The notes under the pieces: model-generated
What the model saw: the letters and a program-made list of their open reading frames with translations, nothing else
Databases searched by the model: none
Told to the model about the DNA's origin: nothing
Assembly: GCA_934402315.1 (NCBI GenBank)
Contig: CAKRTS010000012.1
Location: forward strand, 44,341 to 108,340
Reading direction: 5' to 3'
From: an uncultured Acetatifactor sp.
Lineage (GTDB): Bacteria > Bacillota > Clostridia > Lachnospirales > Lachnospiraceae
DNA: 64,000 nucleotides
Shown: positions 1 to 64,000 of the stretch, piece after piece
Layout: each line of letters begins with the position of its first letter
Numbering within the stretch: position 1 is the stretch's first letter
Made by a program: the position numbers and the translations under genes

Positions 1-558
1 CTTCAACGTGGAGACAGGGTCGAGCGCAGAGGTCGGCTCATCCATCAGAAGTACCTCCGGCTCCACCGCAAGCGCTCTGGCGATGCAGAGTCTCTGCTGC
101 TGTCCACCGGAAAGTCCCAGCGCGGATTTATGCAGTCTGTCCTTTACCTCATCGAAGATTGCCGCACCCTTCAGCGCATTCTCCACGATCTCGTCCAACT
201 TCTGCCTGCTCTTCATCCCGTGTAATCTCGGCCCATAGGCTATATTGTCATAAATGCTCATCGGGAACGGATTCGGCTGCTGGAATACCATTCCGACCTT
301 CTTTCGGAGCAAAGTCGTGTCCACCCGCTTATCGTAAATATCTTCTCCGTCCAACAGGATCTTGCCGTCAATCTTCACATTTTCGACCAGATCGTTCATC
401 CTGTTGATGCATTTTAAGAAGGTCGACTTGCCGCAGCCGCTTGGTCCGATAAAGGCGGTAATCGCATGATCCTTGATGTCCATATTTACACTTTTCAGCG
501 CGTGGTTCGTACCGTAGTGAAGGTTCAGGTTCCGCACTGTAATCTTATTCTTTTCCAT
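1..558 (-). CDS. pstB: Phosphate ABC transporter ATP-binding protein PstB (3' end off window)
   Basis: This is the ATPase subunit that energises high-affinity phosphate import by the PstSCAB transporter at the cytoplasmic membrane. The first 186 residues are visible. Walker [10 protein letters not shown] lies at residues 38-46, the Q-loop region VFQQPNPFP near 91-99, the signature LSGGQQQR at 149-156 and Walker B LLMDEP at 170-175. The [10 protein letters not shown] sequence is typical of PstB. The start is ATG at 558, 26 bp after the pstA stop, so it is the last visible gene of the pst operon. A phoU gene would be expected further left but lies outside the window. The gene is cut by the window edge, not truncated biologically. 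Confidence 0.97.
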
Positions 559-584
559 AGAATTACTCTCCTGTGTTCTTCCTG

Positions 585-1469
585 TTATTTGCGAATGCCC
601 TTTGTCACAAGCTTCAAAAGCAGATTGATGAGCAGCACAATGATAATCAGCACACAGCCGATACCAAACGCCGTCTCATACTCACCATTCTGCATCTGGA
701 GATAAAGCTCAATCGTCAGCGTTCCGCCGGTCTCCATTGCCTTGTGTCCAAGCTTTGCGATATTTTCAGTAAAGGAGCCCGTGAGCTTCGGCAGAAGTCT
801 CGCACTTCCCGCCGTAAAGAGAAGCGCCGCCGACTCACCCACGATTCGTCCCACGGCAAGAATCACGCCGGTCAGGATGCCCGGCATCGCCGAGGGCAGA
901 AGGATCGTCCGGATCATATACCACTTTGTCGCTCCCATTCCCAGCGCGCCGCTGCGATAGCTGTCAGGCACGGTGCGAAGCGCCTCCTGCGTGTTTCTGA
1001 CGATCAGCGGCAGCACCATCAACGTCAGTGTCAGTGCGCCGTTAAGCAGCGAATAGCCAAGTCCGAGCACGTTTCCGAAAAAAACCATACCGAACAGTCC
1101 GAAGATGACAGAGGGAATACCCGAAAGCGTCTCTGTCGTAAACTCAATCAGATGCACCAGCTTTCCGGGCTTCGCGTACTCATTCAGATAAATGGCACCT
1201 CCGACGCCGACCGGTGTTGCGATCAGCAGCGTAATGATAATAATGTAAAGCGTATTGACCAGATTTCCCGCAATGCCAACCGTTCCCTTCAAGGCGCTCG
1301 TCACGCTCGTAAAGAAGGAGGGCGACAGCTTATGAAAGCCCTTCATGAAGACATACCCGATGATACCGAGCAGAAGGAACACAGAGATGGACGCTGCCCC
1401 GTAGATTGCTGCAAGCAGAAATGTCTCCGCCGGTCTCTTTCTCTTTCTGTATAAGGTCGAATCAAACAT
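585..1469 (-). CDS. pstA: Phosphate ABC transporter permease PstA
   Basis: One of the two membrane permeases of the phosphate importer, 294 residues, the usual length for PstA. It begins with a cytoplasmic basic stretch (YRKRKRPAE) and a first membrane segment, followed by a long periplasm-side loop (residues about 40-60). Further hydrophobic segments flank the conserved ABC permease cytoplasmic loop ([17 protein letters not shown], near residues 165-185), which contacts PstB. It overlaps the end of pstC by 8 bp, indicating translational coupling. Family assignment is firm from the gene order and the loop motif. Confidence 0.96.
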
Positions 1470-2424
1470 CCTTCTTCGCTCCTTCCTTCAGGATCCGGTT
1501 CAGCACGACATTGATAATCATAATGAAGACAAACAGAACCAGTCCGATCGTAAACAGCATCTGTCTGTGTGTTCCCTGCGAATATCCCATCTCACTGACA
1601 ATCGCCGTTGTCAGGAACCGGACGGAGTTAAACGGCAGAGGCGCGTTCACACTGCTGCCGGAGACAAGCGTAATCGCCATTGCCTCACCGATCGCTCTTC
1701 CCACGCCCAGCACAACCGCTGTGACGATTCCCGACTTTGCCGCCGGAAGAATCGATTTGAAAATCGTCTGTATATGGGATGCCCCGAGCGCAAGCGATGC
1801 CGCCTTGATGCTCGGATGAACCGCGCGTATCGAGGTCTCGCTGATATTGATAACGGTCGGCAGGATCATGATGGCAAGGACGATCACGGCGGACAGGAGA
1901 TTTGCGCCGCCGGTGAACTGGTGTGTCTTTGATCCCGCGAACACCTTCAGCTCCAGCTTATACATCAGCGGATTCAGGAGGTAAATTCCGAGCAGTCCGT
2001 AGATTACGGAGGGAATACCCGCCAGCAGCTCGACTGCCGGCTTTACGATACCCGCCAGACGCTTGTCAGAAATCTCCGCAAGAAATACCGCGGTCAGGAT
2101 ACCGACCGGCACACCGATCAGAACCGCCAGCGTCGTTCCCACGATTGATGTCAGGATGACATAGAGGATTCCGAATCTCGGCTCCGCCGCCGTCGGCTTC
2201 CAGACGGTTCCGAACAAGATCTCCTTTAAGCCCACCTTAAAGATTGCCGGTGTACCGCTGATAATCATGTACAGGGTGATCGATGCCACCGCAAAGATAG
2301 CAGCCAAGGCGCAGACTGTAAAAATTGCCTGCGCCACATGCTCTACGATCGCCTTATTTCTTCTGCTTCCCATCACACTCTGTGATGCTTTGTCAGTTAC
2401 TTTCTTTTCAGGCTGTATGCTCAT
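1462..2424 (-). CDS. pstC: Phosphate ABC transporter permease PstC
   Basis: The second membrane permease of the phosphate importer, 320 residues from ATG 2424. That start (MSIQPEKK) has AAGGGA eight bases upstream; an in-frame GTG six codons earlier has no comparable ribosome-binding site. The N-terminal about 35 residues are polar and basic, followed by several membrane segments. The central region reads ELLAGIPSVIYGLLG, the PstC/PstA signature, and the coupling loop SIKAASLALGASHIQTI lies near residues 215-232. It sits between pstS and pstA in the expected order. Confidence 0.96.
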   Translation of the reverse strand: MSIQPEKKVTDKASQSVMGSRRNKAIVEHVAQAIFTVCALAAIFAVASITLYMIISGTPAIFKVGLKEILFGTVWKPTAAEPRFGILYVILTSIVGTTLAVLIGVPVGILTAVFLAEISDKRLAGIVKPAVELLAGIPSVIYGLLGIYLLNPLMYKLELKVFAGSKTHQFTGGANLLSAVIVLAIMILPTVINISETSIRAVHPSIKAASLALGASHIQTIFKSILPAAKSGIVTAVVLGVGRAIGEAMAITLVSGSSVNAPLPFNSVRFLTTAIVSEMGYSQGTHRQMLFTIGLVLFVFIMIINVVLNRILKEGAKKDV

Positions 2425-2449
2425 ACTCACATTCCCTTTCACGGGTGAT

Positions 2450-3364
2450 TTACTTTACGGTAATCAGTCCGACCTGTGCTGCTACCGCCTGACCCTCTTC
2501 GCCGAGGACATAGTCAAACCATGCGCGGACAAGCTCATTCTGTTCGGAAATCTCGCCCTTGGTTGCCATAACGAAGGGTCTGCTCAGGAAATAATTTCCG
2601 GCTTTGATATTCTCAGCTGTAGCCTCTACACCCTCCAGTGCCAGTGCGATCACGCTGTCGTCTACCACATCCAGGGAAACATAGCCGATTGCTCCGGGAG
2701 TGGATGCAACCTTTGCCATAACAGCGCCCGTGCTGTCAAGTTCATTTGCGTAAGCGCAGCTATCGATCACGTCAAGAAGCTCCTCGAAGGCTCCTCTGGT
2801 TCCGCTGCCTGCCTCACGTCCGACAACAATGATCGGTGCGTCTGCTCCGCCGACCTCAGACCAGTTTGTAATCGTGCCTGTGTAAATGTCTGTCAGCTGC
2901 TGCTTTGTAAGTCCTGTCACCGTGTTGGTCGGGTCTACGCACACTGCAATTCCGTCGATCGCGACAATGTTCTCCACCGCGCCGTTATTCTTCTCTTCAT
3001 CCTTGAGGTTTCTGGAAGAATTTCCGATGTCTGCGCTTCCGGAGGTAACTGCCTCGATACCTGCGCCGGAGCCTACAAATTCCGCTGTCACAGTCACATT
3101 GGGGTACTTCTCCATAAAGCTCTCCGCCAGAGCGTTTGCCAGCTTTTCCATGGACGTGCTGCCGACCATCTGGATGCTGCCAGACAGTTCCTTGCTGCCG
3201 CTTCCGATGCTATCCGTCTGCGTTCCGCCGGTTGTGCTCTGGGATGACTGATTCTGTGCATCGCTTGCCTGGCTGCTGTTTGATGCCGTATTTCCACAGC
3301 CTGTCATGCAGGCAGCTGCCAGTACACATGCGCTCAATAATGCGGCTAATTTCTTTGTTTTCAT
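2450..3364 (-). CDS. pstS: Phosphate-binding lipoprotein PstS
   Basis: Extracellular lipid-anchored phosphate receptor that feeds PstCA, 304 residues. The N-terminus MKTKKLAALL is followed by a hydrophobic stretch and the lipobox CMTGC. A Ser/Gln/Thr-rich linker follows, then the periplasmic-binding-protein fold with the phosphate-contact motifs GSTSMEKL, SADIGNSSR and GREAGSGTRGAFEEL. I chose ATG 3364 because GGAGG lies five to ten bases ahead; an ATG four codons upstream overlaps that ribosome-binding site. First gene of the pst operon, with a candidate Pho box about 90-130 bp upstream. Confidence 0.97.
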   Translation of the reverse strand: MKTKKLAALLSACVLAAACMTGCGNTASNSSQASDAQNQSSQSTTGGTQTDSIGSGSKELSGSIQMVGSTSMEKLANALAESFMEKYPNVTVTAEFVGSGAGIEAVTSGSADIGNSSRNLKDEEKNNGAVENIVAIDGIAVCVDPTNTVTGLTKQQLTDIYTGTITNWSEVGGADAPIIVVGREAGSGTRGAFEELLDVIDSCAYANELDSTGAVMAKVASTPGAIGYVSLDVVDDSVIALALEGVEATAENIKAGNYFLSRPFVMATKGEISEQNELVRAWFDYVLGEEGQAVAAQVGLITVK

Positions 3365-3452
3365 AATCTCCTCCATTTTCCGGGGCTTTTCTCTCCCCTT
3401 GACACTTCTTTCTTTGTCTTACGATGTTCATCTTAGCAGAGGGAAAAAGAAG

Positions 3453-3496
3453 GTAATACCATGGAGGCGTAATATCTTTGTAAGAACAAAGTAAAA
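3453..3496 (-). promoter_or_regulatory. Candidate Pho box and extended -10 promoter for pstS
   Basis: On the minus strand three TNTTAC hexamers occur at exactly 11-bp intervals (3491-3496, 3480-3485, 3469-3474). A TGG-TATTAC extended -10 follows at 3453-3461. Direct TTnACA-like repeats with 11-bp period are how PhoP/PhoB sites look in Gram-positive bacteria, and the repeats cover the -35 position. The match is inferred by eye; no regulator gene is in the window. Confidence 0.5.
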
Positions 3497-4004
3497 TCAT
3501 CCGCCCCAGACCGTGGCGAGAATGCCGTCGGCGATCGCCCGTGCAATCTCATCAAAGCGCTCGTCAAAGAGCTGGTTATCCGCATCGGTGTTGATAAATC
3601 CGACTTCCACCAGAACGGCAGGCATCTCGGTCCGGTTCAGAACGACCAGATTTCTTCTTTCGTTCACGCCAAGGTTGGTAAAGCCGACCGCCTCCAGCCT
3701 TGTATTGATGTTATAGGCGAGGGTTGCCGCCCGACTGTAAAGGTTATAGACCAGAGTTTCCACCCCGGAATACTGATTCGGGTAGGGGCTGGAATTGCGG
3801 TGGATGGAGACAAAATAGTCCGCGCCGACAGCGTTTGCCTCCATCGCCTTCTGATAGGGGGACTCATAGATGTCTGTCGTCCGCGTGTAGTAGACATCCA
3901 CTCCGTTCGCCTCAAGAATCGATCCAATCGCCAGTACAAGCGCAAGCGCATCATCCTTCTCCTGACGTCCGTTGTATGTAGCGCCGGGATTTGCGCCGCC
4001 ATGA
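3497..4004 (-). pseudogene. N-acetylmuramoyl-L-alanine amidase, 3' part of interrupted gene
   Basis: Encodes residues 10 onward of a zinc amidase (Amidase_3 family) that cleaves the bond between MurNAc and the peptidoglycan stem peptide. Visible family motifs are HGGANPGA, GRQEKD (zinc-ligand Glu), VSIHRNS (zinc-ligand His) and VLVEVGFINT (catalytic Glu). The reading frame runs on upstream into element DNA and yields an unrelated leader beginning STSNYRKK from a TTG codon with no ribosome-binding site. The true start is 2.6 kb away at 6638. The codons for HGGA lie in the 15-bp repeat shared with that fragment. Joined, the two parts give a 177-residue amidase. In the present arrangement the gene is probably silent. 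Confidence 0.85.
3990..4004. repeat. Left attachment-site core of the recombinase element
   Basis: The 15-mer tttgcgccgccatga occurs here and again at 6598-6612 in the same orientation. It is the exact point where amidase homology stops on each side, so it marks the recombination core left by integration. Confidence 0.85.
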
Positions 4005-4054
4005 GTGGGCAGTTTTTTGCGGTAATTTGAGGTTGACAAAACAGCAATGGGATG

Positions 4055-4657
4055 TTATTCTCTAACAAAGGGAAGCGGTTTTTTACCACTCGTCTGACAT
4101 TCAGTCCTGAGTGGGGTACTCGCTTCTCTTTTTATGTCCACCAGATCATATAAGTACATCCTCCCATCCTTTGTGCAGTTAATCAACAGACACGCAGAGT
4201 AAATATGATACATCTCCGTCCTCTCCTCATTTTCAAAGACCGGAATTGCAAAACGTGTCTGATAATAATACCATCCCTTTCCCGCTCTCTCGGAATGCCT
4301 CTCCTTACGATTTTCGCAAAACTGTTCATTTGTTGCTATTTCCACCATTTGAAGGATTCCCTGTGCTGCATTCGCCTTTGCCTTAGCCCTCGCACCTTTC
4401 AGTCTTTTGGTATACTCGGATCCCTTGTATTCATCCGGGAGTTCCCTTCCGATATGGACAATCCTCTCTGTTTCCATAATTTTGACAATTTCTCCAACAT
4501 ATTGTTCCAGATAGCTCTCCACAGCATTCCAGTCAATATTCTGCTTGTTTCTAAACAGTATCTCCGGCAGAACCACTACCTTGTGCCCCGCCTGATCCTC
4601 CACAATCTGTATTTTCAATTTCTTTTTTCCCCTCTTTTTCTTCATAAAATTTATCAA
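4055..4657 (-). CDS. Element-borne protein of unknown function, resembling polyvalent-protein LPD3-like domain
   Basis: 200 residues from TTG 4657 (AGGGG six bases upstream), or 196 from ATG 4645. The N-terminus is very basic (MKKKRGKKKLK). The middle, VVLPEILFRNKQNIDWNAV and EYTKRLKGARAKAKANAAQG, and the end, GWYYYQTRFAIPVFENE followed by LYDLVDIKREASTPL, recall proteins I know from Clostridia near recombinases and the LPD3-type domain of polyvalent phage and plasmid proteins. That resemblance is from memory and not certain. No catalytic motif is evident. The start lies inside the recombinase 3' end (overlap about 107 bp, different frame), so the two are co-transcribed. Last gene of the element. 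Confidence 0.65.
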   Translation of the reverse strand: MINFMKKKRGKKKLKIQIVEDQAGHKVVVLPEILFRNKQNIDWNAVESYLEQYVGEIVKIMETERIVHIGRELPDEYKGSEYTKRLKGARAKAKANAAQGILQMVEIATNEQFCENRKERHSERAGKGWYYYQTRFAIPVFENEERTEMYHIYSACLLINCTKDGRMYLYDLVDIKREASTPLRTECQTSGKKPLPFVRE

Positions 4658-6200
4658 ACGCTTCCCCTGACTCTCCCGAGAATTTGTAACAGATCACAAT
4701 TCTTCTATCCTCATATATTCTGATTTCCCGAATCATTTCAATGACGGTTTCCCTGTCAAGCCGCTCCACATCCTTCGTTTCCAACAATCGCCTGATCCAC
4801 GGGATACGAAAGACCTCCGTTTCATCTGCCATTTCCCTCTCCTGCATAGCCTTCATCTGCATGAACAATAATGTTTCTTTTTTTACATAATCCTGCCTAT
4901 ACGCAGCGAATTCCTCTCTGGAAATCAGATTCTCTTTATAATCCTCATAGAGCTCCTTTTTACGTTTTTGAAGCTTTTTCCTCTCCGCCTCTATCCTTTG
5001 TCTCTCGAATTCACCCTTTCTTCTTTCACTGCCTCTTGCCCCCTGTTCCGTAACCAGTTGTTCCAAATCGTTTGTATTTTCCAAAATAACCCGCAGATCA
5101 GCGCTGACAACCGTCTCAAAAACGTCACCGGAAACTTTGTGCGGAGTACAATACCGTTTCCCACAGCGGACATAGGTTCCGCAGTAATAATCATTGTCTT
5201 TCTTCACCATAGCCCTCCCGCAGTCGCCGCACTTTACCAGTCCCGCGAAAATATTTGCGGGTGTGCGAAAATCAAGCTGCCTTGTTCTACGCTGTAGAAG
5301 CTCCTGGGTTTTTTCCCATATCTCTGCCGTAACAATCGCGTCATGTGTTCCCTCGACAACAATCCACTCATCACAGCCTTTTACTCTGGCCTTGCCCCGC
5401 ATGCGCTGGCTTTTTTTACCTTGTACCATATTTCCGGCATACATTTCATTGTGGAGAATCCGGTTGACTGTTGAATAAGTCCAGTAAGAAGTGTTTTCTA
5501 ATCGATTGGAGTTTCTATAGTTCGCCCCGCCCAGCCTCTTATACTCGGACGGACAGACAATTCCCTCCCCATTGAGAATATTTGCAATGCTCTGCTTTCC
5601 GCAGCCTTTGAGATATAGTTCAAAAATTCTTCGGACAACTGCGGCCGCATAGTCATCGACCACCAGTCTGTTCTTATCGCCGGAAGCCTTTTGATACCCA
5701 TAAGACGCAAATGCCCCTATAAACTCCCCCGCCTCCTGCTTAGCCCGGAGAGATGCATGAATCTTATCGGATATATCCCTTGCATACTGCTCGTTGAATA
5801 TATTCTTGATCGGCAGAAGAATATCATACGCCTTCTGGGCGCTGTCTATGTTATCCGTGATGGAAATAAACCTTACACCCTTGTCCGGGAAATAGCGTTC
5901 CAGATACTTTCCGGTTTCAATATAGTCGCGCCCAAAGCGGGACAAATCCTTCACGATCACACAGTTGACTCTTCCCGCCTCGACATCTCTGATCATACGC
6001 TGAAAGGACGGGCGCTTAAAATTTGTACCCGAAAAGCCATCATCCACATAAACGTCATACACTGTAAATTCCTCTTTTGATTTCAAGTAACCTTCTATCA
6101 GCTTTTTCTGATTTCCGATGCTGTCACTCTCCGCCTTGTCCCCATCTTCTCTTGACAATCTGACATATTCCGCCACATAAAAGCACGCTTGCCCCCTCAT
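4551..6200 (-). CDS. Large serine recombinase (integrase/excisionase)
   Basis: Site-specific recombinase of 549 residues that probably integrated, and could excise, the surrounding element. The resolvase-type catalytic domain starts at once: YVRLSRED with nucleophile Ser16, then DDGFSGTNFKRPSFQRM and KDLSRFGRDYIETG carrying the active-site arginines. A Recombinase domain follows (YGYQKASGDKNRL...STVNRILHNEMYAGN), then a zinc ribbon (CGDCGRAMV...YYCGTYVRCGKRYC) and a long charged coiled coil (RQRIEAERKKLQKRKKELYEDYKE), as in large serine integrases. ATG 6200 overlaps the stop of the preceding small gene as ATGA, which favours it over the TTG seven codons upstream. All catalytic residues I can check are present. 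Confidence 0.95.
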   Translation of the reverse strand: MRGQACFYVAEYVRLSREDGDKAESDSIGNQKKLIEGYLKSKEEFTVYDVYVDDGFSGTNFKRPSFQRMIRDVEAGRVNCVIVKDLSRFGRDYIETGKYLERYFPDKGVRFISITDNIDSAQKAYDILLPIKNIFNEQYARDISDKIHASLRAKQEAGEFIGAFASYGYQKASGDKNRLVVDDYAAAVVRRIFELYLKGCGKQSIANILNGEGIVCPSEYKRLGGANYRNSNRLENTSYWTYSTVNRILHNEMYAGNMVQGKKSQRMRGKARVKGCDEWIVVEGTHDAIVTAEIWEKTQELLQRRTRQLDFRTPANIFAGLVKCGDCGRAMVKKDNDYYCGTYVRCGKRYCTPHKVSGDVFETVVSADLRVILENTNDLEQLVTEQGARGSERRKGEFERQRIEAERKKLQKRKKELYEDYKENLISREEFAAYRQDYVKKETLLFMQMKAMQEREMADETEVFRIPWIRRLLETKDVERLDRETVIEMIREIRIYEDRRIVICYKFSGESGEAFDKFYEEKEGKKEIENTDCGGSGGAQGSGSAGDTV

Positions 6201-6361
6201 GTTTCTCTCATTCCTCCGCAAAATACAGTCATGGATTTCTGAATCTCCGGAGTACTTTCTATATGTATTCTGATAATGCGTTCCACAAATTCTGTCGTGC
6301 TCTCCTTTCCTAAAAAAATGCGCTCCAGCTCATACCTCGCTGCTAACCGCTTCTTATTCAT
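6197..6361 (-). CDS. Small 54-residue element protein, SHOCT-like; possible recombination accessory factor
   Basis: Begins MNKKRLAARYELERIFLGKE and is followed by an amphipathic helix (TTEFVERIIRIHIES). Its stop overlaps the recombinase ATG as ATGA. Small basic or helical proteins with a similar ARYELERIF...EF stretch are common immediately upstream of serine recombinases in Firmicutes. Because large serine integrases need a small directionality factor for excision, this is the only candidate for that role in the element, but that is inference from position only. An in-frame TTG seven codons upstream is a weaker start. Confidence 0.6.
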   Translation of the reverse strand: MNKKRLAARYELERIFLGKESTTEFVERIIRIHIESTPEIQKSMTVFCGGMRET

Positions 6362-6542
6362 AAGACTGTAGACTCTCCGCAATGCTCATCCTTAAAGACA
6401 ATATACTGTCCACAATTTGTACAATATGTATAGCCGGAATTACTGATATAACCGTCTTAAACGTTCCAATTCAGGGGATCAACTATCAGAATGATAAAGA
6501 TGTCAATTCTCAGAAAACGAGGGAAGCTATCCCTTTGATACG

Positions 6543-6638
6543 CTAATTATACCCGACCGCATAATATTTTTCAATACGGTAATTTATTTTCCGCAACTTT
6601 GCGCCGCCATGACCGGCATCAAGTGCTACAAGTGCCAT
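6543..6638 (-). pseudogene. N-acetylmuramoyl-L-alanine amidase, 5' part of interrupted gene
   Basis: ATG 6638 begins MALVALDAGHGGA, the classical start of Amidase_3 enzymes with the first zinc-ligand His. After codon 13 homology ends at the 15-bp repeat, and 18 element-encoded residues follow to a TAG at 6543. A strong GGGAGG lies nine to fourteen bases before the ATG, so this is the authentic start of the gene whose remainder is at 3497-4004. As it stands it would yield a 31-residue peptide with no enzymatic function. Confidence 0.85.
6598..6612. repeat. Right attachment-site core of the recombinase element
   Basis: Second copy of the 15-mer described at 3990-4004. It encodes the His-Gly-Gly zinc-ligand segment of the amidase, so either junction keeps those codons. 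Confidence 0.85.
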
Positions 6639-6644
6639 ATAAAA

Positions 6645-6685
6645 AGACCTCCCACATAACTTTCTATAAGCTATGCGGAAGGTCT
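6645..6685 (-). terminator. Intrinsic terminator after ABC exporter; its 3' arm holds the amidase ribosome-binding site
   Basis: On the minus strand AGACCTTCCGCATA pairs with TATGTGGGAGGTCT, allowing three G-U pairs, around a short loop. The stem is followed directly by TTTTTAT. The GGGAGG used to start the amidase is in the 3' arm and the U-tract forms the spacer to its ATG. Confidence 0.75.
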
Positions 6686-6738
6686 GGTTCTGTGTCTGTC
6701 CTGTTACTGTTTTTGATTTTATGTCTGAACGATGCTTG

Positions 6739-8505
6739 TCAGACTGCGAACTGGCTGTTGTACAGGTTTGCGTAGAAGCCGCCCTTTGCCAGAAGCGTCT
6801 CATGGCTGCCCTGCTCAATGATATTGCCGTCCTTCATGACGAGAATGATGTCCGCCTCCTGGATGGTTGACAGTCTGTGCGCCACGATAAAGCTGGTTCT
6901 GCCCTCCATCATGGTTGCGAACGCATTCTGAATCTTTAACTCGGTTCTGGTATCGATGGACGAGGTCGCCTCATCCAGAATCAGCATCGGCGGCAGACAG
7001 AGCATCACGCGTGCGATACAGAGCAGCTGCTTCTGTCCCTGCGAAAGACTTCCTCCGTCCTCCGTGATTACCGTGTTATACCCTTCCGGCAGCCGCTTGA
7101 TAAAGCTGTGCGCATGTGCCGACTTTGCAGCCGCGATCACCTCTTCATCGGTTGCATCCGGCTTGCCCATGCAGATATTGTCGCGTATCGTTCCGGCTCT
7201 CAGCCATGTCTCCTGAAGCACCATGCCGTAGCTGGTGCGCAGGCTGCCTCTTGTCAGATGGCAGATGTCGTTTCCGTCAACCGAGATCCTGCCGCTGTTT
7301 ACATCATAGAAGCGCATCAGAAGGTTAATCAGCGTTGTCTTTCCGCAGCCGGTAGGCCCCACGATGGCAACCCTCTGTCCCGGCTTTACCTCCAGATTGA
7401 AATCCTCGATCAGCTTCTTGTCCGGCACATAGCTGAAGTAAACGTTTTCAAGCTTTACATTGCCCTTTGCGTGCTCAAGCACCTTCGCATCCTCTGCATC
7501 CGGCACCTGCGGCTCCTCGTCGATCAGTTCAAAGATCCGCGCCGCGCAGGCAAGCGCATTCTGCAGCTCCGTCACAACGCCGGAAATCTCGTTGAAGGGC
7601 TTTGTGTACTGGTTTGCGTAGCTTAAGAAGCAGGACAGGCGGCCTACGCTGATACCGCCGCGGATCGCCACGAACGCTCCGAAAATTCCCACGCCCGCAT
7701 ACACAAGGCTGTTGACAAATCTCGTACAGGGGTTCGTCAGCGAAGAGAAAAAGATCGCCTTGAGGGAACACTTTTCCAGTCTTCCGTTAATTTCCGCGAA
7801 CTGCTCCCTGACCGCCGTCTCCCGTGAAAAGGTCTTTACCACCTTCTGGTTGCCGATCATCTCCTCGATCAGCGAGGTCTGCTCTCCCCTTGTCTCGGAC
7901 TGCAGCTTGAACATCGAATAGGTTCTCGTCGCAATAAACTTTGCCACGAGGAAGGATACCGGCGTGATACATATGACCACCAATGCAATAGGAACGTTGG
8001 TGACAAGCATGAAGATCAGCGTGCCGATGATGGTTAAAACACCGGTGAACAGCTGCGTAAAGCCCATCAGCAGACCGTCCGCAAAGGTGTCTACATCCGC
8101 GATGACACGGCTCACAATATCTCCGTAGGCATGCGCATCCAGATACTTCAACGGCAGAATCTCCAGTCTGCGGAACGCATCCTCCCGGATGTCCTTGACA
8201 ACATGGTAGGTAATATGGTTATTGCAGGTGTTCATGACCCACTGCGCTATAGCCGTGGCTAAGATCGCAATGCCGATCTTTTTCATGATTGCAAATACCG
8301 CGGTAAAGTCCACCGCGCCTTTTCCGAGAAGAAGATCGACGGCATCTCCGGTAAGGATCGGCACATACAGCGTGAGCACGACCGTCACCGCCGCCAGCAG
8401 AAGCGAGAGTCCGACCAGCAGCCAGTATTTCCGGATGTAATTCAAAACCTTTTTCATCGTTGCCATCTGCCCCGATCTCTTATTCTTTGTCTCCAGATCA
8501 GCCAT
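6739..8505 (-). CDS. ABC exporter half-transporter, catalytically complete subunit of a heterodimer
   Basis: 588 residues: a six-helix exporter membrane domain (residues about 25-320) followed by an ATPase domain with Walker A GPTGCGKTT, Walker B MLILDEATS and switch His in IVAHRLST. The signature is LSQGQ instead of LSGGQ. Together with its partner this fits the asymmetric heterodimeric multidrug or peptide exporters (BmrCD or TM287/288 type), in which the altered signature contributes to the degenerate ATP site. It overlaps the upstream partner by 8 bp and starts with GGGAGG ahead of ATG 8505. Substrate cannot be read from sequence; a drug, lipid or peptide are all possible. Confidence 0.93.
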   Translation of the reverse strand: MADLETKNKRSGQMATMKKVLNYIRKYWLLVGLSLLLAAVTVVLTLYVPILTGDAVDLLLGKGAVDFTAVFAIMKKIGIAILATAIAQWVMNTCNNHITYHVVKDIREDAFRRLEILPLKYLDAHAYGDIVSRVIADVDTFADGLLMGFTQLFTGVLTIIGTLIFMLVTNVPIALVVICITPVSFLVAKFIATRTYSMFKLQSETRGEQTSLIEEMIGNQKVVKTFSRETAVREQFAEINGRLEKCSLKAIFFSSLTNPCTRFVNSLVYAGVGIFGAFVAIRGGISVGRLSCFLSYANQYTKPFNEISGVVTELQNALACAARIFELIDEEPQVPDAEDAKVLEHAKGNVKLENVYFSYVPDKKLIEDFNLEVKPGQRVAIVGPTGCGKTTLINLLMRFYDVNSGRISVDGNDICHLTRGSLRTSYGMVLQETWLRAGTIRDNICMGKPDATDEEVIAAAKSAHAHSFIKRLPEGYNTVITEDGGSLSQGQKQLLCIARVMLCLPPMLILDEATSSIDTRTELKIQNAFATMMEGRTSFIVAHRLSTIQEADIILVMKDGNIIEQGSHETLLAKGGFYANLYNSQFAV

Positions 8506-10270
8506 TCTGGTTCCCTCCCTTCCTTGCAGCCGCCTCTGCCTTTAATCTCTCTTCGGGGTACTGCGAATAATAAATTTCCTTATATACTTCACAATCCTTC
8601 ATCAGCTCGTCATGCGTTCCGATGCCCGCCATCTCTCCGTCATCCAGAACAATGATCTTGTCCGCATGGCGGATCGTCGATGCCCTCTGGGAGACAATGA
8701 AGGTTGTCGTATTGCCCTCCAGCTCCCGCAGCGCCGCCCTGAGCTTTGCGTCCGTTGCATAGTCCAGCGCCGAGGCACTGTCATCTAAGATCAATATCTC
8801 CGGCTTTCTGACCAAGGCTCTGGCGATCGTCAGTCTCTGCCGCTGTCCGCCCGAGAGATTCTTTCCGTTCTGGGCAACCCTTGCATCCAGCTTACCGTCC
8901 TTGCCCTCGACGACCTCCCTTGCCTGTGCGACATCGATCGCCTGCCACATTTCCTCCTCCGTGGCATCCGGCTTGCCCCACTGCAGATTACTGCGGATCG
9001 TTCCCTTGAACAGAACCGCCTTCTGGGGTACCATGCCGATCCGGTTTCTGAGCTCGTCCTCCGGCATTGCCTTCAGATCCGTTCCGTCCAGACGGATCGC
9101 ACCCTCTGTGACAGGATAGAAGCCGGGGATCAGATTTACCAAAGAGGACTTACCGGAGCCTGTACCGCCGATAATTCCGACCGTCTCACCCCTGTTTACC
9201 ACAAAGTTCATGTCGTGGAGCGTCTCAGCGCCTGCGCCCGCGTAGGTCAGCGATACATGATCGAACTCCAGGAAGGGTGCATCCTTTCTCTTCTCGGAAA
9301 CGCGGTATGCGTCCGGCAGACTCTCCTCATTTTTAATCTCAAACACACCGGCGACACGGTCTGCACAGGCAAGCGCCTTCGTGATCGTGATAATCAGGTT
9401 TGCCAGCTTTACAAGCTCCACCAGAATCTGGGACATATAGTTGATGATGGCAATGACCTCTCCCTGTGTCAGATTGCCGACATTGACCTGAACCGCCCCG
9501 ACGTAGATCAGCGCAATGATCGCTCCGTTGACGATGACATAGGTCACAGGGTTCATGACCGCACTGATCTTTCCCACAAAGACCTGACTGTCCGCCAGCG
9601 CCTTTGTATACCGCTGGAACTTTCCTGCCTCCTCCTCTTCCTTATGGAAGGCACGGATGACACGCACACCGGTCAGATTTTCCCTTGTCACGCCGAGCAC
9701 ACGGTCGAGTCCCGCCTGCACCTTCTTGTACAGCGGCATCGTCCACACCATGATGCCGAAGACCACAATCGCAAGAAGCGGAATCGCCACAACAAAGATC
9801 AGCGCGCTCTTCACATCGATCGTGAACGCCATGATCATTGCGCCGAAGACAATGATCGGGGAGCGGAGAAAGAGTCTGAGCACCATATTCACGCCCGACT
9901 GCACCTGATTGATGTCGCTGGTCATGCGGGTGATCATGGTCGAGGTGCCGACCTTGTCTATATTGGTAAAATTAAGCCCCTGAATGTGATCGAACAGAGC
10001 CTGTCTGAGCTTTGTCGAAAATCCGACCGCCGCCTTTGCCGCAAAGAACTGTGCCGTCACCGAGGACAGCAGCCCGACCAGCGCAAGCGCGAGCAGACAT
10101 GCGCCCATCTTGCCGATATAGCCCATGTCGGAATCCGCGATACCCTTGTCGATGATATTTGCCATGACAAGCGGCACCAGCAGTTCAAAAAAGGCCTCCA
10201 GCAGCTTGAACAGCGGTGCAAGTATGGATTCCTTTTTGTAATCCTTCAAATACTTCATCAAACGTCCCAT
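8498..10270 (-). CDS. ABC exporter half-transporter, degenerate-site subunit of a heterodimer
   Basis: 590 residues from ATG 10270 (AGGAG eight bases ahead); an open frame extends 23 codons further but overlaps the upstream gene. The membrane domain (about 15-310) includes the IIDKGI motif typical of this class. The ATPase domain has Walker A GGTGSGKSS and a canonical LSGGQRQR. Walker B reads ILILDDSAS, with Asp in place of the catalytic Glu, and the switch position is Gln (IVSQRAST) in place of His. These two losses mark the degenerate nucleotide site of a heterodimeric exporter and match the altered signature of the downstream subunit. Overlaps the phosphopantetheinyl transferase gene by 13 bp, so all three are one transcription unit. 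Confidence 0.93.
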   Translation of the reverse strand: MGRLMKYLKDYKKESILAPLFKLLEAFFELLVPLVMANIIDKGIADSDMGYIGKMGACLLALALVGLLSSVTAQFFAAKAAVGFSTKLRQALFDHIQGLNFTNIDKVGTSTMITRMTSDINQVQSGVNMVLRLFLRSPIIVFGAMIMAFTIDVKSALIFVVAIPLLAIVVFGIMVWTMPLYKKVQAGLDRVLGVTRENLTGVRVIRAFHKEEEEAGKFQRYTKALADSQVFVGKISAVMNPVTYVIVNGAIIALIYVGAVQVNVGNLTQGEVIAIINYMSQILVELVKLANLIITITKALACADRVAGVFEIKNEESLPDAYRVSEKRKDAPFLEFDHVSLTYAGAGAETLHDMNFVVNRGETVGIIGGTGSGKSSLVNLIPGFYPVTEGAIRLDGTDLKAMPEDELRNRIGMVPQKAVLFKGTIRSNLQWGKPDATEEEMWQAIDVAQAREVVEGKDGKLDARVAQNGKNLSGGQRQRLTIARALVRKPEILILDDSASALDYATDAKLRAALRELEGNTTTFIVSQRASTIRHADKIIVLDDGEMAGIGTHDELMKDCEVYKEIYYSQYPEERLKAEAAARKGGNQNG

Positions 10271-10965
10271 TTTGCCACTCCTGTAATCTTTCTCATTGTT
10301 TTCCCCATTTCTGCGCGCGGCACTGCCTCCGCCGTACACACCGCAAGCGCGTACCCTTCCGGTGCCGGGAAATCCGCCCAGCAGACCTCATATGTCTCCC
10401 GCTTAAGCGCGGGAATGACGCCCTCTCCCGTCAGCTTTCCGTAGGCTTCCTTCCGCGTCCACATCTCGAAAAACAGCCTCTGCCGCCCGCTTTCCCCGCA
10501 CCTTTCCAGCTCCTCATACTCACTCTCCGTGAAAAAGCGCCTCGCCAGCTTCCTGCTGTCGGTGTCTTTAAGCTGCTGGATGTCTGCGCCGATCCTCCGC
10601 TCCGAGACTGCGCAGATCACATAGCTCCCGGAATGGGAAAGGCTGAAATGCAAAGGAAGCTCACTGATCTCCGGCTTGCCGTGCGCCCCGAACCGGTAGT
10701 GCAGGGGGATCGGCTGTTCCGCCTCCGTCAGAAGCTCCTCCGGCGAACAGTGCCGTAGCCCCTCGATACGGATGCCGTCCCGGCAGTCCCTTGCCAGCTT
10801 CTGTAATAAAAGCCCTGCCCCGAGACTGGCGGCGCGGCTCTTCGGCTCTCCGATCTTAAGTGCCTTCTCATACCGCACAGCATCGACCCTCTGTTCCGCC
10901 CTCTTCAAAAAACCGGCAGGCTCCCCCGCCTCTTCCAGATTCAACAGATATATTCCTACCGCCAT
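10258..10965 (-). CDS. Sfp-type 4'-phosphopantetheinyl transferase
   Basis: 235 residues. Transfers the phosphopantetheine arm of CoA to carrier proteins of fatty-acid, polyketide or non-ribosomal-peptide synthesis. Key motifs are FSLSHSGSYVICAVS, then IGADIQ (the Mg-binding GxD; the usual following Glu is Gln), and FFEMWTRKEAYGKLTGEG, the W-KEA-K signature with catalytic Glu and Lys. I place the start at ATG 10965 (MAVGIYLL), where family homology begins; upstream codons are Arg/Gly-rich and overlap a terminator. No carrier-protein or synthase gene is in the window, so its partner is unknown; co-transcription with the exporter hints at export of a secondary metabolite but is not proof. Confidence 0.88.
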   Translation of the reverse strand: MAVGIYLLNLEEAGEPAGFLKRAEQRVDAVRYEKALKIGEPKSRAASLGAGLLLQKLARDCRDGIRIEGLRHCSPEELLTEAEQPIPLHYRFGAHGKPEISELPLHFSLSHSGSYVICAVSERRIGADIQQLKDTDSRKLARRFFTESEYEELERCGESGRQRLFFEMWTRKEAYGKLTGEGVIPALKRETYEVCWADFPAPEGYALAVCTAEAVPRAEMGKTMRKITGVAKWDV

Positions 10966-10999
10966 TCCACCATGCCTCTCCGGTCCCGCTCCGCGAAAA

Positions 11000-11029
11000 G
11001 GCTGCCGCATATGGTAGCCTGCGGCAGCC
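11000..11029 (-). terminator. Terminator after aspS
   Basis: A perfect 10-bp stem ggctgccgca / tgcggcagcc with a 10-base loop is followed on the minus strand by TTTT. It lies just past the aspS stop codon. Confidence 0.8.
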
Positions 11030-11035
11030 CTGTAC

Positions 11036-12796
11036 TTACTCCTGTTTTGCAGTGATTGCAAGATGCAATTCGTCCAGCTGTCTCTGCTCTACGGTTCCCG
11101 GCGCGCCCATCATAACATCCATCGCGTTCTTGTTCATCGGGAACGGGATAATCTCACGGATGCTCTCCTCGCCACAGATCAGCATGATCATACGGTCAAC
11201 GCCGGGTGCAATACCTGCATGCGGCGGTGCTCCATAACAGAATGCGTTATACATGGCAGGGAATTTTGCCTTCACATCCGCCTCGCCGAGCCCTACCAGT
11301 TCAAACGCCTTAATCATGATCTCGGGATCATGATTTCTCACCGCACCGGAGGAGAGCTCTACACCGTTGCAGACAAGGTCGTACTGATATGCCAGAATTT
11401 CCAGAGGCTCCTGACTGCAGAGCGCATCCATACCGCCCTGCGGCATGGAGAACGGATTATGACAGAATTCCAGTTCCCCGGATTCCTCTCCGATCTCGTA
11501 CATCGGGAAGTCCACGATCCAGCAGAACTCATAGCAGTCCTTCTTCATATGCTTCTCGCTGGCAGCGCCCAGCAGCTTTCTCAGCACACCTGCCGTCTTC
11601 TGAGCCTCCAGCTTCTTTCCTGCCGCCAGGCCGACAAAATCACCGTTCTTCAGTCCCAGAGCGGCAATGACAGCCTCCTTGCGCTCCTGCAGGAACTTGG
11701 AAATACCGCCGACAAATTCGCCGTTCTCATCCAGCCGGAACCAGAATGCCTTATGTGCTGTCTGTACCTCCACCTCTGCACAGATCGCGTCGATCTGCTT
11801 GCGGGTAGCGGTGAATCCGTCGACAACAATCGCCTTTACGGTCTGTCCCTCGAAGGGGCCGAACCCGCAGCCTGCCATCACTTCCGTTGCGTCTGTCAGC
11901 GTCAGGTCAATGCGCAGATCGGGCTTGTCGGAGCCATACTTGTCCATTGCTTCCAGATAAGGGATTCTGACAAAGGGCGCCTTGGACGCCTGCTGATAAA
12001 GACCATACTTTTCAAACACAGGGGGAAGCACCTGCTCCACAACGGCAAAGACATCCTCCTGGGAGGCAAATGCCATCTCCATGTCCAGCTGATAGAACTC
12101 ACCGGGAGAACGGTCGGCTCTCGCGTCCTCATCGCGGAAGCAGGGCGCAATCTGGAAATAGCGGTCAAAGCCGGATGCCATCAGGATCTGCTTGAACTGC
12201 TGCGGTGCCTGGGGCAGCGCATAGAACTTGCCCGGATGGTTTCTTGCCGGTACAAGGTAATCTCTCGCGCCCTCCGGGGAAGAACAGGTAAGGATAGGCG
12301 TTGTAATCTCCATAAAGCCCAGCGCATTCATTCTCTGACGAAGCTCTGCGACAATACGGCTTCTCATGACAATATTCTTCTTCATATCGGGATTGCGCAG
12401 ATCCAGATAACGGTACTTTAAGCGGGCATTCTCGTCCGCGTCTCTCGACTGGTTAATCTCAAAGGGAAGCGCATTGTAAATACATTTTCCCAGTATCTCG
12501 ATCTTATCGGGAACTACCTCGATCTCTCCGGTGGGCAGCTCCTTATTCTTGTTGGAACGCTCCCTGACGATACCTTCCACCGAGATCGTGGATTCCTTGT
12601 TGATGCCGTCCATGATGTTCATCATGTCCTCTGTCTCAACGACAAGCTGTGTCGTGCCGTAAAAGTCTCTCAGGATTACAAACCCTAAATTCTTGCTGAC
12701 CTTCCGCATATTCTCGAACCAGCCCACAAGCGTAACTCTCTCGCCCGCATTGCCGATCCGCAGCTCATTACAATTATGTGTTCTGGACTGTGTCAT
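11036..12796 (-). CDS. aspS: Aspartyl-tRNA synthetase
   Basis: Class IIb synthetase of 586 residues that charges tRNA-Asp. The N-terminal OB-fold anticodon-binding domain (residues 1-105; LVGWFENMRKVSKNLGFVILRD) is followed by motif 2 (FRDEDARADRSPGEFYQLDMEM), the bacterial GAD insertion domain (around 290-410) and motif 3 (GVDRMIML). Length and domain order match bacterial AspRS. Whether it is discriminating or also charges tRNA-Asn cannot be told from the sequence alone. It starts 13 bp after hisS stops. Confidence 0.98.
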   Translation of the reverse strand: MTQSRTHNCNELRIGNAGERVTLVGWFENMRKVSKNLGFVILRDFYGTTQLVVETEDMMNIMDGINKESTISVEGIVRERSNKNKELPTGEIEVVPDKIEILGKCIYNALPFEINQSRDADENARLKYRYLDLRNPDMKKNIVMRSRIVAELRQRMNALGFMEITTPILTCSSPEGARDYLVPARNHPGKFYALPQAPQQFKQILMASGFDRYFQIAPCFRDEDARADRSPGEFYQLDMEMAFASQEDVFAVVEQVLPPVFEKYGLYQQASKAPFVRIPYLEAMDKYGSDKPDLRIDLTLTDATEVMAGCGFGPFEGQTVKAIVVDGFTATRKQIDAICAEVEVQTAHKAFWFRLDENGEFVGGISKFLQERKEAVIAALGLKNGDFVGLAAGKKLEAQKTAGVLRKLLGAASEKHMKKDCYEFCWIVDFPMYEIGEESGELEFCHNPFSMPQGGMDALCSQEPLEILAYQYDLVCNGVELSSGAVRNHDPEIMIKAFELVGLGEADVKAKFPAMYNAFCYGAPPHAGIAPGVDRMIMLICGEESIREIIPFPMNKNAMDVMMGAPGTVEQRQLDELHLAITAKQE

Positions 12797-12809
12797 TGCC
12801 TCTGCTCCT

Positions 12810-14072
12810 TTATCTCTTTAATTCTTCCTTGTAAAATTCCATAAAGTCCTCATAGCCCTCAGCGATCAGCTGATCCTTCTGGAACTTTTTATTCTTATTC
12901 ATACGGACTACCAGCACCTGCGCCCCTTCCTTCCGGGCTGCCTGTGCCTTTGCGATGATCTCGCAGAGCCTGTCGCCGCCGACACCCTTCTCGATCAGGA
13001 ATGCCGTCTTCTTCGGCCTTCCGGGGATCTGGAATCCGCTCTCCGTCAGCAGCAGTACGATCCGCTCAAAGCCGATGGAAAAGCCACATGCCGGAACATC
13101 GTTCCCCGTAAACTTTCCAACCATCTTATCATAACGTCCGCCGCCGCCACAGCTTCCCCCGAAGCCCGGAAGCGCAATCTCAAAGATCGTGCCGGTATAA
13201 TAGGACATTCCGCGGACCAGTGTCGCGTCGAAAACCATCTTGAAATCCGCCGCCTTTGTCGCGGTGACACTGTCGATAATCTCCTGCAGTCCCTCTGCGA
13301 CGGAAGGCTCCAGCACACCCTGCAGCGTCTCTGCGAGATAAGCCACACCGTTCTCCTGCTTCTCCAGCTCTCTGTAAAGGGTCAGGTACTTATCAACGCT
13401 CTCCCTGCCAAAGCCCTTCTCCAGAAGCTCCTGCTCCACGCCCTCCAGACCAATCTTGTCCATCTTGTCAAGGGTAATGAAAACACTGTCGTAGGACTCC
13501 TCCGGGAATCCGCTGTACGCTGCCATCGCCTTTAAGATCTGCCTGTCGTTGATACGGATCTCAAAGCCCTGAAAGCCAAGCCTTCCGAGCGTTGTCGTCG
13601 TCGCAAGGATCAGCTCGATCTCCGCAAGATTGGTCGGCTCGCCGAAAATATCAATATCGCACTGCATGAACTGGCGGTAGCGTCCCCTCTGCGGGCGGTC
13701 GGCACGCCAGACATTTCCCATCTGCAGCGCCTTGAACGGTGAGGGCAGGTTCGCCGCATTGTTGGAATAATAGCGGACCAGCGGCACCGTCAGATCATAC
13801 CGCAGCCCACTGTCCACAACGCTCTCCTCCGTCGTCGCCTCAGCGACATTCAGCTTCTCGCCCCTCTTTAAAATCTTGAAGATCAGCTTCTCATTGTCTC
13901 CGCCCTGCTTGTTGGTCAGGTTTGCAATATTCTCCACACAGGGCGTCTCAATGGAGGTAAACCCGAATTTGCCGTAGGTCTCCTTGATGACGCTGATCAC
14001 ATAGTCCCTGATCTGCATCTCCTCCGGCAGAATATCTCTCATGCCCGTCACAGGCTTCTTACTCAGTGCCAT
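12810..14072 (-). CDS. hisS: Histidyl-tRNA synthetase
   Basis: Class II synthetase of 420 residues that charges tRNA-His. Recognisable parts are KPVTGMRDILPEE at the N-terminus, motif 1 region YGKFGFTSIETP, motif 2 GNVWRADRPQRGRYRQFMQCDID, and the histidine-specific loops LVRGMSYYTGTIFEI and GGRYDKMVGKF. A C-terminal anticodon-binding domain follows. ATG 14072 has GTGAGGAA upstream; the GTG four codons earlier overlaps that site. hisS-aspS is a common Firmicute pair. No T-box leader is present: only about 80 bp separates the start from the previous terminator. Confidence 0.98.
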   Translation of the reverse strand: MALSKKPVTGMRDILPEEMQIRDYVISVIKETYGKFGFTSIETPCVENIANLTNKQGGDNEKLIFKILKRGEKLNVAEATTEESVVDSGLRYDLTVPLVRYYSNNAANLPSPFKALQMGNVWRADRPQRGRYRQFMQCDIDIFGEPTNLAEIELILATTTTLGRLGFQGFEIRINDRQILKAMAAYSGFPEESYDSVFITLDKMDKIGLEGVEQELLEKGFGRESVDKYLTLYRELEKQENGVAYLAETLQGVLEPSVAEGLQEIIDSVTATKAADFKMVFDATLVRGMSYYTGTIFEIALPGFGGSCGGGGRYDKMVGKFTGNDVPACGFSIGFERIVLLLTESGFQIPGRPKKTAFLIEKGVGGDRLCEIIAKAQAARKEGAQVLVVRMNKNKKFQKDQLIAEGYEDFMEFYKEELKR

Positions 14073-14171
14073 ATTCTTCCTCACTTCTGAATCGTTATGA
14101 TTTTATCTATACTATGATACTTTCTTTCTCGATGCCTGTCAATATTTTGCTTCTGTTTCGTGCAACAGAAA

Positions 14172-14207
14172 AGCCCGCATACCTGCACTGTGGCAGATAT
14201 GCGGGCT
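14172..14207 (-). terminator. Terminator of the HerA-type ATPase operon
   Basis: agcccgcatacctgc pairs with its near-complement gcagatatgcgggct; on the minus strand the stem is followed by TTTTCTGTT. It closes the five-gene operon before hisS begins. Confidence 0.85.
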
Positions 14208-14246
14208 GACACTCTGATTCGCCGCCGGAGCCGGCTCCCATTCCGA

Positions 14247-14513
14247 TTACTTCAAATACGCGGAGGCAAATGCTGCGCCCTCGGACTGCTTCTCCTGCCA
14301 GTCACGCATCATAAAAGCGCCCACTGCCAGCAGCTGAAACCTCTCCATCACATTTCTGGTCTCTTCCGAAAGCTTCTTTTCCTCCAGATACTCATAAAAC
14401 TCCTTTTGCAGAGAACTCCCGAACCCCTGGATCTGCTCCACCGTCTGCTCCAGAAATCCCGGCTGCACGTCACAATCGTCCAGCAGACGTTCTCTTAACT
14501 CCGCACCGCTCAT
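14247..14513 (-). CDS. Hypothetical 88-residue protein, last gene of HerA operon
   Basis: Not recognised. A soluble, largely helical acidic protein (MSGAELRERLLDDC, then EQTVEQIQGFGSSLQKEFYEYLEEKKLS). It has a moderately hydrophobic stretch FQLLAVGAFMMRDW near residues 58-72, which seems too short and polar for a membrane span. Its ATG overlaps the stop codon of the preceding gene by 4 bp, so it is translationally coupled and surely belongs to the operon. Its position at the end and its small size would suit an adaptor or regulatory subunit, which is inference only. Confidence 0.7.
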   Translation of the reverse strand: MSGAELRERLLDDCDVQPGFLEQTVEQIQGFGSSLQKEFYEYLEEKKLSEETRNVMERFQLLAVGAFMMRDWQEKQSEGAAFASAYLK

Positions 14514-15100
14514 CTGTTTCCGCCTTTCTTATTTTCCATCTCCTGCATCGCCTTTCGCGCTTTTTGCAGAGAGGCCTCCCTGACTGCAATGCCATAGCCG
14601 GATGCCGCCCTCATATATTTCTGCTCAAAATACAGCCTCGGGTTTTCTCTCTTGTCCACCGGGTGCTTCCACTCCTTGTCCCAGCCATTCTTTTCCGCAT
14701 ACTCCTTCACGGTCGGATGATCTGACTCGGCAACCGCCTTCACATAGCGCAGGAAAACCGCGGTGTGGACAGCCGTCAGCAGCTTTCCGGCGCTCTCCAG
14801 ATCCTCCCTGCCGTTTACATAATCCGCATTGATGTAGAGGACGTCAGAGCCCGGCTCAAATTCTGCCACACTCTCCTCAGGCATTCCCGTTTTCGCCATA
14901 ACCTTACCCATCGGCACCCGCAATGCCTGGGAAGCGACTGCAATTAACCGGATGATGTCATCGAGAACCTTCTTTCCATCTGTGCCATAATGCAATACCA
15001 GATTGGCGGTATCCAATGCCAGAAGGTCGCTCATGCCATCGACCAGCTCCCTATAATCCTTATCCAGTTCTTCCACTAACTGCTTTTCATATTCTGTCAT
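14510..15100 (-). CDS. Hypothetical 196-residue protein of HerA operon
   Basis: Not securely recognised. Starts at ATG 15100 with GAGGGGGC nine bases upstream; the frame extends 32 codons further, but those are Arg/Gln-rich and overlap the previous gene. A segment DVLYINADYVNGREDLESAGKL leads into LLTAVHTAVFLRYV, and later NPRLYFEQKYMRAASGYG. The layout resembles small zincin-like proteins in which a sheet strand precedes an HExxH helix and a later Tyr-Gln-Glu-Asp-Ala helix. Here the HExxH is absent (HTAVF), so any protease activity would be lost. That resemblance is tentative. No signal peptide or membrane span. Confidence 0.7.
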   Translation of the reverse strand: MTEYEKQLVEELDKDYRELVDGMSDLLALDTANLVLHYGTDGKKVLDDIIRLIAVASQALRVPMGKVMAKTGMPEESVAEFEPGSDVLYINADYVNGREDLESAGKLLTAVHTAVFLRYVKAVAESDHPTVKEYAEKNGWDKEWKHPVDKRENPRLYFEQKYMRAASGYGIAVREASLQKARKAMQEMENKKGGNR

Positions 15101-15113
15101 ATTCCTGCCCCCT

Positions 15114-15560
15114 CTACATCGTTGCATTTGCACTGTATCCATACAATGCTGCCACCTTTGCCCCCTGGTTCTGATCCCATGTCTTCTTAAATTCACTCAT
15201 GCCATTGAAACACGTTGCCGCTGCTGCAACTCCCGCCACCTGGAATCCGGGTGTCGCCAGCGCCGCAATCGTTCCAAGGGCACCGCCGATTACTTTTGCT
15301 CCCGCTGTAAAAAGCGACTTCTTCCCCAGATCAAATTTCTCTGCAACCTCCTTTAACCCCTCCTTATCAGAGGAAGCCAAATCGCTGTTATCAATTGCTC
15401 CGTCCAGATTGCCCTCCTGTAAGTCCTTGATTCCCTGCTCGTTGAAGTGCTCCATGGCATCCCTCGCAAAATCACCGACATTCTCTGCCACATCCTTCAC
15501 CACATCCGTCAGATTTTCCGTAAGCTCCGTCACCTCGTTGATTGCCTCAAATCCGCCCAT
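15114..15560 (-). CDS. Hypothetical 148-residue protein with Gly/Ala-rich hydrophobic hairpin
   Basis: Not recognised. The first about 80 residues are acidic and helical (INEVTELTENLTDVVKDVAE). Residues about 82-118 form a Gly/Ala-rich hydrophobic pair of segments (SLFTAGAKVIGGALGTIAAL and GFQVAGVAAAATCF) with small-xxx-small spacing. This suggests membrane insertion or oligomer packing, like the operon's first protein. It sits 12 bp after the ATPase stop with AGGAGG before its ATG. No catalytic motif is visible. Confidence 0.7.
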   Translation of the reverse strand: MGGFEAINEVTELTENLTDVVKDVAENVGDFARDAMEHFNEQGIKDLQEGNLDGAIDNSDLASSDKEGLKEVAEKFDLGKKSLFTAGAKVIGGALGTIAALATPGFQVAGVAAAATCFNGMSEFKKTWDQNQGAKVAALYGYSANATM

Positions 15561-15572
15561 AAACCCTTCCTC

Positions 15573-18206
15573 CTAATCTCTTTTTATTTTTACCCACAAT
15601 GCTGCATCATCCAGATCGCCGCAGACAATGGCCTCTCCGATTCTCAGTCTTGGAATAATTCCAACCTGCTCTTCGGACAATGACATACTTGCCGCCACCT
15701 CCGCCGCATCATCCGCCGCGGTCAGCCGATGAATGATTTTGTAATTCGTATTTTTTATTGCGTCCGGTATCAGTCTGGTCGGCACCTGATCCACGATAAT
15801 CAGACCCTGTCCGTAGCTGCGGATTTCCGACAGAATATTGGTAAACATCTCCGCCGATACCTTCTGGGGATTACCGCTTCCGCCGATGTCCATTTCCGGT
15901 TTTTGCAACAGATTGTGCGCCTCTTCAATCAGGGTTAAATGCAACAGCTTATTTTCATTTGCCTTCGCCCTGTAGGCAGCGTCATAGCTGAACGCCGAAT
16001 TCCGGTACTCGTAAAGAGCCACAACGAGGAACGACATAAGCATTGCCTTGTCCTTTGTTCCGATCATCCGGCTTAAATTAATCACTGTTTTATGGTTGAA
16101 CAACCGGTCGTAATCCACCGATTTGCGCACATTCAGAATACTTCCTCTCTTCCCGCGCACCAGATAGTTAAAGCGGGTGTCCAGAGCCGCCGCAATGTCA
16201 TTCTGGACCTTCTTATCATAATTGCGCTCTTCCAACACCTTTCTTGCCACGGCAAGCAGACCGTCAAGCTTCGGATATTCCATTTTCTGATCTGTCGATT
16301 CCTTCTGGAAATCCTCTCCGAAATATTGGCTCATAAAGCGGTAAACCGTCTCGTCGATCAGCACCGGCAGGACATCCGAAGAGGGAATGCTGGCGTTAAT
16401 AATGGTTACCACCTGCTCATAGCGGGACATCAGGTCGACGGGGGCGCCCTTGATCGCTGCCGGTTCAAACGGGTTAATCTTCAGCTTGCGCATCCGGTAA
16501 CCGTCCAATTCCTCAACTCCCGGCATGTAGATGTCGTATTTCCTTTCCTCCTTTTCCGCCTCGGACAACGTGGTATCTTCATCGATCCGCTTGTTATATG
16601 CAATCGCCCAGCGCACATAGTCATCCTTAGCCGGCTCGATAATCAGGCTGGGAATTTTTCTGGCATCCGCCTCCGCCAGAAATTTCTTACAGGTAGTCGA
16701 TTTTCCGCTTCCGGTACAGCCTGCTACCAGCGCGTGACGCACCAGCGCATCCGGATTCATGCGGTAAAGCTTATTCTGCACAATTCCCATATCCATGATA
16801 TGCCCGATCTCCATGGCATCCCTGCCCACCTGCTCGGCAGGGTTTGTGGCAAAGCGCACCGCCGTCTTGGAAAAGCGGATACCCGGCACATCCTTTCGAG
16901 GCAGCGCCGTCGCAATGGCAAGCTCCTCCGTGTTTAACGGCGTACTGATATAGTTAAAGCACTCTCCGAAGGGATGCTTTACCTTAAACGGCAGCAGCTG
17001 AAAATCCTTTACCAGCCGCAGTCCCTGCTCCCCGTGCAGAAGATTTGCCCGCACAGGCTCTATGTAGCTGTTTTCTCCGGCATAGACAGATTTCAGAATG
17101 CCAAGCACTGTCCGCACATCATTGTCTGTCCGCGCCAGCACATAGACACCCGTATTCCAGAATCCAAGATTCCGTCCGCGGCGCATACGGTCTTCATAGA
17201 TTTCCAAGGCATTTTCTATGTATTGTGCCGACTTATTCAGCCAGTCTACGGATATACTCTGCCCCTGATTTGCAGACTGGCTTTTACTCATGCTTGTACT
17301 AATGCCAGTGCCTTGTATTTTAATAGGACGAGCCTTGCCATGTGCGCCATCAAGCGTTCCTAATTTCAATGACGCTTCCACAGTGGAGCTCTGCGATGCC
17401 GACACCCCGGCATTTCTGCCTGCCACGGTTTTTACCATGGAATGTACCGCTTCGGTCTGTCTGCGCACACGATGGATAATTTCGTTCAGTTCTCTCTCCT
17501 CAATGGGCTGGGAGACTACCATGACCGCATAATCCGTTCCCTCGTTGGCTTCCCCTTTAAATCCAAAGGCAAGCGCATCCATCGTCTGCGCCTCCTCACC
17601 CCTGCCATGCTCTCTGGGGGAAGGCACGCCCGTGATGGTACCGTAGGAGCAAAATTCCTCCAGCCGCTCCGTTATCAGGGAATTACTGTCCGCTTCACTG
17701 AGGCTCTCCACCTCCATCCCGGGAATCGCCGCGCTGGTTGCCTGCTTAACCTGCCGGATCGCCTGCTCCGCATCCATTCCGTTCTCCCCTGTTGTGACAC
17801 CGAAATAGATACCGGTTCCGCCATCCATCCGGAGAAGCAGAAAGACAAAGCGGTTGCCCCAGACATTGAAGGTTGCCAGTGCATTCTGCCAGTAAGACAG
17901 CAGATCCAGAAGCTGCCCGCCCGTCGGGTTTACCGGAATGCGTAAAAGCTGAAGCCATGTAACCTTCTGTAACACCATTTTTGACTCATCATATTTCATG
18001 TTCTGATTCAGTCCATACAGATAAATTCTCTCTAAATCGCTTTCTATCGCACCAAGTCTCGGCTGAATCTGGCTGACAAGCATTTTCCTTCCATTCTCCA
18101 TGGAAGCGGCATTTTCTATTTCATCCGGCAGGGTCTGCTGCATCAAATCCATTCGCTTTGTCATGCCATTAGCAGGAATATTTTTCTTTTTATTTTGATT
18201 TGCCAT
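15573..18206 (-). CDS. HerA/FtsK-superfamily ATP-binding protein (877 residues)
   Basis: A motor ATPase whose C-terminal half is a HerA/VirB4-type RecA fold: Walker A GCTGSGKST at about 496-504, then PSLIIEPAKDDY, Walker B LLHLTLIEEAH around 754-763 and a sensor segment GLIIVDQVPTRL near 801. The end, KIIHRLTAADDAAEVAASM...GEAIVCGD, is typical of HerA proteins. The N-terminal about 480 residues are a large separate region with no motif I recognise; a Ser/Gln-rich linker sits near 265-320. HerA-like ATPases pump DNA or drive secretion, and several defence systems use them; none of the known partners (NurA, Sir2, DUF4297) is adjacent. It overlaps the upstream coiled-coil gene by 17 bp. Function unknown. 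Confidence 0.85.
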   Translation of the reverse strand: MANQNKKKNIPANGMTKRMDLMQQTLPDEIENAASMENGRKMLVSQIQPRLGAIESDLERIYLYGLNQNMKYDESKMVLQKVTWLQLLRIPVNPTGGQLLDLLSYWQNALATFNVWGNRFVFLLLRMDGGTGIYFGVTTGENGMDAEQAIRQVKQATSAAIPGMEVESLSEADSNSLITERLEEFCSYGTITGVPSPREHGRGEEAQTMDALAFGFKGEANEGTDYAVMVVSQPIEERELNEIIHRVRRQTEAVHSMVKTVAGRNAGVSASQSSTVEASLKLGTLDGAHGKARPIKIQGTGISTSMSKSQSANQGQSISVDWLNKSAQYIENALEIYEDRMRRGRNLGFWNTGVYVLARTDNDVRTVLGILKSVYAGENSYIEPVRANLLHGEQGLRLVKDFQLLPFKVKHPFGECFNYISTPLNTEELAIATALPRKDVPGIRFSKTAVRFATNPAEQVGRDAMEIGHIMDMGIVQNKLYRMNPDALVRHALVAGCTGSGKSTTCKKFLAEADARKIPSLIIEPAKDDYVRWAIAYNKRIDEDTTLSEAEKEERKYDIYMPGVEELDGYRMRKLKINPFEPAAIKGAPVDLMSRYEQVVTIINASIPSSDVLPVLIDETVYRFMSQYFGEDFQKESTDQKMEYPKLDGLLAVARKVLEERNYDKKVQNDIAAALDTRFNYLVRGKRGSILNVRKSVDYDRLFNHKTVINLSRMIGTKDKAMLMSFLVVALYEYRNSAFSYDAAYRAKANENKLLHLTLIEEAHNLLQKPEMDIGGSGNPQKVSAEMFTNILSEIRSYGQGLIIVDQVPTRLIPDAIKNTNYKIIHRLTAADDAAEVAASMSLSEEQVGIIPRLRIGEAIVCGDLDDAALWVKIKRD

Positions 18207-18855
18207 TCTTTTTCTTTAGCTCTCCTTCTAATTCATCCTTTTCTGTTTTGCTAGTCTGCAGATCTTGATTAAGTACCTTAATTAAATTCTTGATGCCTAT
18301 ACTCAAATTACCCAGCAAATCGAGTCTCTCCTGCACTGCATTTCTCTCCAATTCCTGTCTCTCCGCCAGTTCTCTTCGGAAACCTTTGAGCTCTCTGATG
18401 CACATTATCTTTTTTTCATCAAAAATTTTCTGTTTTTCTAACTGTAAAATTCTTTTTTCTGTTTTGGCCTCTTTGGCTTTTTTGCCTCCCACGACCCCAG
18501 CGACCGTACCCACAGCGGCTGTGCCAGCCGCTGCTGCAAGAGTCACAGGAAACATACCTGCTGCAAGACTTGTAGACAGAATAAGAGGTATCGCTGACCC
18601 CAGGTGCAACACACCCGCTACTCCCGCTGCTCCTGCTGCCGTTCCCGCAACCCCTGCTGTCACTCCCGCAACACCCTTACCTATAGCCGCGGCTTTTTGC
18701 TTCCGTATTTCTTTATCAATTGCCATTGCCAGTGGGCTATCCTGCAATACCATCTGTTCATTATTTAATGCCTCTTCCACCGCTGTTCTAAATTGGTTCA
18801 TCTTCGCGTCCAAGGCTTCTTCTTTTTCATAAATATAATTATATTTTTTCTTCAC
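18190..18855 (-). CDS. Coiled-coil protein with central Gly/Ala-rich membrane hairpin, first gene of HerA operon
   Basis: 221 residues from GTG 18855. The N-terminal about 55 residues are helical and charged. The centre (about 57-127) is extremely Gly/Ala-rich and hydrophobic, with repeated GxxxG-like spacing (GVAGVTAGVAGTAAG; AAAAGTAAVGTVAGVVGG), enough for two to four membrane passes. The C-terminal about 90 residues are a long Glu/Lys/Arg coiled coil (EKRILQLEKQKIFDEKK) ending in a basic tail. A plausible membrane anchor for the ATPase encoded next. No family is recognised. Confidence 0.75.
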   Translation of the reverse strand: MKKKYNYIYEKEEALDAKMNQFRTAVEEALNNEQMVLQDSPLAMAIDKEIRKQKAAAIGKGVAGVTAGVAGTAAGAAGVAGVLHLGSAIPLILSTSLAAGMFPVTLAAAAGTAAVGTVAGVVGGKKAKEAKTEKRILQLEKQKIFDEKKIMCIRELKGFRRELAERQELERNAVQERLDLLGNLSIGIKNLIKVLNQDLQTSKTEKDELEGELKKKNGKSK

Positions 18856-18929
18856 CTTTCCGTTTCTCCCGTTTATCTATTATTTTTCGACGGACTCTTC
18901 ATCCATACAGCTTCCCATAGTATCTGAAA

Positions 18930-18965
18930 AGCCCACATATCTGCCTCACGGCAGAAATGTGGGCT
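18930..18965 (-). terminator. Terminator after LysM protein gene
   Basis: agcccacatatctgcc pairs with ggcagaaatgtgggct; the minus-strand copy is followed by TTTTCAG. It separates the LysM gene from the HerA operon, which therefore needs its own promoter in 18856-18930. Confidence 0.8.
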
Positions 18966-18971
18966 CCCGCT

Positions 18972-21623
18972 CTAGTTCACATTCAGTTTCTGTCCCGGAT
19001 AAATCAGGTTCGGATTTTTCACCTGCGGATTCTTCTGGAGCAGCTCCGCAACCGAGAGATGATTCCGGCGCGCAATGCGGCTGAGCGTGTCTCCCGCCTT
19101 CACCGTATAGACACTTCCGGAAAACCATTCCTTCTCTGTCGGCTTTACCGCTGTCACGGTCACGGCATACTCCCCGCCCTGCTTCAGCGCAAGCATCGCC
19201 TGTCCGTTCTCCGTAATCTTGAAGGAACCGCAGTATTCCAGCTGCTTTCTGCCCGCATGATAGCGGTAGAAATTCGCATAGCTTCCTGCATTTTCGGAAC
19301 CCATATTCACATGCAGATTTACCGGCACAGCAAAGCTTCCGGTATCTCTGACCTCAAACTGTCTGTATGTCACAGCCTGCTTCGCCAGAAGAACCTCGTT
19401 CGGAATCTGTCTTGCCTTGCTGTCTGCTGTCAGGTCAAGCACCTGCAGTCCCGAAAGATTTGTGTCATTCAGATCCTTTCCGCTGACGCTCAGGGCAATT
19501 CCATCTCCCTGCTGTATTGCCAGCGTAACATCCGTTCCCTTCAATGCCTGCAGCACATCCGAAGGAATTCTCGTCTCACCGTATGCGCGCACATTGACAT
19601 TTTTATCCTTCAGCTGCAGATTGCCCAGCATGCCCTTGACATTTGACCACACGATAGGTGCCGCTGATGCAGAAGCGGTGTTCTGCGCCGGTGCGGGTGT
19701 CGCGGTCGGTGCAGGGCTCTCTGAAGGCGCAGGACTCTCCGAAGGCGCAGGACTCTCCGAAGGCGCAGGGCTCTCCGAAGGTGCAGGGCTCTCTGAAGGT
19801 GCAGGGCTTTCCGAAGGTGTGGATGTCTCCGGCTCTGCAAATACAAAGTTGCTGAAATGCGTCACCGTAAAGGTCACGGTTCCCTTTTCCCTGTCAATAT
19901 AGAGCAAACCATTTGCAGCATTCATGATCTCCTTGACTGTGCCGTCCTCATTCAGATGCAGTAATACAAATTTATTTGCATCCACTCCCGCGGGCAGCGG
20001 AAGCGTCACTGTCACGGGAACCGTCAGCTCCCCTGACACACCGCTCAGGCTGATGCCAAGCGGAACCAGCTTGTGGTACCTCGTCTCTCCCTTATATACG
20101 TCCTCGCTGACATCGGTAATCTTCAGCGTGATGCTCGTACTTCCCTCTGCAGCATTCAGCACTGCTCCGGTGACGCCTACCTTATCTGCGTCGATCTTCC
20201 CGGAGGTAACCTCCTTCACAACACTCACACCGGAAAGCTTCTCCACAGCCTCCACCAGATCTCTGGTCGCGGGAGTTGTCTGCATACCCACTCTCAGGGT
20301 GTTGGCATCCATTTCTGCCAGTCCCTTCTTTAACGCATCCGCAATTTCCTTCTTCTCCTCGTCCGTCTTCTGGCTGCAAAGCTCGTTCAGGCTCTCCGAG
20401 GTAACCTGATCCACCTGCTCCACGCCAAGCTCTTTCAGTACCTCACTCAGCTTTGTCTCCACATCCTCTGTCGTCTTAGACGGATCATAAACCGGCGTAT
20501 AAATCCATTCGCTGTTCGCCTGTTCATCCATGTCGGGACTGATAACCCGGATTGCCGCACAGTAAACATAACCGGTTTGCTTCATGCTACTGCTAAAATT
20601 GTGACTGCCTTTTGTTCCCTGTGCTAATGTTCTGGCTCCTGTGCCTGTACCACCACCCTTTAACCACCATTCTCCTGTTGCAGAAGCTGCAGATCGGTCC
20701 CTCACTTGGACTTGATACTCGCATCCTTCATCCGGCAGTTCAAAATTGACGACACCTGTTTTTTCTTCGTCCCACTCTATGGAAACCGGCTTTGTCATAC
20801 GTTCCTCGGGTGCCACATATGTGTCATCCAGGACAAGTGGTCTGGAAAGGGCATTGTCCGCCCAAAGAATGATCTTGAATGGTCCTGAATACCGCTCCAA
20901 CGATGTCCTTGCGTCAATGCAGCCTTTGTTTGTTGCATATCTTATGCGGTAATATGGTTCAGCCGCCGAAGCTACCTGCCATGCCCCACCACCTTCAAAT
21001 TTAGTATAATATTTTTCATCAATGGTATATTTTATATAGCCTCCCTCAAGCCGCAGATCTTCAACCGGCATCACATCACCATTGACCAGTTCAATATCCA
21101 TGTTGTCAAAAAAGCACATTAAATTATAGCTTTTCTTCGCTGCCGCCATCTTAAAATCAGAAGACCCCCACTTTCCTGCCGCCACATAATTTCCGTTTGC
21201 ATCCACATACCACAAAGAGAGATATTCGGTCTCTCCATCCATACTGATAGAGTCGTAATCAAAATTTGCACTGATTTCCGAAACCTTCTCATCCAGAACC
21301 GTCCCTTCGGCTAAAATCTTCTCCTTGCTGGCACTATAAGACTCCTGCCAGCTGTAGGCGAGGCGGTACTTGTCCGATGGATTCGTAACCTGAAGCGTGA
21401 GAAGCCTGTTTCCAATGTCATACCTTATCGGTAAAACGGTTGCATCCTCCTGTACTTCTATGACTGTCTCCCCCGAATCGTTACCTGTTACAGAACCGTT
21501 ACCGTCTGAAACTGTCTGCACCTGTTCCTGCTCCGCATGGGACACAAGCACGGTTCCATCCGCAATGCCGCCAAATGCCAGAACTGCTGCCAGCGTCATT
21601 GCCATAAATGATCGTTTTCTCAT
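18972..21623 (-). CDS. Secreted LysM-domain cell-wall protein
   Basis: 883 residues with an N-terminal signal peptide (MRKRSFMAMTLAAVLAFGG, cleavage near VSHAEQ). The next about 330 residues look like beta-rich extracellular domains, followed by a helical segment (TKLSEVLKELGVEQVDQ) and another beta domain. A low-complexity linker of six Pro-Ser-Glu-Ser-Pro-Ala repeats leads to a further domain and a C-terminal LysM motif (YTVKAGDTLSRIARRNHLS...NPNLIYPGQKL, last about 46 residues) that binds peptidoglycan. The protein is probably held on the wall by LysM alone; there is no sortase motif. AAGGAGG precedes ATG 21623. Substrate or enzymatic role is not apparent. It is flanked by terminators, so it is monocistronic. 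Confidence 0.88.
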   Translation of the reverse strand: MRKRSFMAMTLAAVLAFGGIADGTVLVSHAEQEQVQTVSDGNGSVTGNDSGETVIEVQEDATVLPIRYDIGNRLLTLQVTNPSDKYRLAYSWQESYSASKEKILAEGTVLDEKVSEISANFDYDSISMDGETEYLSLWYVDANGNYVAAGKWGSSDFKMAAAKKSYNLMCFFDNMDIELVNGDVMPVEDLRLEGGYIKYTIDEKYYTKFEGGGAWQVASAAEPYYRIRYATNKGCIDARTSLERYSGPFKIILWADNALSRPLVLDDTYVAPEERMTKPVSIEWDEEKTGVVNFELPDEGCEYQVQVRDRSAASATGEWWLKGGGTGTGARTLAQGTKGSHNFSSSMKQTGYVYCAAIRVISPDMDEQANSEWIYTPVYDPSKTTEDVETKLSEVLKELGVEQVDQVTSESLNELCSQKTDEEKKEIADALKKGLAEMDANTLRVGMQTTPATRDLVEAVEKLSGVSVVKEVTSGKIDADKVGVTGAVLNAAEGSTSITLKITDVSEDVYKGETRYHKLVPLGISLSGVSGELTVPVTVTLPLPAGVDANKFVLLHLNEDGTVKEIMNAANGLLYIDREKGTVTFTVTHFSNFVFAEPETSTPSESPAPSESPAPSESPAPSESPAPSESPAPSESPAPTATPAPAQNTASASAAPIVWSNVKGMLGNLQLKDKNVNVRAYGETRIPSDVLQALKGTDVTLAIQQGDGIALSVSGKDLNDTNLSGLQVLDLTADSKARQIPNEVLLAKQAVTYRQFEVRDTGSFAVPVNLHVNMGSENAGSYANFYRYHAGRKQLEYCGSFKITENGQAMLALKQGGEYAVTVTAVKPTEKEWFSGSVYTVKAGDTLSRIARRNHLSVAELLQKNPQVKNPNLIYPGQKLNVN
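19711..19818 (-). repeat. Six 18-bp tandem repeats encoding PSESPA linker
   Basis: Six consecutive near-identical 18-bp units (consensus gcagggctctccgaaggc on the plus strand) encode the Pro/Ser-rich linker of the LysM protein. Copy number is likely to vary between strains by slippage. Confidence 0.9.
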
Positions 21624-21884
21624 TTCTGTTCCTCCTTATTTTGTTGCTCAATACCAGAAAATGTCTGTATTGCCAACTCATGATAACAATTATAACTTAT
21701 ATTTTTACAGTTTTCAACAATATTTTGTGCCAAATATATTTGATTATGTAAATACTTGACTGCAAATTGGTAAAATATATGTTCTGTTGTTATATTTATA
21801 TTGCTTGTACTTGTGAACTATCTTTTCCATGTTTCGTATAATGAAGTTGTGCAGTATAACAAAAGGAATGAAGGGATCGCAGCT

Positions 21885-22223
21885 TTGGAAAATCGAATCA
21901 AAGAGCTCCGTCAGGAAAAAAGGATTACGCAATTGCAATTAAGCATAAAACTGGGTGTCACGCAGGAGACGATCAGTGCGTATGAGCACAACCGCCACCT
22001 GCCCAGTCTTTCCGCGCTTATGACAATGTCTGAAATTTTTGATGCCAGCATGGATTACATTATGGGTTTATCCAATGTTCGCCCCATCGCCACAGAAAAA
22101 AAGGACAATCTTGAGGATGCTTCCCAACAGATTGCCCTTCTTAATTATTATAAAAAGCTAGGTACCAAAAATAAGGCATGTCTCCTTGCCTACGCGCAGG
22201 GTCTCTACGACTCCCAGTCATAA
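21885..22223 (+). CDS. XRE-family helix-turn-helix regulator
   Basis: A 112-residue DNA-binding protein. HTH: IKELRQEKRITQLQLSIKLGVTQETISAYEHNRHLPSLSALMTMSEIF, followed by DASMDYIMGLS, the standard XRE-like N-terminal domain. The C-terminal about 45 residues form a short helical dimerisation-like tail. I start it at TTG 21885 with AAGGGA upstream, because a TATAAT at 21837-21842 places transcription initiation downstream of the earlier in-frame codons. The gene is more AT-rich than its neighbours. It is isolated, facing away from the LysM gene, and its target is unknown; autoregulation or control of the divergent LysM gene is possible. Confidence 0.85.
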   Translation: MENRIKELRQEKRITQLQLSIKLGVTQETISAYEHNRHLPSLSALMTMSEIFDASMDYIMGLSNVRPIATEKKDNLEDASQQIALLNYYKKLGTKNKACLLAYAQGLYDSQS

Positions 22224-22338
22224 CCTGTCCATGTCCTCACCTGCCCCCTCCTCCCTACCGATATGCATGAAAAAGGACACCGCCCCCGGACGCTGCCCCA
22301 AATTCTTTTCCCAATTCTATTTTCGCTTCTATTCCCCC

Positions 22339-23060
22339 TTATGCTTCCTTCAGCCAGCCCTCCACGGTCTCAACGCTCTCTCCCACCGCCTGCGCAATCT
22401 GCTCCATAGGAATCTGCAACTTGAGCATCCTCACCGCAGTGTTCTGCTTTTCCTGTTGAATGCCCTGCTCAAACTCTTCCTTTCGGATCATCTGCTCACG
22501 CTTCTCCCATGTGTAATCCAGATGCGTCATCTTCTTCACCTCATCCTTCCTGTCCCTGAAAAAGTCCTCCAATACATGATTTTCGATACAGTCCTCTATC
22601 GCACGGTCCACCGCTTCTTCCAGTCCCCTATCTTCCTTCCGGTAGGTTCTCACCTTCTCCACGAAATAGGTATAGCCCTCCAGCACGGCAGATCTCTCCT
22701 TCAACGGCCGGTTGTTGTCCGGGTTGATGTTGTACACCCTGCATCTTACCTCAATCCCCGGCTCGTCCGTCTTATGGCAGAATGCCTCGGACAGCCTCAT
22801 TTCCTCGTATTCCGGTCTCTTTTCCGTCCCATTATAAAATACCACAAAATGCGGCGTGGGGATCTGTATCCGCTTTCTGCTGAACAAGTCCAGGTTCTTC
22901 CGCCTCAGCCAGTCTTCCAGGGTATTTACATAATAGATCGCACTTCTGAGTGGCATGTTGGGATTGTAGGTAGACTGGTGTTCGTAGAAGCTCATTTTCA
23001 TATCAATCAGAAACGAAGCATCATTCCGTATCGACAGGGAAATCCCCCGCTTCAGACACA
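22339..23060 (-). pseudogene. Rpn-family nuclease/transposase remnant, 5' end missing
   Basis: The C-terminal part of an Rpn (PD-(D/E)XK, 'recombination-promoting nuclease') protein. Recognisable homology starts around RGISLSIRNDASFLIDMKMSFYEHQS and runs through LPRSK-type core residues to KLQIPMEQIAQAVGESVETVEGWLKEA. The normal N-terminus is absent: upstream codons are the transcription terminator of the adjacent nhaC gene, and the frame then runs into nhaC itself. From VRCRVYNINPDNN to EQMIRKEEFE it is nearly identical to the Rpn gene at 63398-64000, so the two are recent paralogues. The catalytic core is partial and the gene lacks its own start, so it is probably not functional. Confidence 0.75.
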
Positions 23061-23072
23061 CATTGTGTAAAA

Positions 23073-23119
23073 GAAAAAATGCTTCCAAGGAAAGGGTAGC
23101 ATCCCCGAAGCATTTTTTC
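23073..23119 (-). terminator. Terminator after nhaC
   Basis: A perfect 13-bp stem gaaaaaatgcttc / gaagcattttttc with a 21-base loop. It is A/U-flanked on both sides, so it can act in both directions. Confidence 0.85.
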
Positions 23120-23177
23120 AACTGTTTTTTATACATTTGCTTTATTTTTATTACAATTGCTTCACCTTTAGTTCTGT

Positions 23178-24812
23178 TCAGGCCTTCTCCCCGGTCATGA
23201 GCTTTCTCGTGACAAGCAGTGTACCGATCATCAGAACGATTGCTATCGGCAGAACAATAACCGCATTCGGAATCAGTCCCGCAATGAGATAGCTCACAAA
23301 GCTGACTCCTGCAACCGTAAACGCATAGGGCAGCTGTGTCGAGACATGGGTCACATGGTCGCACTGTGCTCCGGCACTCGCCATAATCGTCGTATCGGAG
23401 ATCGGTGAGCAGTGGTCTCCGCAGACCGCTCCTGCCATGCAGGCGCTGACGCAGACGACACCGAGCGGGTCAGTCAGCGGGAAGACTCCCAGCGTAATCG
23501 GAATCAGAATGCCGAAGGTTCCCCAGCTCGTTCCGGTCGCGAAAGCGAGGAACGTTGCGATCAGGAACACAATAGCGGGCAGGAATACCTGGAAGCCGCC
23601 TGCCGAACTCTTTACAACCTCCTCCACGAACTGCCTTGCGCCGAGGCTGTCAGTCATTGCCTTTAAGCTCCATGCCAGCGTCAGAATCAGAATCGCCGGA
23701 ACCATGGACTTAAAGCCCTCAGGGATACACTCTGCCATATCCTTAAAAGACATCACTCGGCGGAGCAGATAGTAAATCATCGTAATTACGAGCGTGACCG
23801 CAGAACCGAGCATCAGACCCTCTGAGGCATCCGAGTTGGAAAAGGCTTTGACAAAGTTCACTCCCTCGAAGAATCCGCCGGAGTAGATCATGCCAACCAC
23901 GCAGGCAACAATGAGCACCGCAATCGGAAGCACCAGATCAATCACCTTGCCCTTCGGATTTTCTTTTTCCGAAGCTGCATCTGCCATCTTCTTCATGCCC
24001 GAGAAAATATCACCCTTCTCAGCAGCGTTTTTCTCGTGCTTTGCCATCGGGCCATAGTCCAGATTCGTCAGCGCGAGGAAAATCATCATGACAATTGTAA
24101 GCAGCGCGTAGAAATTAAACGGAATCGCACAGATAAAGAGATACAGGCCGTTTCCGTCCTCCACATAGGAAGAAACAGCGGCTGCCCATGAGGAAACCGG
24201 CGCAATAATACAGACCGGTGCCGCCGTCGCATCAATGAGATATGCCAGCTTCGCCCTTGAGATCTTACTCTTGTCAGAGACCGGACGCATGACGGAGCCA
24301 ACCGTCAGGCAGTTGAAATAGTCATCAATAAAAATCAGTACACCGAGAGCTATCGTTGCCAGCTGTGCTCCCGCCCTCGTCTTAATGCGCTTTGCCGCCC
24401 ATCTTCCGAAAGCTGCAGAACCGCCCGCCTTGTTCATCAGCATCACCATGACACCCAGAATGACAAGGAAAACCAGGATACCGACATTGTAGGAGTCTGC
24501 CAGAGACGCTACGATACCCTCGTTGAAGGCATGTGTCAGCGTGCCTTCAAAATTAAAATTGGAATAGAGCAGACCGCCCACGATGACTCCCACGAACAGC
24601 GAAGAGTAAACCTCCTTCGTAATCAGTGCCAGTCCTATAGCGATCACCGGGGGCAGCAGTGACCAGATCGTCTGGTAAAATCTGGACACCGTCTCTGCCG
24701 CCTCCCCTGCCTCTTCGGCATACGCCGTGATTCCCGGAAGCATGATAAGCATACATCCGACAGCCAGCGCAAGCAGCCACCTGCCTGCTTTCATCTCTTT
24801 TGTTTTTCTCAT
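23178..24812 (-). CDS. Na+/H+ antiporter, NhaC family
   Basis: A 544-residue polytopic membrane protein that exchanges sodium for protons, or possibly an amino-acid pair as some NhaC relatives do. It opens with a signal-like hydrophobic segment (WLLALAVGCMLIMLPGITAYA), then about 11 membrane segments. NhaC hallmarks include VLIFIDDYFNCLTVGSVMRPVSDK, LIDATAAPVCIIAPVSSWAA, FATGTSWGTFGILIP and CGDHCSPISDTTIMASAGA, the latter carrying conserved polar residues in the ion path. AGAGG lies six bases before ATG 24812. Not obviously in an operon with the MMPL partner gene upstream (116-bp gap). Confidence 0.93.
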   Translation of the reverse strand: MRKTKEMKAGRWLLALAVGCMLIMLPGITAYAEEAGEAAETVSRFYQTIWSLLPPVIAIGLALITKEVYSSLFVGVIVGGLLYSNFNFEGTLTHAFNEGIVASLADSYNVGILVFLVILGVMVMLMNKAGGSAAFGRWAAKRIKTRAGAQLATIALGVLIFIDDYFNCLTVGSVMRPVSDKSKISRAKLAYLIDATAAPVCIIAPVSSWAAAVSSYVEDGNGLYLFICAIPFNFYALLTIVMMIFLALTNLDYGPMAKHEKNAAEKGDIFSGMKKMADAASEKENPKGKVIDLVLPIAVLIVACVVGMIYSGGFFEGVNFVKAFSNSDASEGLMLGSAVTLVITMIYYLLRRVMSFKDMAECIPEGFKSMVPAILILTLAWSLKAMTDSLGARQFVEEVVKSSAGGFQVFLPAIVFLIATFLAFATGTSWGTFGILIPITLGVFPLTDPLGVVCVSACMAGAVCGDHCSPISDTTIMASAGAQCDHVTHVSTQLPYAFTVAGVSFVSYLIAGLIPNAVIVLPIAIVLMIGTLLVTRKLMTGEKA

Positions 24813-24928
24813 GATAAACCTCTTTCCCGCGCAAGCTTTTACGTTTTTTCATGAGAAATATACCACAAGCGCCGGAGATTTACAGGCACTTTATCAATTT
24901 ACCAGTAAAAAGTGCTAAAGAATCTTTT

Positions 24929-25855
24929 TTATCTGCCGAAAAGCCTTAAAAATTTCTCCCAGAGACTCAGCTGCTGAGGCTCAGCTTCGACCGTCTGTAC
25001 CGCCTCCGGCTTCTCGACCGCCCCTGTCTTTATCACAAATTGCACGGATTCCACGTTAGTATTTTTCTCGGAGACAAATGACCGGATCTCGGCATCGCTG
25101 CGCGAAATGGTATTCAGCATATCGTCAATCTTACCTTCTATCTCGCTGTCCATGCCGTCTGTCTTCTCATAAAACTCCTTTGTTCCGTCATTCAGCTCTT
25201 TCGCTCCGTCATCCAACGATACAATTCCATCATACAGGTCCGCTGTTCCCTGTCTCAGACTCGCAGAACCCTCCGTCAGCTTCCCGCTGCCCTCCACAAG
25301 CGCCTCCGTCGCCCCCTCCGCACTGATATTTTCACAGTTCTGCGTGGAGAGCGTCATATTGACCTGCAAGGCATAATCCTCATAGAACTCTCCCCTGCAG
25401 GCATCATTTTTCTCAACCTTCAGCGCTATATCCAGCTGACCCGTGCTTCCCGCCAGCTCATCGGGCGATATTTCTTTTCCGTCAAGGCTGTACTTCACCG
25501 ATATTTTCCAAGGAATCTGCGCATTTTCCAGCGTTCCCTGATAATAGACCTTCTCCTTCTGTGTCGAAAACGTGACAACTCCGTTCTCGAGACTGATGGC
25601 ATCCGTGGCATTCAGCATTTTTACCGTACTGTAATCTCCGTAATCCGTCACATCTCCCTTTCCGAAAATATTGACAACATTAACGCTCTCGACCGTTCCG
25701 TCAGCGCCTGTCATGACATAGACGACCTCTTCCTTCGGCTGCATATTTTCCGCCGCATAAACGTTCACCTCTGACATTCCGGCACCGGCTGCCAGGACTG
25801 CCAGAGCAGTCATTCCCGCGACCACACTCTTTTTATTCCAGCTTTTTCTATTCAT
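24929..25855 (-). CDS. Secreted/membrane partner protein of MMPL permease (shortened form)
   Basis: 308 residues with a signal peptide (WNKKSVVAGMTALAVLAAGAGMSEVNVYA). The first about 170 residues match the 767-residue protein at 44024-46327 block for block: VVYVMTGADGTVESVNVVN, KVYYQGTLENAQIPW, KYSLDGKEISPDELAGSTG. The about 100-residue middle domain of that protein is missing. A short run of the L-x-x-G-x-x-x-L-x-D-G heptads follows (GSGKLTEGSASLRQGTADLYDG), and the C-terminus is WEKFLRLFG. Such proteins accompany MMPL/RND permeases in Lachnospiraceae and may form a periplasm-side shaft. ATG 25855 is preceded by GGGG. The missing block is in frame, so the product is expressed if stable. Confidence 0.7.
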   Translation of the reverse strand: MNRKSWNKKSVVAGMTALAVLAAGAGMSEVNVYAAENMQPKEEVVYVMTGADGTVESVNVVNIFGKGDVTDYGDYSTVKMLNATDAISLENGVVTFSTQKEKVYYQGTLENAQIPWKISVKYSLDGKEISPDELAGSTGQLDIALKVEKNDACRGEFYEDYALQVNMTLSTQNCENISAEGATEALVEGSGKLTEGSASLRQGTADLYDGIVSLDDGAKELNDGTKEFYEKTDGMDSEIEGKIDDMLNTISRSDAEIRSFVSEKNTNVESVQFVIKTGAVEKPEAVQTVEAEPQQLSLWEKFLRLFGR

Positions 25856-25989
25856 GTTTTTCCCCATTTCTGCGCACGTTCTTTGCGCATAGCGAGTTTG
25901 TGTCAAGTGCGCGCAGACACAAATCTCGTGATTGAAAAATTGTATTTTTCAATCTTTTCCCGCCTTTCTATTCTTCATATAGAACAATT

Positions 25990-26180
25990 GCAAAACTCAT
26001 AAAGTCCAGATAACAGTTGTGCAAAATGCACCTGACCACAAGCAGCGCACTCTGGAGCCGCCGGCACTTACATGGCGTGCTTTGGCATGTTACGTGCCGC
26101 TGCGAGCGAAGCAAAGCAAAAGCGTGCCTGCGGTGGTCTGTGCATTTTGTGCAACGTCACTTGCAAAAGCATGAGTTTTG
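25990..26180. repeat. Structured dyad repeat, copy 1 (191 bp)
   Basis: An intergenic element that folds into one long imperfect hairpin. Terminal arms CAAAACTCAT/ATGAGTTTTG are followed by an inner stem GTTGTGCAAAATGCAC/GTGCATTTTGTGCAAC, continued by GACCAC/GTGGTC, and a small apical hairpin GGCATG/CGTGCC. A second copy is at 40338-40546 in the same orientation with many identical blocks. It lies between the MMPL permease and its partner gene, so it would be in the intercistronic RNA of a minus-strand transcript. It carries no open frame of its own. Confidence 0.8.
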
Positions 26181-26187
26181 TAAGTGA

Positions 26188-27831
26188 CTACTTTCTTATA
26201 AAAGTTCCATCGAATAAGTACAGCATCCCCGGCAATACGAACAGGACAATTGCCAGCGAACACAGGGTTCCCTTTCCCAGAAAATATCCCAGCTGCGAGA
26301 GCACTCCATGGCTCGAGATTACCCCGAGCAGAAAGCCTACGACCGTCAGCACACTCCCCGATGTAAGGATCGAAACCGTCACCGCCGCCAGCGTATCCGT
26401 GATGGCATCCTTCTTTCCCCTTGTCTGCCTGTATTCCTTGTATCGCTCCGTCAGGAGAATTGCATAGTCAACCGTCGCTCCAAGCTGCACGGAACTGATA
26501 ATCAGATAAGAAATGTAGAACACTGTCGCATCCGTAAAATAGGGGATCGCCAGATTGATCCACACCGCCGTCTCGATACTCAGCACCAGAAGCACCGGCA
26601 GCATTACCGAGCGGAGCGTCAGCAGAAGAACCAGAAAGACCGCGCCGATTGCCACGAGATTCACCTTTGTCATATCCTTTGTTATCGTATCCATCAGGTC
26701 ATGGGTCGAGATTCCTTCCCCCGCCAGATACCATTCACCCGGATAATAGACTTCAGCCGTATCCCGGATAACCTCGACCAGCCGGAAGGTATCGCTGCCC
26801 TCATACTCCGCGTCCACAGAGATTACCATCCGCGTGTACCGGTCGGAGCACAGCTTTGCATAAATCGCCTGATCCAGATAGCTCTCCGGGATCTCCATCC
26901 CCACCGTATCGACATAGGACAAAATACTGCTCACCTGCGGAATCAGATGCAGATCGTCCGAAAGCTGTTTCTGTGTTGCCTTATCCTGCTTCGGAACCAT
27001 CAGCACATAAGTATCGCTCTTGCCGAAGATCTCCTCAATCCTCGCCGTGTCCGCACCGGTCTTTGTCGTTTCGTCGAAGATTTTGGACGCTCCGTAATAA
27101 AAGCTGTCTGCATTTGAGGCAAGGTAAGAGGGCACAATGACCGCCACGAACAGAACCAGCATCGGCAGCATAATCTTCTGTACAACCCTTCCAAATCCCC
27201 CGAAAGACGGGACAAACGGCCTGTGCTGCAGCCTGTCGAGCCATTTATAGGTTGCCAAAATCAGGCAGGGCATAAAGGTGAAGACCGTGATAAGGCTGAT
27301 CGCAATTCCCTTTGCCAGAGCTCTTCCCAGATCAGGGCCGACCCGGAACCGCATCAGACAGAGGGCGAGGAAACCGATCACCGTTGTCAGTCCGCTGGCA
27401 ACCCCCAGACCAATCATGACAACGACCGGCTCGAACCATGACTCTGTTGTCAGGATCAGCACCAGTATGACAAATATTATCGCAATGGTTGATATTCTGG
27501 AAATTTCCTTGATGGTACTCGCCGTCGCCGCATCATCCAGCCATGTAACCTCTGTCACGCCCTGAACCGCCTCGATCCGCGCTTTGTATTCCAGTGCCTC
27601 CGGTATCGTGACATTCTCCACCATCACCCTGGCATTAGGCACACCGCCGCCGAATTCCTGCTCCATCAGGTCGAGCGCGACTGTCGATGCGCTGTCCTCC
27701 GGCAGATAATCATTCATGTCATAATCGACCCGGACAAAGCCCTTGCACACGGCGCAAACCAGAGACGCTATGACAAAGACTGTAATTACCAGCCTGGGAT
27801 GGCTTACGATCCAGTTGTAAAATTTCTTCAT
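26188..27831 (-). CDS. MMPL/RND-type permease (shortened form)
   Basis: A 547-residue membrane transporter of the MMPL superfamily, probably exporting lipids, surfactants or drugs using the proton gradient. N-terminal membrane segment, an extracytoplasmic loop beginning with YDMNDYLPEDSAS, a permease block, a second loop, and a second permease block (LGATVDYAILLTERYKEYR; proton-relay Asp). Compared with the 704-residue paralogue at 46324-48432, two blocks are missing in frame. One is about 75 residues of the first loop after VTEVTWLDDA. The other is about 60 residues of the first permease block, including the expected DYSIFL-type motif, between IGLGVA and SGLTTVIGF. Activity is therefore doubtful. 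AGGA lies upstream of ATG 27831. Confidence 0.85.
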   Translation of the reverse strand: MKKFYNWIVSHPRLVITVFVIASLVCAVCKGFVRVDYDMNDYLPEDSASTVALDLMEQEFGGGVPNARVMVENVTIPEALEYKARIEAVQGVTEVTWLDDAATASTIKEISRISTIAIIFVILVLILTTESWFEPVVVMIGLGVASGLTTVIGFLALCLMRFRVGPDLGRALAKGIAISLITVFTFMPCLILATYKWLDRLQHRPFVPSFGGFGRVVQKIMLPMLVLFVAVIVPSYLASNADSFYYGASKIFDETTKTGADTARIEEIFGKSDTYVLMVPKQDKATQKQLSDDLHLIPQVSSILSYVDTVGMEIPESYLDQAIYAKLCSDRYTRMVISVDAEYEGSDTFRLVEVIRDTAEVYYPGEWYLAGEGISTHDLMDTITKDMTKVNLVAIGAVFLVLLLTLRSVMLPVLLVLSIETAVWINLAIPYFTDATVFYISYLIISSVQLGATVDYAILLTERYKEYRQTRGKKDAITDTLAAVTVSILTSGSVLTVVGFLLGVISSHGVLSQLGYFLGKGTLCSLAIVLFVLPGMLYLFDGTFIRK

Positions 27832-27931
27832 TTTCCCGCATCCTTTCTCTTAAATTGTTCCTATGCCGGAATTATAGAGACGTCCACTTCCTCATTCCAC
27901 GGTCAAACCTGCGGCAATGCGCAAATACGGA

Positions 27932-27947
27932 CAAATCGCCCGATTTG
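27932..27947. promoter_or_regulatory. Candidate TetR operator between MMPL and tetR genes
   Basis: A perfect 16-bp palindrome CAAATCG-CC-CGATTTG in the 203-bp divergent region. TetR proteins bind such short palindromes and this one lies between the two divergent promoters. A -35/-10 pair for the regulator follows at 27973-28000 (TTGTCT, 16 bp, TATAAT). Confidence 0.55.
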
Positions 27948-28034
27948 ATGGGCAAATGCATCAGAAAATAAATTGTCTTTTTTGCGGACAGTTGTATAAT
28001 AAATGTAACCGAATTCAGAACAGGAGGGCATGGC

Positions 28035-28607
28035 GTGACACATCAAGAAACTTCTCTTCAGACGAAAAAAATGCTTTGTGCTTCACTGAAAAAGATCATG
28101 AAGCACAAGGCATTTTCCAAGATAACGGTAAGTGAATTGATTAAAGATTGCAACGTAAACAGAAAGACCTTTTACTATCATTTTGAAGACATCTATGGGC
28201 TGCTGAAATGGATGCTGGAGCAGGAGGCCTTCGAGGTCGTCAAGCAGTTCGATCTGCTCGTTGACTACCGGGATGCCTTTGCTTTTGTAATCAATTATGT
28301 AGAGCAGAACTCCTTCTTTCTGAACTGCATCTACGATTCCGTCGGCCGCGACGAACTCAAAAGATTCTTCTACCAGGACTTTATCGGGCTGATCGAGCGG
28401 ATCGTGAGGGATACCGAAAAGGAACTGGACACCCACGTCTCCGACAGCTTCCGGCATTTTCTGTGCAATTTCTACACCGAAGCCACCGCAGGCCTGCTGA
28501 TCGACCTGTTCCAGAAGCCGGACGAGTATGACAAGACCGAGCTGCTTGACCATATCTCCGTCATGATCCACACTTCGCTGCCGACAGTGCTTACATCGGG
28601 TGCCTAA
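28035..28607 (+). CDS. TetR-family regulator divergent to MMPL permease
   Basis: A 190-residue dimeric repressor. HTH: KKIMKHKAFSKITVSELIKDCNVNRKTFYYHFEDIYGLLKWMLEQ, the signature of the TetR subgroup that includes dihydroxyacetone-kinase-type regulators. The C-terminal about 130 residues form a helical ligand domain (YRDAFAFVINYVEQN...FRHFLCNFYTEATAGLLIDLF). The start is GTG 28035 with AGGAGG seven bases upstream; the nearby ATG is out of frame. Because it diverges from the MMPL gene, it most likely represses that transporter and itself. It converges on the next gene with a 4-bp overlap of stop codons. Confidence 0.9.
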   Translation: MTHQETSLQTKKMLCASLKKIMKHKAFSKITVSELIKDCNVNRKTFYYHFEDIYGLLKWMLEQEAFEVVKQFDLLVDYRDAFAFVINYVEQNSFFLNCIYDSVGRDELKRFFYQDFIGLIERIVRDTEKELDTHVSDSFRHFLCNFYTEATAGLLIDLFQKPDEYDKTELLDHISVMIHTSLPTVLTSGA

Positions 28608-30952
28608 AGCTCTTCCAGATACAGCTGTACCCGGTTCTGGATGATCTCTGCGGCCTCATGCGCGCTCTTATCCCCGGCAAAAAAGGCGGCTGCTTCTTCC
28701 CTAACAATGTTTCTGATTGTATTCCATTCCGTTTTTCTCGGAATACATTGTTCCAACAGCTCCAGATATTCCGGCAGATAGGAGGTTCCGTCCTCCCTGC
28801 CGGTCAACGGGATTACCTCCCTCTCCCCCATGACAAAGACCGGAATCGGAGCCTTCTCACCGTACATCTCAACCTGCTCCTTCACACAGTCCTGTAAGAC
28901 ATCCCTTCTCACCCAGTCTGTACAGTACCGCCGCTGTGTCTCATATTCCACCAGATAATTCAGGAAATCGTCAATGATCTCCCTGTGCTCTGCACCGGTG
29001 CTGACTGCCACGCATCCGTTGTAGAAATTGAAATAGCTGCCGCTATCGCCCTGTGTCGGATAACCTACACAATGATAGTCTTCTCCCATTGCCGCCAGTA
29101 CTCTGCCAAATTCCAGAAAACCGCCATCGAAAGCATATGCCAGCGCCCTGCCCTCCGACATTTCCTGCCGTTGTTCCTCCAGCGGGAGGTTGCTGTCTCC
29201 CGTCGTTTCCTTGCCGTAACGCTTACACAGCTCAAGCAGCGCCTCAAACTTTGCTGTACCGTAGCTGCACTTCTTATCTGCAATATCCACAAATGGCGAG
29301 TTTTCCATGTCCGCCAATGCCAGCTCATACAGCATCTGGGCTGCTGTGGTGTCATAGGGCAGACTGACAAAACGCTCCAGCGCTGCACTTTCCCTTTCCT
29401 CCATCAACGCCAGCACCTCATCCAGCGTCCACGTTTTTTCTTTCCACATATTCCCGGAAACAAGCAGGGTCGAGACTGAAGTCTCACAAGTAATTCCGTA
29501 TAGGACATTTTCCACCATACCGTTCTGCAGCACTCCCGGATAAATTTGCGAAACCGTCTCGTCGCGCAGAACTCCGTTTAAATCCTCCAAGGCACCTTTA
29601 TCCTGCAGCGCAAGGAGCTGTTCTCTTCTCAGCACAAGAAGCTCCGGCCCGCTCCCCTGGGAAATGTCTGTCAGCAGCTGATTCAACAGCACATCCCCAA
29701 ATACTCCGTCAGGAGACTTTACCTGTATTGTCACGCCCGGATGCCGTCTTGTGTAAGCTGCCGCGCAGTCACTCACATACTCCCCGAATGTCGTCATCAG
29801 GATCTCAATTTCCACCGGTTCCGCCTCCGGCTCATTTACCAGCCTGATCGCGTACTGTTCATTGCTCTCCTGAAAGAATGCAAAAATATCTCCTGCCGCA
29901 TTCTGCAAAATTGCATCGCAACCGCTGGCCGGCATCTTATCATATATCATCTGACAACTGCCGACAGGTGCGTCCCAGCAGTACAGTCCTCCCCCATTCA
30001 GGAAATAGATCGCCCCGCTCCGGCTGAAATCCTTTTCTTCCCCTAAAAAGCCTTCCCCACTATATAAAACAGCCGTTTTTACCCCGTCAAAGGCAATCAG
30101 GGCAATTTGATCGTCCTGCGCTCTCCTGTACTCAAAAACCGGGATCCCCGCAGGCAGCTTTCCCCGATAGCTCAGCATCTCCTGTCTTTCCGTCGTCATC
30201 GTATACAGCAAAGCGCCTTCCCGGTCAAGGATATAGACGGCGGCTCCGTCGGCGGCACTGACATACGACCTCCCTTCGGCATCGCAGCAACATCCACTAA
30301 TCATTTCGCCATTCTGCACGCCAAAGCCCGCTGTCGTCAGCGCAGGCAGCAGATCCACAGCTGCCGACACGTTTCCGTCACGGTCGGCACTGGCGGCAAG
30401 CAGCTGAACCGTTGCTCCCTCCTCATCGTGTACCTGCAGAAAATATTGAAACGCACCTAAAACAATGTCCATCCCGACGATGTCAGCCCGCAGGTTTTCC
30501 ATCTCTTCCAACACAGAAGCAAGCTCCGCCGCTCCCTCTGATGCCTTCAACGTAAGCGGCAGCGTCTCTCCGTCCATCCTGTCCGTATCATATTCCGTCA
30601 GAAGCCATTCCCTGCCCTCTTCTCCGTTGTGCAATTCGTAAAACTCCGACAGCACAAAATAGGATGCCCCGTCTGATGCGCGGAGACAGATGCCCGGTGT
30701 CCTTCCCTCCGCCCTCGGCAGAAAACCCTCCACATAGTCCGCGACCGACCACATTTTCCCGGCTTCCGTTATCTCCCCGGAAAATTTCCACTCTGTCGAA
30801 AGCAAATCCGTCTCCTTCTGCTGTGACTGCTCCGCAGAATTTTCCGTGTGGCCGCCTTCCACCGTCTCTGTGCCAGTCGTTCTCCCGCAGCCCGCCAGCA
30901 GGAAAACCGACATACCGAACAGCGCCAGCGCCTTTCTTATTGTTGATCGCAT
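28604..30952 (-). CDS. Large extracellular solute-binding lipoprotein (782 residues)
   Basis: Signal peptide and lipobox FLLAGC, then a Thr/Glu-rich linker. The first about 370 residues look like a beta-propeller-type or repeat beta domain (AEGRSYVSAADGAAVYILDREGALLYT; GAIYFLNGGGLYCWD). From EIEILMTTFGEYVSDCAAAYTRRHPGVTIQVKSP it is a family-1 extracellular solute-binding domain, as in sugar ABC receptors. Fusions of this kind are seen in Lachnospiraceae without a neighbouring permease, as here, so it may be an orphan receptor or sensor. Ligand unknown. It converges with tetR and lies 25 bp downstream of the Rpn gene stop region. Confidence 0.8.
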   Translation of the reverse strand: MRSTIRKALALFGMSVFLLAGCGRTTGTETVEGGHTENSAEQSQQKETDLLSTEWKFSGEITEAGKMWSVADYVEGFLPRAEGRTPGICLRASDGASYFVLSEFYELHNGEEGREWLLTEYDTDRMDGETLPLTLKASEGAAELASVLEEMENLRADIVGMDIVLGAFQYFLQVHDEEGATVQLLAASADRDGNVSAAVDLLPALTTAGFGVQNGEMISGCCCDAEGRSYVSAADGAAVYILDREGALLYTMTTERQEMLSYRGKLPAGIPVFEYRRAQDDQIALIAFDGVKTAVLYSGEGFLGEEKDFSRSGAIYFLNGGGLYCWDAPVGSCQMIYDKMPASGCDAILQNAAGDIFAFFQESNEQYAIRLVNEPEAEPVEIEILMTTFGEYVSDCAAAYTRRHPGVTIQVKSPDGVFGDVLLNQLLTDISQGSGPELLVLRREQLLALQDKGALEDLNGVLRDETVSQIYPGVLQNGMVENVLYGITCETSVSTLLVSGNMWKEKTWTLDEVLALMEERESAALERFVSLPYDTTAAQMLYELALADMENSPFVDIADKKCSYGTAKFEALLELCKRYGKETTGDSNLPLEEQRQEMSEGRALAYAFDGGFLEFGRVLAAMGEDYHCVGYPTQGDSGSYFNFYNGCVAVSTGAEHREIIDDFLNYLVEYETQRRYCTDWVRRDVLQDCVKEQVEMYGEKAPIPVFVMGEREVIPLTGREDGTSYLPEYLELLEQCIPRKTEWNTIRNIVREEAAAFFAGDKSAHEAAEIIQNRVQLYLEEL

Positions 30953-30977
30953 CCTTTGCCTCCTCGTGCATCGTTAT

Positions 30978-31250
30978 TTAGAATTCCGCCAGCCACTGCT
31001 TCACGACCTCCACGTTTTCTTCGATCGCCCGTGCAATCTGCTCTGTCGGCATATTCATGGCTTTCAGATTTATGGCGGCAATTCGCTTGCCTTCATTTAG
31101 ACCTTGTGTCCGGCCTATGTCCAGGCCTTCGCTCAAGCCCTCTTCCCTTCCCTCTTCCCTTCCCTCTTCCCTTCCCTCTTCCCTTCCCTCTTCCCTTCCC
31201 TCTTCCCTTCCCTCTTCCCTGACGTCATCATCATGCAATAGCTCTTTCAT
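30978..31250 (-). CDS. Candidate internally initiated short Rpn product (RpnS-like)
   Basis: Within the Rpn gene an in-frame ATG at 31250 (MKELLHDDD) has GGAGGG with an 8-base spacing, as good a ribosome-binding site as any in this window. The product would be 90 residues: the REEG repeats plus the C-terminal helix, without the nuclease core. In E. coli, C-terminal RpnS proteins made from internal starts inhibit the full-length nuclease. By analogy this could be an intragenic antitoxin. Expression is not shown. Confidence 0.45.
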   Translation of the reverse strand: MKELLHDDDVREEGREEGREEGREEGREEGREEGREEGLSEGLDIGRTQGLNEGKRIAAINLKAMNMPTEQIARAIEENVEVVKQWLAEF

Positions 31251-31874
31251 GTACTCCGCCCTCCATTCTTCATTCCTCCGGGCTCTGCCTACAGCTTTCT
31301 CAATCTTGCGCGTCAATGCACCTTCGGCTCTCCCCGTCTTGATATAATTATACAGCTCCTTCAGATGCTCCGGCACCTCTTCGGTGCTGCTGACACAGTT
31401 ATAAAAAACCTTCTCCGTGCCATCCCGCAGGCACAACTCCTGATTCTCCTCGCACCGGTTCTGAAAGGAATATTTCACATATCCCAGTCCAAAGGGATCA
31501 AAAGTACAGATAAACAGCACCTTTCCCTCCGGCAGTTCCCGATAAGACTTCCCCTTGTCCAGATGATCCATGTCCATCGCAGACTGATAGAAGCGGCTTC
31601 TCCTCGGCAGCTCCAGCTTCTCCACCGCCTGATGATTCAGGTTCTGCATCTCCGCATCATAGAGATGGTTCCGGTCCCGCGTATACACATCCAGCCGAAC
31701 CGGCTTGCCGTCCGTTGTGTACCGGAATTGCCGCTCCGTCTGGACGTCTTCCAGTTCTCCTACGGAACACTCTAACAGGCACTCCAAGACCTTCCGGCAA
31801 AGCTCCTTATCCTCCATCACCTTGCCAAACATGAAATCATCCGCAATCGTCAGTTCCTCATACCGTTTTGCCAT
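30978..31874 (-). CDS. Rpn-family PD-(D/E)XK nuclease/putative transposase with REEG repeats
   Basis: 298 residues from ATG 31874 (GAGGAG upstream; an earlier in-frame codon lacks a site). The N-terminal nuclease core reads MAKRYEELTIADDFMFGKVM, then VRLDVYTRDRNHLYDAEMQN, where the D and E-x-Q fit the PD-(D/E)XK active site, then RSRFYQSAMDMDHL and KVLFICTFDPFG. The C-terminal part holds seven REEG repeats and ends in a helix AINLKAMNMPTEQIARAIEENVEVVKQWL found in many Rpn proteins. Rpn proteins are DNA endonucleases linked to recombination and to phage defence in E. coli. Both catalytic residues appear intact. An internal start is described separately. Confidence 0.9.
   Translation of the reverse strand: MAKRYEELTIADDFMFGKVMEDKELCRKVLECLLECSVGELEDVQTERQFRYTTDGKPVRLDVYTRDRNHLYDAEMQNLNHQAVEKLELPRRSRFYQSAMDMDHLDKGKSYRELPEGKVLFICTFDPFGLGYVKYSFQNRCEENQELCLRDGTEKVFYNCVSSTEEVPEHLKELYNYIKTGRAEGALTRKIEKAVGRARRNEEWRAEYMKELLHDDDVREEGREEGREEGREEGREEGREEGREEGLSEGLDIGRTQGLNEGKRIAAINLKAMNMPTEQIARAIEENVEVVKQWLAEF
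31141..31220 (-). repeat. 12-bp tandem repeat in Rpn gene
   Basis: 6.7 perfect copies of the 12-mer tcttcccttccc encode Arg-Glu-Glu-Gly repeats. The perfect identity implies recent expansion and probable length polymorphism; changes stay in frame because the unit is 12 bp. Confidence 0.95.
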
Positions 31875-32165
31875 TCGTACTCTCCTCACTCTTTCCGCAG
31901 GAGAATATACCGGCACAAGAATAAACTTCCGGTTCTCGCCATGTCTTCCCCCGCTCTATGATTGTCATTGGGTAATTAAGCAGGGATTTCTCTGAATTCA
32001 TAGACATCGGCTTGCGCCGCACAGAAATTTGAAAATAGAAAATCTGCTTATGAGTATAAGAATAGCAGAGGATTATTTATTTGTCAACACCCCTTTTACG
32101 GTTGTAACTGATGCAGGGAAGTGATATAATTCAAAAATCGCATAATTTCTAAAACGGAGAACACT

Positions 32166-32627
32166 ATGGAAATCAAATATAGACCTGCAGGAATTGAAGA
32201 TGCCGAAACCTTAATAGCCATCTACAATGCCTCTTTTTACAGTGATTATATGAAATACGGACAATGTCCTGCCTATGGAAAAACAAGGGAAATGATGGAG
32301 CAGTCAATTCTAAATTATCCCAAATTCATTATAACCTGTGATGACATGCCCGTTGGCTGCGTTTCCTGCAAGGAAGAAGAACCTGGAGTATATGAAATTG
32401 GCTGTCTGTGCGTAATCCCCGAGTTTCAGGGAAAAGGAATCGGAACACAAGCCGTGAAATTTGTAATGTCCTATTACAAAGACTGGGATAAATTTACATT
32501 AATTACCCCCTCTGACAAAGACGAAAATGTAAAGTTTTATACGGAAAAATGCGGCTTCGATATTGTATCCACCGAAATGGACGGAAATGTTAAAGTCGTT
32601 CGCTTCGTTCTGGAAAATCCCTCCTAA
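32166..32627 (+). CDS. GNAT-family N-acetyltransferase
   Basis: A 153-residue acetyl-CoA-dependent acetyltransferase. The acetyl-CoA-binding motif is LCVIPEFQGKGIGTQAVKFV (Q-x-x-G-x-G), preceded by the beta4 strand VYEIGCL and followed by FYTEKCGFDIVSTE, the standard GNAT ending. Substrate cannot be predicted. ATG 32166 lies a few bases after ggagaac. It stands alone on the plus strand between minus-strand genes and is followed by its own terminator, whose loop contains the stop codon. The gene is more AT-rich than its neighbours, suggesting separate acquisition. Confidence 0.9.
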   Translation: MEIKYRPAGIEDAETLIAIYNASFYSDYMKYGQCPAYGKTREMMEQSILNYPKFIITCDDMPVGCVSCKEEEPGVYEIGCLCVIPEFQGKGIGTQAVKFVMSYYKDWDKFTLITPSDKDENVKFYTEKCGFDIVSTEMDGNVKVVRFVLENPS

Positions 32628-32645
32628 GTATCGGAGGGATTTTTT
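32614..32645 (+). terminator. Terminator of GNAT gene
   Basis: aaaatccctcc pairs with ggagggatttt around an 8-base loop that includes the TAA stop, followed by a T-run. Confidence 0.9.
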
Positions 32646-32945
32646 CTGCCGCGGAGAGTGTGAGTCTGTCTAAATTGTACCCATACTTTCAGGCATCCAT
32701 ATTTTCGCAGGTACAAGCGTCCGATTTGTACATGCGCCTTTCCGTTTCTCGCACTTTCCGCAGGTACTCTCGCTCGATTTGTACATGCGCCTTTCCGTTT
32801 CTTCACTTTTCTCGGACATAATTTTAGGGACGCCTCTCCTACCGCAGAGAAGCGTCCCTCTAACATTTCACCTATATGAACTTGCACAGAAATCTCAGTG
32901 ATCCTCTACACATTCAAATTTCCATAATTCCGACCATGGCAAGAA
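32646..32945. other. Gene-free stretch holding a 53-bp tandem duplication
   Basis: No supported gene lies here. Two diverged copies of a 53-bp unit sit in tandem at 32706-32758 and 32759-32811. They share cgcaggtac and then an identical 28-base block containing cgatttgtacatgcgcc. A further dyad, agggacgc...gcgtccct (32826-32857), lacks a T-run on either strand. The open frame across this region has no ribosome-binding site and no recognisable product. Confidence 0.7.
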
Positions 32946-33767
32946 CTACATCCCCGCGGATTGGCTTAACTGGGCAACGATCTGCTCCGTAGTCGCTCCC
33001 AGCTCGCTGATTTCCTGCCAGACAAAGCTCGTCGTACTTTTACTGTACCCTGCAAAGTAGTTCTCTGCCGCACTTTCATACTCTTCTTCTGTGATTGTAT
33101 TTCCTTCAGCATCCTCGCAGGTGACGGTCGGCACTCCCTCGTCGTATATGGTCGTCCTGTAGGCTATCGGCGCTGTACTGATCCTTCCGTCCGAAAGAGT
33201 GAGTTCACGGACATTCTCATAATATTCCGCTGCCCCGTTCCTTATCCAATCATATACAGCATAAAAATAGCGCCCCTGTTCGTCCGTATAGGTCTCCAGC
33301 GTATCGGAAACAATATCCGGCTGGGAATCCCCTTCCGCAAAGTCTGTCTCGCACTCATTAAGCCCGTCATAGCTTGCATTGACCTCATAGAAGCTGCTGT
33401 AGGTATAAATTCCCGTGCCGGTGACATCAGCTACGATAATTTCATATCTTCCGTTATGGTCAAGATCCGTCACTGCATATTGGCAAAAATCGCCCGCATA
33501 CTCCGTCGCCTGCATCCAAAGGTCTCTGCACTCCGCGATCACCTGCAGCTGCTCACTAAGACTTTTCCCCGACTGTTCTTCCTCCGGTAAAGACTCCGTG
33601 GAATCCGTTGTATCACCCGTGCCGCTGTTTTCCACTGTATCACTCTGCAAGATGTCCTCTGTATTTTCTGTTTCGGTCGCTCCGATGTCCCCCTCTGCTC
33701 CCGCGCCGCATCCGGCAAGCCCGATCAGACAGCCCATAATAACCGCTGTCAAAGACATTCTCTTCAT
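32946..33767 (-). CDS. Hypothetical lipoprotein
   Basis: 273 residues from ATG 33767 (GGGGAGG upstream). Signal peptide with lipobox IGLAGC, then an acidic Thr/Ser/Glu linker of about 60 residues. The mature domain contains YAVTDLDHNGRYEIIVADVTGTGIYTYSSFYEV, which resembles the D-x-D-x-N-G loops of FG-GAP/VCBS-like or EF-hand-like calcium sites in extracellular repeat proteins. Surface-exposed in all likelihood. Function unknown. It lies 77 bp downstream of the alpha-galactosidase gene and could be co-transcribed with it. Confidence 0.75.
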   Translation of the reverse strand: MKRMSLTAVIMGCLIGLAGCGAGAEGDIGATETENTEDILQSDTVENSGTGDTTDSTESLPEEEQSGKSLSEQLQVIAECRDLWMQATEYAGDFCQYAVTDLDHNGRYEIIVADVTGTGIYTYSSFYEVNASYDGLNECETDFAEGDSQPDIVSDTLETYTDEQGRYFYAVYDWIRNGAAEYYENVRELTLSDGRISTAPIAYRTTIYDEGVPTVTCEDAEGNTITEEEYESAAENYFAGYSKSTTSFVWQEISELGATTEQIVAQLSQSAGM

Positions 33768-33844
33768 CTGAATTCCTCCCCTACTTTCACTGTTCCATAC
33801 AGGGAACATCCTAGCCCGGAAGCCCTCCCTTCGCAAGCAGAAAA

Positions 33845-35167
33845 TCATGACAGAGTATCACCCTTCGTAACAGAAGAAACACCCCCGAAGACAGCACAGC
33901 CATGGGCGGGAATGGTAATCTGCAGCTTTCCGCCGGACACCTCCGCTGCGGCTCCGGTCCAGAGCTCTGTCAGCTTACAGCCCTCATCCATGCCCGCTGC
34001 CTGCAATTCCACCGAAAGCACCTTCTCCTCTTCGTTCAGGTTGAACAGTGCAAAATATTTCTGCCCTGTCTTTTCATTTGCTGCTCTCCAGATCGCCTTC
34101 TCATCATCCCGGCAGATCTGCCAAGGCTTGCACTCCGGCGTCAGCATTGCCAGCACTTCCCTGTTTGTCAGTAACTTCATCCGCCTGTCATCCATCTTCG
34201 TCAGTTCTCCGCCGATCATGAGCGGTGAGCCGAACAGACACCACAGCGTCAGCATGGTGTGCTCCTCATCCGGCGTAAAGTTCGAGCTGCGCTCTGCGCC
34301 GAAGCCCTTGCCGAGCTGCCCGACCGGAAGCATGTCGCAATCCGGAAAGCACCCTTCCGACACATGCTTCTGCCAGAGCTCACAGCGGTGGAACATATCC
34401 TTCAGCAGTCTCCAGTCATCCCAGAAATCATCCGTGATGCGCCACATATTGGCATAGGTCTCATAATGCCATGCTTCCTCGATGAGTGCAGGCCCCGGCG
34501 ACAATGAGAGGACAATGCTCCTTCCACACTTCCGGATTGCCTTCGCCAGCATCTCAATCTCGTGCCGTGCGGAATAGGGATCGTGCGGATACATGTTGGT
34601 ATTGCAAATATCATCACACTTTATAAAGTCCACGCCCCACTGCGCATAGAGCTCCAGAATCGAATCATAGTACGCCTGTCCCTCCGGCATGTTCCGCACA
34701 CCGTACATATCCGGGTTCCATCTGCAGATTGAAGACGGATCAGCGATCTCGTTGGCAGTCGCCGCCGTTCCCTTTACCGGCAAGTGTCTGTGCGCGGCAT
34801 CTCTCGGAATGCCCCTCATGATATGGATGCCCAGCTTTAAGCCGAGCGCATGTATATAGTCCGCCAACGGCTTGAAGCCTGCCCCATTGGCGGAAGACGG
34901 AAAGCGCTCCGGGTCCGGCAGCAGTCTGCCGTATTCATCCATCTCCAGATCATTGAAGGGAATATACTGATACTTGTCTCTCTGGCTCCCCGCACCGTGC
35001 GCAAACCATTCAATGTCGATCACCACATACTCCCAGCCGAACTCCTTCATATTTGCCGCCATGAAATCGGCATTTGCCTTGATCTGCTCCTCATTCACCG
35101 TCGTATCATAGTAGTCATAGCTGTTCCACCCCATCGGCGGTGTCAGTGCAAATTTGTTCTTATCCAT
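33845..35167 (-). CDS. Alpha-galactosidase, glycoside hydrolase family 27
   Basis: A 440-residue cytoplasmic enzyme (no signal peptide) that should release alpha-galactose from raffinose-type or galactomannan oligosaccharides. The GH27 start LTPPMGWNSYDYY, then WEYVVIDIEWF, GLKLGIHIMRGIP, VDFIKCDDICN (nucleophile Asp) and WRITDDFWDDW (acid/base Asp region) are all present, followed by a C-terminal beta domain (ALFNLNEEEKVLSVEL). The insertion PRDAAHRHLPVKGTAATANEIA is longer than in classical family members, so a related specificity (for example beta-L-arabinopyranose) is possible. Divergent from the araC-type gene, which probably controls it. Confidence 0.9.
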   Translation of the reverse strand: MDKNKFALTPPMGWNSYDYYDTTVNEEQIKANADFMAANMKEFGWEYVVIDIEWFAHGAGSQRDKYQYIPFNDLEMDEYGRLLPDPERFPSSANGAGFKPLADYIHALGLKLGIHIMRGIPRDAAHRHLPVKGTAATANEIADPSSICRWNPDMYGVRNMPEGQAYYDSILELYAQWGVDFIKCDDICNTNMYPHDPYSARHEIEMLAKAIRKCGRSIVLSLSPGPALIEEAWHYETYANMWRITDDFWDDWRLLKDMFHRCELWQKHVSEGCFPDCDMLPVGQLGKGFGAERSSNFTPDEEHTMLTLWCLFGSPLMIGGELTKMDDRRMKLLTNREVLAMLTPECKPWQICRDDEKAIWRAANEKTGQKYFALFNLNEEEKVLSVELQAAGMDEGCKLTELWTGAAAEVSGGKLQITIPAHGCAVFGGVSSVTKGDTLS

Positions 35168-35291
35168 CTTCTCCTCCTTTTATTTTAATTAGTATTTTTC
35201 TGACATTCTTGTCTTCCTCTGTAATTTCAATTATAATAATATATATCGTGTTTCACAAGGATAAAAAGCTGACTGAAAGGGTAATTTTCTG

Positions 35292-36125
35292 ATGCATAGA
35301 AACAGAAGCTGCTTCGGCGTACTGAATATAGATGAGCAGGATTCTCCCCTCCTGCTCTACGACGGCGGGATCGAACTGCGCCAACGGGAAAAATACGATT
35401 TTAACAATGCCGAACGCCCGGATTTCAAAGGCTTTCTCTTCCAGTACACACTGGACGGAGCGGGCTATTTTCAACAGGATGGCATCACCACGGCACTCCC
35501 GCCCGGAACCGGCTTCCTCGTGCCTGTCCCGGGCGACAGCAGATATTTTCTCGGCGAGTTTCCCTGGGAACTCCTGTATCTACACTTTGACGGAGCGGCG
35601 GCACAGCCTCTTGTCCAGCGGATTTCTGCCCTCACCGGCGGCATTCTGCATCTTTCGCCGGAAAGCTCACCGATCCATATGCTCTTAAATCTTCAAAACC
35701 GCCTTACCTCCGGCGGACATCTGGCGAAATATGAGGGCGGCGAATTTCTCTATCGGTTTCTATGCGCTCTGCTGCGCGAAATCGAACAGCCGAAGGGGAA
35801 AACCGTCCCTTCGCTCGTCAAACACGCTTCCGAGCTGATGCAGTCGGAATATGCGGTGCTCTCCAGTGTGGAAGAGCTCGCCCAGCGCCTGCATGTCTCC
35901 ACCGCCCACCTGACAAGGCAGTTTTCCGCCTGCATGGGAGTCAGTCCCATACGCTACCTGACAAAGCTGCGTCTGGAGGCCGCCATGAATGACCTTCTGA
36001 ACTCCGAAGCCGATCTCGAGACAGTTGCCCGCAGGAACGGCTTTGCCGGAGGAAACTACTTCTGTAAGGTCTTCCGCAGAGCCGTCGGACTCTCTCCCAC
36101 CCAATACAGGCGCCTAAAGCGCTGA
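35292..36125 (+). CDS. AraC-family transcriptional regulator
   Basis: 277 residues. The N-terminal cupin-like sugar-sensing domain (KGFLFQYTLDGAGYFQQDGITTALPPGTGFLVPVPGD) is followed by two HTH motifs: SVEELAQRLHVSTAHLTRQFSACMGVSPIRYL and DLETVARRNGFAGGNYFCKVFRRAVGLSPTQYR, the AraC signature. Its divergent placement against the alpha-galactosidase (124-bp shared region) suggests it activates that gene in response to an alpha-galactoside or its product. It overlaps the convergent 5'-nucleotidase gene by 12 bp. Confidence 0.93.
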   Translation: MHRNRSCFGVLNIDEQDSPLLLYDGGIELRQREKYDFNNAERPDFKGFLFQYTLDGAGYFQQDGITTALPPGTGFLVPVPGDSRYFLGEFPWELLYLHFDGAAAQPLVQRISALTGGILHLSPESSPIHMLLNLQNRLTSGGHLAKYEGGEFLYRFLCALLREIEQPKGKTVPSLVKHASELMQSEYAVLSSVEELAQRLHVSTAHLTRQFSACMGVSPIRYLTKLRLEAAMNDLLNSEADLETVARRNGFAGGNYFCKVFRRAVGLSPTQYRRLKR

Positions 36126-37100
36126 GATGCGCCGATAAGGCACTCTTGCCGCTGGGACAGCCAGCGACGCATTTTTCGTATGTACCGACTGATCGTCAAA
36201 GAAAATCTGGGCACCGAATGCCCTCAGAAACTCCTTCTTTTCCATGCCGCCCAGGAAGAAGGCTTCATCGACCCACACATTCCACGCCCGCAGTGTGCGG
36301 ATCACCCTCTCATGTGCTGGAGCGCTGCGCGAGGTGACAAGCGCCGTCCTGATCGGACAGTTCTCCCTTCCGAGCTCCCGCTGCAGAGCGGAAAGCTTTT
36401 TCAGGAATTTTGCAAAGGGACCCTCCTCAAGCGGTTCCATCGCGTGTACTCTCTCATTTTCCTCAAATGCCTCCAGCCCTTCCCGCTGGAAAATTGCCTC
36501 TGAGGCATCGGCAAAGAGCACGGCATCTCCATCGAATGCGATCCGTATCTGTCCTGCCTTGACCGGCATTGGAATTACCTCTGTCGTCCTGCCTTCCCCG
36601 TGCCCATATCCGTTGCTTTCCTGCACGCCCTCCGTACAGATAATCCCCGCAGCAATACCATTGTCAATCGCACACTGTACATCCTCCTCACAGGCAGACA
36701 GAAACAGGTCTGTTCCGAAAGCGGAAAGATAGGGGGCGAGCGATGCGCCGCTGACCAGCACGGAGCGCGTGATCGGCAGACCGTAATGAGTGATCGAGTG
36801 AAATACCCTGAGCGATGTGTCCGGACTGTTATGGGACATGATAATCACTTCAATCAACTCCCGCCCTTCCACGCAGTCATTCAGTCTTAACAGCGACCGT
36901 ATCAGCCGAAACCCCGACCCGGGCTTCAGCACCTCCTTCTCGTGCTCGACCTGATACCTGCAATATGCCTCCAGCCCCTGCTTCTCGAAAATCTCATTCT
37001 CCACAGTCAGATCAAACAAGGCTCTTGAGGAAACTCCAATCACCATTTTCTTCTCTTCTCTGCCTGTTCCGGCAGCTTTGTCCGTCCGTTTCACCGTCAT
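36114..37100 (-). CDS. Cytosolic 5'-nucleotidase (PF06189-type)
   Basis: 328 residues. Hydrolyses nucleoside 5'-monophosphates. The sequence VIGVSSRALFDLTVENEIFEKQGLEAYCRYQVEHE, then VIIMSHNSPDTSLRVFHSITHYGLPITRSVLVSG and LFLSACEEDVQCAIDNGIAAG, is characteristic of the bacterial homologues of cytosolic 5'-nucleotidase I. The end, WVDEAFFLGGMEKKEFLRAFGAQIFFDDQ, supplies the HAD-like terminal Asp pair. ATG 37100 is nine bases after GGAGG. Possibly co-transcribed with the DUF1653 gene upstream (34-bp gap). Confidence 0.88.
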   Translation of the reverse strand: MTVKRTDKAAGTGREEKKMVIGVSSRALFDLTVENEIFEKQGLEAYCRYQVEHEKEVLKPGSGFRLIRSLLRLNDCVEGRELIEVIIMSHNSPDTSLRVFHSITHYGLPITRSVLVSGASLAPYLSAFGTDLFLSACEEDVQCAIDNGIAAGIICTEGVQESNGYGHGEGRTTEVIPMPVKAGQIRIAFDGDAVLFADASEAIFQREGLEAFEENERVHAMEPLEEGPFAKFLKKLSALQRELGRENCPIRTALVTSRSAPAHERVIRTLRAWNVWVDEAFFLGGMEKKEFLRAFGAQIFFDDQSVHTKNASLAVPAARVPYRRISAL

Positions 37101-37134
37101 ATGTTTCACCCTCCGTCACAGAGAGCCCTTTTCA

Positions 37135-37731
37135 TTACCTGAGTCGGTTGCACTCATACTTTTCCAGAGTCAGAAGACAATTCTTCAGCGCTTCATACCG
37201 CTCCTCCGTATCGCCGTCCTCGATTTCCACATCGGATGCGATCGCCATGGTCGTGATCATTTCATCCGTGATCCGGTGATGCAGTCCGGCAAGGATATTC
37301 AGACGCTGCTCATAACTGTCCGCATCCAGAAACTCCAGCACGAGCGGATCAAGAGCGGCCTCGCCGTCCGGTTCCTCCGGCTGCGGGGCGGGCTGGATAT
37401 CCGACTGCAAAGTTAGCTGTGAGGCAGGCTGCTTCTCCTCCGTCCTGCCTGCGCTGCTTTCCATGCTGTCCGCCGACTCCCTCTTCTGCCTGTCCGCCTC
37501 CGGCCCCTGCAGCTCAAACCGGAACTCCTGTGCCGCCTCCGGGTATTTCTCCCTGTCAACCCTGCTGACAAACATGGAGAGCGGTCTCGCGTAGGTCTTA
37601 AAATCTCCGTACAGTGCCTGATAAATGACAAGCTGCTCACCTGTCTCTGTGTGCTCCGCTATCGCCGTAATCTGATAAAGGTCTCCCTTAAAATGCTTGT
37701 AAATTTCATGTGGTTTCGGAATAAATGCCAT
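37135..37731 (-). CDS. DUF1653-domain protein
   Basis: 198 residues. The first about 70 residues (PHEIYKHFKGDLYQITAIAEHTETGEQLVIYQALYGDFKTYARPLSMF) are a clear DUF1653 domain, a small beta-barrel-like domain of unknown function common in bacteria. The next about 60 residues are Gln/Glu/Pro-rich linker, and the last about 70 are helical (LDADSYEQRLNILAGLHHRITDEMITTMAIASDVEIED). No signal peptide. AAAGGAG precedes ATG 37731. Confidence 0.88.
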   Translation of the reverse strand: MAFIPKPHEIYKHFKGDLYQITAIAEHTETGEQLVIYQALYGDFKTYARPLSMFVSRVDREKYPEAAQEFRFELQGPEADRQKRESADSMESSAGRTEEKQPASQLTLQSDIQPAPQPEEPDGEAALDPLVLEFLDADSYEQRLNILAGLHHRITDEMITTMAIASDVEIEDGDTEERYEALKNCLLTLEKYECNRLR

Positions 37732-37840
37732 GTCCGGGGCTCCTTTCTATCTGAAAAATTCGTTCTGAAAAGCTCATTCTGAAAAACTCTTATAGAAAGT
37801 ATACCCCACATTTTCTGAAAAGTCATATCTTTTCTCTGCC

Positions 37841-38227
37841 TTACTGTGTGTTGTCTAAAAATTTATGGCAGAAAACAGCATTCTCATCGGCAAATTCAAG
37901 CTCTGACAGTTCCCTGACCAGCGCTTCCCGCTCCGCATCCTCCAGCCCGTCAAAATCGCCGTGATGAAGTGTCACGGTATACACACGGCTTCCGTCTGCC
38001 CCGACCACGCGCGTCAGCATGACACCGCTGTTCTGATACCCCTGTGCGTTCAGAAACCTCCTCGCATCCCGGACAAGCTGCTCCTCCTTTTCCCGATAAT
38101 ATCCCTCCAGCTCCGCCTGATCGAGCGAAGATCTGCTCATCACCGTCGCTGTAAAGAAAAAGGCTGCAACCAACACCAACAGTATTGTTGCAGCCCAGAA
38201 CCCAAGACTGCCTGCATTTTTTCTCAT
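37841..38227 (-). CDS. Small membrane-anchored hypothetical protein
   Basis: 128 residues. One N-terminal membrane segment (LGFWAATILLVLVAAFFFTATVM) anchors an extracytoplasmic domain: a charged helix (YYREKEEQLVRDARRFLNAQG) and a strand-rich part (GVMLTRVVGADGSRVYTVTLHHGDF) ending in another helix. The single-anchor layout with a Val-Thr-Leu-His-His strand pair suggests a small ligand- or partner-binding domain, but no family is recognised. GGAGGGACA precedes ATG 38227. Confidence 0.72.
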   Translation of the reverse strand: MRKNAGSLGFWAATILLVLVAAFFFTATVMSRSSLDQAELEGYYREKEEQLVRDARRFLNAQGYQNSGVMLTRVVGADGSRVYTVTLHHGDFDGLEDAEREALVRELSELEFADENAVFCHKFLDNTQ

Positions 38228-38346
38228 TGTCCCTCCTCCGTGTCGAATCGATGTTCAAATGATCTTTACAGGCATATCATATAAAATTTAAAGTCCAATA
38301 AAACTCTCTCAATGAGCCATAGCGGGGATAATTTCTTTCTCCCTCT

Positions 38347-39684
38347 CTACCTGCACTTCCTCCGCCAGATCCTGCGGAATACAAATGCAGCCACACATGC
38401 CGCCAAGGTCTCGGTCAGGACAAATGCCCACCACACCCCCGACGCCTCCATGCTCCGGCTCAGAAGATATGCCGCCGGGATGATGACGACGATGTACCGG
38501 AGCAGTGAGATCGTAAGCGATGCCAGCCCCTCGCCAAGCGCCTCAAGCGCCCCGGAGCAGTTCACAGATACCGACGATACGACAAAGCCAAGGCTGATGA
38601 TGCGGAGAGCCGTCCTGCCGATCAGTATCGTATCCGCATTCTCCGTAAAGAGTCCGATCAGCTGCTCCGGCAGGAGATAACATGCCGCCGTTCCCAGCGC
38701 CATAATCAGCATAATCATGCCAAGGGACAGTCTGCTGATCTTCTCCACGCGCCGGTTTTCGCCCGCGCCGTAATTATAGCCGACCAGCGGCCTGATCCCT
38801 TGAATGATTCCGTTCGCCGGCAGATAGATAAAGGTCTGGAGCTTATAGTACGCGCCGAGGACAAGCACATAGGTCTCGGAATATGCCGCAAGAATCCCGT
38901 TCAGCGCGGAGATCAGCACGGAGGGCAGCGCCATGTTGAGCGTTGCGGGAATGCCGATCCCATACATGCGCCCGCAGACCTCCCTGCCCGGCTTCAGCTT
39001 CTCCCTTCGGATGCTGACGGGCAGCGGTCTCGCCTTTGCAAAGCCCATGTAAGCTGCCAGTGTCAGCACCTGCCCGATTCCCGTCGCAAGCGCAGCACCT
39101 TTGATCCCCATTCTCGGGAAAATTCCGATGCCGAAGATCAGAAGCGGGTCCAGAACAATATTCGCCACGAAGCCGATCACCATACAGAACATCGTCTCCT
39201 TCATTCTCCCGACCGCCTGAAAGATCTTCTCATAGGTGATCCCGACATTGACCGCTATGGCAAAGAGAAAGACAATATAGGAATAGTCCAGCCCCAGCCG
39301 TACCACCGTGTCCTTCGAGGTAAAAGCTCCCAGAAATGCCCGCATACCGATAAAACAGAGCGCCATCAGCAGGATTCCGTGCAGCACGCTGAACAGGATT
39401 CCCTGCGTCGCGGCTTCATCCGCCTTCTCCTTCTTCTCCGCCCCAAGATAAAATGCAATCATGGCGTTTACGCCAACACCAAAGCCGACCGCCACGGCAG
39501 TCATCAGGTTCTGTGCGGGGTATACGAGGGACAGCGCCGTCATGGCATCCTCGGAAAGCTTTGCCACAAAATAGCTGTCAACGATATTGTAAAGGGAATT
39601 GAACGCCATCGAAAGCATCATGGGCAGCACCATGGACAGCACCAGCGGAAATATCTTCTTCTCTTTCATAAAGGTCTGATTCAT
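38347..39684 (-). CDS. MATE-family efflux transporter
   Basis: A 445-residue polytopic protein with about 12 membrane segments. Exports drugs or metabolites using Na+ or H+ gradients. The start MNQTFMKEKKIFPLVLSMVLPMM, the loop NSLYNIVDSYFVAKLSEDAMTALSLVYP and the second-half repeat NGIIQGIRPLVGYNYGAGENRRVEKI are all MATE signatures. ATG 39684 follows GGAGG; the frame extends 12 codons further into a hairpin. Lies 149 bp downstream of the Fur-like gene, separated by that hairpin. Confidence 0.94.
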   Translation of the reverse strand: MNQTFMKEKKIFPLVLSMVLPMMLSMAFNSLYNIVDSYFVAKLSEDAMTALSLVYPAQNLMTAVAVGFGVGVNAMIAFYLGAEKKEKADEAATQGILFSVLHGILLMALCFIGMRAFLGAFTSKDTVVRLGLDYSYIVFLFAIAVNVGITYEKIFQAVGRMKETMFCMVIGFVANIVLDPLLIFGIGIFPRMGIKGAALATGIGQVLTLAAYMGFAKARPLPVSIRREKLKPGREVCGRMYGIGIPATLNMALPSVLISALNGILAAYSETYVLVLGAYYKLQTFIYLPANGIIQGIRPLVGYNYGAGENRRVEKISRLSLGMIMLIMALGTAACYLLPEQLIGLFTENADTILIGRTALRIISLGFVVSSVSVNCSGALEALGEGLASLTISLLRYIVVIIPAAYLLSRSMEASGVWWAFVLTETLAACVAAFVFRRIWRRKCR

Positions 39685-39712
39685 TAGTTTCTCCTCCTGC
39701 GGACAAAAAAAC

Positions 39713-39740
39713 CGCCACACAGCCGTTAAGCTATGTGGCG
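39713..39740 (-). terminator. Terminator or attenuator between fur-like and MATE genes
   Basis: cgccacac pairs with gtggcg across a 12-base loop and is followed on the minus strand by GTTTTTTTG, directly ahead of the MATE ribosome-binding site. It should end fur-like transcription or limit read-through into the MATE gene. Confidence 0.7.
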
Positions 39741-39833
39741 AAAAAAGATTTCTAATCTTGAAAAATCCACACCCATTGGGTTTTATGTCGTCATTATAAG
39801 GGATATTCCCTTAAAAAGCAACAGATATTTAAG

Positions 39834-40301
39834 TCACTCGCAGTCACAGGTCTTGGCAACCACGCTCCGCAGGTTCCGGTTGCCCAAGAAGCCGCACGCC
39901 TCCAGCCCCTTCTCGATGATCTCATGCCAGCTCCGGGCGGAAAGCTCTACAACGCTGTCATCGTCAAACTCTATCGTGCAGGCATTCTCCACCTGGCAAT
40001 TATTTCCACAGGCAATCTTATACATATTCTTTCTGCTGATCGCCCCGATCTCCTCCAGCGTGTTAATCATGCGGTAAACCGTCGCCGTGCCGATCTGTTT
40101 ATCCTGCTTTGATGCCTTATAGAAGATCTCCTTACAGCAGGAGCAGTCTTCCTCCAGAATGATGTCCAGCAGCATAAGGCGCTGCTTCGTGATGCGGCAG
40201 CCCTGTTCGCGGAGCTTCTGGATGATAAGCTCTCTCTGCATCTGCGTCCTCTGATAGCTCCTCATATTCCCCGAACCATTAGCGGTCTGTACTCCACCCA
40301 T
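39834..40301 (-). CDS. Fur-family metalloregulator
   Basis: 155 residues. The winged-helix domain LREQGCRITKQRLMLLDIILEEDCSCCKEIFYKASKQDKQIGTATVYRMINTLEEIGAI is the Fur fold with the TATVYR recognition helix. The dimerisation half is atypical: the canonical His-rich metal site and C-x-x-C pairs are replaced by GNNCQVENACTIEFDDDS and a terminal KTCDCE. Whether it senses Fe, Zn, Mn, peroxide or something else cannot be read. It follows the feo genes on the same strand, so it may regulate iron uptake through the Fur-like box at 43847. GGGAG lies seven bases before ATG 40301. Confidence 0.88.
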   Translation of the reverse strand: MGGVQTANGSGNMRSYQRTQMQRELIIQKLREQGCRITKQRLMLLDIILEEDCSCCKEIFYKASKQDKQIGTATVYRMINTLEEIGAISRKNMYKIACGNNCQVENACTIEFDDDSVVELSARSWHEIIEKGLEACGFLGNRNLRSVVAKTCDCE

Positions 40302-40337
40302 TCGTTATCTCCCTTTCTTTATCCAAAAGCAGGCAAT

Positions 40338-40546
40338 GCGAAACTCAAAGCCTTCCGTAAACAGTTGCACAAGATGCACCTGACCACAGGCAGCGCACTC
40401 CGGAGCCGCCGGTGCTTACATGGCGTACTTGCAGGCACCGTATACTTCGGTGCCTTGTGCACACGCTGCGAGCGGAGGGTAGCGCAAGCGTGCCTGCGGT
40501 GGTCTGTGCATTTTGTACAACGTCACTGGCAAAAAAAGAGTTTCGC
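40338..40546. repeat. Structured dyad repeat, copy 2 (209 bp)
   Basis: Second copy of the element at 25990-26180. Terminal arms are GCGAAACTC/GAGTTTCGC; where copy 1 has A-T in the terminal stem this copy has G-C on both arms, keeping the pair. The inner stem GTTGCACAAGATGCAC/GTGCATTTTGTACAAC and GACCAC/GTGGTC are conserved. The apical hairpin is longer here (GGCACCG/CGGTGCC). It lies between the FeoB-associated gene and the Fur-like gene, again intercistronic on the minus strand. Confidence 0.8.
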
Positions 40547-40567
40547 AATCGCCTGACCGCTGCCCTG

Positions 40568-40702
40568 TTAGTGGGAGCAGCCCTTGCAATGAGAACAGTC
40601 GCCGCCACAGGCAGACTTTCCGCTCTTTTTATCCTTTATCAGGCTGCGCACGATCGCCGCCACAACAAGTACCAGTACCGCACCTACTAAAAATGTTCCC
40701 AT
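40568..40702 (-). CDS. FeoB-associated Cys-rich membrane protein
   Basis: 44 residues: a single membrane segment (GTFLVGAVLVLVVAAIVRSLI), a basic turn, and a Cys-rich tail ACGGDCSHCKGCSH. This is the layout of the small FeoB-associated proteins found after feoB in Clostridia, thought to aid iron transfer or complex assembly. GGGAGG lies upstream of ATG 40702. It directly follows feoB (79-bp gap). Confidence 0.9.
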   Translation of the reverse strand: MGTFLVGAVLVLVVAAIVRSLIKDKKSGKSACGGDCSHCKGCSH

Positions 40703-40781
40703 ATCGGATGCCTCCCATCTGAATTACAATAAAGACACGGGGAGGGATCGCCGTTCCGCAACCCCTCCCCCATCAGTCTCA

Positions 40782-43262
40782 TTACTTTACAACATTCTTA
40801 TTCTTGTCAGGTCTGAAAAGCATATAGAAGAAAAATGCTACAATCAGGATTGCAATGATGCTCCAGATGCCGAAGCTGCATGCTCCTGTGAACAGTCCTG
40901 CGATTCTGTATACTACCAGAGATGCCAGATAAGCCAGACCACACTGATAGCCGATTGCGAACCAGAACCACTTGGTATTGTTCATCTCTCTCTTGATCGC
41001 ACCCATTGCTGCGAAGCAGGGAGCGCAGAGAAGGTTGAATACCAGGAAGGAGAAGCCGCTTGCACCGGTGAACGCACCTGCCATGTTCTGGTAGATGGTT
41101 CCGTCACCGCTGCTGTAGAGGATACCCATTGTACCTACAATGTTCTCCTTTGCAACCAGACCGGTGATAGATGCAACGGTTGCCTGCCAGTTGCCCCAGC
41201 CCTGAGGAATGAAGATCCATGCGATAGCGCTGCCGATCTTTGCCAGAATACTGAACTCGATCTCGTCCTCAGCAAGCATTCTGAAGGTACCGTCAACAAC
41301 TCCGAAGTAAGTCGTGAACCATACAACGATGGTGGAAAGCAGAATGATGGTTCCTGCCTTCTTGATGAAGGACCAGCCACGCTCCCACATGCTGCGCAGT
41401 ACAGCGCTGACCTTCGGCCAGTGGTAAGCGGGAAGCTCCATAACGAAGGGAGCCGGATCGCCGGAGAACATCTTTGTCTTCTTCAAAATAATACCGGAGC
41501 AGATAATTGCTGCAATTCCGATGAAATATGCACTTGCAGATACAAGCGGTGAACCGCCGAAGATCGCACCTGCGATCATTGCAATAAAGGGAACCTTTGC
41601 ACCACAGGGGATGAAGGTTGTTGTCATGATCGTCATACGGCGGTCCTTTTCGTTCTCGATCGTTCTGGATGCCATGACACCGGGAACGCCGCAGCCCATA
41701 CCGATCAGCATAGGAATGAAGGACTTACCGGAAAGACCAAACTTACGGAAGATACGGTCCATGATGAATGCGATACGAGCCATATATCCGCAGTACTCAA
41801 GGAATGCCAGCAGGATGAACAGTACCAGCATCTGAGGCACGAAGCCCAATACAGCGCCGACACCTGCTACAATACCATCAACGATCAGACCCTGCAGCCA
41901 CTCAGCGCAGTTGATCTTCTCAAGGCCTGTGGAAATTGCATCCGGGATACTGGGAACGAACACACCGTACTCCGCAGGATCAGGCTCCTCACAGCCGTAA
42001 GACTTTGCAACAGCCACAGCGTCAACCAGCTCATCATAGCTTGAAGAAACTTCCTCAGTTGCCAGAGTCTCCTCATCCTCTACAAGATAGGTTGCCTCTG
42101 CGGAAGCGTCGAACATGCCAACCAGCTCATCCAGTGCCGCTGCCGCCGCATCGCCGTCAAACTCCCCGGACTCTGTGTCCAGAGCGTCTGCGATTGCATC
42201 CACATCCATTCCCTGCTCTTCCGCATAGGAGACAAAGCCGTCGATTACCGTCTGTGCATCACCATACTCCTCGGAAACCTCGCCGTAAGCCTTGGAACCG
42301 ATGCCGAAAAGATGGAAGCCGTCACCGAAAAGGTTATCATTTGTCCAGTCGGTTGCCGCAGCACCAACCGTTGACATTGCGATATAGTATACCAGCCACA
42401 TTACTACAAAGAAGATCGGCAGCGCCAGAATACGGTTTGTTACGATCTTATCGATCTTATCGGAAACCGTCATCTCATTCTTTGCCTTCGCCTTCTTTAA
42501 GCAGCTTCCGATGATGGAAGTGATGAAGCTGTATCTCTCGTTGGTAATAATGCTCTCGGTATCATCATCGAAAGCATCCTCCAGAGCCTTGATCTGGGCT
42601 GACACATCGGGAGTGCTCTTCATGGCAGCGCCGATCTTGTCATCCTTCTCCAGCAGCTTGATTGCGAAGAATCTCTTCTGGCTCTCTTCCTCTGCTGTCA
42701 GCTTTGCCTCTACCTCGCTGATCGCGTTCTCCAGCTTTGCGTCAAACTTATGTACCAGCTTTACGGGAGCCTTCTTCTTTGCAAGAGCGATTGCCTTCTT
42801 TGCAAGCTCCTCGATACCGGTTCCCTTCTGTGCGGAAATCTCAACTACCTCACATCCAAGACTCTCGGACAGCTTTGCGGTGTTGATCTGGTCTCCGCTC
42901 TTCTTGACAATATCCATCATGTTGATTGCCATGATGACCGGAATGCCAAGCTCGATGACCTGTGTGGAAAGATACAGGTTTCTCTCAAGGTTTGTTCCGT
43001 CGATGATATTGATGATCGCATCGGGCTTCTCATTGATCAGATAATTTCTTGCCACCACTTCCTCAAGAGTATACGGGGAAAGTGAATAGATACCGGGTAA
43101 GTCCATCAGAGTGACCTCTTTGTCGACCTTCAGCTTACCTTCCTTTTTCTCTACCGTTACACCGGGCCAGTTACCTACGTACTGGTTGGAACCGGTCAAT
43201 GCATTAAATAATGTTGTTTTACCGCAGTTAGGGTTACCTGCTAATGCAATTTTGATTGACAT
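40782..43262 (-). CDS. feoB: Ferrous iron transporter FeoB, with an acidic insertion
   Basis: A GTP-dependent Fe(II) uptake protein of 826 residues. The N-terminal G domain carries G1 GNPNCGKTT (9-17), G3 DLPG (54-57) and the NMMD G4 (114-117), followed by the helical GDI-like region. The membrane part has the conserved GFVPQMLVLFILLAFLEYCGYMARIAF and GMGCGVPGVMASRTIE gate motifs. Residues about 322-435, between the first and second membrane segments, form a strongly acidic Ala-rich insertion (YAEEQGMDVDAIADALD and similar) not present in E. coli FeoB. It follows the two feoA genes and precedes the Cys-rich FeoB-associated gene. Confidence 0.97.
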   Translation of the reverse strand: MSIKIALAGNPNCGKTTLFNALTGSNQYVGNWPGVTVEKKEGKLKVDKEVTLMDLPGIYSLSPYTLEEVVARNYLINEKPDAIINIIDGTNLERNLYLSTQVIELGIPVIMAINMMDIVKKSGDQINTAKLSESLGCEVVEISAQKGTGIEELAKKAIALAKKKAPVKLVHKFDAKLENAISEVEAKLTAEEESQKRFFAIKLLEKDDKIGAAMKSTPDVSAQIKALEDAFDDDTESIITNERYSFITSIIGSCLKKAKAKNEMTVSDKIDKIVTNRILALPIFFVVMWLVYYIAMSTVGAAATDWTNDNLFGDGFHLFGIGSKAYGEVSEEYGDAQTVIDGFVSYAEEQGMDVDAIADALDTESGEFDGDAAAAALDELVGMFDASAEATYLVEDEETLATEEVSSSYDELVDAVAVAKSYGCEEPDPAEYGVFVPSIPDAISTGLEKINCAEWLQGLIVDGIVAGVGAVLGFVPQMLVLFILLAFLEYCGYMARIAFIMDRIFRKFGLSGKSFIPMLIGMGCGVPGVMASRTIENEKDRRMTIMTTTFIPCGAKVPFIAMIAGAIFGGSPLVSASAYFIGIAAIICSGIILKKTKMFSGDPAPFVMELPAYHWPKVSAVLRSMWERGWSFIKKAGTIILLSTIVVWFTTYFGVVDGTFRMLAEDEIEFSILAKIGSAIAWIFIPQGWGNWQATVASITGLVAKENIVGTMGILYSSGDGTIYQNMAGAFTGASGFSFLVFNLLCAPCFAAMGAIKREMNNTKWFWFAIGYQCGLAYLASLVVYRIAGLFTGACSFGIWSIIAILIVAFFFYMLFRPDKNKNVVK

Positions 43263-43306
43263 TTTGTTCCTTCTTCCTCTCTCAAAGATTTGTCTTTACT
43301 ACCTTC

Positions 43307-43323
43307 GGTTAGCTTATGCTAAC
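43307..43323. promoter_or_regulatory. Candidate metalloregulator operator ahead of feoB
   Basis: ggttagcttatgctaac is an inverted repeat (GTTAGC/GCTAAC) in the 98-bp feoA-feoB gap. It matches 14 of 17 bases with 43872-43888 at the feo promoter. The core resembles DtxR/IdeR-type sites (TTAG...CTAA). Confidence 0.55.
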
Positions 43324-43360
43324 TATTCTTCCTAAAAAAAGACGCAGTCACAATTTCAGT

Positions 43361-43582
43361 TTATTCTACCTCAATCATTTCCGCATCTGCTCTGCGCAGG
43401 GAAAGCTCATAGCCTCTCACTGTCACCTCGACGGGATCACCCAGCGGAGCTACCTTTCTCACATAGATCTCCACTCCCTTTGTAATTCCCATGTCCATGA
43501 TACGTCTCTTGACAGGTCCTTCTCCGGAAAGCTTCTTGACCGTTACGGTCTGCCCAACGGCAACTTCCTTCAGTGTTTTCAT
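43361..43582 (-). CDS. feoA: FeoA-family iron transport protein
   Basis: A 73-residue SH3-like protein that accompanies FeoB. The sequence MKTLKEVAVGQTVTVKKLSGEGPVKRRIMDMGITKGVEIYVRKVAPLGDPVEVTVRGYELSLRRADAEMI contains the FeoA core: RIMDMGI, then the L-G-D-P turn and the G-Y-x-L-S-L-R end. AAGGAG precedes the ATG. It lies between the second feoA-like gene and feoB. Confidence 0.95.
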   Translation of the reverse strand: MKTLKEVAVGQTVTVKKLSGEGPVKRRIMDMGITKGVEIYVRKVAPLGDPVEVTVRGYELSLRRADAEMIEVE

Positions 43583-43604
43583 AACATTCTCCTTCCTATT
43601 TCTC

Positions 43605-43817
43605 TTACACCATTATTTTATTCGCCATATCTTTTCCTATGGCAACTCTGGATTCCTTGATGTTCACGATGATATCGCCCGCCGCTTCGGAAATCACCGT
43701 CACACTGCTGCCGACAACAAAGCCCAGCTTCTCCAGAAACAGTCTGGTCTCCTCCTTGCCACCGACCTTCTTGATAACATTGCTCTCCCCTGCAGGAACC
43801 ATTGACAAAGGCATCAT
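43605..43817 (-). CDS. FeoA-family protein, promoter-proximal copy
   Basis: 70 residues, shorter and more divergent than the next FeoA. FLEKLGFVVGSSVTVISEAAGDIIVNIKESRVAIGKDMANKIMV keeps the L-G-F/M-x-x-G and G-x-x-x-A-N-K-I-x-V pattern of FeoA domains. Two tandem FeoA proteins before FeoB are common in Clostridia. First gene of the feo operon; GAAAGGAG precedes two adjacent ATG codons (43817 and 43814). Confidence 0.9.
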   Translation of the reverse strand: MMPLSMVPAGESNVIKKVGGKEETRLFLEKLGFVVGSSVTVISEAAGDIIVNIKESRVAIGKDMANKIMV

Positions 43818-43846
43818 GCATTCTCCTTTCGTACGCCATCACTATT

Positions 43847-43861
43847 TGAGAATCATTTTCA
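43847..43861 (-). promoter_or_regulatory. Fur-type box at feo promoter
   Basis: The minus-strand 15-mer TGAAAATGATTCTCA matches the 7-1-7 Fur inverted repeat TGATAATnATTATCA at all but two positions. It lies just downstream of the -10, where bound Fur would block initiation. Confidence 0.65.
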
Positions 43862-43871
43862 TTTCTTCACT

Positions 43872-43904
43872 GGTTAGTATATGCGAACTTTTGTCGGTTG
43901 TCAA
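43872..43904 (-). promoter_or_regulatory. feo promoter with overlapping metalloregulator dyad
   Basis: A -35 TTGACA (43899-43904) and -10 TATACT (43876-43881) are separated by exactly 17 bp. The dyad ggttagtatatgcgaac (43872-43888) covers the -10 and is the partner of the site ahead of feoB. Confidence 0.75.
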
Positions 43905-43933
43905 TAACTTTTTTATATTTTTTTTAGGAAATA

Positions 43934-43978
43934 GGAACTGCCACATCACTCACGCTTTTCCGTGGGATATGGCAGTCC
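43934..43978 (-). terminator. Probable terminator after MMPL partner gene
   Basis: actgccacatcact...gatatggcagt forms a stem with some mismatches and a 10-base loop. The minus-strand sequence after it (TTCCTATTTCC) is only moderately U-rich, so termination may be partial. Confidence 0.5.
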
Positions 43979-44023
43979 TCTGGCTTTGTATTTCTTCTAT
44001 ATATAAGGCTGGTTGTCCACCTC

Positions 44024-46327
44024 TTACTGGATCTCCTCCAGCTTGTAGATGAACTTGACGCTGCCCTCCATGTCGTCCGCGATGCCCGCGTAGGAACGAT
44101 AGCTCTTCGCTGCATCTGCCGCAGCCTTGAAGCGGTCAAGCTTCTCGCTCAGACTGTCCTCGTCAAAGGCATCAAGGATCCTGCTGATACCCTCCTCGTC
44201 AAAGGTCACAAGTCCGTCTCTCAATTCCATTGAACCGTCCTTAAGCTGCTTTACGCCGTCCAGCAGCGCATCTGAGCCTTCCGTGAGGGAATCAATGCCC
44301 TTCTTTAACGTGTCAGTGCCGCTCTTAAGGCTCTCCGTACCTGTTGCAAGCTCTCCCGCACCGGAGGCAAGTGTTCCTGCGCCGCTTTCCAGCTGTACCG
44401 CGCCGCTCTCCAGCTGTGCCGCACCTTCCTTCGCCGAAGCCACACCGTTGGTGTAGGCGATCAGTCCCTGATAGAACTGGTTATAGCTGTCAAGTGATGC
44501 CTTAAGTCCGGCGATCTGCGCTGCACCGGCGCTCAGATTGCCCGCCTGCGCCTGCATCTGCTGCTCCACGTTGGTCTGGATCAGTTCATTTTTCTTCGCG
44601 GCTACATTGGCATCAATCAGCTCCTGCTTCTTCGCCGCTACATTGGATTCAATCGCCGCCTGAACCTCTGCGGACTGCATATTTGCGTCCACCGCTGCAT
44701 CAATCTGGGCTGCAAGCGCCTGTAAGGCTGCAAGCTGTGCATCCCCGCCGGAGACGGATATGCCCTTCGCCTGCTCATACATCTCGCGGCTGAAGCCGGG
44801 ACATGCATTCTGGACAGTGTCGGACGCGATGACCTGCGCCAGTACATTCTCTCTGACCGCATCGGTCACTCCTGCCCTGATGGCTGCATCGCTCTTCTCG
44901 ACCTCCGCAGCCACTGCCGCCGTGATCGCCGGTGTATTGTTCTCCACCTCAGCCGTCACCGCTGCGACCACCTGCTCATACACGGTACCCTGGATCTCGC
45001 TTCCACCGAGCTGGCTCAGAAGACCGTCCAGAAATGCCGCATAGTTATCGATCGTCATGTTTGCCGTAACGCCGAGCTGCTGCATCTGTGCGTTGCTGTT
45101 CAGCGTGTCATTCGCCGTCTTCAGCAAGGTCTCAAATACCTGCCTTGCTCCGCCGGTCAGCTCCCCATTCTTGGAGACCAGAGTGCCGAGTCCGGCATTG
45201 AGCTGTGCCGCGCCGCTCTTCAAGGAACCTGCACCGTTTTTCAGGGTACCCGCACCGTCTGCCAGCTTCTTTGCACCGTCGCGCAGAGTACCCGCACCGC
45301 TCTGCAGGTCTCCCACTCCCTTCGCCAGCTGCTCCACGCCGTCCTTTAATTCGCCGGACTTGTCATAGAGCGTCGCAAGACCGTCATACAGGTCGGAGGA
45401 GCCGTCCAGCAGCTGCGTCATGCCGTCTGCCAGATCCTCCATGGCATCGCTCAGCTCATCCAGACTGTCCACCTCGTCCAGATTCAGGCTGCTGAACAGA
45501 TTGTTGACCGCAATACAGTAGGTGCTGCCCAGAGAGAAATCCTTCACATCCGCCTCTACCTCCACATAATCCGGGATGTCAATGTCCTCATCCAGCTGGA
45601 GATTCTCATTCATTCCGGGGAACGCAAGACCGACAACAACGGACTTATCCCCGTCATTTACGAGCTTTCCGGAGGAAACCTCCACATTGGAAAACTGCTG
45701 CCCGTCGAGGATCATTCCCGTCACGACTGTGAACGGAACGGCGATCTCTTCCTGCTTTCCGGCAATTTCCGCCGTCACATATTCCTTTGCCTCGAAGCTG
45801 TAACGGATTACCACATGCCCGCTCTTCCCGGCGATCTCCGACGCCGAAAGCTCCTTGCCGTCCAGCGTGTAGGCTGCCTTCACCGTCAGAGGCAGTTCCT
45901 TGTCAGAGGTGCCCTGATAATAGACATCCCCGCCCTCCGTATTCCAGACATAATTTTCACCCGTCACGGTAAAGCTCTCGCCGTTCTTGACCGCCTCGAC
46001 ATCCTTCAGCCCGGTGAAGTCCGTAAGGCTCTTCTCCTGTCCCGCATTCTTGATCCAGTCACTGACAATGATCTTGTTGCTGCTGCCGTCCGCCCCTGCC
46101 ATGACATAGACGGTCTCCTCCTTGCTGATCGCCGCATCGGATGCCGGACTCCAGAGGTTCTTGACAGTGTCCTTCAGCTCCTCTTCCATCTTCTTCTCAT
46201 CACTGCTCTTGCCGGAGCTGTTATTCTTTCCCATCGCATATACATTGCTTCCCGCCACGCCGATGACCAGCGCCCCGGCGAGACATACCGCACCGATTTT
46301 GATTGTCTTGCTCTTCTTCTCTATCAT
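44024..46327 (-). CDS. Secreted heptad-repeat partner protein of MMPL permease
   Basis: 767 residues with a signal-anchor (KTIKIGAVCLAGALVIGVAGSNVYA). An N-terminal beta domain (ETVYVMAGADGSSNKIIVSDWI...YTLDGKELSASEIAGKSG) is followed by long runs of heptads of the type L-x-D/S-G-x-x-x: YDGLATLYDKSGELKDGVEQL, GAGTLRDGAKKLADG and similar. Between them is a coiled Ala-rich region (residues about 440-600). The heptads resemble those of YhgE/Pip-like membrane proteins and suggest a long extracytoplasmic rod. The stop-start overlap of 4 bp with the MMPL gene shows coupled expression, so it is probably a structural subunit of that exporter. Confidence 0.8.
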   Translation of the reverse strand: MIEKKSKTIKIGAVCLAGALVIGVAGSNVYAMGKNNSSGKSSDEKKMEEELKDTVKNLWSPASDAAISKEETVYVMAGADGSSNKIIVSDWIKNAGQEKSLTDFTGLKDVEAVKNGESFTVTGENYVWNTEGGDVYYQGTSDKELPLTVKAAYTLDGKELSASEIAGKSGHVVIRYSFEAKEYVTAEIAGKQEEIAVPFTVVTGMILDGQQFSNVEVSSGKLVNDGDKSVVVGLAFPGMNENLQLDEDIDIPDYVEVEADVKDFSLGSTYCIAVNNLFSSLNLDEVDSLDELSDAMEDLADGMTQLLDGSSDLYDGLATLYDKSGELKDGVEQLAKGVGDLQSGAGTLRDGAKKLADGAGTLKNGAGSLKSGAAQLNAGLGTLVSKNGELTGGARQVFETLLKTANDTLNSNAQMQQLGVTANMTIDNYAAFLDGLLSQLGGSEIQGTVYEQVVAAVTAEVENNTPAITAAVAAEVEKSDAAIRAGVTDAVRENVLAQVIASDTVQNACPGFSREMYEQAKGISVSGGDAQLAALQALAAQIDAAVDANMQSAEVQAAIESNVAAKKQELIDANVAAKKNELIQTNVEQQMQAQAGNLSAGAAQIAGLKASLDSYNQFYQGLIAYTNGVASAKEGAAQLESGAVQLESGAGTLASGAGELATGTESLKSGTDTLKKGIDSLTEGSDALLDGVKQLKDGSMELRDGLVTFDEEGISRILDAFDEDSLSEKLDRFKAAADAAKSYRSYAGIADDMEGSVKFIYKLEEIQ

Positions 46328-48432
46328 GATAACGCTTCCTTTCCTATTCTGGTTGCTTCCTTCACTTTCTTCTTCCGAAACCCGATGCTTGTCGCACAGA
46401 TCACTCTGTCAAACAGCATGAACATCGCCGGCAGTATCAGAATAACACTGAACATGCTGACAATGGCGCCCCTCGCCATCAGATTGCAGAGAGACTTGAT
46501 AATGTCAATGTCCGAGTAAACCGCCACACCGAAGGTTGCTGAGAACAGTCCCAGAGCACTGACAATAATGGAAGGGATGGATGCCCCGAGTGCATTGCTG
46601 ATCGCTGTTCTCTTATCGCAGCCGCTGTATCTCTCCTCCTTGTACCGGGTCGTCATCAGGATCGCATAGTCAACCGTTGCTCCCAGCTGGATCGTGCTGA
46701 TACAGATCGGTGCAATAAACGGCAGCGACGTCCCCGTAAAGTGCGGCAGACCAAGGTTGATGAAAATGGAAAACTCGATTACTGCCACCAGGATCACCGG
46801 AAGGGTGATACTCTTTTCCACCAGTGCAATGATGACAAAGATTGCAATAATGGAGATCGCATTTACCACCTTGAAGTCCTCGTCCGTTGTCTCGATCAGA
46901 TCCTTCGTACACGGAGCCTCGCCGATCAGCATTCCCGTCGAATCATATTTCTTCAGAATCTCATTCAGCGCATCGATCTGTGCATTGACCTCGTCCGATG
47001 CCACCTTGTATTCCGAGTTGGCGAGGATCAGCTCCCAATTATCGCTCTTCAGCATGTCATTCACGGACTTCGGAAGCATTTCCTCCGGCACGAGGGAGCC
47101 GACGACCGACTCCATGCCGAGCACATATTTCATGCCGTCCACCTGCTCCATCTCGGAGATCATGCTCCTGACATCCTTCGCGGAGACATCCGTGCTCACC
47201 AGAATCATATGTGTGGAACCGACATCAAACAGCTCGTTCAGCTTGGAGTTGGCGATAACGTAATCCATGTCCTCCGGCAGGCTGTCGCTCATGTCGTAGT
47301 AGACCTCTGCATTCGTCTTCTGGTATCCGTAAAATGCCGGGATCAGAATGACAAGGAACAGGACGAGGAAAACCGGGAAACGCTTTGTAATTCCCGCTGC
47401 CAGCTTTCCCATATCCGGCAGAAGCGAACGGTGCTTCGTCTTTGACAAGACCTTATCAAGCACAAGGATCATTGCGGGAAGTGTCGTCACGCAGCCGATC
47501 ACACCGAGCACAACGCCCTTCGCCATGACGATTCCGAGGTCGCGCCCCAGCGTATAGCTCATGAAGCACAGCGCGATAAATCCGGCGACTGTCGTGATGG
47601 AGCTTCCGACAACAGAGGTCAGCGTCTTGCTGATGGCAATGCTCATTGCCTCCTTGTTGTCATCTACCTGCTCCTTCTGCTCCTCGTAGCTGTGCCACAG
47701 GAAGATCGAATAGTCCATCGTGACTGCCAGCTGCAGAACGGCGGAAAGTGCTTTCGTCAGATAGGAAATCTCCCCGAGGAAATAATTGGTTCCCATGTTC
47801 AGCAGGATCGCCATGCCGATACTTGCAAGGAACACAAAGGGAATGATCCAGTTGTCAAGGAAGATCATCATGGCAACGCAGGCAAGCAGAACCGCAAGTC
47901 CTACATAGATCGGTTCCTCTTCCTCACACAGATTCTTTAAGTCTGTTACCATCGCCGACATGCCGGATACAAAGCACTGTTCCCCGGCGAGTTTCCTGAT
48001 CTCGCTGATCGCATCCATCGTCGCATCCGCGGAGGTCGAGGAGTCAAAGAAGATCGCCAGCATCGTGGCATCCCCGTTGTTAAACGCATTGTAATACTTG
48101 TCAGGCAGAAGCTCCATCGGCACGGAGACATCCGTGAAGCTGTCGTACCAAAGCACCGTCTCCACATGCTCCACCGTCTCGAGGTCTGTCTTCAGCGCCG
48201 AGACATCCTTCGGTGCCATGCCCTCAATGATAACAAAGGAAAAAGCACCCTTGCCGAAATCCTCCATCAGGATATCCTGCCCTGTGACCGTATCGATGTC
48301 CTCGGGAAGATAGGTCAGCATATCATAGTTAATTCTCGTACTTACCATTCCGATCACTGACGGAACCAAAAGCACCAGTGCCAGAATGAGAATTGGGATG
48401 CGGCACTTTACGACCGCTTTTCCGAATTTCAT
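46324..48432 (-). CDS. MMPL/RND-type permease, full length
   Basis: A 702-residue membrane exporter. Two permease halves, each opened by a membrane segment and a large extracytoplasmic loop (NYDMLTYLPEDIDT; VYYDMSDSLPEDMDY). Proton-relay motifs are VTMDYSIFLWHSYEEQ in the first half and LGATVDYAILMTTRYKEER in the second. It differs from the short paralogue at 26188 by having both blocks that the latter lacks. Start at ATG 48432 (eight bases after GGAGG); an ATG two codons upstream overlaps that site. Likely repressed by the TetR protein encoded upstream. Substrate unknown; lipid or amphiphile export is typical for the superfamily. Confidence 0.9.
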   Translation of the reverse strand: MKFGKAVVKCRIPILILALVLLVPSVIGMVSTRINYDMLTYLPEDIDTVTGQDILMEDFGKGAFSFVIIEGMAPKDVSALKTDLETVEHVETVLWYDSFTDVSVPMELLPDKYYNAFNNGDATMLAIFFDSSTSADATMDAISEIRKLAGEQCFVSGMSAMVTDLKNLCEEEEPIYVGLAVLLACVAMMIFLDNWIIPFVFLASIGMAILLNMGTNYFLGEISYLTKALSAVLQLAVTMDYSIFLWHSYEEQKEQVDDNKEAMSIAISKTLTSVVGSSITTVAGFIALCFMSYTLGRDLGIVMAKGVVLGVIGCVTTLPAMILVLDKVLSKTKHRSLLPDMGKLAAGITKRFPVFLVLFLVILIPAFYGYQKTNAEVYYDMSDSLPEDMDYVIANSKLNELFDVGSTHMILVSTDVSAKDVRSMISEMEQVDGMKYVLGMESVVGSLVPEEMLPKSVNDMLKSDNWELILANSEYKVASDEVNAQIDALNEILKKYDSTGMLIGEAPCTKDLIETTDEDFKVVNAISIIAIFVIIALVEKSITLPVILVAVIEFSIFINLGLPHFTGTSLPFIAPICISTIQLGATVDYAILMTTRYKEERYSGCDKRTAISNALGASIPSIIVSALGLFSATFGVAVYSDIDIIKSLCNLMARGAIVSMFSVILILPAMFMLFDRVICATSIGFRKKKVKEATRIGKEALS

Positions 48433-48505
48433 GTTCATCTCCTCCTTCTCTCTTAACTGCCACCCATTTTATGCATAATTTTCCCGTTTGGAAATATACA
48501 GAAAA

Positions 48506-48536
48506 AGAGTGGTGTCGAAAAAACATACACCACTCT
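48506..48536 (-). terminator. Terminator after tetR gene
   Basis: A perfect 10-bp stem agagtggtgt/acaccactct with an 11-base loop, followed on the minus strand by TTTTTCTG. It lies between tetR and the MMPL permease. Confidence 0.85.
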
Positions 48537-48613
48537 CAAAAAGTCCAACTTTTGTACATTCACAGCATTTTGCACAAATCTTATAGTTAATTTATGTATT
48601 GTTTATACAAATT

Positions 48614-49168
48614 TTATTTTTGCAGTTTCTCAAGCACAAGCTCGATATTTCCCCTCAGCATACTGCCCACGCGCTTGATATATTGCAGGGGATCATACTT
48701 CATGCCGCTGCCCAGCCAGTCTAAGATCAGCCCGACGAGCGCCGACCGGTAGAAGTCCTCGATCAGCTTCTTGTCCTCCTCCGACACCGTCATTCCCTGC
48801 GCCGCGCGCTCCACATACTGGCGCATGACCTCGCCCGCTATGCCGTTCAGATAGCGCTCGAGGTTCTCTCTCTCAACCGAATTATAAATATGGTAGATCA
48901 GCCGCTTATTTTCCAGTGCAAACTGTGCCGCCGAAATAAAGCTGTCCTCCCACGAAAAGACATCCTCACGGCTCAGTATGATCTTCCTCGTCTCCTCGGT
49001 GAAAATACTCTCCAGCAGCGCCGGAATGTCCGCGAAGTGATAGTAAAAGGTATTCCGCGCGACACCGCACCGGTCCGTGATGTCCTTTATCTTGATTTTA
49101 TCCAGAGGTCTCTCATTCAAGAGCTCGATAAATGCCTCCGCAATCGCCTTCTTTGTCAGCTGTGACAT
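48614..49168 (-). CDS. TetR-family regulator of the MMPL operon
   Basis: 184 residues from ATG 49168 (GGGAGG upstream). A TATAAT at about 49205-49210 lies within the longer frame, so earlier codons are untranslated. HTH: SQLTKKAIAEAFIELLNERPLDKIKIKDITDRCGVARNTFYYHFADIPALLESIF. The C-terminal helical domain is of the TetR_C_33-like type (YSAQFALENKRLIYHIYNSVE). It matches the TetR at 28035 in subgroup, in keeping with both neighbouring MMPL genes. Probably represses the permease and its partner. Divergent from the DtxR-like gene. Confidence 0.9.
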   Translation of the reverse strand: MSQLTKKAIAEAFIELLNERPLDKIKIKDITDRCGVARNTFYYHFADIPALLESIFTEETRKIILSREDVFSWEDSFISAAQFALENKRLIYHIYNSVERENLERYLNGIAGEVMRQYVERAAQGMTVSEEDKKLIEDFYRSALVGLILDWLGSGMKYDPLQYIKRVGSMLRGNIELVLEKLQK

Positions 49169-49241
49169 GCTCGCCCTCCCGGGTGCTTTGACCCTCGTAA
49201 TCTCCATTATACAGGTTTCATCCAAAACTTGCCAGATAAAT

Positions 49242-49270
49242 TTGCTTTCACGGCAAAACTATGCTACACT
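49242..49270 (+). promoter_or_regulatory. Promoter of DtxR-like gene
   Basis: TTGCTT (49242-49247) and TACACT (49265-49270) are separated by 17 bp, 63 bp before the ATG. Confidence 0.6.
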
Positions 49271-49333
49271 GAATCCATGAAGTAAACGCATACAGACCAT
49301 AGTTTATATCGTATAGCAGAATCGAGGATAGAA

Positions 49334-49702
49334 ATGGCAGTAAACGAATCAGCAGAAAATTATCTGGAAACCATATTGGTTCTGAGCAGACAGCTTCCCG
49401 TCGTCCGCTCGGTGGACATCGCCGCAGAGCTCGGCTTTAAAAAGTCCAGCGTCAGTGTCGCAATGAAGAACCTCCGCCAGAAGGAGCATATCGTCATGGA
49501 CAAGTCCGGCTTCATCACCCTGACCCCATCCGGCCGTGCAATCGCCGAAATGATCTACGAGCGCCACGAGCTCCTGTCGGGCTGGCTGATGCAGCTGGGT
49601 GTCGATAAGAATATCGCTCTTGAGGATGCGTGCAAGATCGAGCATGTCATCAGCAAGGAGAGCTTCGACGCCATCAAACGGCATCTCGGAATCACGATCT
49701 GA
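49334..49702 (+). CDS. DtxR/MntR-family metal-dependent regulator
   Basis: 122 residues. The N-terminal winged helix NYLETILVLSRQLPVVRSVDIAAELGFKKSSVSVAMKNLRQKEHIVMDKSGFITLTPSG is typical of iron/manganese-dependent DtxR-family repressors. The dimerisation helices follow (RHELLSGWLMQLGVDKNIALEDACKIEHVISKESFDAI), with the metal-binding Glu/Cys/His pattern (EDACKIEHV) in place. There is no SH3-like third domain, as in MntR. It is the best candidate in the window for the regulator that binds the paired dyads at the feo genes. AGGATAG precedes ATG 49334. Confidence 0.93.
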   Translation: MAVNESAENYLETILVLSRQLPVVRSVDIAAELGFKKSSVSVAMKNLRQKEHIVMDKSGFITLTPSGRAIAEMIYERHELLSGWLMQLGVDKNIALEDACKIEHVISKESFDAIKRHLGITI

Positions 49703-49704
49703 GC

Positions 49705-50229
49705 TTAAGGTTTCTCCAGACACACCACGCGCCCTCCGGCGCGTGTTTTTTTCATGTCGATCAGCCGCTGGTTCTCGCTTCCGCGGAACGCCAGCCGCAG
49801 GTTTTTCTTTTCTTCCACAAACTCCCCGTCGACCAGCACATCGATCAGCTCCAACAGCCGCCGGATCGTCTCGTCGCCCTCCGCCTCCCACTTTAACAGA
49901 TCGGACTCATAAGTATAGCCGGTATAGCACCAGATACTCTTTCCCGGATATGCCTTCCGCACTGTCTCCATGATGTGCAGCACCGTCCCACGGTTCTGCG
50001 GCTCCAGCGGTTCACCGCCGAGCACGCTGAAGCCCCTGATGTAATCCGGGGCGAGCGCACGCAGAATCTCCGCCTCCGTCTCCTCCGTGAACGGCTGTCC
50101 GTAACAGAAATCCCATGCCTCGCTGTTAAAGCAGCCCTTGCAGGCATGTGTGCATCCGCTGACAAACAGGGACACACGGACACCGGGGCCGTTGGCAACA
50201 TCCGTCTTTTTTATCGCAGCATAATTCAT
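49705..50229 (-). CDS. nrdG: Anaerobic ribonucleoside-triphosphate reductase activating protein
   Basis: A 174-residue radical-SAM enzyme that installs the glycyl radical on NrdD. The cluster motif C-x3-C-x2-C is in VSGCTHACKGCFNSEAWDF, followed by the SAM-binding FSVLGGEPLEPQN and a C-terminal IDVLVDGEFVEE. ATG 50229 follows GAGGAAG; the frame extends 11 codons upstream into the nrdD stop region. 38 bp separates it from nrdD. Confidence 0.97.
   Translation of the reverse strand: MNYAAIKKTDVANGPGVRVSLFVSGCTHACKGCFNSEAWDFCYGQPFTEETEAEILRALAPDYIRGFSVLGGEPLEPQNRGTVLHIMETVRKAYPGKSIWCYTGYTYESDLLKWEAEGDETIRRLLELIDVLVDGEFVEEKKNLRLAFRGSENQRLIDMKKTRAGGRVVCLEKP
49726..49752 (+). terminator. Terminator of DtxR-like gene, overlapping the nrdG 3' end
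   Basis: cacgcgcc/ggcgcgtg stem with a 4-base loop followed by ttttttt. It lies within the last codons of the convergent nrdG gene. Confidence 0.85.
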
Positions 50230-50267
50230 TGAACTTCCTCGCTTCCGCGCTGACTGCGCCACATCTC

Positions 50268-52394
50268 CTACAGATGCAGCACCCTCGCCTTGATCTCCTT
50301 CGTCTTCCCCGCGTTCCAGAAATTCTCTCCCAGATACCCGCAGGTACGCCTTGTGACGTTCATCTTGGAATGATCCTTGTTATGGCACTGCGGGCATTCC
50401 CACTCATTGTCCTCGTTGACAATAATCTCTCCGTCAAAGCCGCAGACATGGCAGTAGTCGGATTTGGTGTTAAACTCTCCGTACTGGATATTGTCATAGA
50501 TAAAGCGGATCAGCTCCTCGATCGCGTCGAGGTTGTTGACCAGATTCGGAATCTCAACATAGGAGATTGCACCGCCCAGAGATTTATTCTGGAACTCGCT
50601 CTCAAAGGCAAACTTTGTAAAGGCATCGATCGGCTCCCTGACATCCACATGGTAGGAATTTGTGTAATAGCCCTTGTCCGTCACATTCGGAATATCGCCG
50701 TATTTCTCCCGGTCGATACGCGCAAACCGATAACAGAGCGTCTCCGCCGGAGTGCCGTACAGCGAGAAGCCGATGCCTGTCTCCTGCTTCCACCTTGCCG
50801 CCGTGTCCTTCAGATGATCCATGACGCGCAGCGCAAATTCCTTGCCCTCGGGCTTCGTGTGGCTGCAGCCCTTCATCAGCCAGGTCAGCTCATACAGACC
50901 GATGTAGCCGAGCGACATCGTCGAATAACCGTTGAGCAGAAGCTTGTCAATCGTCTCGCCCTTCTTGAGTCTGGCGATTGCTCCGTACTGCCAGTGGATC
51001 GGGCTGACATCCGACAGCGTGCCGAGCAGCGCCTTATGTCTGCACATCAGCGCCTCATAGCAGAGTTCGAGACGTTCATCCAGCAGCCGCCAGAATACCT
51101 CCTCGTTCCCCTCCGCGATAATGCCGATCTGCGGCAGGTTTAAGGAGACAACGCCCTGGTTGAACCGTCCCTCCCATTTATAGTTCCCGTTCTCATCCTT
51201 CCACGGGGAGAGGAACGAGCGGCAGCCCATGCAGGAGAACACATTTCCCTCGTAGTTCTCGCGCATCTTCTTGGCGGAAATATAGTCCGGGTACATTCTC
51301 TTCGCAGAGCACTGCGCCGCCAGCTTTGTCACATAATCGTACCTTCCGCCCCTTAAGCAGTTGTTCTCGTCGAGCACATAGACCAGCTTCGGAAAGGCTG
51401 GCGTGACATAGACACCCTTCTCATTCTTGGTTCCCTGAATCCGCTGGCGCAGGATTTCCTCAATGATCTGTACCGTCTCCTCGACATATTCATCGTTCTC
51501 GTCTATATGGAGGAACAGCGTCACAAAGGGCGACTGGCCGTTTGTCGTCATCAGGGTGTTGATCTGGTACTGGATCGTCTGGACGCCGGACTTTAACTCG
51601 TCCTGCAGACGTATCTTCACGATCTTCTCCTTCGTCACGGCATCTATGCTGTCGCCCAGCTCCTCGTCGAGCTGATGCGTGAACTTCTCCCTGCTCTTGC
51701 GCAGATATTTTCCGAGATGCTTGATGTTCACGGACTGCCCGCCGTACTGGTTGCTGGCGACTGCTGCGATGATCTGTGTCGTCACGGTACAGGCGACCTG
51801 AAAGCTCTTCGGCGACTCGATCATTTTTCCGTTGATGGAGGTACCGTTGTCGAGCATGTCCTGAATATTGATGAGACAGCAGTTGAAGATCGGCTGGATA
51901 AAGTAATCCGCATCATGGAAGTGCAGGACACCGTTGTCATGCGCCAGCGAAATGTGCTCCGGTAGCAGCATACGCCTCGTCACATCTCTGGAGACCTCCC
52001 CCGCGATATAATCCCGCTGCGTGGAGGCAAGTCTCGTGTTCTTGTTGGAATTTTCCTCCGCGAGCTCCTTATTTTCATTGCGGATCAGCTTCAGAATGGA
52101 TTCATCCGTCGTGTTGGACTTTCTGAGCAGGCTCCTCTGGTAGCGGTACACCATGTATTTCTTGGAGAGGACATACTTGTTTGCCTCGACCAGCTGCTGC
52201 TCGATCAGATCCTGAACATGCTCGACCGTCTGCAGCTCCCTTCCCTCCTCCTTTACCGCGCGGAGAATTTCCGCGATCAGGGCATCATCCGCCCGGTCCT
52301 TCTCCTCGACCTCATTGTTCGCCTTGTGGATCGCCGCTACGATCTTTTCCTCCTCGTAGGGTACTACTCTGCCGTCTCTCTTCTGAATCCTCAT
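50268..52394 (-). CDS. nrdD: Anaerobic (class III) ribonucleoside-triphosphate reductase
   Basis: A 708-residue glycyl-radical enzyme that makes dNTPs without oxygen. An ATP-cone allosteric domain occupies the first about 95 residues (MRIQKRDGRVVPYEEEKIVAAIHKA). The catalytic barrel includes FSCMGCRSFLSPW. A C-terminal zinc site (CHVCGFDGE...CPQCHNKD) precedes the glycyl-radical loop RRTCGYLGENFWNAGK. All essential elements are present. I place the start at ATG 52394. The leader carries two NrdR-like boxes and a hairpin, and nrdG follows. Confidence 0.98.
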   Translation of the reverse strand: MRIQKRDGRVVPYEEEKIVAAIHKANNEVEEKDRADDALIAEILRAVKEEGRELQTVEHVQDLIEQQLVEANKYVLSKKYMVYRYQRSLLRKSNTTDESILKLIRNENKELAEENSNKNTRLASTQRDYIAGEVSRDVTRRMLLPEHISLAHDNGVLHFHDADYFIQPIFNCCLINIQDMLDNGTSINGKMIESPKSFQVACTVTTQIIAAVASNQYGGQSVNIKHLGKYLRKSREKFTHQLDEELGDSIDAVTKEKIVKIRLQDELKSGVQTIQYQINTLMTTNGQSPFVTLFLHIDENDEYVEETVQIIEEILRQRIQGTKNEKGVYVTPAFPKLVYVLDENNCLRGGRYDYVTKLAAQCSAKRMYPDYISAKKMRENYEGNVFSCMGCRSFLSPWKDENGNYKWEGRFNQGVVSLNLPQIGIIAEGNEEVFWRLLDERLELCYEALMCRHKALLGTLSDVSPIHWQYGAIARLKKGETIDKLLLNGYSTMSLGYIGLYELTWLMKGCSHTKPEGKEFALRVMDHLKDTAARWKQETGIGFSLYGTPAETLCYRFARIDREKYGDIPNVTDKGYYTNSYHVDVREPIDAFTKFAFESEFQNKSLGGAISYVEIPNLVNNLDAIEELIRFIYDNIQYGEFNTKSDYCHVCGFDGEIIVNEDNEWECPQCHNKDHSKMNVTRRTCGYLGENFWNAGKTKEIKARVLHL

Positions 52395-52472
52395 ATCCGT
52401 CACATCTCCCTGTTTTCACTCTGCCCAAGATGCTTCTCTTCTATCAGGCTCCCCCTGCACAGGGCGCAGAAA

Positions 52473-52508
52473 AGAGTCGTACCGCAAGCCTTTCGCGGAT
52501 ACGACTCT
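52473..52508 (-). terminator. Leader hairpin of nrdD (possible attenuator)
   Basis: agagtcgtaccgc pairs with gcggatacgactct, and the minus-strand copy is followed by TTTTCTG. It lies downstream of the predicted nrdD promoter and 79 bp before the ATG, so it could attenuate nrdD; it may also end read-through from the dnaJ-like gene. Confidence 0.55.
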
Positions 52509-52554
52509 TCTATATCTGGTGTCTTCATGCACAATTCGTATCTACATCTTGTAC
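52507..52554. promoter_or_regulatory. Two NrdR-like boxes upstream of nrdD
   Basis: CTATATCTGGTGT and CTACATCTTGTAC (cores 52511-52522 and 52543-52554) lie 32 bp apart, three helical turns. NrdR represses ribonucleotide reductase genes through pairs of such boxes (consensus acaCwAtATaTwGtgt) at integral turns. The matches are partial: 11 and 8-9 of 16 positions. Confidence 0.6.
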
Positions 52555-52558
52555 ATTC

Positions 52559-52587
52559 ATTATATATGAGAACAGAATAAAAAGCAA
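52559..52587 (-). promoter_or_regulatory. nrdD promoter
   Basis: Minus-strand TTGCTT (52582-52587) and TATAAT (52559-52564) are separated by 17 bp. The NrdR-like boxes follow immediately downstream. Confidence 0.7.
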
Positions 52588-52604
52588 GGGAGAATTCTTA
52601 TCAA

Positions 52605-53426
52605 TTAATAGTACGCTCCCGGCCCTGCCATGCCGCCGCAGCAGCCGCCGCCCAGACAACAGACATTGCAGATCAGATTGGCAAGACACAGCTTCATGCA
52701 GACACTGCCGCCGCCCGAGATGGGATAGCCGTAGGATGCCTGACGCTGTTCATACCAGCTGCCGCCGCTCTCAAAGCGCTGTACCAGACTGCGGTAGCTG
52801 ACATTGTCCGGCTCCATGGCTGCCGCCTTTCTCGCATGCTCCAGAGCCGCGACATTATTTCCGAGCCCGGAATGGGCGATCGCGCTGTAATAATACCATC
52901 TGGCAGTCCGCTCCGCACCGTTTAAGCTGTCGAGTGTCGTCCTCGCCTCCTTATAATAACCGTTCCTGATATAGTTGCCCGCCGCACGGATATAGGTATT
53001 CTCCTCATACCCCGTCTGCTGGCCTGACGCGCTTTCGCCGCCGAAGCCTCCAAAGCCAAATCCGAAGCCGCCGAACGGGCCGTAGCCGAAGCCGCCGAAA
53101 TCCCTCTGCTCATAGTCGTCGTAGCCGGTGCTCCGCTGTCCGCCATAGCTGTAGCCTCCGCCGCTGCTTCTCTGTCCGCCGTAGGCGCTGCTGCTGCCGT
53201 AGCCTCCGTAACCTCCGCCGTAGCTCCCGTAGCCGGAGGTTCTCTCCTTCATGATCTGCTGGTAAGCGGACTGGATCTCCTTGAACTTTTCCTCCGCCTG
53301 TGCCTTGTTTGGATTATTGATATTCGCATCCGGGTGATATTTGCGGCTCAGCGTCTTATATGCTTTTTTTATCTCTTCCTCCGTAGCATTTCTGCTTACG
53401 CCCAACACACTGTATGGATCGTACAT
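52605..53426 (-). CDS. J-domain protein with Gly-rich linker, TPR-like helices and Cys-rich tail
   Basis: 273 residues. The J domain (residues 1-65) has the HPD motif ([15 protein letters not shown]) for stimulating DnaK. A Gly/Tyr/Phe/Ser-rich low-complexity stretch follows (about 65-135). Residues about 145-215 are a TPR-like helical pair ([24 protein letters not shown] and [25 protein letters not shown]). The end is Cys/Gly-rich ([24 protein letters not shown]) with eight cysteines. It is not a classical DnaJ (no zinc-finger repeats, no CTD). It follows the zinc-ribbon and DUF5685 genes in a tight cluster, so the three probably work together. Confidence 0.88.
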
Positions 53427-53430
53427 AGCA

Positions 53431-54288
53431 TCAGCTCTCCTTCTTCACGCCGAATGTTCCCTGCTCCCGCATTCTCTTCTCATGCACTGCCTCATAGCGG
53501 CACCAGACACCGGAATACAGAATATTCCGCAGAATTTCCACATTTTCAAGGATCGGCAGCCTCTCAAATTCCCTGCAGCACTCCGACATCATCATCGTCA
53601 GGATCGTCTTACATTCCTCCTCGAAATCCGGGCTTTCAAACCTCCGTTTCAGAGGGTTAAAGCTTCCCTTCTTAATATCCTTCTCGACATCCTCATAGGC
53701 ATCACAGAGATAGATGAATTTGCCGAGAAAGAAGCCGAAGGCTCTCAGGTTCTCCGACCACTCGTCCTCCCTCGGCGTGACAATCTCCGCCATGACCTTG
53801 CCGAACAGTCCCGCCATGGTATCAATGTCGGCGCTGCCATCATTCTCCGCCTCCGTGAAATCCTGCATGAGAAGTTCAATCCGCTTGATCTTATCGGCAT
53901 AGAGCTTTCTCCGCTTTCTGCCCTTCCCCGCGAGGAGCTGCCCGTAGACCAGCTTCCAGAGCTTCTTATCGTCCTCCCAGTCGTCGCTGCATTTGTAATA
54001 GGCAAACAATGCGTTCATATCTGCCGCATATTCCGTAAATATATTGTTCTTCGTCGGATGGCTCTCAAAAGGGTGCGCGACACATTTACAGCTTCCCTCC
54101 CGCGTCTCCGGTTCATACAGTCCCGTCAGCAGAATGGCAAGAAAGGTCATGTCATAGCTCAGGGACAGCTGCCCGAGCGCCCCGTACTTCCTCTTCAAAT
54201 CGCGGCAGATTCCGCAGTAAAAGGAATGGTACACATCAAACTCTTTAAATTTCATTTCCGCCTTATTGACAATGATATATCCGAACAC
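53431..54288 (-). CDS. DUF5685-family protein
   Basis: 285 residues from GTG 54288 (AAAGGAGG six bases ahead). Begins [36 protein letters not shown], with a C-G-I-C and later [12 protein letters not shown], a Cys/His set that may bind metal. The rest is helical and acidic, with [18 protein letters not shown] recalling the Asp-rich helices of prenyl-synthase-like folds. I recognise the family as DUF5685; function unknown. Overlap-free but only 4 bp from the J-domain gene. Confidence 0.82.
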
Positions 54289-54331
54289 CGCGATCCTCCT
54301 TTCCGCACACACTCTCTCCGGCAATCAGCCA

Positions 54332-54724
54332 TCAGCTCTTTTTCACAAATTCCGTCCCGCACTTCCTGCAGGTGATTGCAATCCTTCCACGCCCTCTGGG
54401 CACGCGGATCTTCTGCCTGCACTTCGGGCACTTATAGATATGATACTGCTTCAGCTGTCCGAGCTCCCGTTTTTTCTTCTGGAATGCGCCCCTTATCTTC
54501 ATCGTCTTTCCCAGATACCACTGGTTCTCGGCAGAGCGCTTCGGAATGTTCCTGGAAAACATACGGAAATACACATATATCATGGCTGCCACCGCCAGCA
54601 GATAAAACGGCCCCCTGAAGATCATGGACAGCACAAGACAGATCATGGAAAAGATCATCAGCGTCTGATTCAGCTTATCATTCCCGTATCTTCCCCACAT
54701 AAACCGTTGAAACCTTTCTCTCAT
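54332..54724 (-). CDS. Membrane protein with C-terminal zinc ribbon
   Basis: 130 residues. Two membrane segments (LNQTLMIFSMICLVLSMIF and FYLLAVAAMIYVYF) are followed by a basic cytoplasmic segment and a zinc ribbon KCPKCRQKIRVPRGRGRIAITCRKCGTEF (four Cys in two C-x2-C pairs). It is the first gene of the cluster with DUF5685 and the J-domain protein. The start at 54724 (MRERFQRF) is my choice; an in-frame codon eight residues earlier is possible. Confidence 0.8.
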   Translation of the reverse strand: MRERFQRFMWGRYGNDKLNQTLMIFSMICLVLSMIFRGPFYLLAVAAMIYVYFRMFSRNIPKRSAENQWYLGKTMKIRGAFQKKKRELGQLKQYHIYKCPKCRQKIRVPRGRGRIAITCRKCGTEFVKKS

Positions 54725-54827
54725 CCCTGTTCCCACCCTTTCTGTCACTCTGAATTTAATTCTATTTTACACTTCAATATACGAATTTCAATTAAATAAG
54801 TATAAACAATAATAAAGAAAGAAAAAA

Positions 54828-54864
54828 GGACACGGTCGCAGCCTCTTATGCTCTCGACCGTGCC
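54828..54864 (-). terminator. Terminator after alpha-amylase gene
   Basis: ggacacggtcgcag pairs with ctctcgaccgtgcc; the minus-strand copy is followed by TTTTTTC. Confidence 0.85.
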
Positions 54865-54895
54865 CCATACAGGCTTCTGTTTTAGTTTTTTCGCT

Positions 54896-56578
54896 CTAAA
54901 AAGCCGACAGTTTCAGCACCGCCACAGAATATTCCGGCATTGTGAGCGTCGTTCCATCGACAGTGACCGGTGTCTCCCCTGAGACAAGAGTCGCCTCGAG
55001 CATCTTCACGTTAAGCTCCGTGCCGTCCTCCAACGTCGCTCCGGCAAGCTCGACCGTCTTCACCGTTGCTGACATATTATAGAGCAAAATCACGCGCTCC
55101 CCCCCATCCTCCTTCAGCAGAGCACATACCTCACTGTCGGAAAGGCTGTCCAACTGCTGCGTGCTTCCCTTGCGAATGGAAGGAAACTGGTTTCTCAGCC
55201 GGATCACATTCTTATAATAAGTATAAAGAGAACTGTCATCCTGCATCTGCTCGTCCAGCGCCGGATAGGTCTGCTGTATATTTGTGTCTGCCGCCGCAGG
55301 GCTCTTGCACATTCCCGCAGCCTTCTCATCCGCCGACCAACGCATGGCAAGACGCTTGTTCTCGTCCTTTCCGCTTCCCTGCATGCCGATCTCGTCACCA
55401 TAATATAAGAAGACATTCCCTGTCATCGTCATGTTCAGGGCTCCTGCCATCTTGACCTGCTGCGCCGCCCATTCCCCGGTATAATAGCCCGCAGCGCGAT
55501 CCATGTCATGATTGCTGTAGAAGGGCGCATTGATCGCATGATCACCCTGCTCGGCAAAACGCTCCTCGCCGCGGTTGATATATTCGCCGTAGGAATTTGC
55601 CAGATAGGTTCCCGACACAAATTTGACGAGATTTCCTGTCTGATCGGCAAAAGCAAAGTCAAACAGACTGTCAATTCCGCTTGCATAGTATTTTGCATAC
55701 TCCGGCTGGGAGGTCCATGCCTCGCCGACGAGGTAGGCATCCGGCTTCATCTCCTTTACCATGTCGTTGAACCATGTCAGGATCTCCACATTCTTCTCCG
55801 TATTGTCGGAGACAAACTCCTTCACTGCGTCAAGGCGGAAGCCCGCAACACCTCTGTCAAGCCAGAATTTGCAGATCTCCTTGAATTCCGCCCTGACATT
55901 CTCATTGTAGAGATCCAGATCCGGCATCTCCGACCAGAAGGGACATTCATAATACCAGTCCGTACCGCTCACCTTGGCATATCCGACCAGCGGTGTCTTT
56001 GTAAAATGATAATATTCCACATAAGGACATTCCCGCGGATCGGGCTCTGCGTCCCCGATCTCGCGCAGATATGCCGTTGCCGCCTTAAACCATGGGTGCG
56101 AGGAGGAAGTATGGTTCATCACCAGATCAATAATCAGATTGATCCCACGCTCATTGCAGGCAGCGACAAGCTCGTCAAAATCCGCCATCGTTCCATAGTC
56201 CGGATCGATCATCGTATAGTCCATCACATCATACTTGTGATAAGTGTTCGCCGGCATGATAGGCATCAGCCAGATACCGGTGATCCCCAGATCGGAGTCC
56301 GTTGAACTGTCCCCATCGTTCAGGTAGTCCAGCTTCTCTGTCACTCCTGCCAGATCCCCGGTTCCGTCCCCATTGCTGTCCCAGAAGGAACCGACAAATA
56401 TCTCATAATAGGTTCTGTACTTATCCTCCGGCGCAAGCGTCTCGACCTCCTGCCCGGACACAAGGCTCTGCCCGACATAGACAGGCTCCGCCTCCTTGCC
56501 GCAGCCTGTAAGTAACACAAGCAGGGACAGCCCCGCCAGTCCGGCACCGATTTTTCCAAGCAAATAACCTTTTTCCAT
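54896..56578 (-). CDS. Lipid-anchored alpha-amylase, glycoside hydrolase family 13
   Basis: 560 residues with a lipobox (SLLVLLTGC). The mature domain starts TYYEIFVGSFWDSNGDGTGDLAG and contains the GH13 motifs: DLVMNHTS, GVAGFRLDAVKEF (nucleophile Asp), YLVGEAWTS (acid/base Glu) and FYSNHDMDR (third Asp). A beta-sandwich domain C closes the protein. It should cut alpha-1,4 links of starch or maltodextrin outside the cell. Last gene of the pullulanase operon (3-bp gap), followed by a terminator. Confidence 0.95.
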   Translation of the reverse strand: MEKGYLLGKIGAGLAGLSLLVLLTGCGKEAEPVYVGQSLVSGQEVETLAPEDKYRTYYEIFVGSFWDSNGDGTGDLAGVTEKLDYLNDGDSSTDSDLGITGIWLMPIMPANTYHKYDVMDYTMIDPDYGTMADFDELVAACNERGINLIIDLVMNHTSSSHPWFKAATAYLREIGDAEPDPRECPYVEYYHFTKTPLVGYAKVSGTDWYYECPFWSEMPDLDLYNENVRAEFKEICKFWLDRGVAGFRLDAVKEFVSDNTEKNVEILTWFNDMVKEMKPDAYLVGEAWTSQPEYAKYYASGIDSLFDFAFADQTGNLVKFVSGTYLANSYGEYINRGEERFAEQGDHAINAPFYSNHDMDRAAGYYTGEWAAQQVKMAGALNMTMTGNVFLYYGDEIGMQGSGKDENKRLAMRWSADEKAAGMCKSPAAADTNIQQTYPALDEQMQDDSSLYTYYKNVIRLRNQFPSIRKGSTQQLDSLSDSEVCALLKEDGGERVILLYNMSATVKTVELAGATLEDGTELNVKMLEATLVSGETPVTVDGTTLTMPEYSVAVLKLSAF

Positions 56579-56581
56579 TCC

Positions 56582-58585
56582 TTAACACCCCTCTCCGGTT
56601 CTTCTCCCGAGAATCATTCCGCTTCCCGCCGCCACAACGACCTTGTCCTGTGCAGGCTTGCGGCAGTCCGCCTCCAGAGCATCCGCAAGAATCTCCCAGT
56701 TCGGCGAAATGCTTCCTCTGGAATCTCCCGGAAGCTGAACACTGAAATCCACACCGGATGCGTTATAGATAATGTAAAGTTCATCCCATGTACCGCTCTC
56801 CTCGCTCCTGTTGTCTACGATAAAGGAGACCACCCGTTCGCGGTGTACCGTCTTTCCGCTGATGCGGTAACGCGCGCCCGCGGTCTTGTCGCGCAGACCG
56901 GGGAACTGTTTTCTCAGGGAAATCAGCCCCCTGTAATAATCCACCAGCTCACGGAAACGCACCGTCTGCCCCCAACGGAGCATATTCACCTCCGGGTCGG
57001 ACCGGAAGCTGTTCTCATCTCCGAACTTTGTCCGTCCGAACTCCTCACCCGCCTGAAAGAACAGGTGTCCCTGACAGGTGAAATAAATCAGCGCTGCGAA
57101 TTTATTCGCTCTGACAATGTCCGGATCTGGCTCCAGACAGGTCTCCTGCTGCTTCATCGCATCCTCCTTCAGCGTCAGAAGGAGCTTATCCCACAGCGTA
57201 AAATTGTCATGGGCAGAGACATAGTTAATAATCTGGTTACAGGTTCTGGGACAGAAGCCGTCTATATTATCTCTCCAGCCGGTAACAGCGTCAAGAACCC
57301 TGTCCTCCAGCCCCCTGCCGCCATTGACAAAGCCGGGCACCTTCGGATAGAACACGTCCCCCTTTATTACATCTCGGGTGTCGTCGCTGAAAATGGCAAT
57401 ATTCTCACTCAGCAGTCTGATATTGTCCTTTATCGCCGCGTGCGTTCCCTCCTCCATGGAAGTGTCCTGTGCTCTCCACGGCTCTCCGTACAGGAGCTTC
57501 TCATCGCTGCCGTACTCTGCGTCCAACGCGTCCCTGATCCGGTTCATCAGTTCTGTCGTCAGCAGTCCCATCAGGTCAAAGCGGAAGCCATCGATATGGT
57601 ACTCCTCCGCCCAGTAGCACACGGAGTCCAGAATATAGCGGTCGACCATGGCTCTTCCCACCGCAAGGTCGCTTCCGCATGCCGAGCCGTCGGACAGGCT
57701 TCCGTCTGCATATCTCCGGCAGAAATATCCGGGTGCCAGCCGCTCCAGCCAGGAATCCGGCTCAAAGGTATGGTTGTAGACCACATCCATCACCACGCGG
57801 ATGCCCGCCCGGTGCAGCGCCTGCACCATCTCCTTGAACTCCCTGATACGCACCGTTCCGTCCTTCGCATCCGTGGCAAAGGACCCCTCAGGCACATTAT
57901 AGTTGACAGGATCATAGCCCCAGTTAAACTGGCTGTCCTCCCCAGCCTCGTCCAGCCATCCGAAATCAAAGCACGGAAGCAGGTGCACATGCGTGATGCC
58001 GAGCTGCTTCAGATATTCCAGGCAGACCGGATAGCCGCCCTCCGCCGGTTCTGCGGAAAATGCCCTGTACTTTCCCCTGTATTCCACAGGGATACGGCTG
58101 TCCTTATCATAGGAGAAATCCTTGATATGCAATTCGTAAATAATGTTCTCCACAGGTCTCTCCGGTGCATGATCCTCGTCGAAGCCCGCCGGATCTGTCT
58201 CCGCCAGATCGACCACCATGCTTCTCTGCCCGTTGCAGCAGCAGGCTCTTGCATACGGGTCTGCCGTCCTCACTGTCTCTCCGTCGGTGCTGACCAGAAA
58301 ATCATAGTACCAGCCGTGCAGCCTCTCCGACACGGTAAGCGCCCAGACACCTCTCTGTGCGGACTCCATATCCATGATCCTGTCGGCATCCCGCAGCGAA
58401 TCCTCCGCTGTCAGCTTCATGCTGCTGCCGCCGTCTCTGTACAGACAGAGCCTCGCTCTCTCCGCAAAGGGTGCCCAGATCTTAAAGGTGGTCTCCGCCG
58501 CGCCACAGCAGGAACCCAGATCCTTACCCTGATATTCATAAGCCTCATCAAATTCCCTTGTATATTGGAAGCCTTGTTTTTTCAC
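56582..58585 (-). CDS. pulA: Type I pullulanase (debranching enzyme)
   Basis: 667 residues from GTG 58585. Cleaves alpha-1,6 branches of pullulan, amylopectin or glycogen limit dextrins. A starch-binding CBM48-like N-terminal domain (TFKIWAPFAERARLCLYRDG) is followed by the diagnostic YNWGYDP-type motif (here NWGYDPVNYNVPEGSF), VVYNHTF, GFRFDLMGLL (nucleophile), LYGEPWRA (acid/base) and YVSAHDNFTL. There is no signal peptide, so it acts inside the cell on imported dextrins. Preceded by a terminator that separates it from malEFG. Confidence 0.95.
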   Translation of the reverse strand: MKKQGFQYTREFDEAYEYQGKDLGSCCGAAETTFKIWAPFAERARLCLYRDGGSSMKLTAEDSLRDADRIMDMESAQRGVWALTVSERLHGWYYDFLVSTDGETVRTADPYARACCCNGQRSMVVDLAETDPAGFDEDHAPERPVENIIYELHIKDFSYDKDSRIPVEYRGKYRAFSAEPAEGGYPVCLEYLKQLGITHVHLLPCFDFGWLDEAGEDSQFNWGYDPVNYNVPEGSFATDAKDGTVRIREFKEMVQALHRAGIRVVMDVVYNHTFEPDSWLERLAPGYFCRRYADGSLSDGSACGSDLAVGRAMVDRYILDSVCYWAEEYHIDGFRFDLMGLLTTELMNRIRDALDAEYGSDEKLLYGEPWRAQDTSMEEGTHAAIKDNIRLLSENIAIFSDDTRDVIKGDVFYPKVPGFVNGGRGLEDRVLDAVTGWRDNIDGFCPRTCNQIINYVSAHDNFTLWDKLLLTLKEDAMKQQETCLEPDPDIVRANKFAALIYFTCQGHLFFQAGEEFGRTKFGDENSFRSDPEVNMLRWGQTVRFRELVDYYRGLISLRKQFPGLRDKTAGARYRISGKTVHRERVVSFIVDNRSEESGTWDELYIIYNASGVDFSVQLPGDSRGSISPNWEILADALEADCRKPAQDKVVVAAGSGMILGRRTGEGC

Positions 58586-58646
58586 GGTATTTCGTCTCCT
58601 TATAACTTATATAGTAATTTTTTTAGGAATAAAGGGCATAAAAACA

Positions 58647-58682
58647 GCCGCTGCAAAATAAACGCTATTATTCCGCAGCGGC
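58647..58682 (-). terminator. Terminator after malG
   Basis: gccgctgc/gcagcggc stem with a 20-base loop, followed on the minus strand by TGTTTTTATG. It lies between malG and pulA, so read-through could still supply pulA. Confidence 0.75.
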
Positions 58683-58702
58683 CGTCCGCATTCTGAACAG
58701 GA

Positions 58703-59554
58703 TCAGCCCTTAACAGCTCCCGATACGCCTTCCACATAGCATTTCTGTGTCAGCAGGAACAGAATTGCTATCGGTATGGAGATCAATACACATCCCGCAT
58801 AGAACTGTGTATAGAAGTATTCCACGTACTCCTTCTCCAGCATCGTCCACAGACCGATGGCAATCGTATAGTACTTTGTGTCATTACCCATAATGACCTT
58901 TGCAAAGATATAGTCTACCCACGGCCCCATGAACGTTGTAATCAGGGTGTAGGTGATAATCGGCTTGGAGAGCGGGATCGTAATCTTTGTAAAGGTATCC
59001 CACTTTGTCGCGCCGTCGATATAGGCCGCTTCATCGATCGTTCTCGGAATGGTATCAAAGAAGCCCTTCGCCATGTAGAAGCCCAGTCCGGCGCCTCCCG
59101 AGTAGACCATGATGAGCGCAACCTGCTTCAGCAGACCTGTCTCCAGCAGTCCCAGACCCTTTAAGATGTAGTATACCGCGATCATGGACATGAATCCGGG
59201 GAACATGCCAAGGATCAGTGCAATATTCATGAACGGCTTTCTCATCTTAAAGCGCAGGCGGCTCATGCAGTAGGATACGCACAATACGAAGAATGCCGCT
59301 ATCACTGTGCTGATGAGCGCGATAACCAGTGTATTCAGGAACCATCTTCCGAAATTAATCTGGCTGGTCGGCGTGAAAAGATTCTTGTAATTATCCAGTG
59401 TGAACCCTCTCGGCCAGATATAGCTCTTGTAGGAACCGCCCTCCTTTCGGAAGGAGGTCAGGATTACATAGCCGATCGGCAGTACCCAGATGACACTGAG
59501 GATCGCAAGCAATACATGACATAAGGTATTTGAAATAAATCTTCTCGCTTTCAT
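58703..59554 (-). CDS. malG: Maltodextrin ABC transporter permease, MalG type
   Basis: 283 residues, six membrane segments. The coupling motif EAAYIDGATKWDTFTKITIPLSKPIITY fits the EAA loop of binding-protein-dependent sugar permeases. Its ATG shares one base with the malF stop (TAATG), so translation is coupled. The C-terminus (FLLTQKCYVEGVSGAVKG) is typical of MalG. The ATPase subunit is not in the window; a shared MsmK-like ATPase elsewhere is usual in Firmicutes. Confidence 0.94.
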   Translation of the reverse strand: MKARRFISNTLCHVLLAILSVIWVLPIGYVILTSFRKEGGSYKSYIWPRGFTLDNYKNLFTPTSQINFGRWFLNTLVIALISTVIAAFFVLCVSYCMSRLRFKMRKPFMNIALILGMFPGFMSMIAVYYILKGLGLLETGLLKQVALIMVYSGGAGLGFYMAKGFFDTIPRTIDEAAYIDGATKWDTFTKITIPLSKPIITYTLITTFMGPWVDYIFAKVIMGNDTKYYTIAIGLWTMLEKEYVEYFYTQFYAGCVLISIPIAILFLLTQKCYVEGVSGAVKG

Positions 59555-60954
59555 TATTGGAACGCCCCCTCATCTTTGTAGGAACCGGTACGCCGGTAAG
59601 TCAACAGTGACAAAGTAGCCAGAATAATGAATACCATGATGCCGATTACGGCGCCAAGGTTGTAGTCCTTCTGGGTGATTGTAAGACGGTACAGCCAGGT
59701 AACCAGCAGATCCGTCCGCCCCGCGTAATAGTACTCCATGGTATCGGGGCCTCCTCCTGACAGCAGGAAGATAACGTTGAAGTTATTAATATTTCCCGTA
59801 AAGCTGGTAATCAGGGTCGGTGTCATGACGAACAGCATATACGGCAGTGTGATCTTTCTGAAAATGACCGGTGCTGTTGCTCCGTCAATTCTTGCAGCCT
59901 CATACAGCTCCGTCGGAATGTTCTGCAGGATTCCGGTGGTGGAAAGCATTGTGTACGGAACACCGATCCATATGTTTATCATAATAATCGTAATCTTAGC
60001 CAGCGTCGGATCTGTGAAAAACGGAATGGATTCCGTCATCCCGATCACGCCGAGATGTCTTAAAATAACGTTTACCGGGCCGTTCGCGTTGAAGATCGTC
60101 CTCATGCTCAGCAGGGAAACGAACTGCGGAATGGCAATGGAGAGCACAAACATGAATCTCCAGAAGCCCTTACATCTGGTTCCCTTGCGGTTAATTAAAA
60201 GCGCCAGCAGCATGCCGAGGAAGAAGCAGCTGAAGGTGGCGAATACTGCCCAGATCAGGGTCCATTGCAACACCGGCCAGAAGGTTGCTGCCAGCTTGCT
60301 GCCGGATGCCAGCATCGCCTTGAAATTATCTAAACCTACCCATGTGAAAAGATTTCCGGGCGGCTGATGTTCTCTGTCATAGTTGGTGAACGCGATCAGG
60401 ATCATGAACACCAGAGGAATGATCGTAAATGCAAGAATTCCGAGAATCGGAAGCGTAAGCATTACGGTGTGAAGGTTCTCCTCCTTCACGGAGCGCAGAT
60501 CATCTTTAAATTTGGGGACCAGCATCCCCCTGTCCTTGCGCACCTGTGTACAGTATGCGCTCTTCATGGACATACATGCCGCAAAGATTGCAGCGAGTGT
60601 AATGACAATTGTAATAACGCCATACAGCAGGAACAGCATCGAGTTGTCTCCGGCTGCATACTCATAGATACCCAGAGCCTCATTGTAGACCTTCTGCTGC
60701 TCTACCGTGCCCAGCGTTCTCATATTGACGAGCGCCTGTGCACCAAAGGAGATCATATAATAAATATAGGCAGCTTCAAGAGCCAGAAAGACAAAGCCGC
60801 GCACAAACTGCTTATTGACAATATTTCCCAGTCCAAAGACCACGAGGGAAAGCCTTGTAAGTACATTTCCCTTCCGCAGTGCCTCACCCACACTTGCATC
60901 GCTGGGCCTGTGGCTTGCTATTTTTACTTTTGGTTTTTTCTGAAACAGTCCCAT
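59554..60954 (-). CDS. malF: Maltodextrin ABC transporter permease, MalF type
   Basis: 466 residues with the MalF arrangement: N-terminal hydrophobic segments (about 30-140) before the core permease, a long cytoplasmic linker and the EAA loop YEAARIDGATAPVIFRKITLP. The segment SGGGPDTMEYYYAGRTDLLVTWLYRLT is common to maltose permeases. Starts at ATG 60954 after GAGG. Between malE and malF. Confidence 0.94.
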   Translation of the reverse strand: MGLFQKKPKVKIASHRPSDASVGEALRKGNVLTRLSLVVFGLGNIVNKQFVRGFVFLALEAAYIYYMISFGAQALVNMRTLGTVEQQKVYNEALGIYEYAAGDNSMLFLLYGVITIVITLAAIFAACMSMKSAYCTQVRKDRGMLVPKFKDDLRSVKEENLHTVMLTLPILGILAFTIIPLVFMILIAFTNYDREHQPPGNLFTWVGLDNFKAMLASGSKLAATFWPVLQWTLIWAVFATFSCFFLGMLLALLINRKGTRCKGFWRFMFVLSIAIPQFVSLLSMRTIFNANGPVNVILRHLGVIGMTESIPFFTDPTLAKITIIMINIWIGVPYTMLSTTGILQNIPTELYEAARIDGATAPVIFRKITLPYMLFVMTPTLITSFTGNINNFNVIFLLSGGGPDTMEYYYAGRTDLLVTWLYRLTITQKDYNLGAVIGIMVFIILATLSLLTYRRTGSYKDEGAFQ

Positions 60955-60968
60955 AAAAACCTCCTCAT

Positions 60969-61013
60969 AGTCTGGAAGACAGGATAAGAAAACCAGACTG
61001 GCTTCCTTATCCT
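60969..61013 (-). promoter_or_regulatory. malE-malF intercistronic hairpins
   Basis: Two mutually exclusive stems are possible: aggataag/cttatcct (60981-60988 with 61006-61013) and agtctgg/ccagact (60969-60975 with 60993-60999). No strong U-tract follows, so they more likely shield malE mRNA than terminate transcription. Confidence 0.5.
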
Positions 61014-61031
61014 GCTTCTGTTTTCCTGAAT

Positions 61032-62336
61032 TTATTCAGCAGTCATGGATGCTACGAAGGTATCCAGCTTTTCCTGAATGTTGTTCTTGTTCAAATCACC
61101 GCTTCTGATCTCGGTAGGAATTGCGTTTGCATAAGTCCAGTATCTGCTGGAGAAGGTGGTGTGGGTAGGCTGCATAACGCTTGCCTCACTAGCCTCCTGT
61201 GCGATAACTGCGGACAGCGGATCTGAGGTAACCTTCTCGTTAGCTGCTGCGTTGATGTTTGCAGGAACCTGTGCAGACTTCTCAAAACGGAGGAGCTGGT
61301 TCTCCTCATTTCCAAGAAACGTTGCAAAGGCTACCGCTGCTGCCATATTCTTGGAGTGAGCGTTTACGCCGATACACTTGGAGCTGTAGAAGCCCTTAAG
61401 CTGGTAATCGTTTCCGTCGGGATTGAAGGTGGGCAGGATTGCCATGCCGAGGTCATCGCCAAGAGCATCTGCGTACATATTGTAGTTCCATGCACCGTCG
61501 AACCAGACGCCGAGTCTGTGGTCTGCGATCAGCTCAGATACGGAAATTTCGCCGTCGTATGCACATTTCGGATTGTTGATCAGGTCAATCAGGTAGTTTG
61601 TTACCGCATAACCGGTCGCGTTGTTCCAGTCACAGCCTACAGAAAGATCATTTCCTTCCGGTCCGAATACGGTCAGTCCAGCGCCGTAGTAATAAGCACC
61701 GAGCTTCCAGCCGCCTGCAGACTCAAAGTAGAAATTGTAAACATTGTCTGCGGTATCCTTCGCCATGATCTTCTCAAGGGAAGTGATATCGTCATCACTC
61801 ATGATGCTCTTGTCATAGTACATGAAGAAGGTGTTGTGGGTATAAGGAATTGCGTAGGTCTCGTCTCCTGCCATTGCGGTAGCCCGAACAGATTCATCGA
61901 TGGTCTCCTGAACCATCTTCTCTGCCTCGCCACCCAGCTGAGCGATTGCGCCTGCGTCAACCATCTCAAGCAGCTGATCGGATGCGAACATGAATACGTC
62001 AGCTCCTGCATCAACATCCTTCAAAAGCTCTGTCTTTGCCGTATCATCTCCGACGATCTCGGTCACCCATTTAATGTTCCACTCGGGATGAGCTGCTGCG
62101 AAAGCTGTCTCCTGCTCGTCGATAATGCCGGTGTCTACCTGGTTGTTAGGTACCCATACCTTCAGGGTAACATCTGTCACCTCTGTTGTACCGGAGTTAT
62201 CCTCCTTGGACGCCTCGGAGCTTTGTGTGCTGGAGCTGTTGTCCGAGCTGCTCGCGGGCGTATCGTTGTTTCCGCAACCTGCCATTGCTGCAACCATTGC
62301 TGTTGCCATCAAAATAGCGATTACTTTTTTCTTCAT
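61032..62336 (-). CDS. malE: Maltodextrin-binding lipoprotein, MalE type
   Basis: 434 residues. Signal peptide with lipobox VAAMAGC, then a Ser/Thr/Glu linker. The binding domain begins VTLKVWVPNNQVDTGIIDEQETAFAAAHPEWNIKW and continues with AGADVFMFASDQLLEMVDAGAI and AIPYTHNTFFMYYDKSIM, the family-1 sugar receptor pattern. First and most abundantly needed gene of the maltodextrin operon. A sigma-A promoter and a LacI-type operator lie upstream. Confidence 0.94.
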   Translation of the reverse strand: MKKKVIAILMATAMVAAMAGCGNNDTPASSSDNSSSTQSSEASKEDNSGTTEVTDVTLKVWVPNNQVDTGIIDEQETAFAAAHPEWNIKWVTEIVGDDTAKTELLKDVDAGADVFMFASDQLLEMVDAGAIAQLGGEAEKMVQETIDESVRATAMAGDETYAIPYTHNTFFMYYDKSIMSDDDITSLEKIMAKDTADNVYNFYFESAGGWKLGAYYYGAGLTVFGPEGNDLSVGCDWNNATGYAVTNYLIDLINNPKCAYDGEISVSELIADHRLGVWFDGAWNYNMYADALGDDLGMAILPTFNPDGNDYQLKGFYSSKCIGVNAHSKNMAAAVAFATFLGNEENQLLRFEKSAQVPANINAAANEKVTSDPLSAVIAQEASEASVMQPTHTTFSSRYWTYANAIPTEIRSGDLNKNNIQEKLDTFVASMTAE

Positions 62337-62425
62337 TCTGATTTTCCTCCCTGTTTCTCTTTGTCAGTGTTTCCCACTGACGGTTTACAGATTTTTCTGT
62401 GAACCTCTTTCCTGTTCACAATGCC

Positions 62426-62454
62426 ATGGTAGCACATGATTTTTCTTCCGTCAA
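62426..62454 (-). promoter_or_regulatory. malE promoter
   Basis: Minus-strand TTGACG (62449-62454) and TACCAT (62426-62431) separated by 17 bp, 89 bp before the ATG. Confidence 0.7.
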
Positions 62455-62559
62455 GCATGGTTTTTGTGCACTTTTTACACTCTTTGGTTATTTTGATGTA
62501 TGTTTTGTATATTTTTTACCCATTTCCGAACCTTTTTTTGTGTTTGTTTCGAAACTTTT

Positions 62560-62575
62560 CTGAAAACGTTTTCGG
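62560..62575. promoter_or_regulatory. LacI/CcpA-type operator upstream of malE
   Basis: CTGAAAACGTTTTCGG contains the perfect palindrome GAAAACGTTTTC with central CG, the hallmark of LacI-family and cre sites. It lies about 105 bp upstream of the -35, where it could act by looping or activation. No LacI gene is in the window. Confidence 0.7.
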
Positions 62576-62591
62576 CGTTTTTCCATAAAAA

Positions 62592-62645
62592 ACTTGCAAA
62601 ATGCGCACTTCTTTCCATACAGAAGTATTCCCGCACCTTGCAAGT
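62592..62645 (-). terminator. Terminator after surface-protein fragment
   Basis: acttgcaaaatgcgcac pairs with gcaccttgcaagt (minor mismatches) and encloses a second small stem; the minus-strand copy is followed by TTTTTTATGG. Confidence 0.8.
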
Positions 62646-62749
62646 TTAGTAAATTTTCTGGATTTTTATTTTTGCATTTCCCTTTTCCACGTGATTTTCT
62701 GTGAAAAGTGATGATTTTAATTTTGGCGTTCTTCCCTCTTACTTACAAA

Positions 62750-63388
62750 TTACTCAAAGTCCTTCTTTTTTCTGATTGCAAGAATTTCTGCAAATCCGGA
62801 AAGTCCTGCGAGGGATACCACAACAAGCAATACGATCCAGAGTGCATCATTAGAAGTATCTCCGGTCTTCGGAGCTTTGATGGTTGTATCTGTCGTATTC
62901 GCACTGCTGCCTGCATTATTGCTGCTGTCGTTATTGCTGTTATTATTACTGTTGTTATTATTGTTATTATTGTTATTGTTGCCGCCATTATTGCCGGACG
63001 TATTCTTTGCAACCGTGAAGCTCGTGCTTGCGGTACCATCCGTCCAGACAAGCTCAAAGGTATGGCTGCCTTCCGGTAACGTCTTGAGGAACTCCGGCTT
63101 AAAGGTGATGATCGTCGAGCCCTCTGTCACGGTATAATTACTGGGATCAACCACTGTTCCGTCCACCAGTACCCTCAGGAACTTGGCAATTGCACCGCTT
63201 CCCCGGATGGCAAGGCTTCCGTCCGTATTCTCTGTCCATGAACTGTCTGCCCCGTTAAGAATATCGTACTGCACGGTAACCGTCAGCGTTACCGTATCCG
63301 TTGTAACAGAGCCGGCTGCATTACTGATGACACAATAGTACTGGAATCCGTTGCAGTCTGTATCTGTGACGCCTGACGTGCAGCGCAC
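62750..63388 (-). pseudogene. C-terminal fragment of a sortase-anchored surface protein
   Basis: 212 codons with no plausible own start (GTG within a Cys-containing Ig-like strand). The beginning, GFQYYCVISNAAGSVTTDTVTLTV, is the end of an Ig-like domain that should have a partner half upstream. A second beta domain follows, then an Asn-rich linker (ten consecutive Asn) and a C-terminal sorting signal: KAPKTGDTS, a hydrophobic span and RKKK. A full surface protein would have several hundred residues more. Upstream lies an Rpn gene in place of the missing part, so the gene is truncated at 5'. Confidence 0.8.
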
Positions 63389-63397
63389 TGTACCTCT

Positions 63398-64000
63398 TTA
63401 TTTCATCATCTCGTTGCATACTTTCTCGACAGGATATTCCGGCGCATACTGCTCCGCAATCCGGCAGATCTTCTGAATGTTTTCAACCGGCTCTTCCAAC
63501 GCATCCGCGATCTCCTCCGGCGTCTTTCCCTTTTTCAGTTTGCGGCAGACCTGCTCTGTCAATATCTGGACACGTCCCTGACCAACGCCACGCTCGATTC
63601 CCTGCTCCATGCCCTGTGCAATTCCACGCTCGATTCCTTGCTCAATGCCACGCTCCATACCCTGCGCAATTCCTTGCTCCATGCCCTGCGCAATCCCCTG
63701 CTCCATGCCATCCTCAAATTCTTCCTTCCGGATCATCTGCTCCCGCTTCTCCCATGTGTAATCCAGATGTGTCATCTTCTTTACCTCATCCTTCCTGTCC
63801 CTGAAAAAGTCCTCCAGCACATGATTTTTGATACAGTCCTCTATCGCACGATCCACCGCTTCTTCCAGTCCCATATTCCCCTTCCGGTAGGTTCTCACCT
63901 TCTCCACAAAATAGGTATATCCTTCCAGCACGGCGGATCTCTCCTTCAACGTCCGGTTGTTGTCCGGATTGATGTTATAAACCCTGCACCTTACCTCGAT
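63398..64000 (-). CDS. Rpn-family nuclease/putative transposase (5' end off window)
   Basis: The last about 200 residues of an Rpn protein are visible, starting IEVRCRVYNINPDNN, and continue beyond the right edge. The stretch to EQMIRKEEFE is almost identical to the remnant at 22339-23060. A glycine-spaced repeat region with units such as MEQGIAQG and IERG follows, then a C-terminal helix (KLKKGKTPEEIADALEEPVENIQKI). An internal ATG at 63706 has GAGG five bases upstream and could give a short 102-residue C-terminal product. The nuclease core is outside the window. It abuts the truncated surface-protein gene. Confidence 0.88.
   Translation of the reverse strand: MEVRCRVYNINPDNNRTLKERSAVLEGYTYFVEKVRTYRKGNMGLEEAVDRAIEDCIKNHVLEDFFRDRKDEVKKMTHLDYTWEKREQMIRKEEFEDGMEQGIAQGMEQGIAQGMERGIEQGIERGIAQGMEQGIERGVGQGRVQILTEQVCRKLKKGKTPEEIADALEEPVENIQKICRIAEQYAPEYPVEKVCNEMMK

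Follow-up and report, generated by a model that had tools for sequence, protein, structure and literature searches.

A handful of bacterial sporulation genes, most of them split by prophages, are known to undergo programmed DNA removal in a terminal cell line. Gene-intervening elements of this type include skin and skinCd, which split sigK in Bacillus and C. difficile, respectively (PMC5025042), gin in gerE of B. cereus (PMC5595907), and yin, vfbin, vrin and SPbeta in yabG, spoVFB, spoVR and spsM, respectively (PMC10747680, PMC4191935). Skin-type elements are already known; what we describe here is probably a small, recurrent version that splits amidase genes.

In the 64-kb window, i.e., the whole stretch of DNA that was analyzed, an Amidase_3 gene is cut at a His codon by a 2,608-bp element (Table 1) with a G + C content of 0.44, compared with 0.51 for the window. 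A preliminary description had proposed an amidase gene split by approximately 2.6 kb carrying a large serine recombinase, and this was confirmed: the recombinase possesses three Pfam domains (Resolvase, Recombinase, and Zn-ribbon), and its best solved relative is TnpX (2mhc, E 7e-30, query residues 10–121). The 3' piece of the amidase alone matches PF01520 at E 8.4e-40, the sole domain there, and the His at the split point is presumably a zinc ligand, as in the Amidase_3 family. The ends share a 15-bp direct repeat, TCATGGCGGCGCAAA on the minus strand. In silico deletion of one repeat and the interior gave an open amidase frame of 177 residues, so that the predicted frame of the empty site was correct. 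Repeated 15-mers are common in the window (164 different ones occur more than once on the plus strand), and neither strand of the 64 kb contains a third exact copy of TCATGGCGGCGCAAA; the repeat carries weight because it marks the two breakpoints of a single gene and the same layout is seen in related loci. In particular, among 17 elements with both ends found, including that in the window, the shared core ranged from 2 to 15 bp with the CA of the His codon always inside, and joining the ends restored a full-length amidase in all 17. Thus, the 15-bp repeat described earlier extends beyond the functional core.

Table 1. Features of the split amidase locus (window positions)
Feature	Position	Strand	Basis
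PstS-like protein, downstream neighbor of amidase	2450..3376	-	comparison with L083
Amidase 3' part, His codon (HGGANPG...) to stop	3497..4003	-	PF01520
Right copy of 15-bp direct repeat (attR core)	3990..4004	-	repeat search
Intervening element, 2,608 bp, measured between two CA dinucleotides	4004..6611	-	repeat and comparison of ends
CGCAA arm of inferred attP, 13 bases before CA	4017..4021	-	sequence and related elements
ORF2, 196-aa conserved hypothetical, overlaps recombinase end	4055..4645	-	homologs
TnpX-like large serine recombinase, 549 aa from ATG	4551..6200	-	PF00239, PF07508, PF13408
54-aa ORF, overlaps recombinase start	6197..6361	-	ORF list
Sigma-A consensus TTGAAA-N17-TATAAT, towards recombinase	6546..6574	-	promoter scan
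TTGCG arm of inferred attP, 10 bases after CATGG	6592..6596	-	sequence and related elements
Left copy of 15-bp direct repeat (attL core)	6598..6612	-	repeat search
Amidase 5' part, nine codons MALVALDAG up to His codon	6612..6638	-	sequence
Sigma-K-type promoter AC-N16-CATAGCTTA, upstream of amidase start	6667..6693	-	promoter scan
ABC transporter, upstream neighbor of amidase	6739..8505	-	comparison with L083, L103

The element had also been described as having almost no cargo. The recombinase is its sole recognized phage gene, so that the gene content is not prophage-like, which, as gin shows, a skin-type element need not be, and none of its three ORFs has a Pfam match to a mobilization gene. 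The description left out the 54-residue and 196-residue ORFs, neither of which matches a Pfam domain or, below E 0.1, a PHROG. The 54-aa ORF, which gave nothing in Pfam at E values of up to 1, nothing in PHROG, and a single weak NCBIfam match (E 0.029), is by its position a candidate directionality factor. Similar-looking short ORFs lie 5' of the recombinase in L008, L010, and L037. ORF2 has 451 homologs, and a Pfam domain was found in none of the 120 listed.

The restored protein scored 80.8 bits against the CwlD model TIGR02883, below the NCBIfam cut-off of 221.55. By its Amidase_3 domain and sigma-K-type promoter, the window amidase is assigned as CwlC-like. It lacks a C-terminal SPOR domain, since the restored protein stops at 177 aa with Amidase_3 only in the 3' piece; both relatives scanned (L053 and L037) possess Amidase_3 plus SPOR. 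Regarding its role, SpoIVA was present in 203 of 207 genomes with the amidase versus 53 of 190 without it (397-genome sample), and in all 23 genomes of this sample bearing a close relative of the recombinase. A sigma-K-type promoter was found upstream of the amidase in 17 of 29 cases versus 1 of 65 control ORFs. Furthermore, the sigma-K-type -10 motif CATANNNT, which has a background of 12 in 65 control upstream regions, was located upstream of all eight split cwlC-like copies examined, including that in the window. Judging from this distribution and the promoter, the split amidase looks sporulation-specific. These data bear on the reversible cell-wall hydrolase switch suggested earlier, considered here as stochastic ON/OFF switching of the amidase in growing cells with no tie to development. 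The geometry of site-specific recombination is reversible, the recombinase has a sigma-A-type promoter, and, according to reference titles in PMC3783163, TnpX is the sole transposon protein required and TndX is both required and sufficient; however, with an amidase of sporulation-type distribution and promoter, switching in growing cells would matter little. We found no support for such a switch and regard it as highly unlikely.

We then consider selection on the split copies, estimated as dN/dS of the amidase 3' part in five collinear species pairs of relatives that are split at the same codon. The values were 0.022, 0.027, 0.047, 0.116, and 0.213, the last of which (L035/L059) is at the high end of the neighboring genes (0.04–0.22), and in the two best pairs the genes of the element have diverged about as far as the flanks. 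The 5' part is absent in two of the five pairs, from both L038 and L039 in one and from L066 but not L233 in the other. All 37 split 3' parts examined were open, with 165–370 codons. These collinear pairs indicate that the related split amidases are under long-term purifying selection. One way to account for a conserved 3' part would be its translation from a start at the element end, in which case the gene would not be broken but re-promoted; the predicted proteins P0151 (63 members) and P0176 fuse a new N-terminus to HGG, and the window contains an in-frame TTG. However, 23 of the 37 split copies have no ATG, GTG, or TTG between the upstream stop and the His codon, among them L061, L017, and L077 from the pairs with the strongest conservation, so that, unless the element is excised, the cell could hardly make use of the conserved 3' part. 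A product of this kind would also lack the first strand of the fold. We consider this explanation highly improbable.

The same kind of split recurs in related loci, where elements cut cwlC-like, cwlD, and pdaB-type spore genes; cultured carriers include Lachnospiraceae bacterium 10-1 (L017, cwlD) and Blautia sp. An249 (L018, cwlC-like). The elements of L021, L023, and L027 sit in unclassified amidases. In a tree of 80 recombinases, a supported branch (99/93) set off 50 entries from the other 30. All 33 amidase-locus entries fell on the 50-entry side and none among the other 30, and nine of the remaining 17 on that side are located at pdaB-type genes. Within the 397-genome sample, an amidase match was present in the flanks (roughly 1.5 kb) of only 10 of the 23 recombinase relatives; like the unclassified targets, this counts against the skin-type reading proposed below.

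An alternative is a simple mobile element for which a conserved catalytic motif serves as attB and whose insertion inactivates the amidase, its carriers losing the function or having acquired the element recently. One conserved target gene is usual for many large serine recombinases (PMC10083194). Elements with near-identical ends occupy the same codon of different amidase genes in Hominisplanchenecus, an Erysipelotrichaceae isolate, Blautia, and Thomasclavelia, and distant hosts carry near-identical elements (L020–L023); both observations show horizontal spread, which in L020–L023 is recent. Also against the skin-type reading, the L010 and L148 elements are 93% alike compared with 85% for their flanks, which is not a vertical pattern, and the recombinase of L148/G214 is frameshifted, so that this copy may not excise. 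The preliminary description had named an intact amidase in related genomes as a test, and such genes were found, including one in a relative where the syntenic locus holds the ortholog without interruption: in L083, the whole ortholog has relatives of the ABC transporter upstream and the PstS-like protein downstream, while in L103 the ABC transporter relative is approximately 1 kb away. Intact proteins with 98% identity also exist alongside the window allele, and the window insertion may therefore be young. On the other hand, the dN/dS values of 0.02–0.21, the open 3' parts in all 37 copies, and the retention of SpoIVA in all 23 recombinase-bearing genomes argue against inactivation. The parasite that inactivated its target, as suggested earlier, is thus disfavored for the family, while it could still apply to the window copy; on balance, we consider it unlikely, though worth keeping in mind.

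Among the options raised in the preliminary description, the strongest support is for the skin-type parallel, given the sporulation-type target and the purifying selection on related split amidases. We consider it probable that the window harbors a minimal skin-type intervening element in a CwlC-like sporulation amidase, which would be excised in the mother cell. Through attP x attB recombination, an element with little beyond a TnpX-like recombinase would have entered the catalytic His codon, and the recombinase would excise it precisely, particularly in the mother cell, a terminal cell in which late expression of the amidase under sigma-K is likely. The gene would thus be complete at the time it is required, and the element would persist in the chromosome of the spore, as in the logic of skin. 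The sigma-A consensus promoter of the recombinase is not obviously of the mother-cell type and counts against this reading; a promoter scan found no clear mother-cell promoter inside the element. More broadly, we lean towards the view that very small developmental elements (1.6–2.8 kb at minimum) are widespread in gut Lachnospiraceae, where one recombinase clade splits cwlC-like, cwlD, and pdaB genes (the amidases at the catalytic His codon), some copies being inherited through speciation and removed in the mother cell, and some genomes having more than one split spore gene.

With one recombinase clade recurrently splitting three spore cell-wall genes by as little as 1.65 kb (L233, the smallest element), these loci offer minimal systems for studying how excision would be confined to the mother cell, as well as a source of natural recombinases for which a core dinucleotide has been deduced. 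Gene callers may list spore genes of gut commensals as broken though they are functional, which bears on the correctness of "asporogenous" calls from metagenome assemblies.

Compared with known systems, the window amidase is similar to Bacillus CwlC/CwlV (CwlV, 1jwq) in its Amidase_3 domain, its sigma-K-type promoter, and the SPOR domain of its relatives, but differs in its length of 177 aa without SPOR; CwlC is taken here as the presumed counterpart. From the Tn4451/TnpX family comes the closest solved relative of the recombinase, TnpX; according to reference titles (PMC3783163), TnpX and TndX need no other element-encoded protein. Unlike in that family, the element has no gene recognized as mobilization or resistance, and within amidases its recombinase clade keeps to a fixed target codon. 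The prophage or prophage-like yin, vfbin, vrin, and SPbeta also split sporulation genes but have other targets, and no word starting with "cwl" occurs in the main text of the two reports (PMC10747680, PMC4191935). The element resembles gin in being a non-phage serine recombinase element in a (here predicted) mother-cell gene and in its short shared core (9 bp in gin), whereas gin is 28.6 kb in size, carries three recombinases plus GirX, and has been seen to excise in vivo and in vitro (PMC5595907). Skin and skinCd, which target sigK rather than an amidase, are prophage-like and larger, with 19 genes in skinCd versus 2.6 kb here, and skinCd has a directionality factor, CD1234, and experimentally proven excision, while the window element, described from its sequence, has no known counterpart of that factor (PMC5025042). 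Nevertheless, the skinCd recombinase is driven by sigma-A, as the window promoter suggests for ours (PMC5025042), and in both skin elements, as predicted for the window, a large serine recombinase element lies in a late mother-cell gene that is restored by joining.

In the window, the Amidase_3 gene is interrupted at the codon of a histidine that is a zinc ligand in this family. The 2,608 bp between the first nine codons and this codon form an insert, and a 15-bp repeat marks both breakpoints. The preliminary description held that a recombinase element splits the amidase and that the frame can be restored; this was borne out, as joining the parts at one copy of the repeat gave 177 uninterrupted residues. 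The element is A+T-richer (G+C 0.44 versus 0.51 in the window), and the nearest solved relative of its recombinase is TnpX (2mhc). ORF2 belongs to a conserved family without a Pfam domain in the 120 listed of 451 homologs; its predicted model had a pLDDT of 78.8, and no convincing fold match was found for it. A recombinase 98% identical to that of the window, P0001, comes from a contig that is just 2,646 bp long, about the length of the element.

Features of the split amidase gene and its element in the window
Feature	Position	Strand	Remark
AC-N16-CATAGCTTA	6693-6667		upstream of the amidase
Amidase 5' part	start 6638	minus	Amidase_3 gene; nine codons, MALVALDAG
TTGAAA-N17-TATAAT	6574-6546		just inside the left end of the element, directed into the element genes
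54-aa ORF			in the element; overlaps the recombinase start
Large serine recombinase, 549 aa			inside the element
ORF2, 196 aa	4055-4645		overlaps the recombinase end
Amidase 3' part	stop at 3497	minus	Amidase_3 gene; histidine codon onward, HGGANPG...

An uninterrupted amidase at this locus, sought in related genomes, was found at the syntenic locus L083 of an Acetatifactor-type MAG (the genome of L015), where the whole gene sits between relatives of the ABC transporter (86% identity over 311 residues) and PstS (55%) neighbours of the window. Locus L103 has a whole amidase with an ABC transporter relative about 1 kb upstream, and uninterrupted amidases in sequence archives (P0121-P0123) are 98% identical to the restored protein. 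Two predicted amidases of other species, P0151 and P0176, have unrelated N-terminal residues joined at HGG and resemble split alleles called as genes.

A recombinase-alignment scan of a species-representative genome collection yielded 80 loci, the best 80 of 282 relatives, and 32 of these 80 had an amidase HMM match. Ends were inspected in 31 copies, namely the window and 30 loci (not L038 and L039, which lie on the opposite strand); in all of them a foreign frame precedes HGG and DxG is absent. A left-end pattern demanding TTGCG gave 10 left ends, and looser inspection of 14 loci added L006, L016, L035, L044, L048, L059, and L233 to make 17 elements of 1,647-9,177 bp. Their two ends have 2-15 bp in common, a stretch that always takes in the CA of the histidine codon. 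Joining the ends restored the amidase frame at full length in all 17. The smallest element seen, L233 (G123:C17), has 1,647 bp between histidine codons, nearly all of it recombinase gene. In eight of ten reconstructed attP sites (exact CGCAA is absent from those of L037 and L040), CGCAA left of CA faces TTGCG on the right, the latter arm being present in all ten by construction of the search. These arms and the CA are what would be expected if a large serine recombinase crossed over at a CA dinucleotide. At L232 (4660-4720; G005:C55), a near-perfect palindrome with attP-like arms around CA lies between recombinase and host-like genes.

One recombinase clade appears to hit three target genes, namely cwlC-like, cwlD, and pdaB-type. 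In a midpoint-rooted maximum-likelihood tree of 80 recombinases (the window and 79 of the 80 loci; L033 was dropped for length), a branch (99/93) set off 50 rows, which include all 33 amidase-locus rows; the remaining 30 rows have none. Target type switched often within the 50-row clade. The target labels C and D on the tree were assigned by the analyst, with 8 of 13 D rows profile-scanned. TIGR02883 CwlD was the best family for 8 of 10 scanned split 3' parts, which miss the N-terminus, at 165-214 bits (cut-off, 221.55 bits); the other two, from L021 and L053, scored 75-79. The clade has 17 further rows. In seven of these (L002, L007, L009, L011, L028, L030, and L064) the neighbouring frame ends with the polysaccharide deacetylase motif FDAA(WG), and two (L032 and L036) adjoin the deacetylase 3' part, with TIGR02764 PdaB as best family (E 4e-60 and 7e-36). 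The pdaB assignment of the 5' halves rests on the motif, because they match PdaB weakly (E 0.05-0.2 for three of four scanned; no match for L002). L012 has a cwlD-type left end, L005 has a pdaB-type 3' half with no clear end, and the clade rows L013, L014, L026, L029, L031, and L065 have no target assigned. Genome G474 carries two splits, in cwlD (L077) and in a pdaB-type gene (L030). The elements of L020-L023, hosted by Hominisplanchenecus, an Erysipelotrichaceae isolate, Blautia, and Thomasclavelia, are near-identical in recombinase and right end and occupy four different amidase genes, always at the same histidine codon; they have spread recently across families.

Cargo was observed in several related elements: a Phd/ParE-like toxin-antitoxin pair in L018 (9050-9620; antitoxin half judged by eye), CotH-kinase, VTC-domain, and DUF4956 genes in the 6-kb cwlD element of L017 (5556-9325), with collinear counterparts in L077, an HD-domain protein in L008 (8281-9735), and a large glycoside hydrolase-like protein in L037 (11656-14349).

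The window amidase is, by phyletic distribution and promoter motif, a predicted sporulation gene. Among 397 genomes from the family of G004 (Lachnospiraceae), the amidase (E <= 1e-45) was found in 207 and SpoIVA exceeded its cut-off in 256. SpoIVA occurred in 203 of the 207 amidase genomes versus 53 of the 190 others, for which the Fisher p of 7e-56 is an overstatement because each species counts as independent in the test. Among the 207 amidases, at least nine (G004, G322, G016, G214, G014, G018, G274, G050, and G113) begin at the histidine and lack a preceding DxG. Close recombinase relatives (E <= 1e-140) were present in 23 of the 397 genomes, all with SpoIVA, and 10 of these had an amidase match in the short recombinase flanks. 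AC-N16/17-CATANNNTA, the sigma-K consensus, lies within 90 bases upstream of 17 of 29 amidase genes (the window and 28 of 29 new loci among the best amidase matches; L126, itself a split copy, was dropped). It was found in 1 of 65 control upstreams (other ORFs of >= 150 aa at the same loci, chosen by length and not verified as genes) and at a mean of 0.08 and a maximum of 2 in 200 dinucleotide shuffles. For eight split cwlC-like genes, the window copy among them, the DNA ahead of the 5' part was inspected; CATANNNT was present in all eight and the full motif in four, so that the promoter, too, seems to be maintained. The relatives L053 and L037 combine Amidase_3 with SPOR, as does Bacillus CwlC, whereas the window protein lacks SPOR.

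L053 and L061 (a Blautia MAG and a Lachnospiraceae MAG) are collinear at 79-85% DNA identity, with elements of 1,987 and 1,937 bp. Their dS was 1.08 for the recombinases and 0.61-1.24 for flanking genes, and the amidase 3' part had a dS of 0.57 and a dN of 0.013 (ratio 0.022). L017 and L077, with cwlD elements of 6,058 and 6,089 bp, share 17.7 kb of collinear DNA at 86%; dS of the element genes (0.54-0.70) was inside the flank range (0.13-0.88), and the amidase dN/dS was 0.027. Ratios for other collinear pairs were 0.047 (L038/L039), 0.116 (L066/L233), and 0.213 (L035/L059); L010/L148 did not fit and was set aside. In each member of L053/L061, L017/L077, and L035/L059 the two gene parts could both be located; the same was true of a single member of L066/L233 and of no member of L038/L039. 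In 37 of 37 split copies (window not counted; L039 and L145 are identical and probably one genome) the 3' part is an open frame of 165-370 codons. From the last stop before the histidine up to the histidine itself, ATG, GTG, and TTG are all absent in 23 of the 37, among them L061, L017, and L077. The simplest account is that, for as long as these lineages have existed, some of their cells have rejoined the split gene. A similar signal would arise if the element were lost and regained within species, but this likewise needs precise excision. In L231 (G214:C59), a split cwlC-like amidase accompanies a frameshifted recombinase; this copy may have become fixed and unable to excise, or the assembly may be in error.

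Geometry, recurrence, and conservation suggest that the recombinase would excise the element between attL and attR. In C. difficile, sigma-A drives the recombinase gene, and excision is limited to the mother cell by a factor under sigma-E/SpoIIID control (PMC5025042). The sigma-A-type promoter of the window recombinase fits the first half of this scheme, whereas no counterpart of the factor was recognised in the window element. Targets of intervening elements given in the literature searched are sigK, spsM, spoVFB, spoVR, gerE, and yabG (PMC10747680, PMC4191935, PMC5025042, PMC5595907), and gin is described there as a non-phage intervening element of 28.6 kb (PMC5595907). That large serine recombinases use conserved coding targets is described in general terms in a survey whose main text does not contain the word 'amidase' (PMC10083194). 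No amidase or pdaB target of an intervening element was found in the literature searched. As far as its sequence goes, and with excision, which defines the class, as the step we infer, the window element would work like skin, the intervening element of sigK, and would represent a variation on the known intervening elements that is new within the literature searched.
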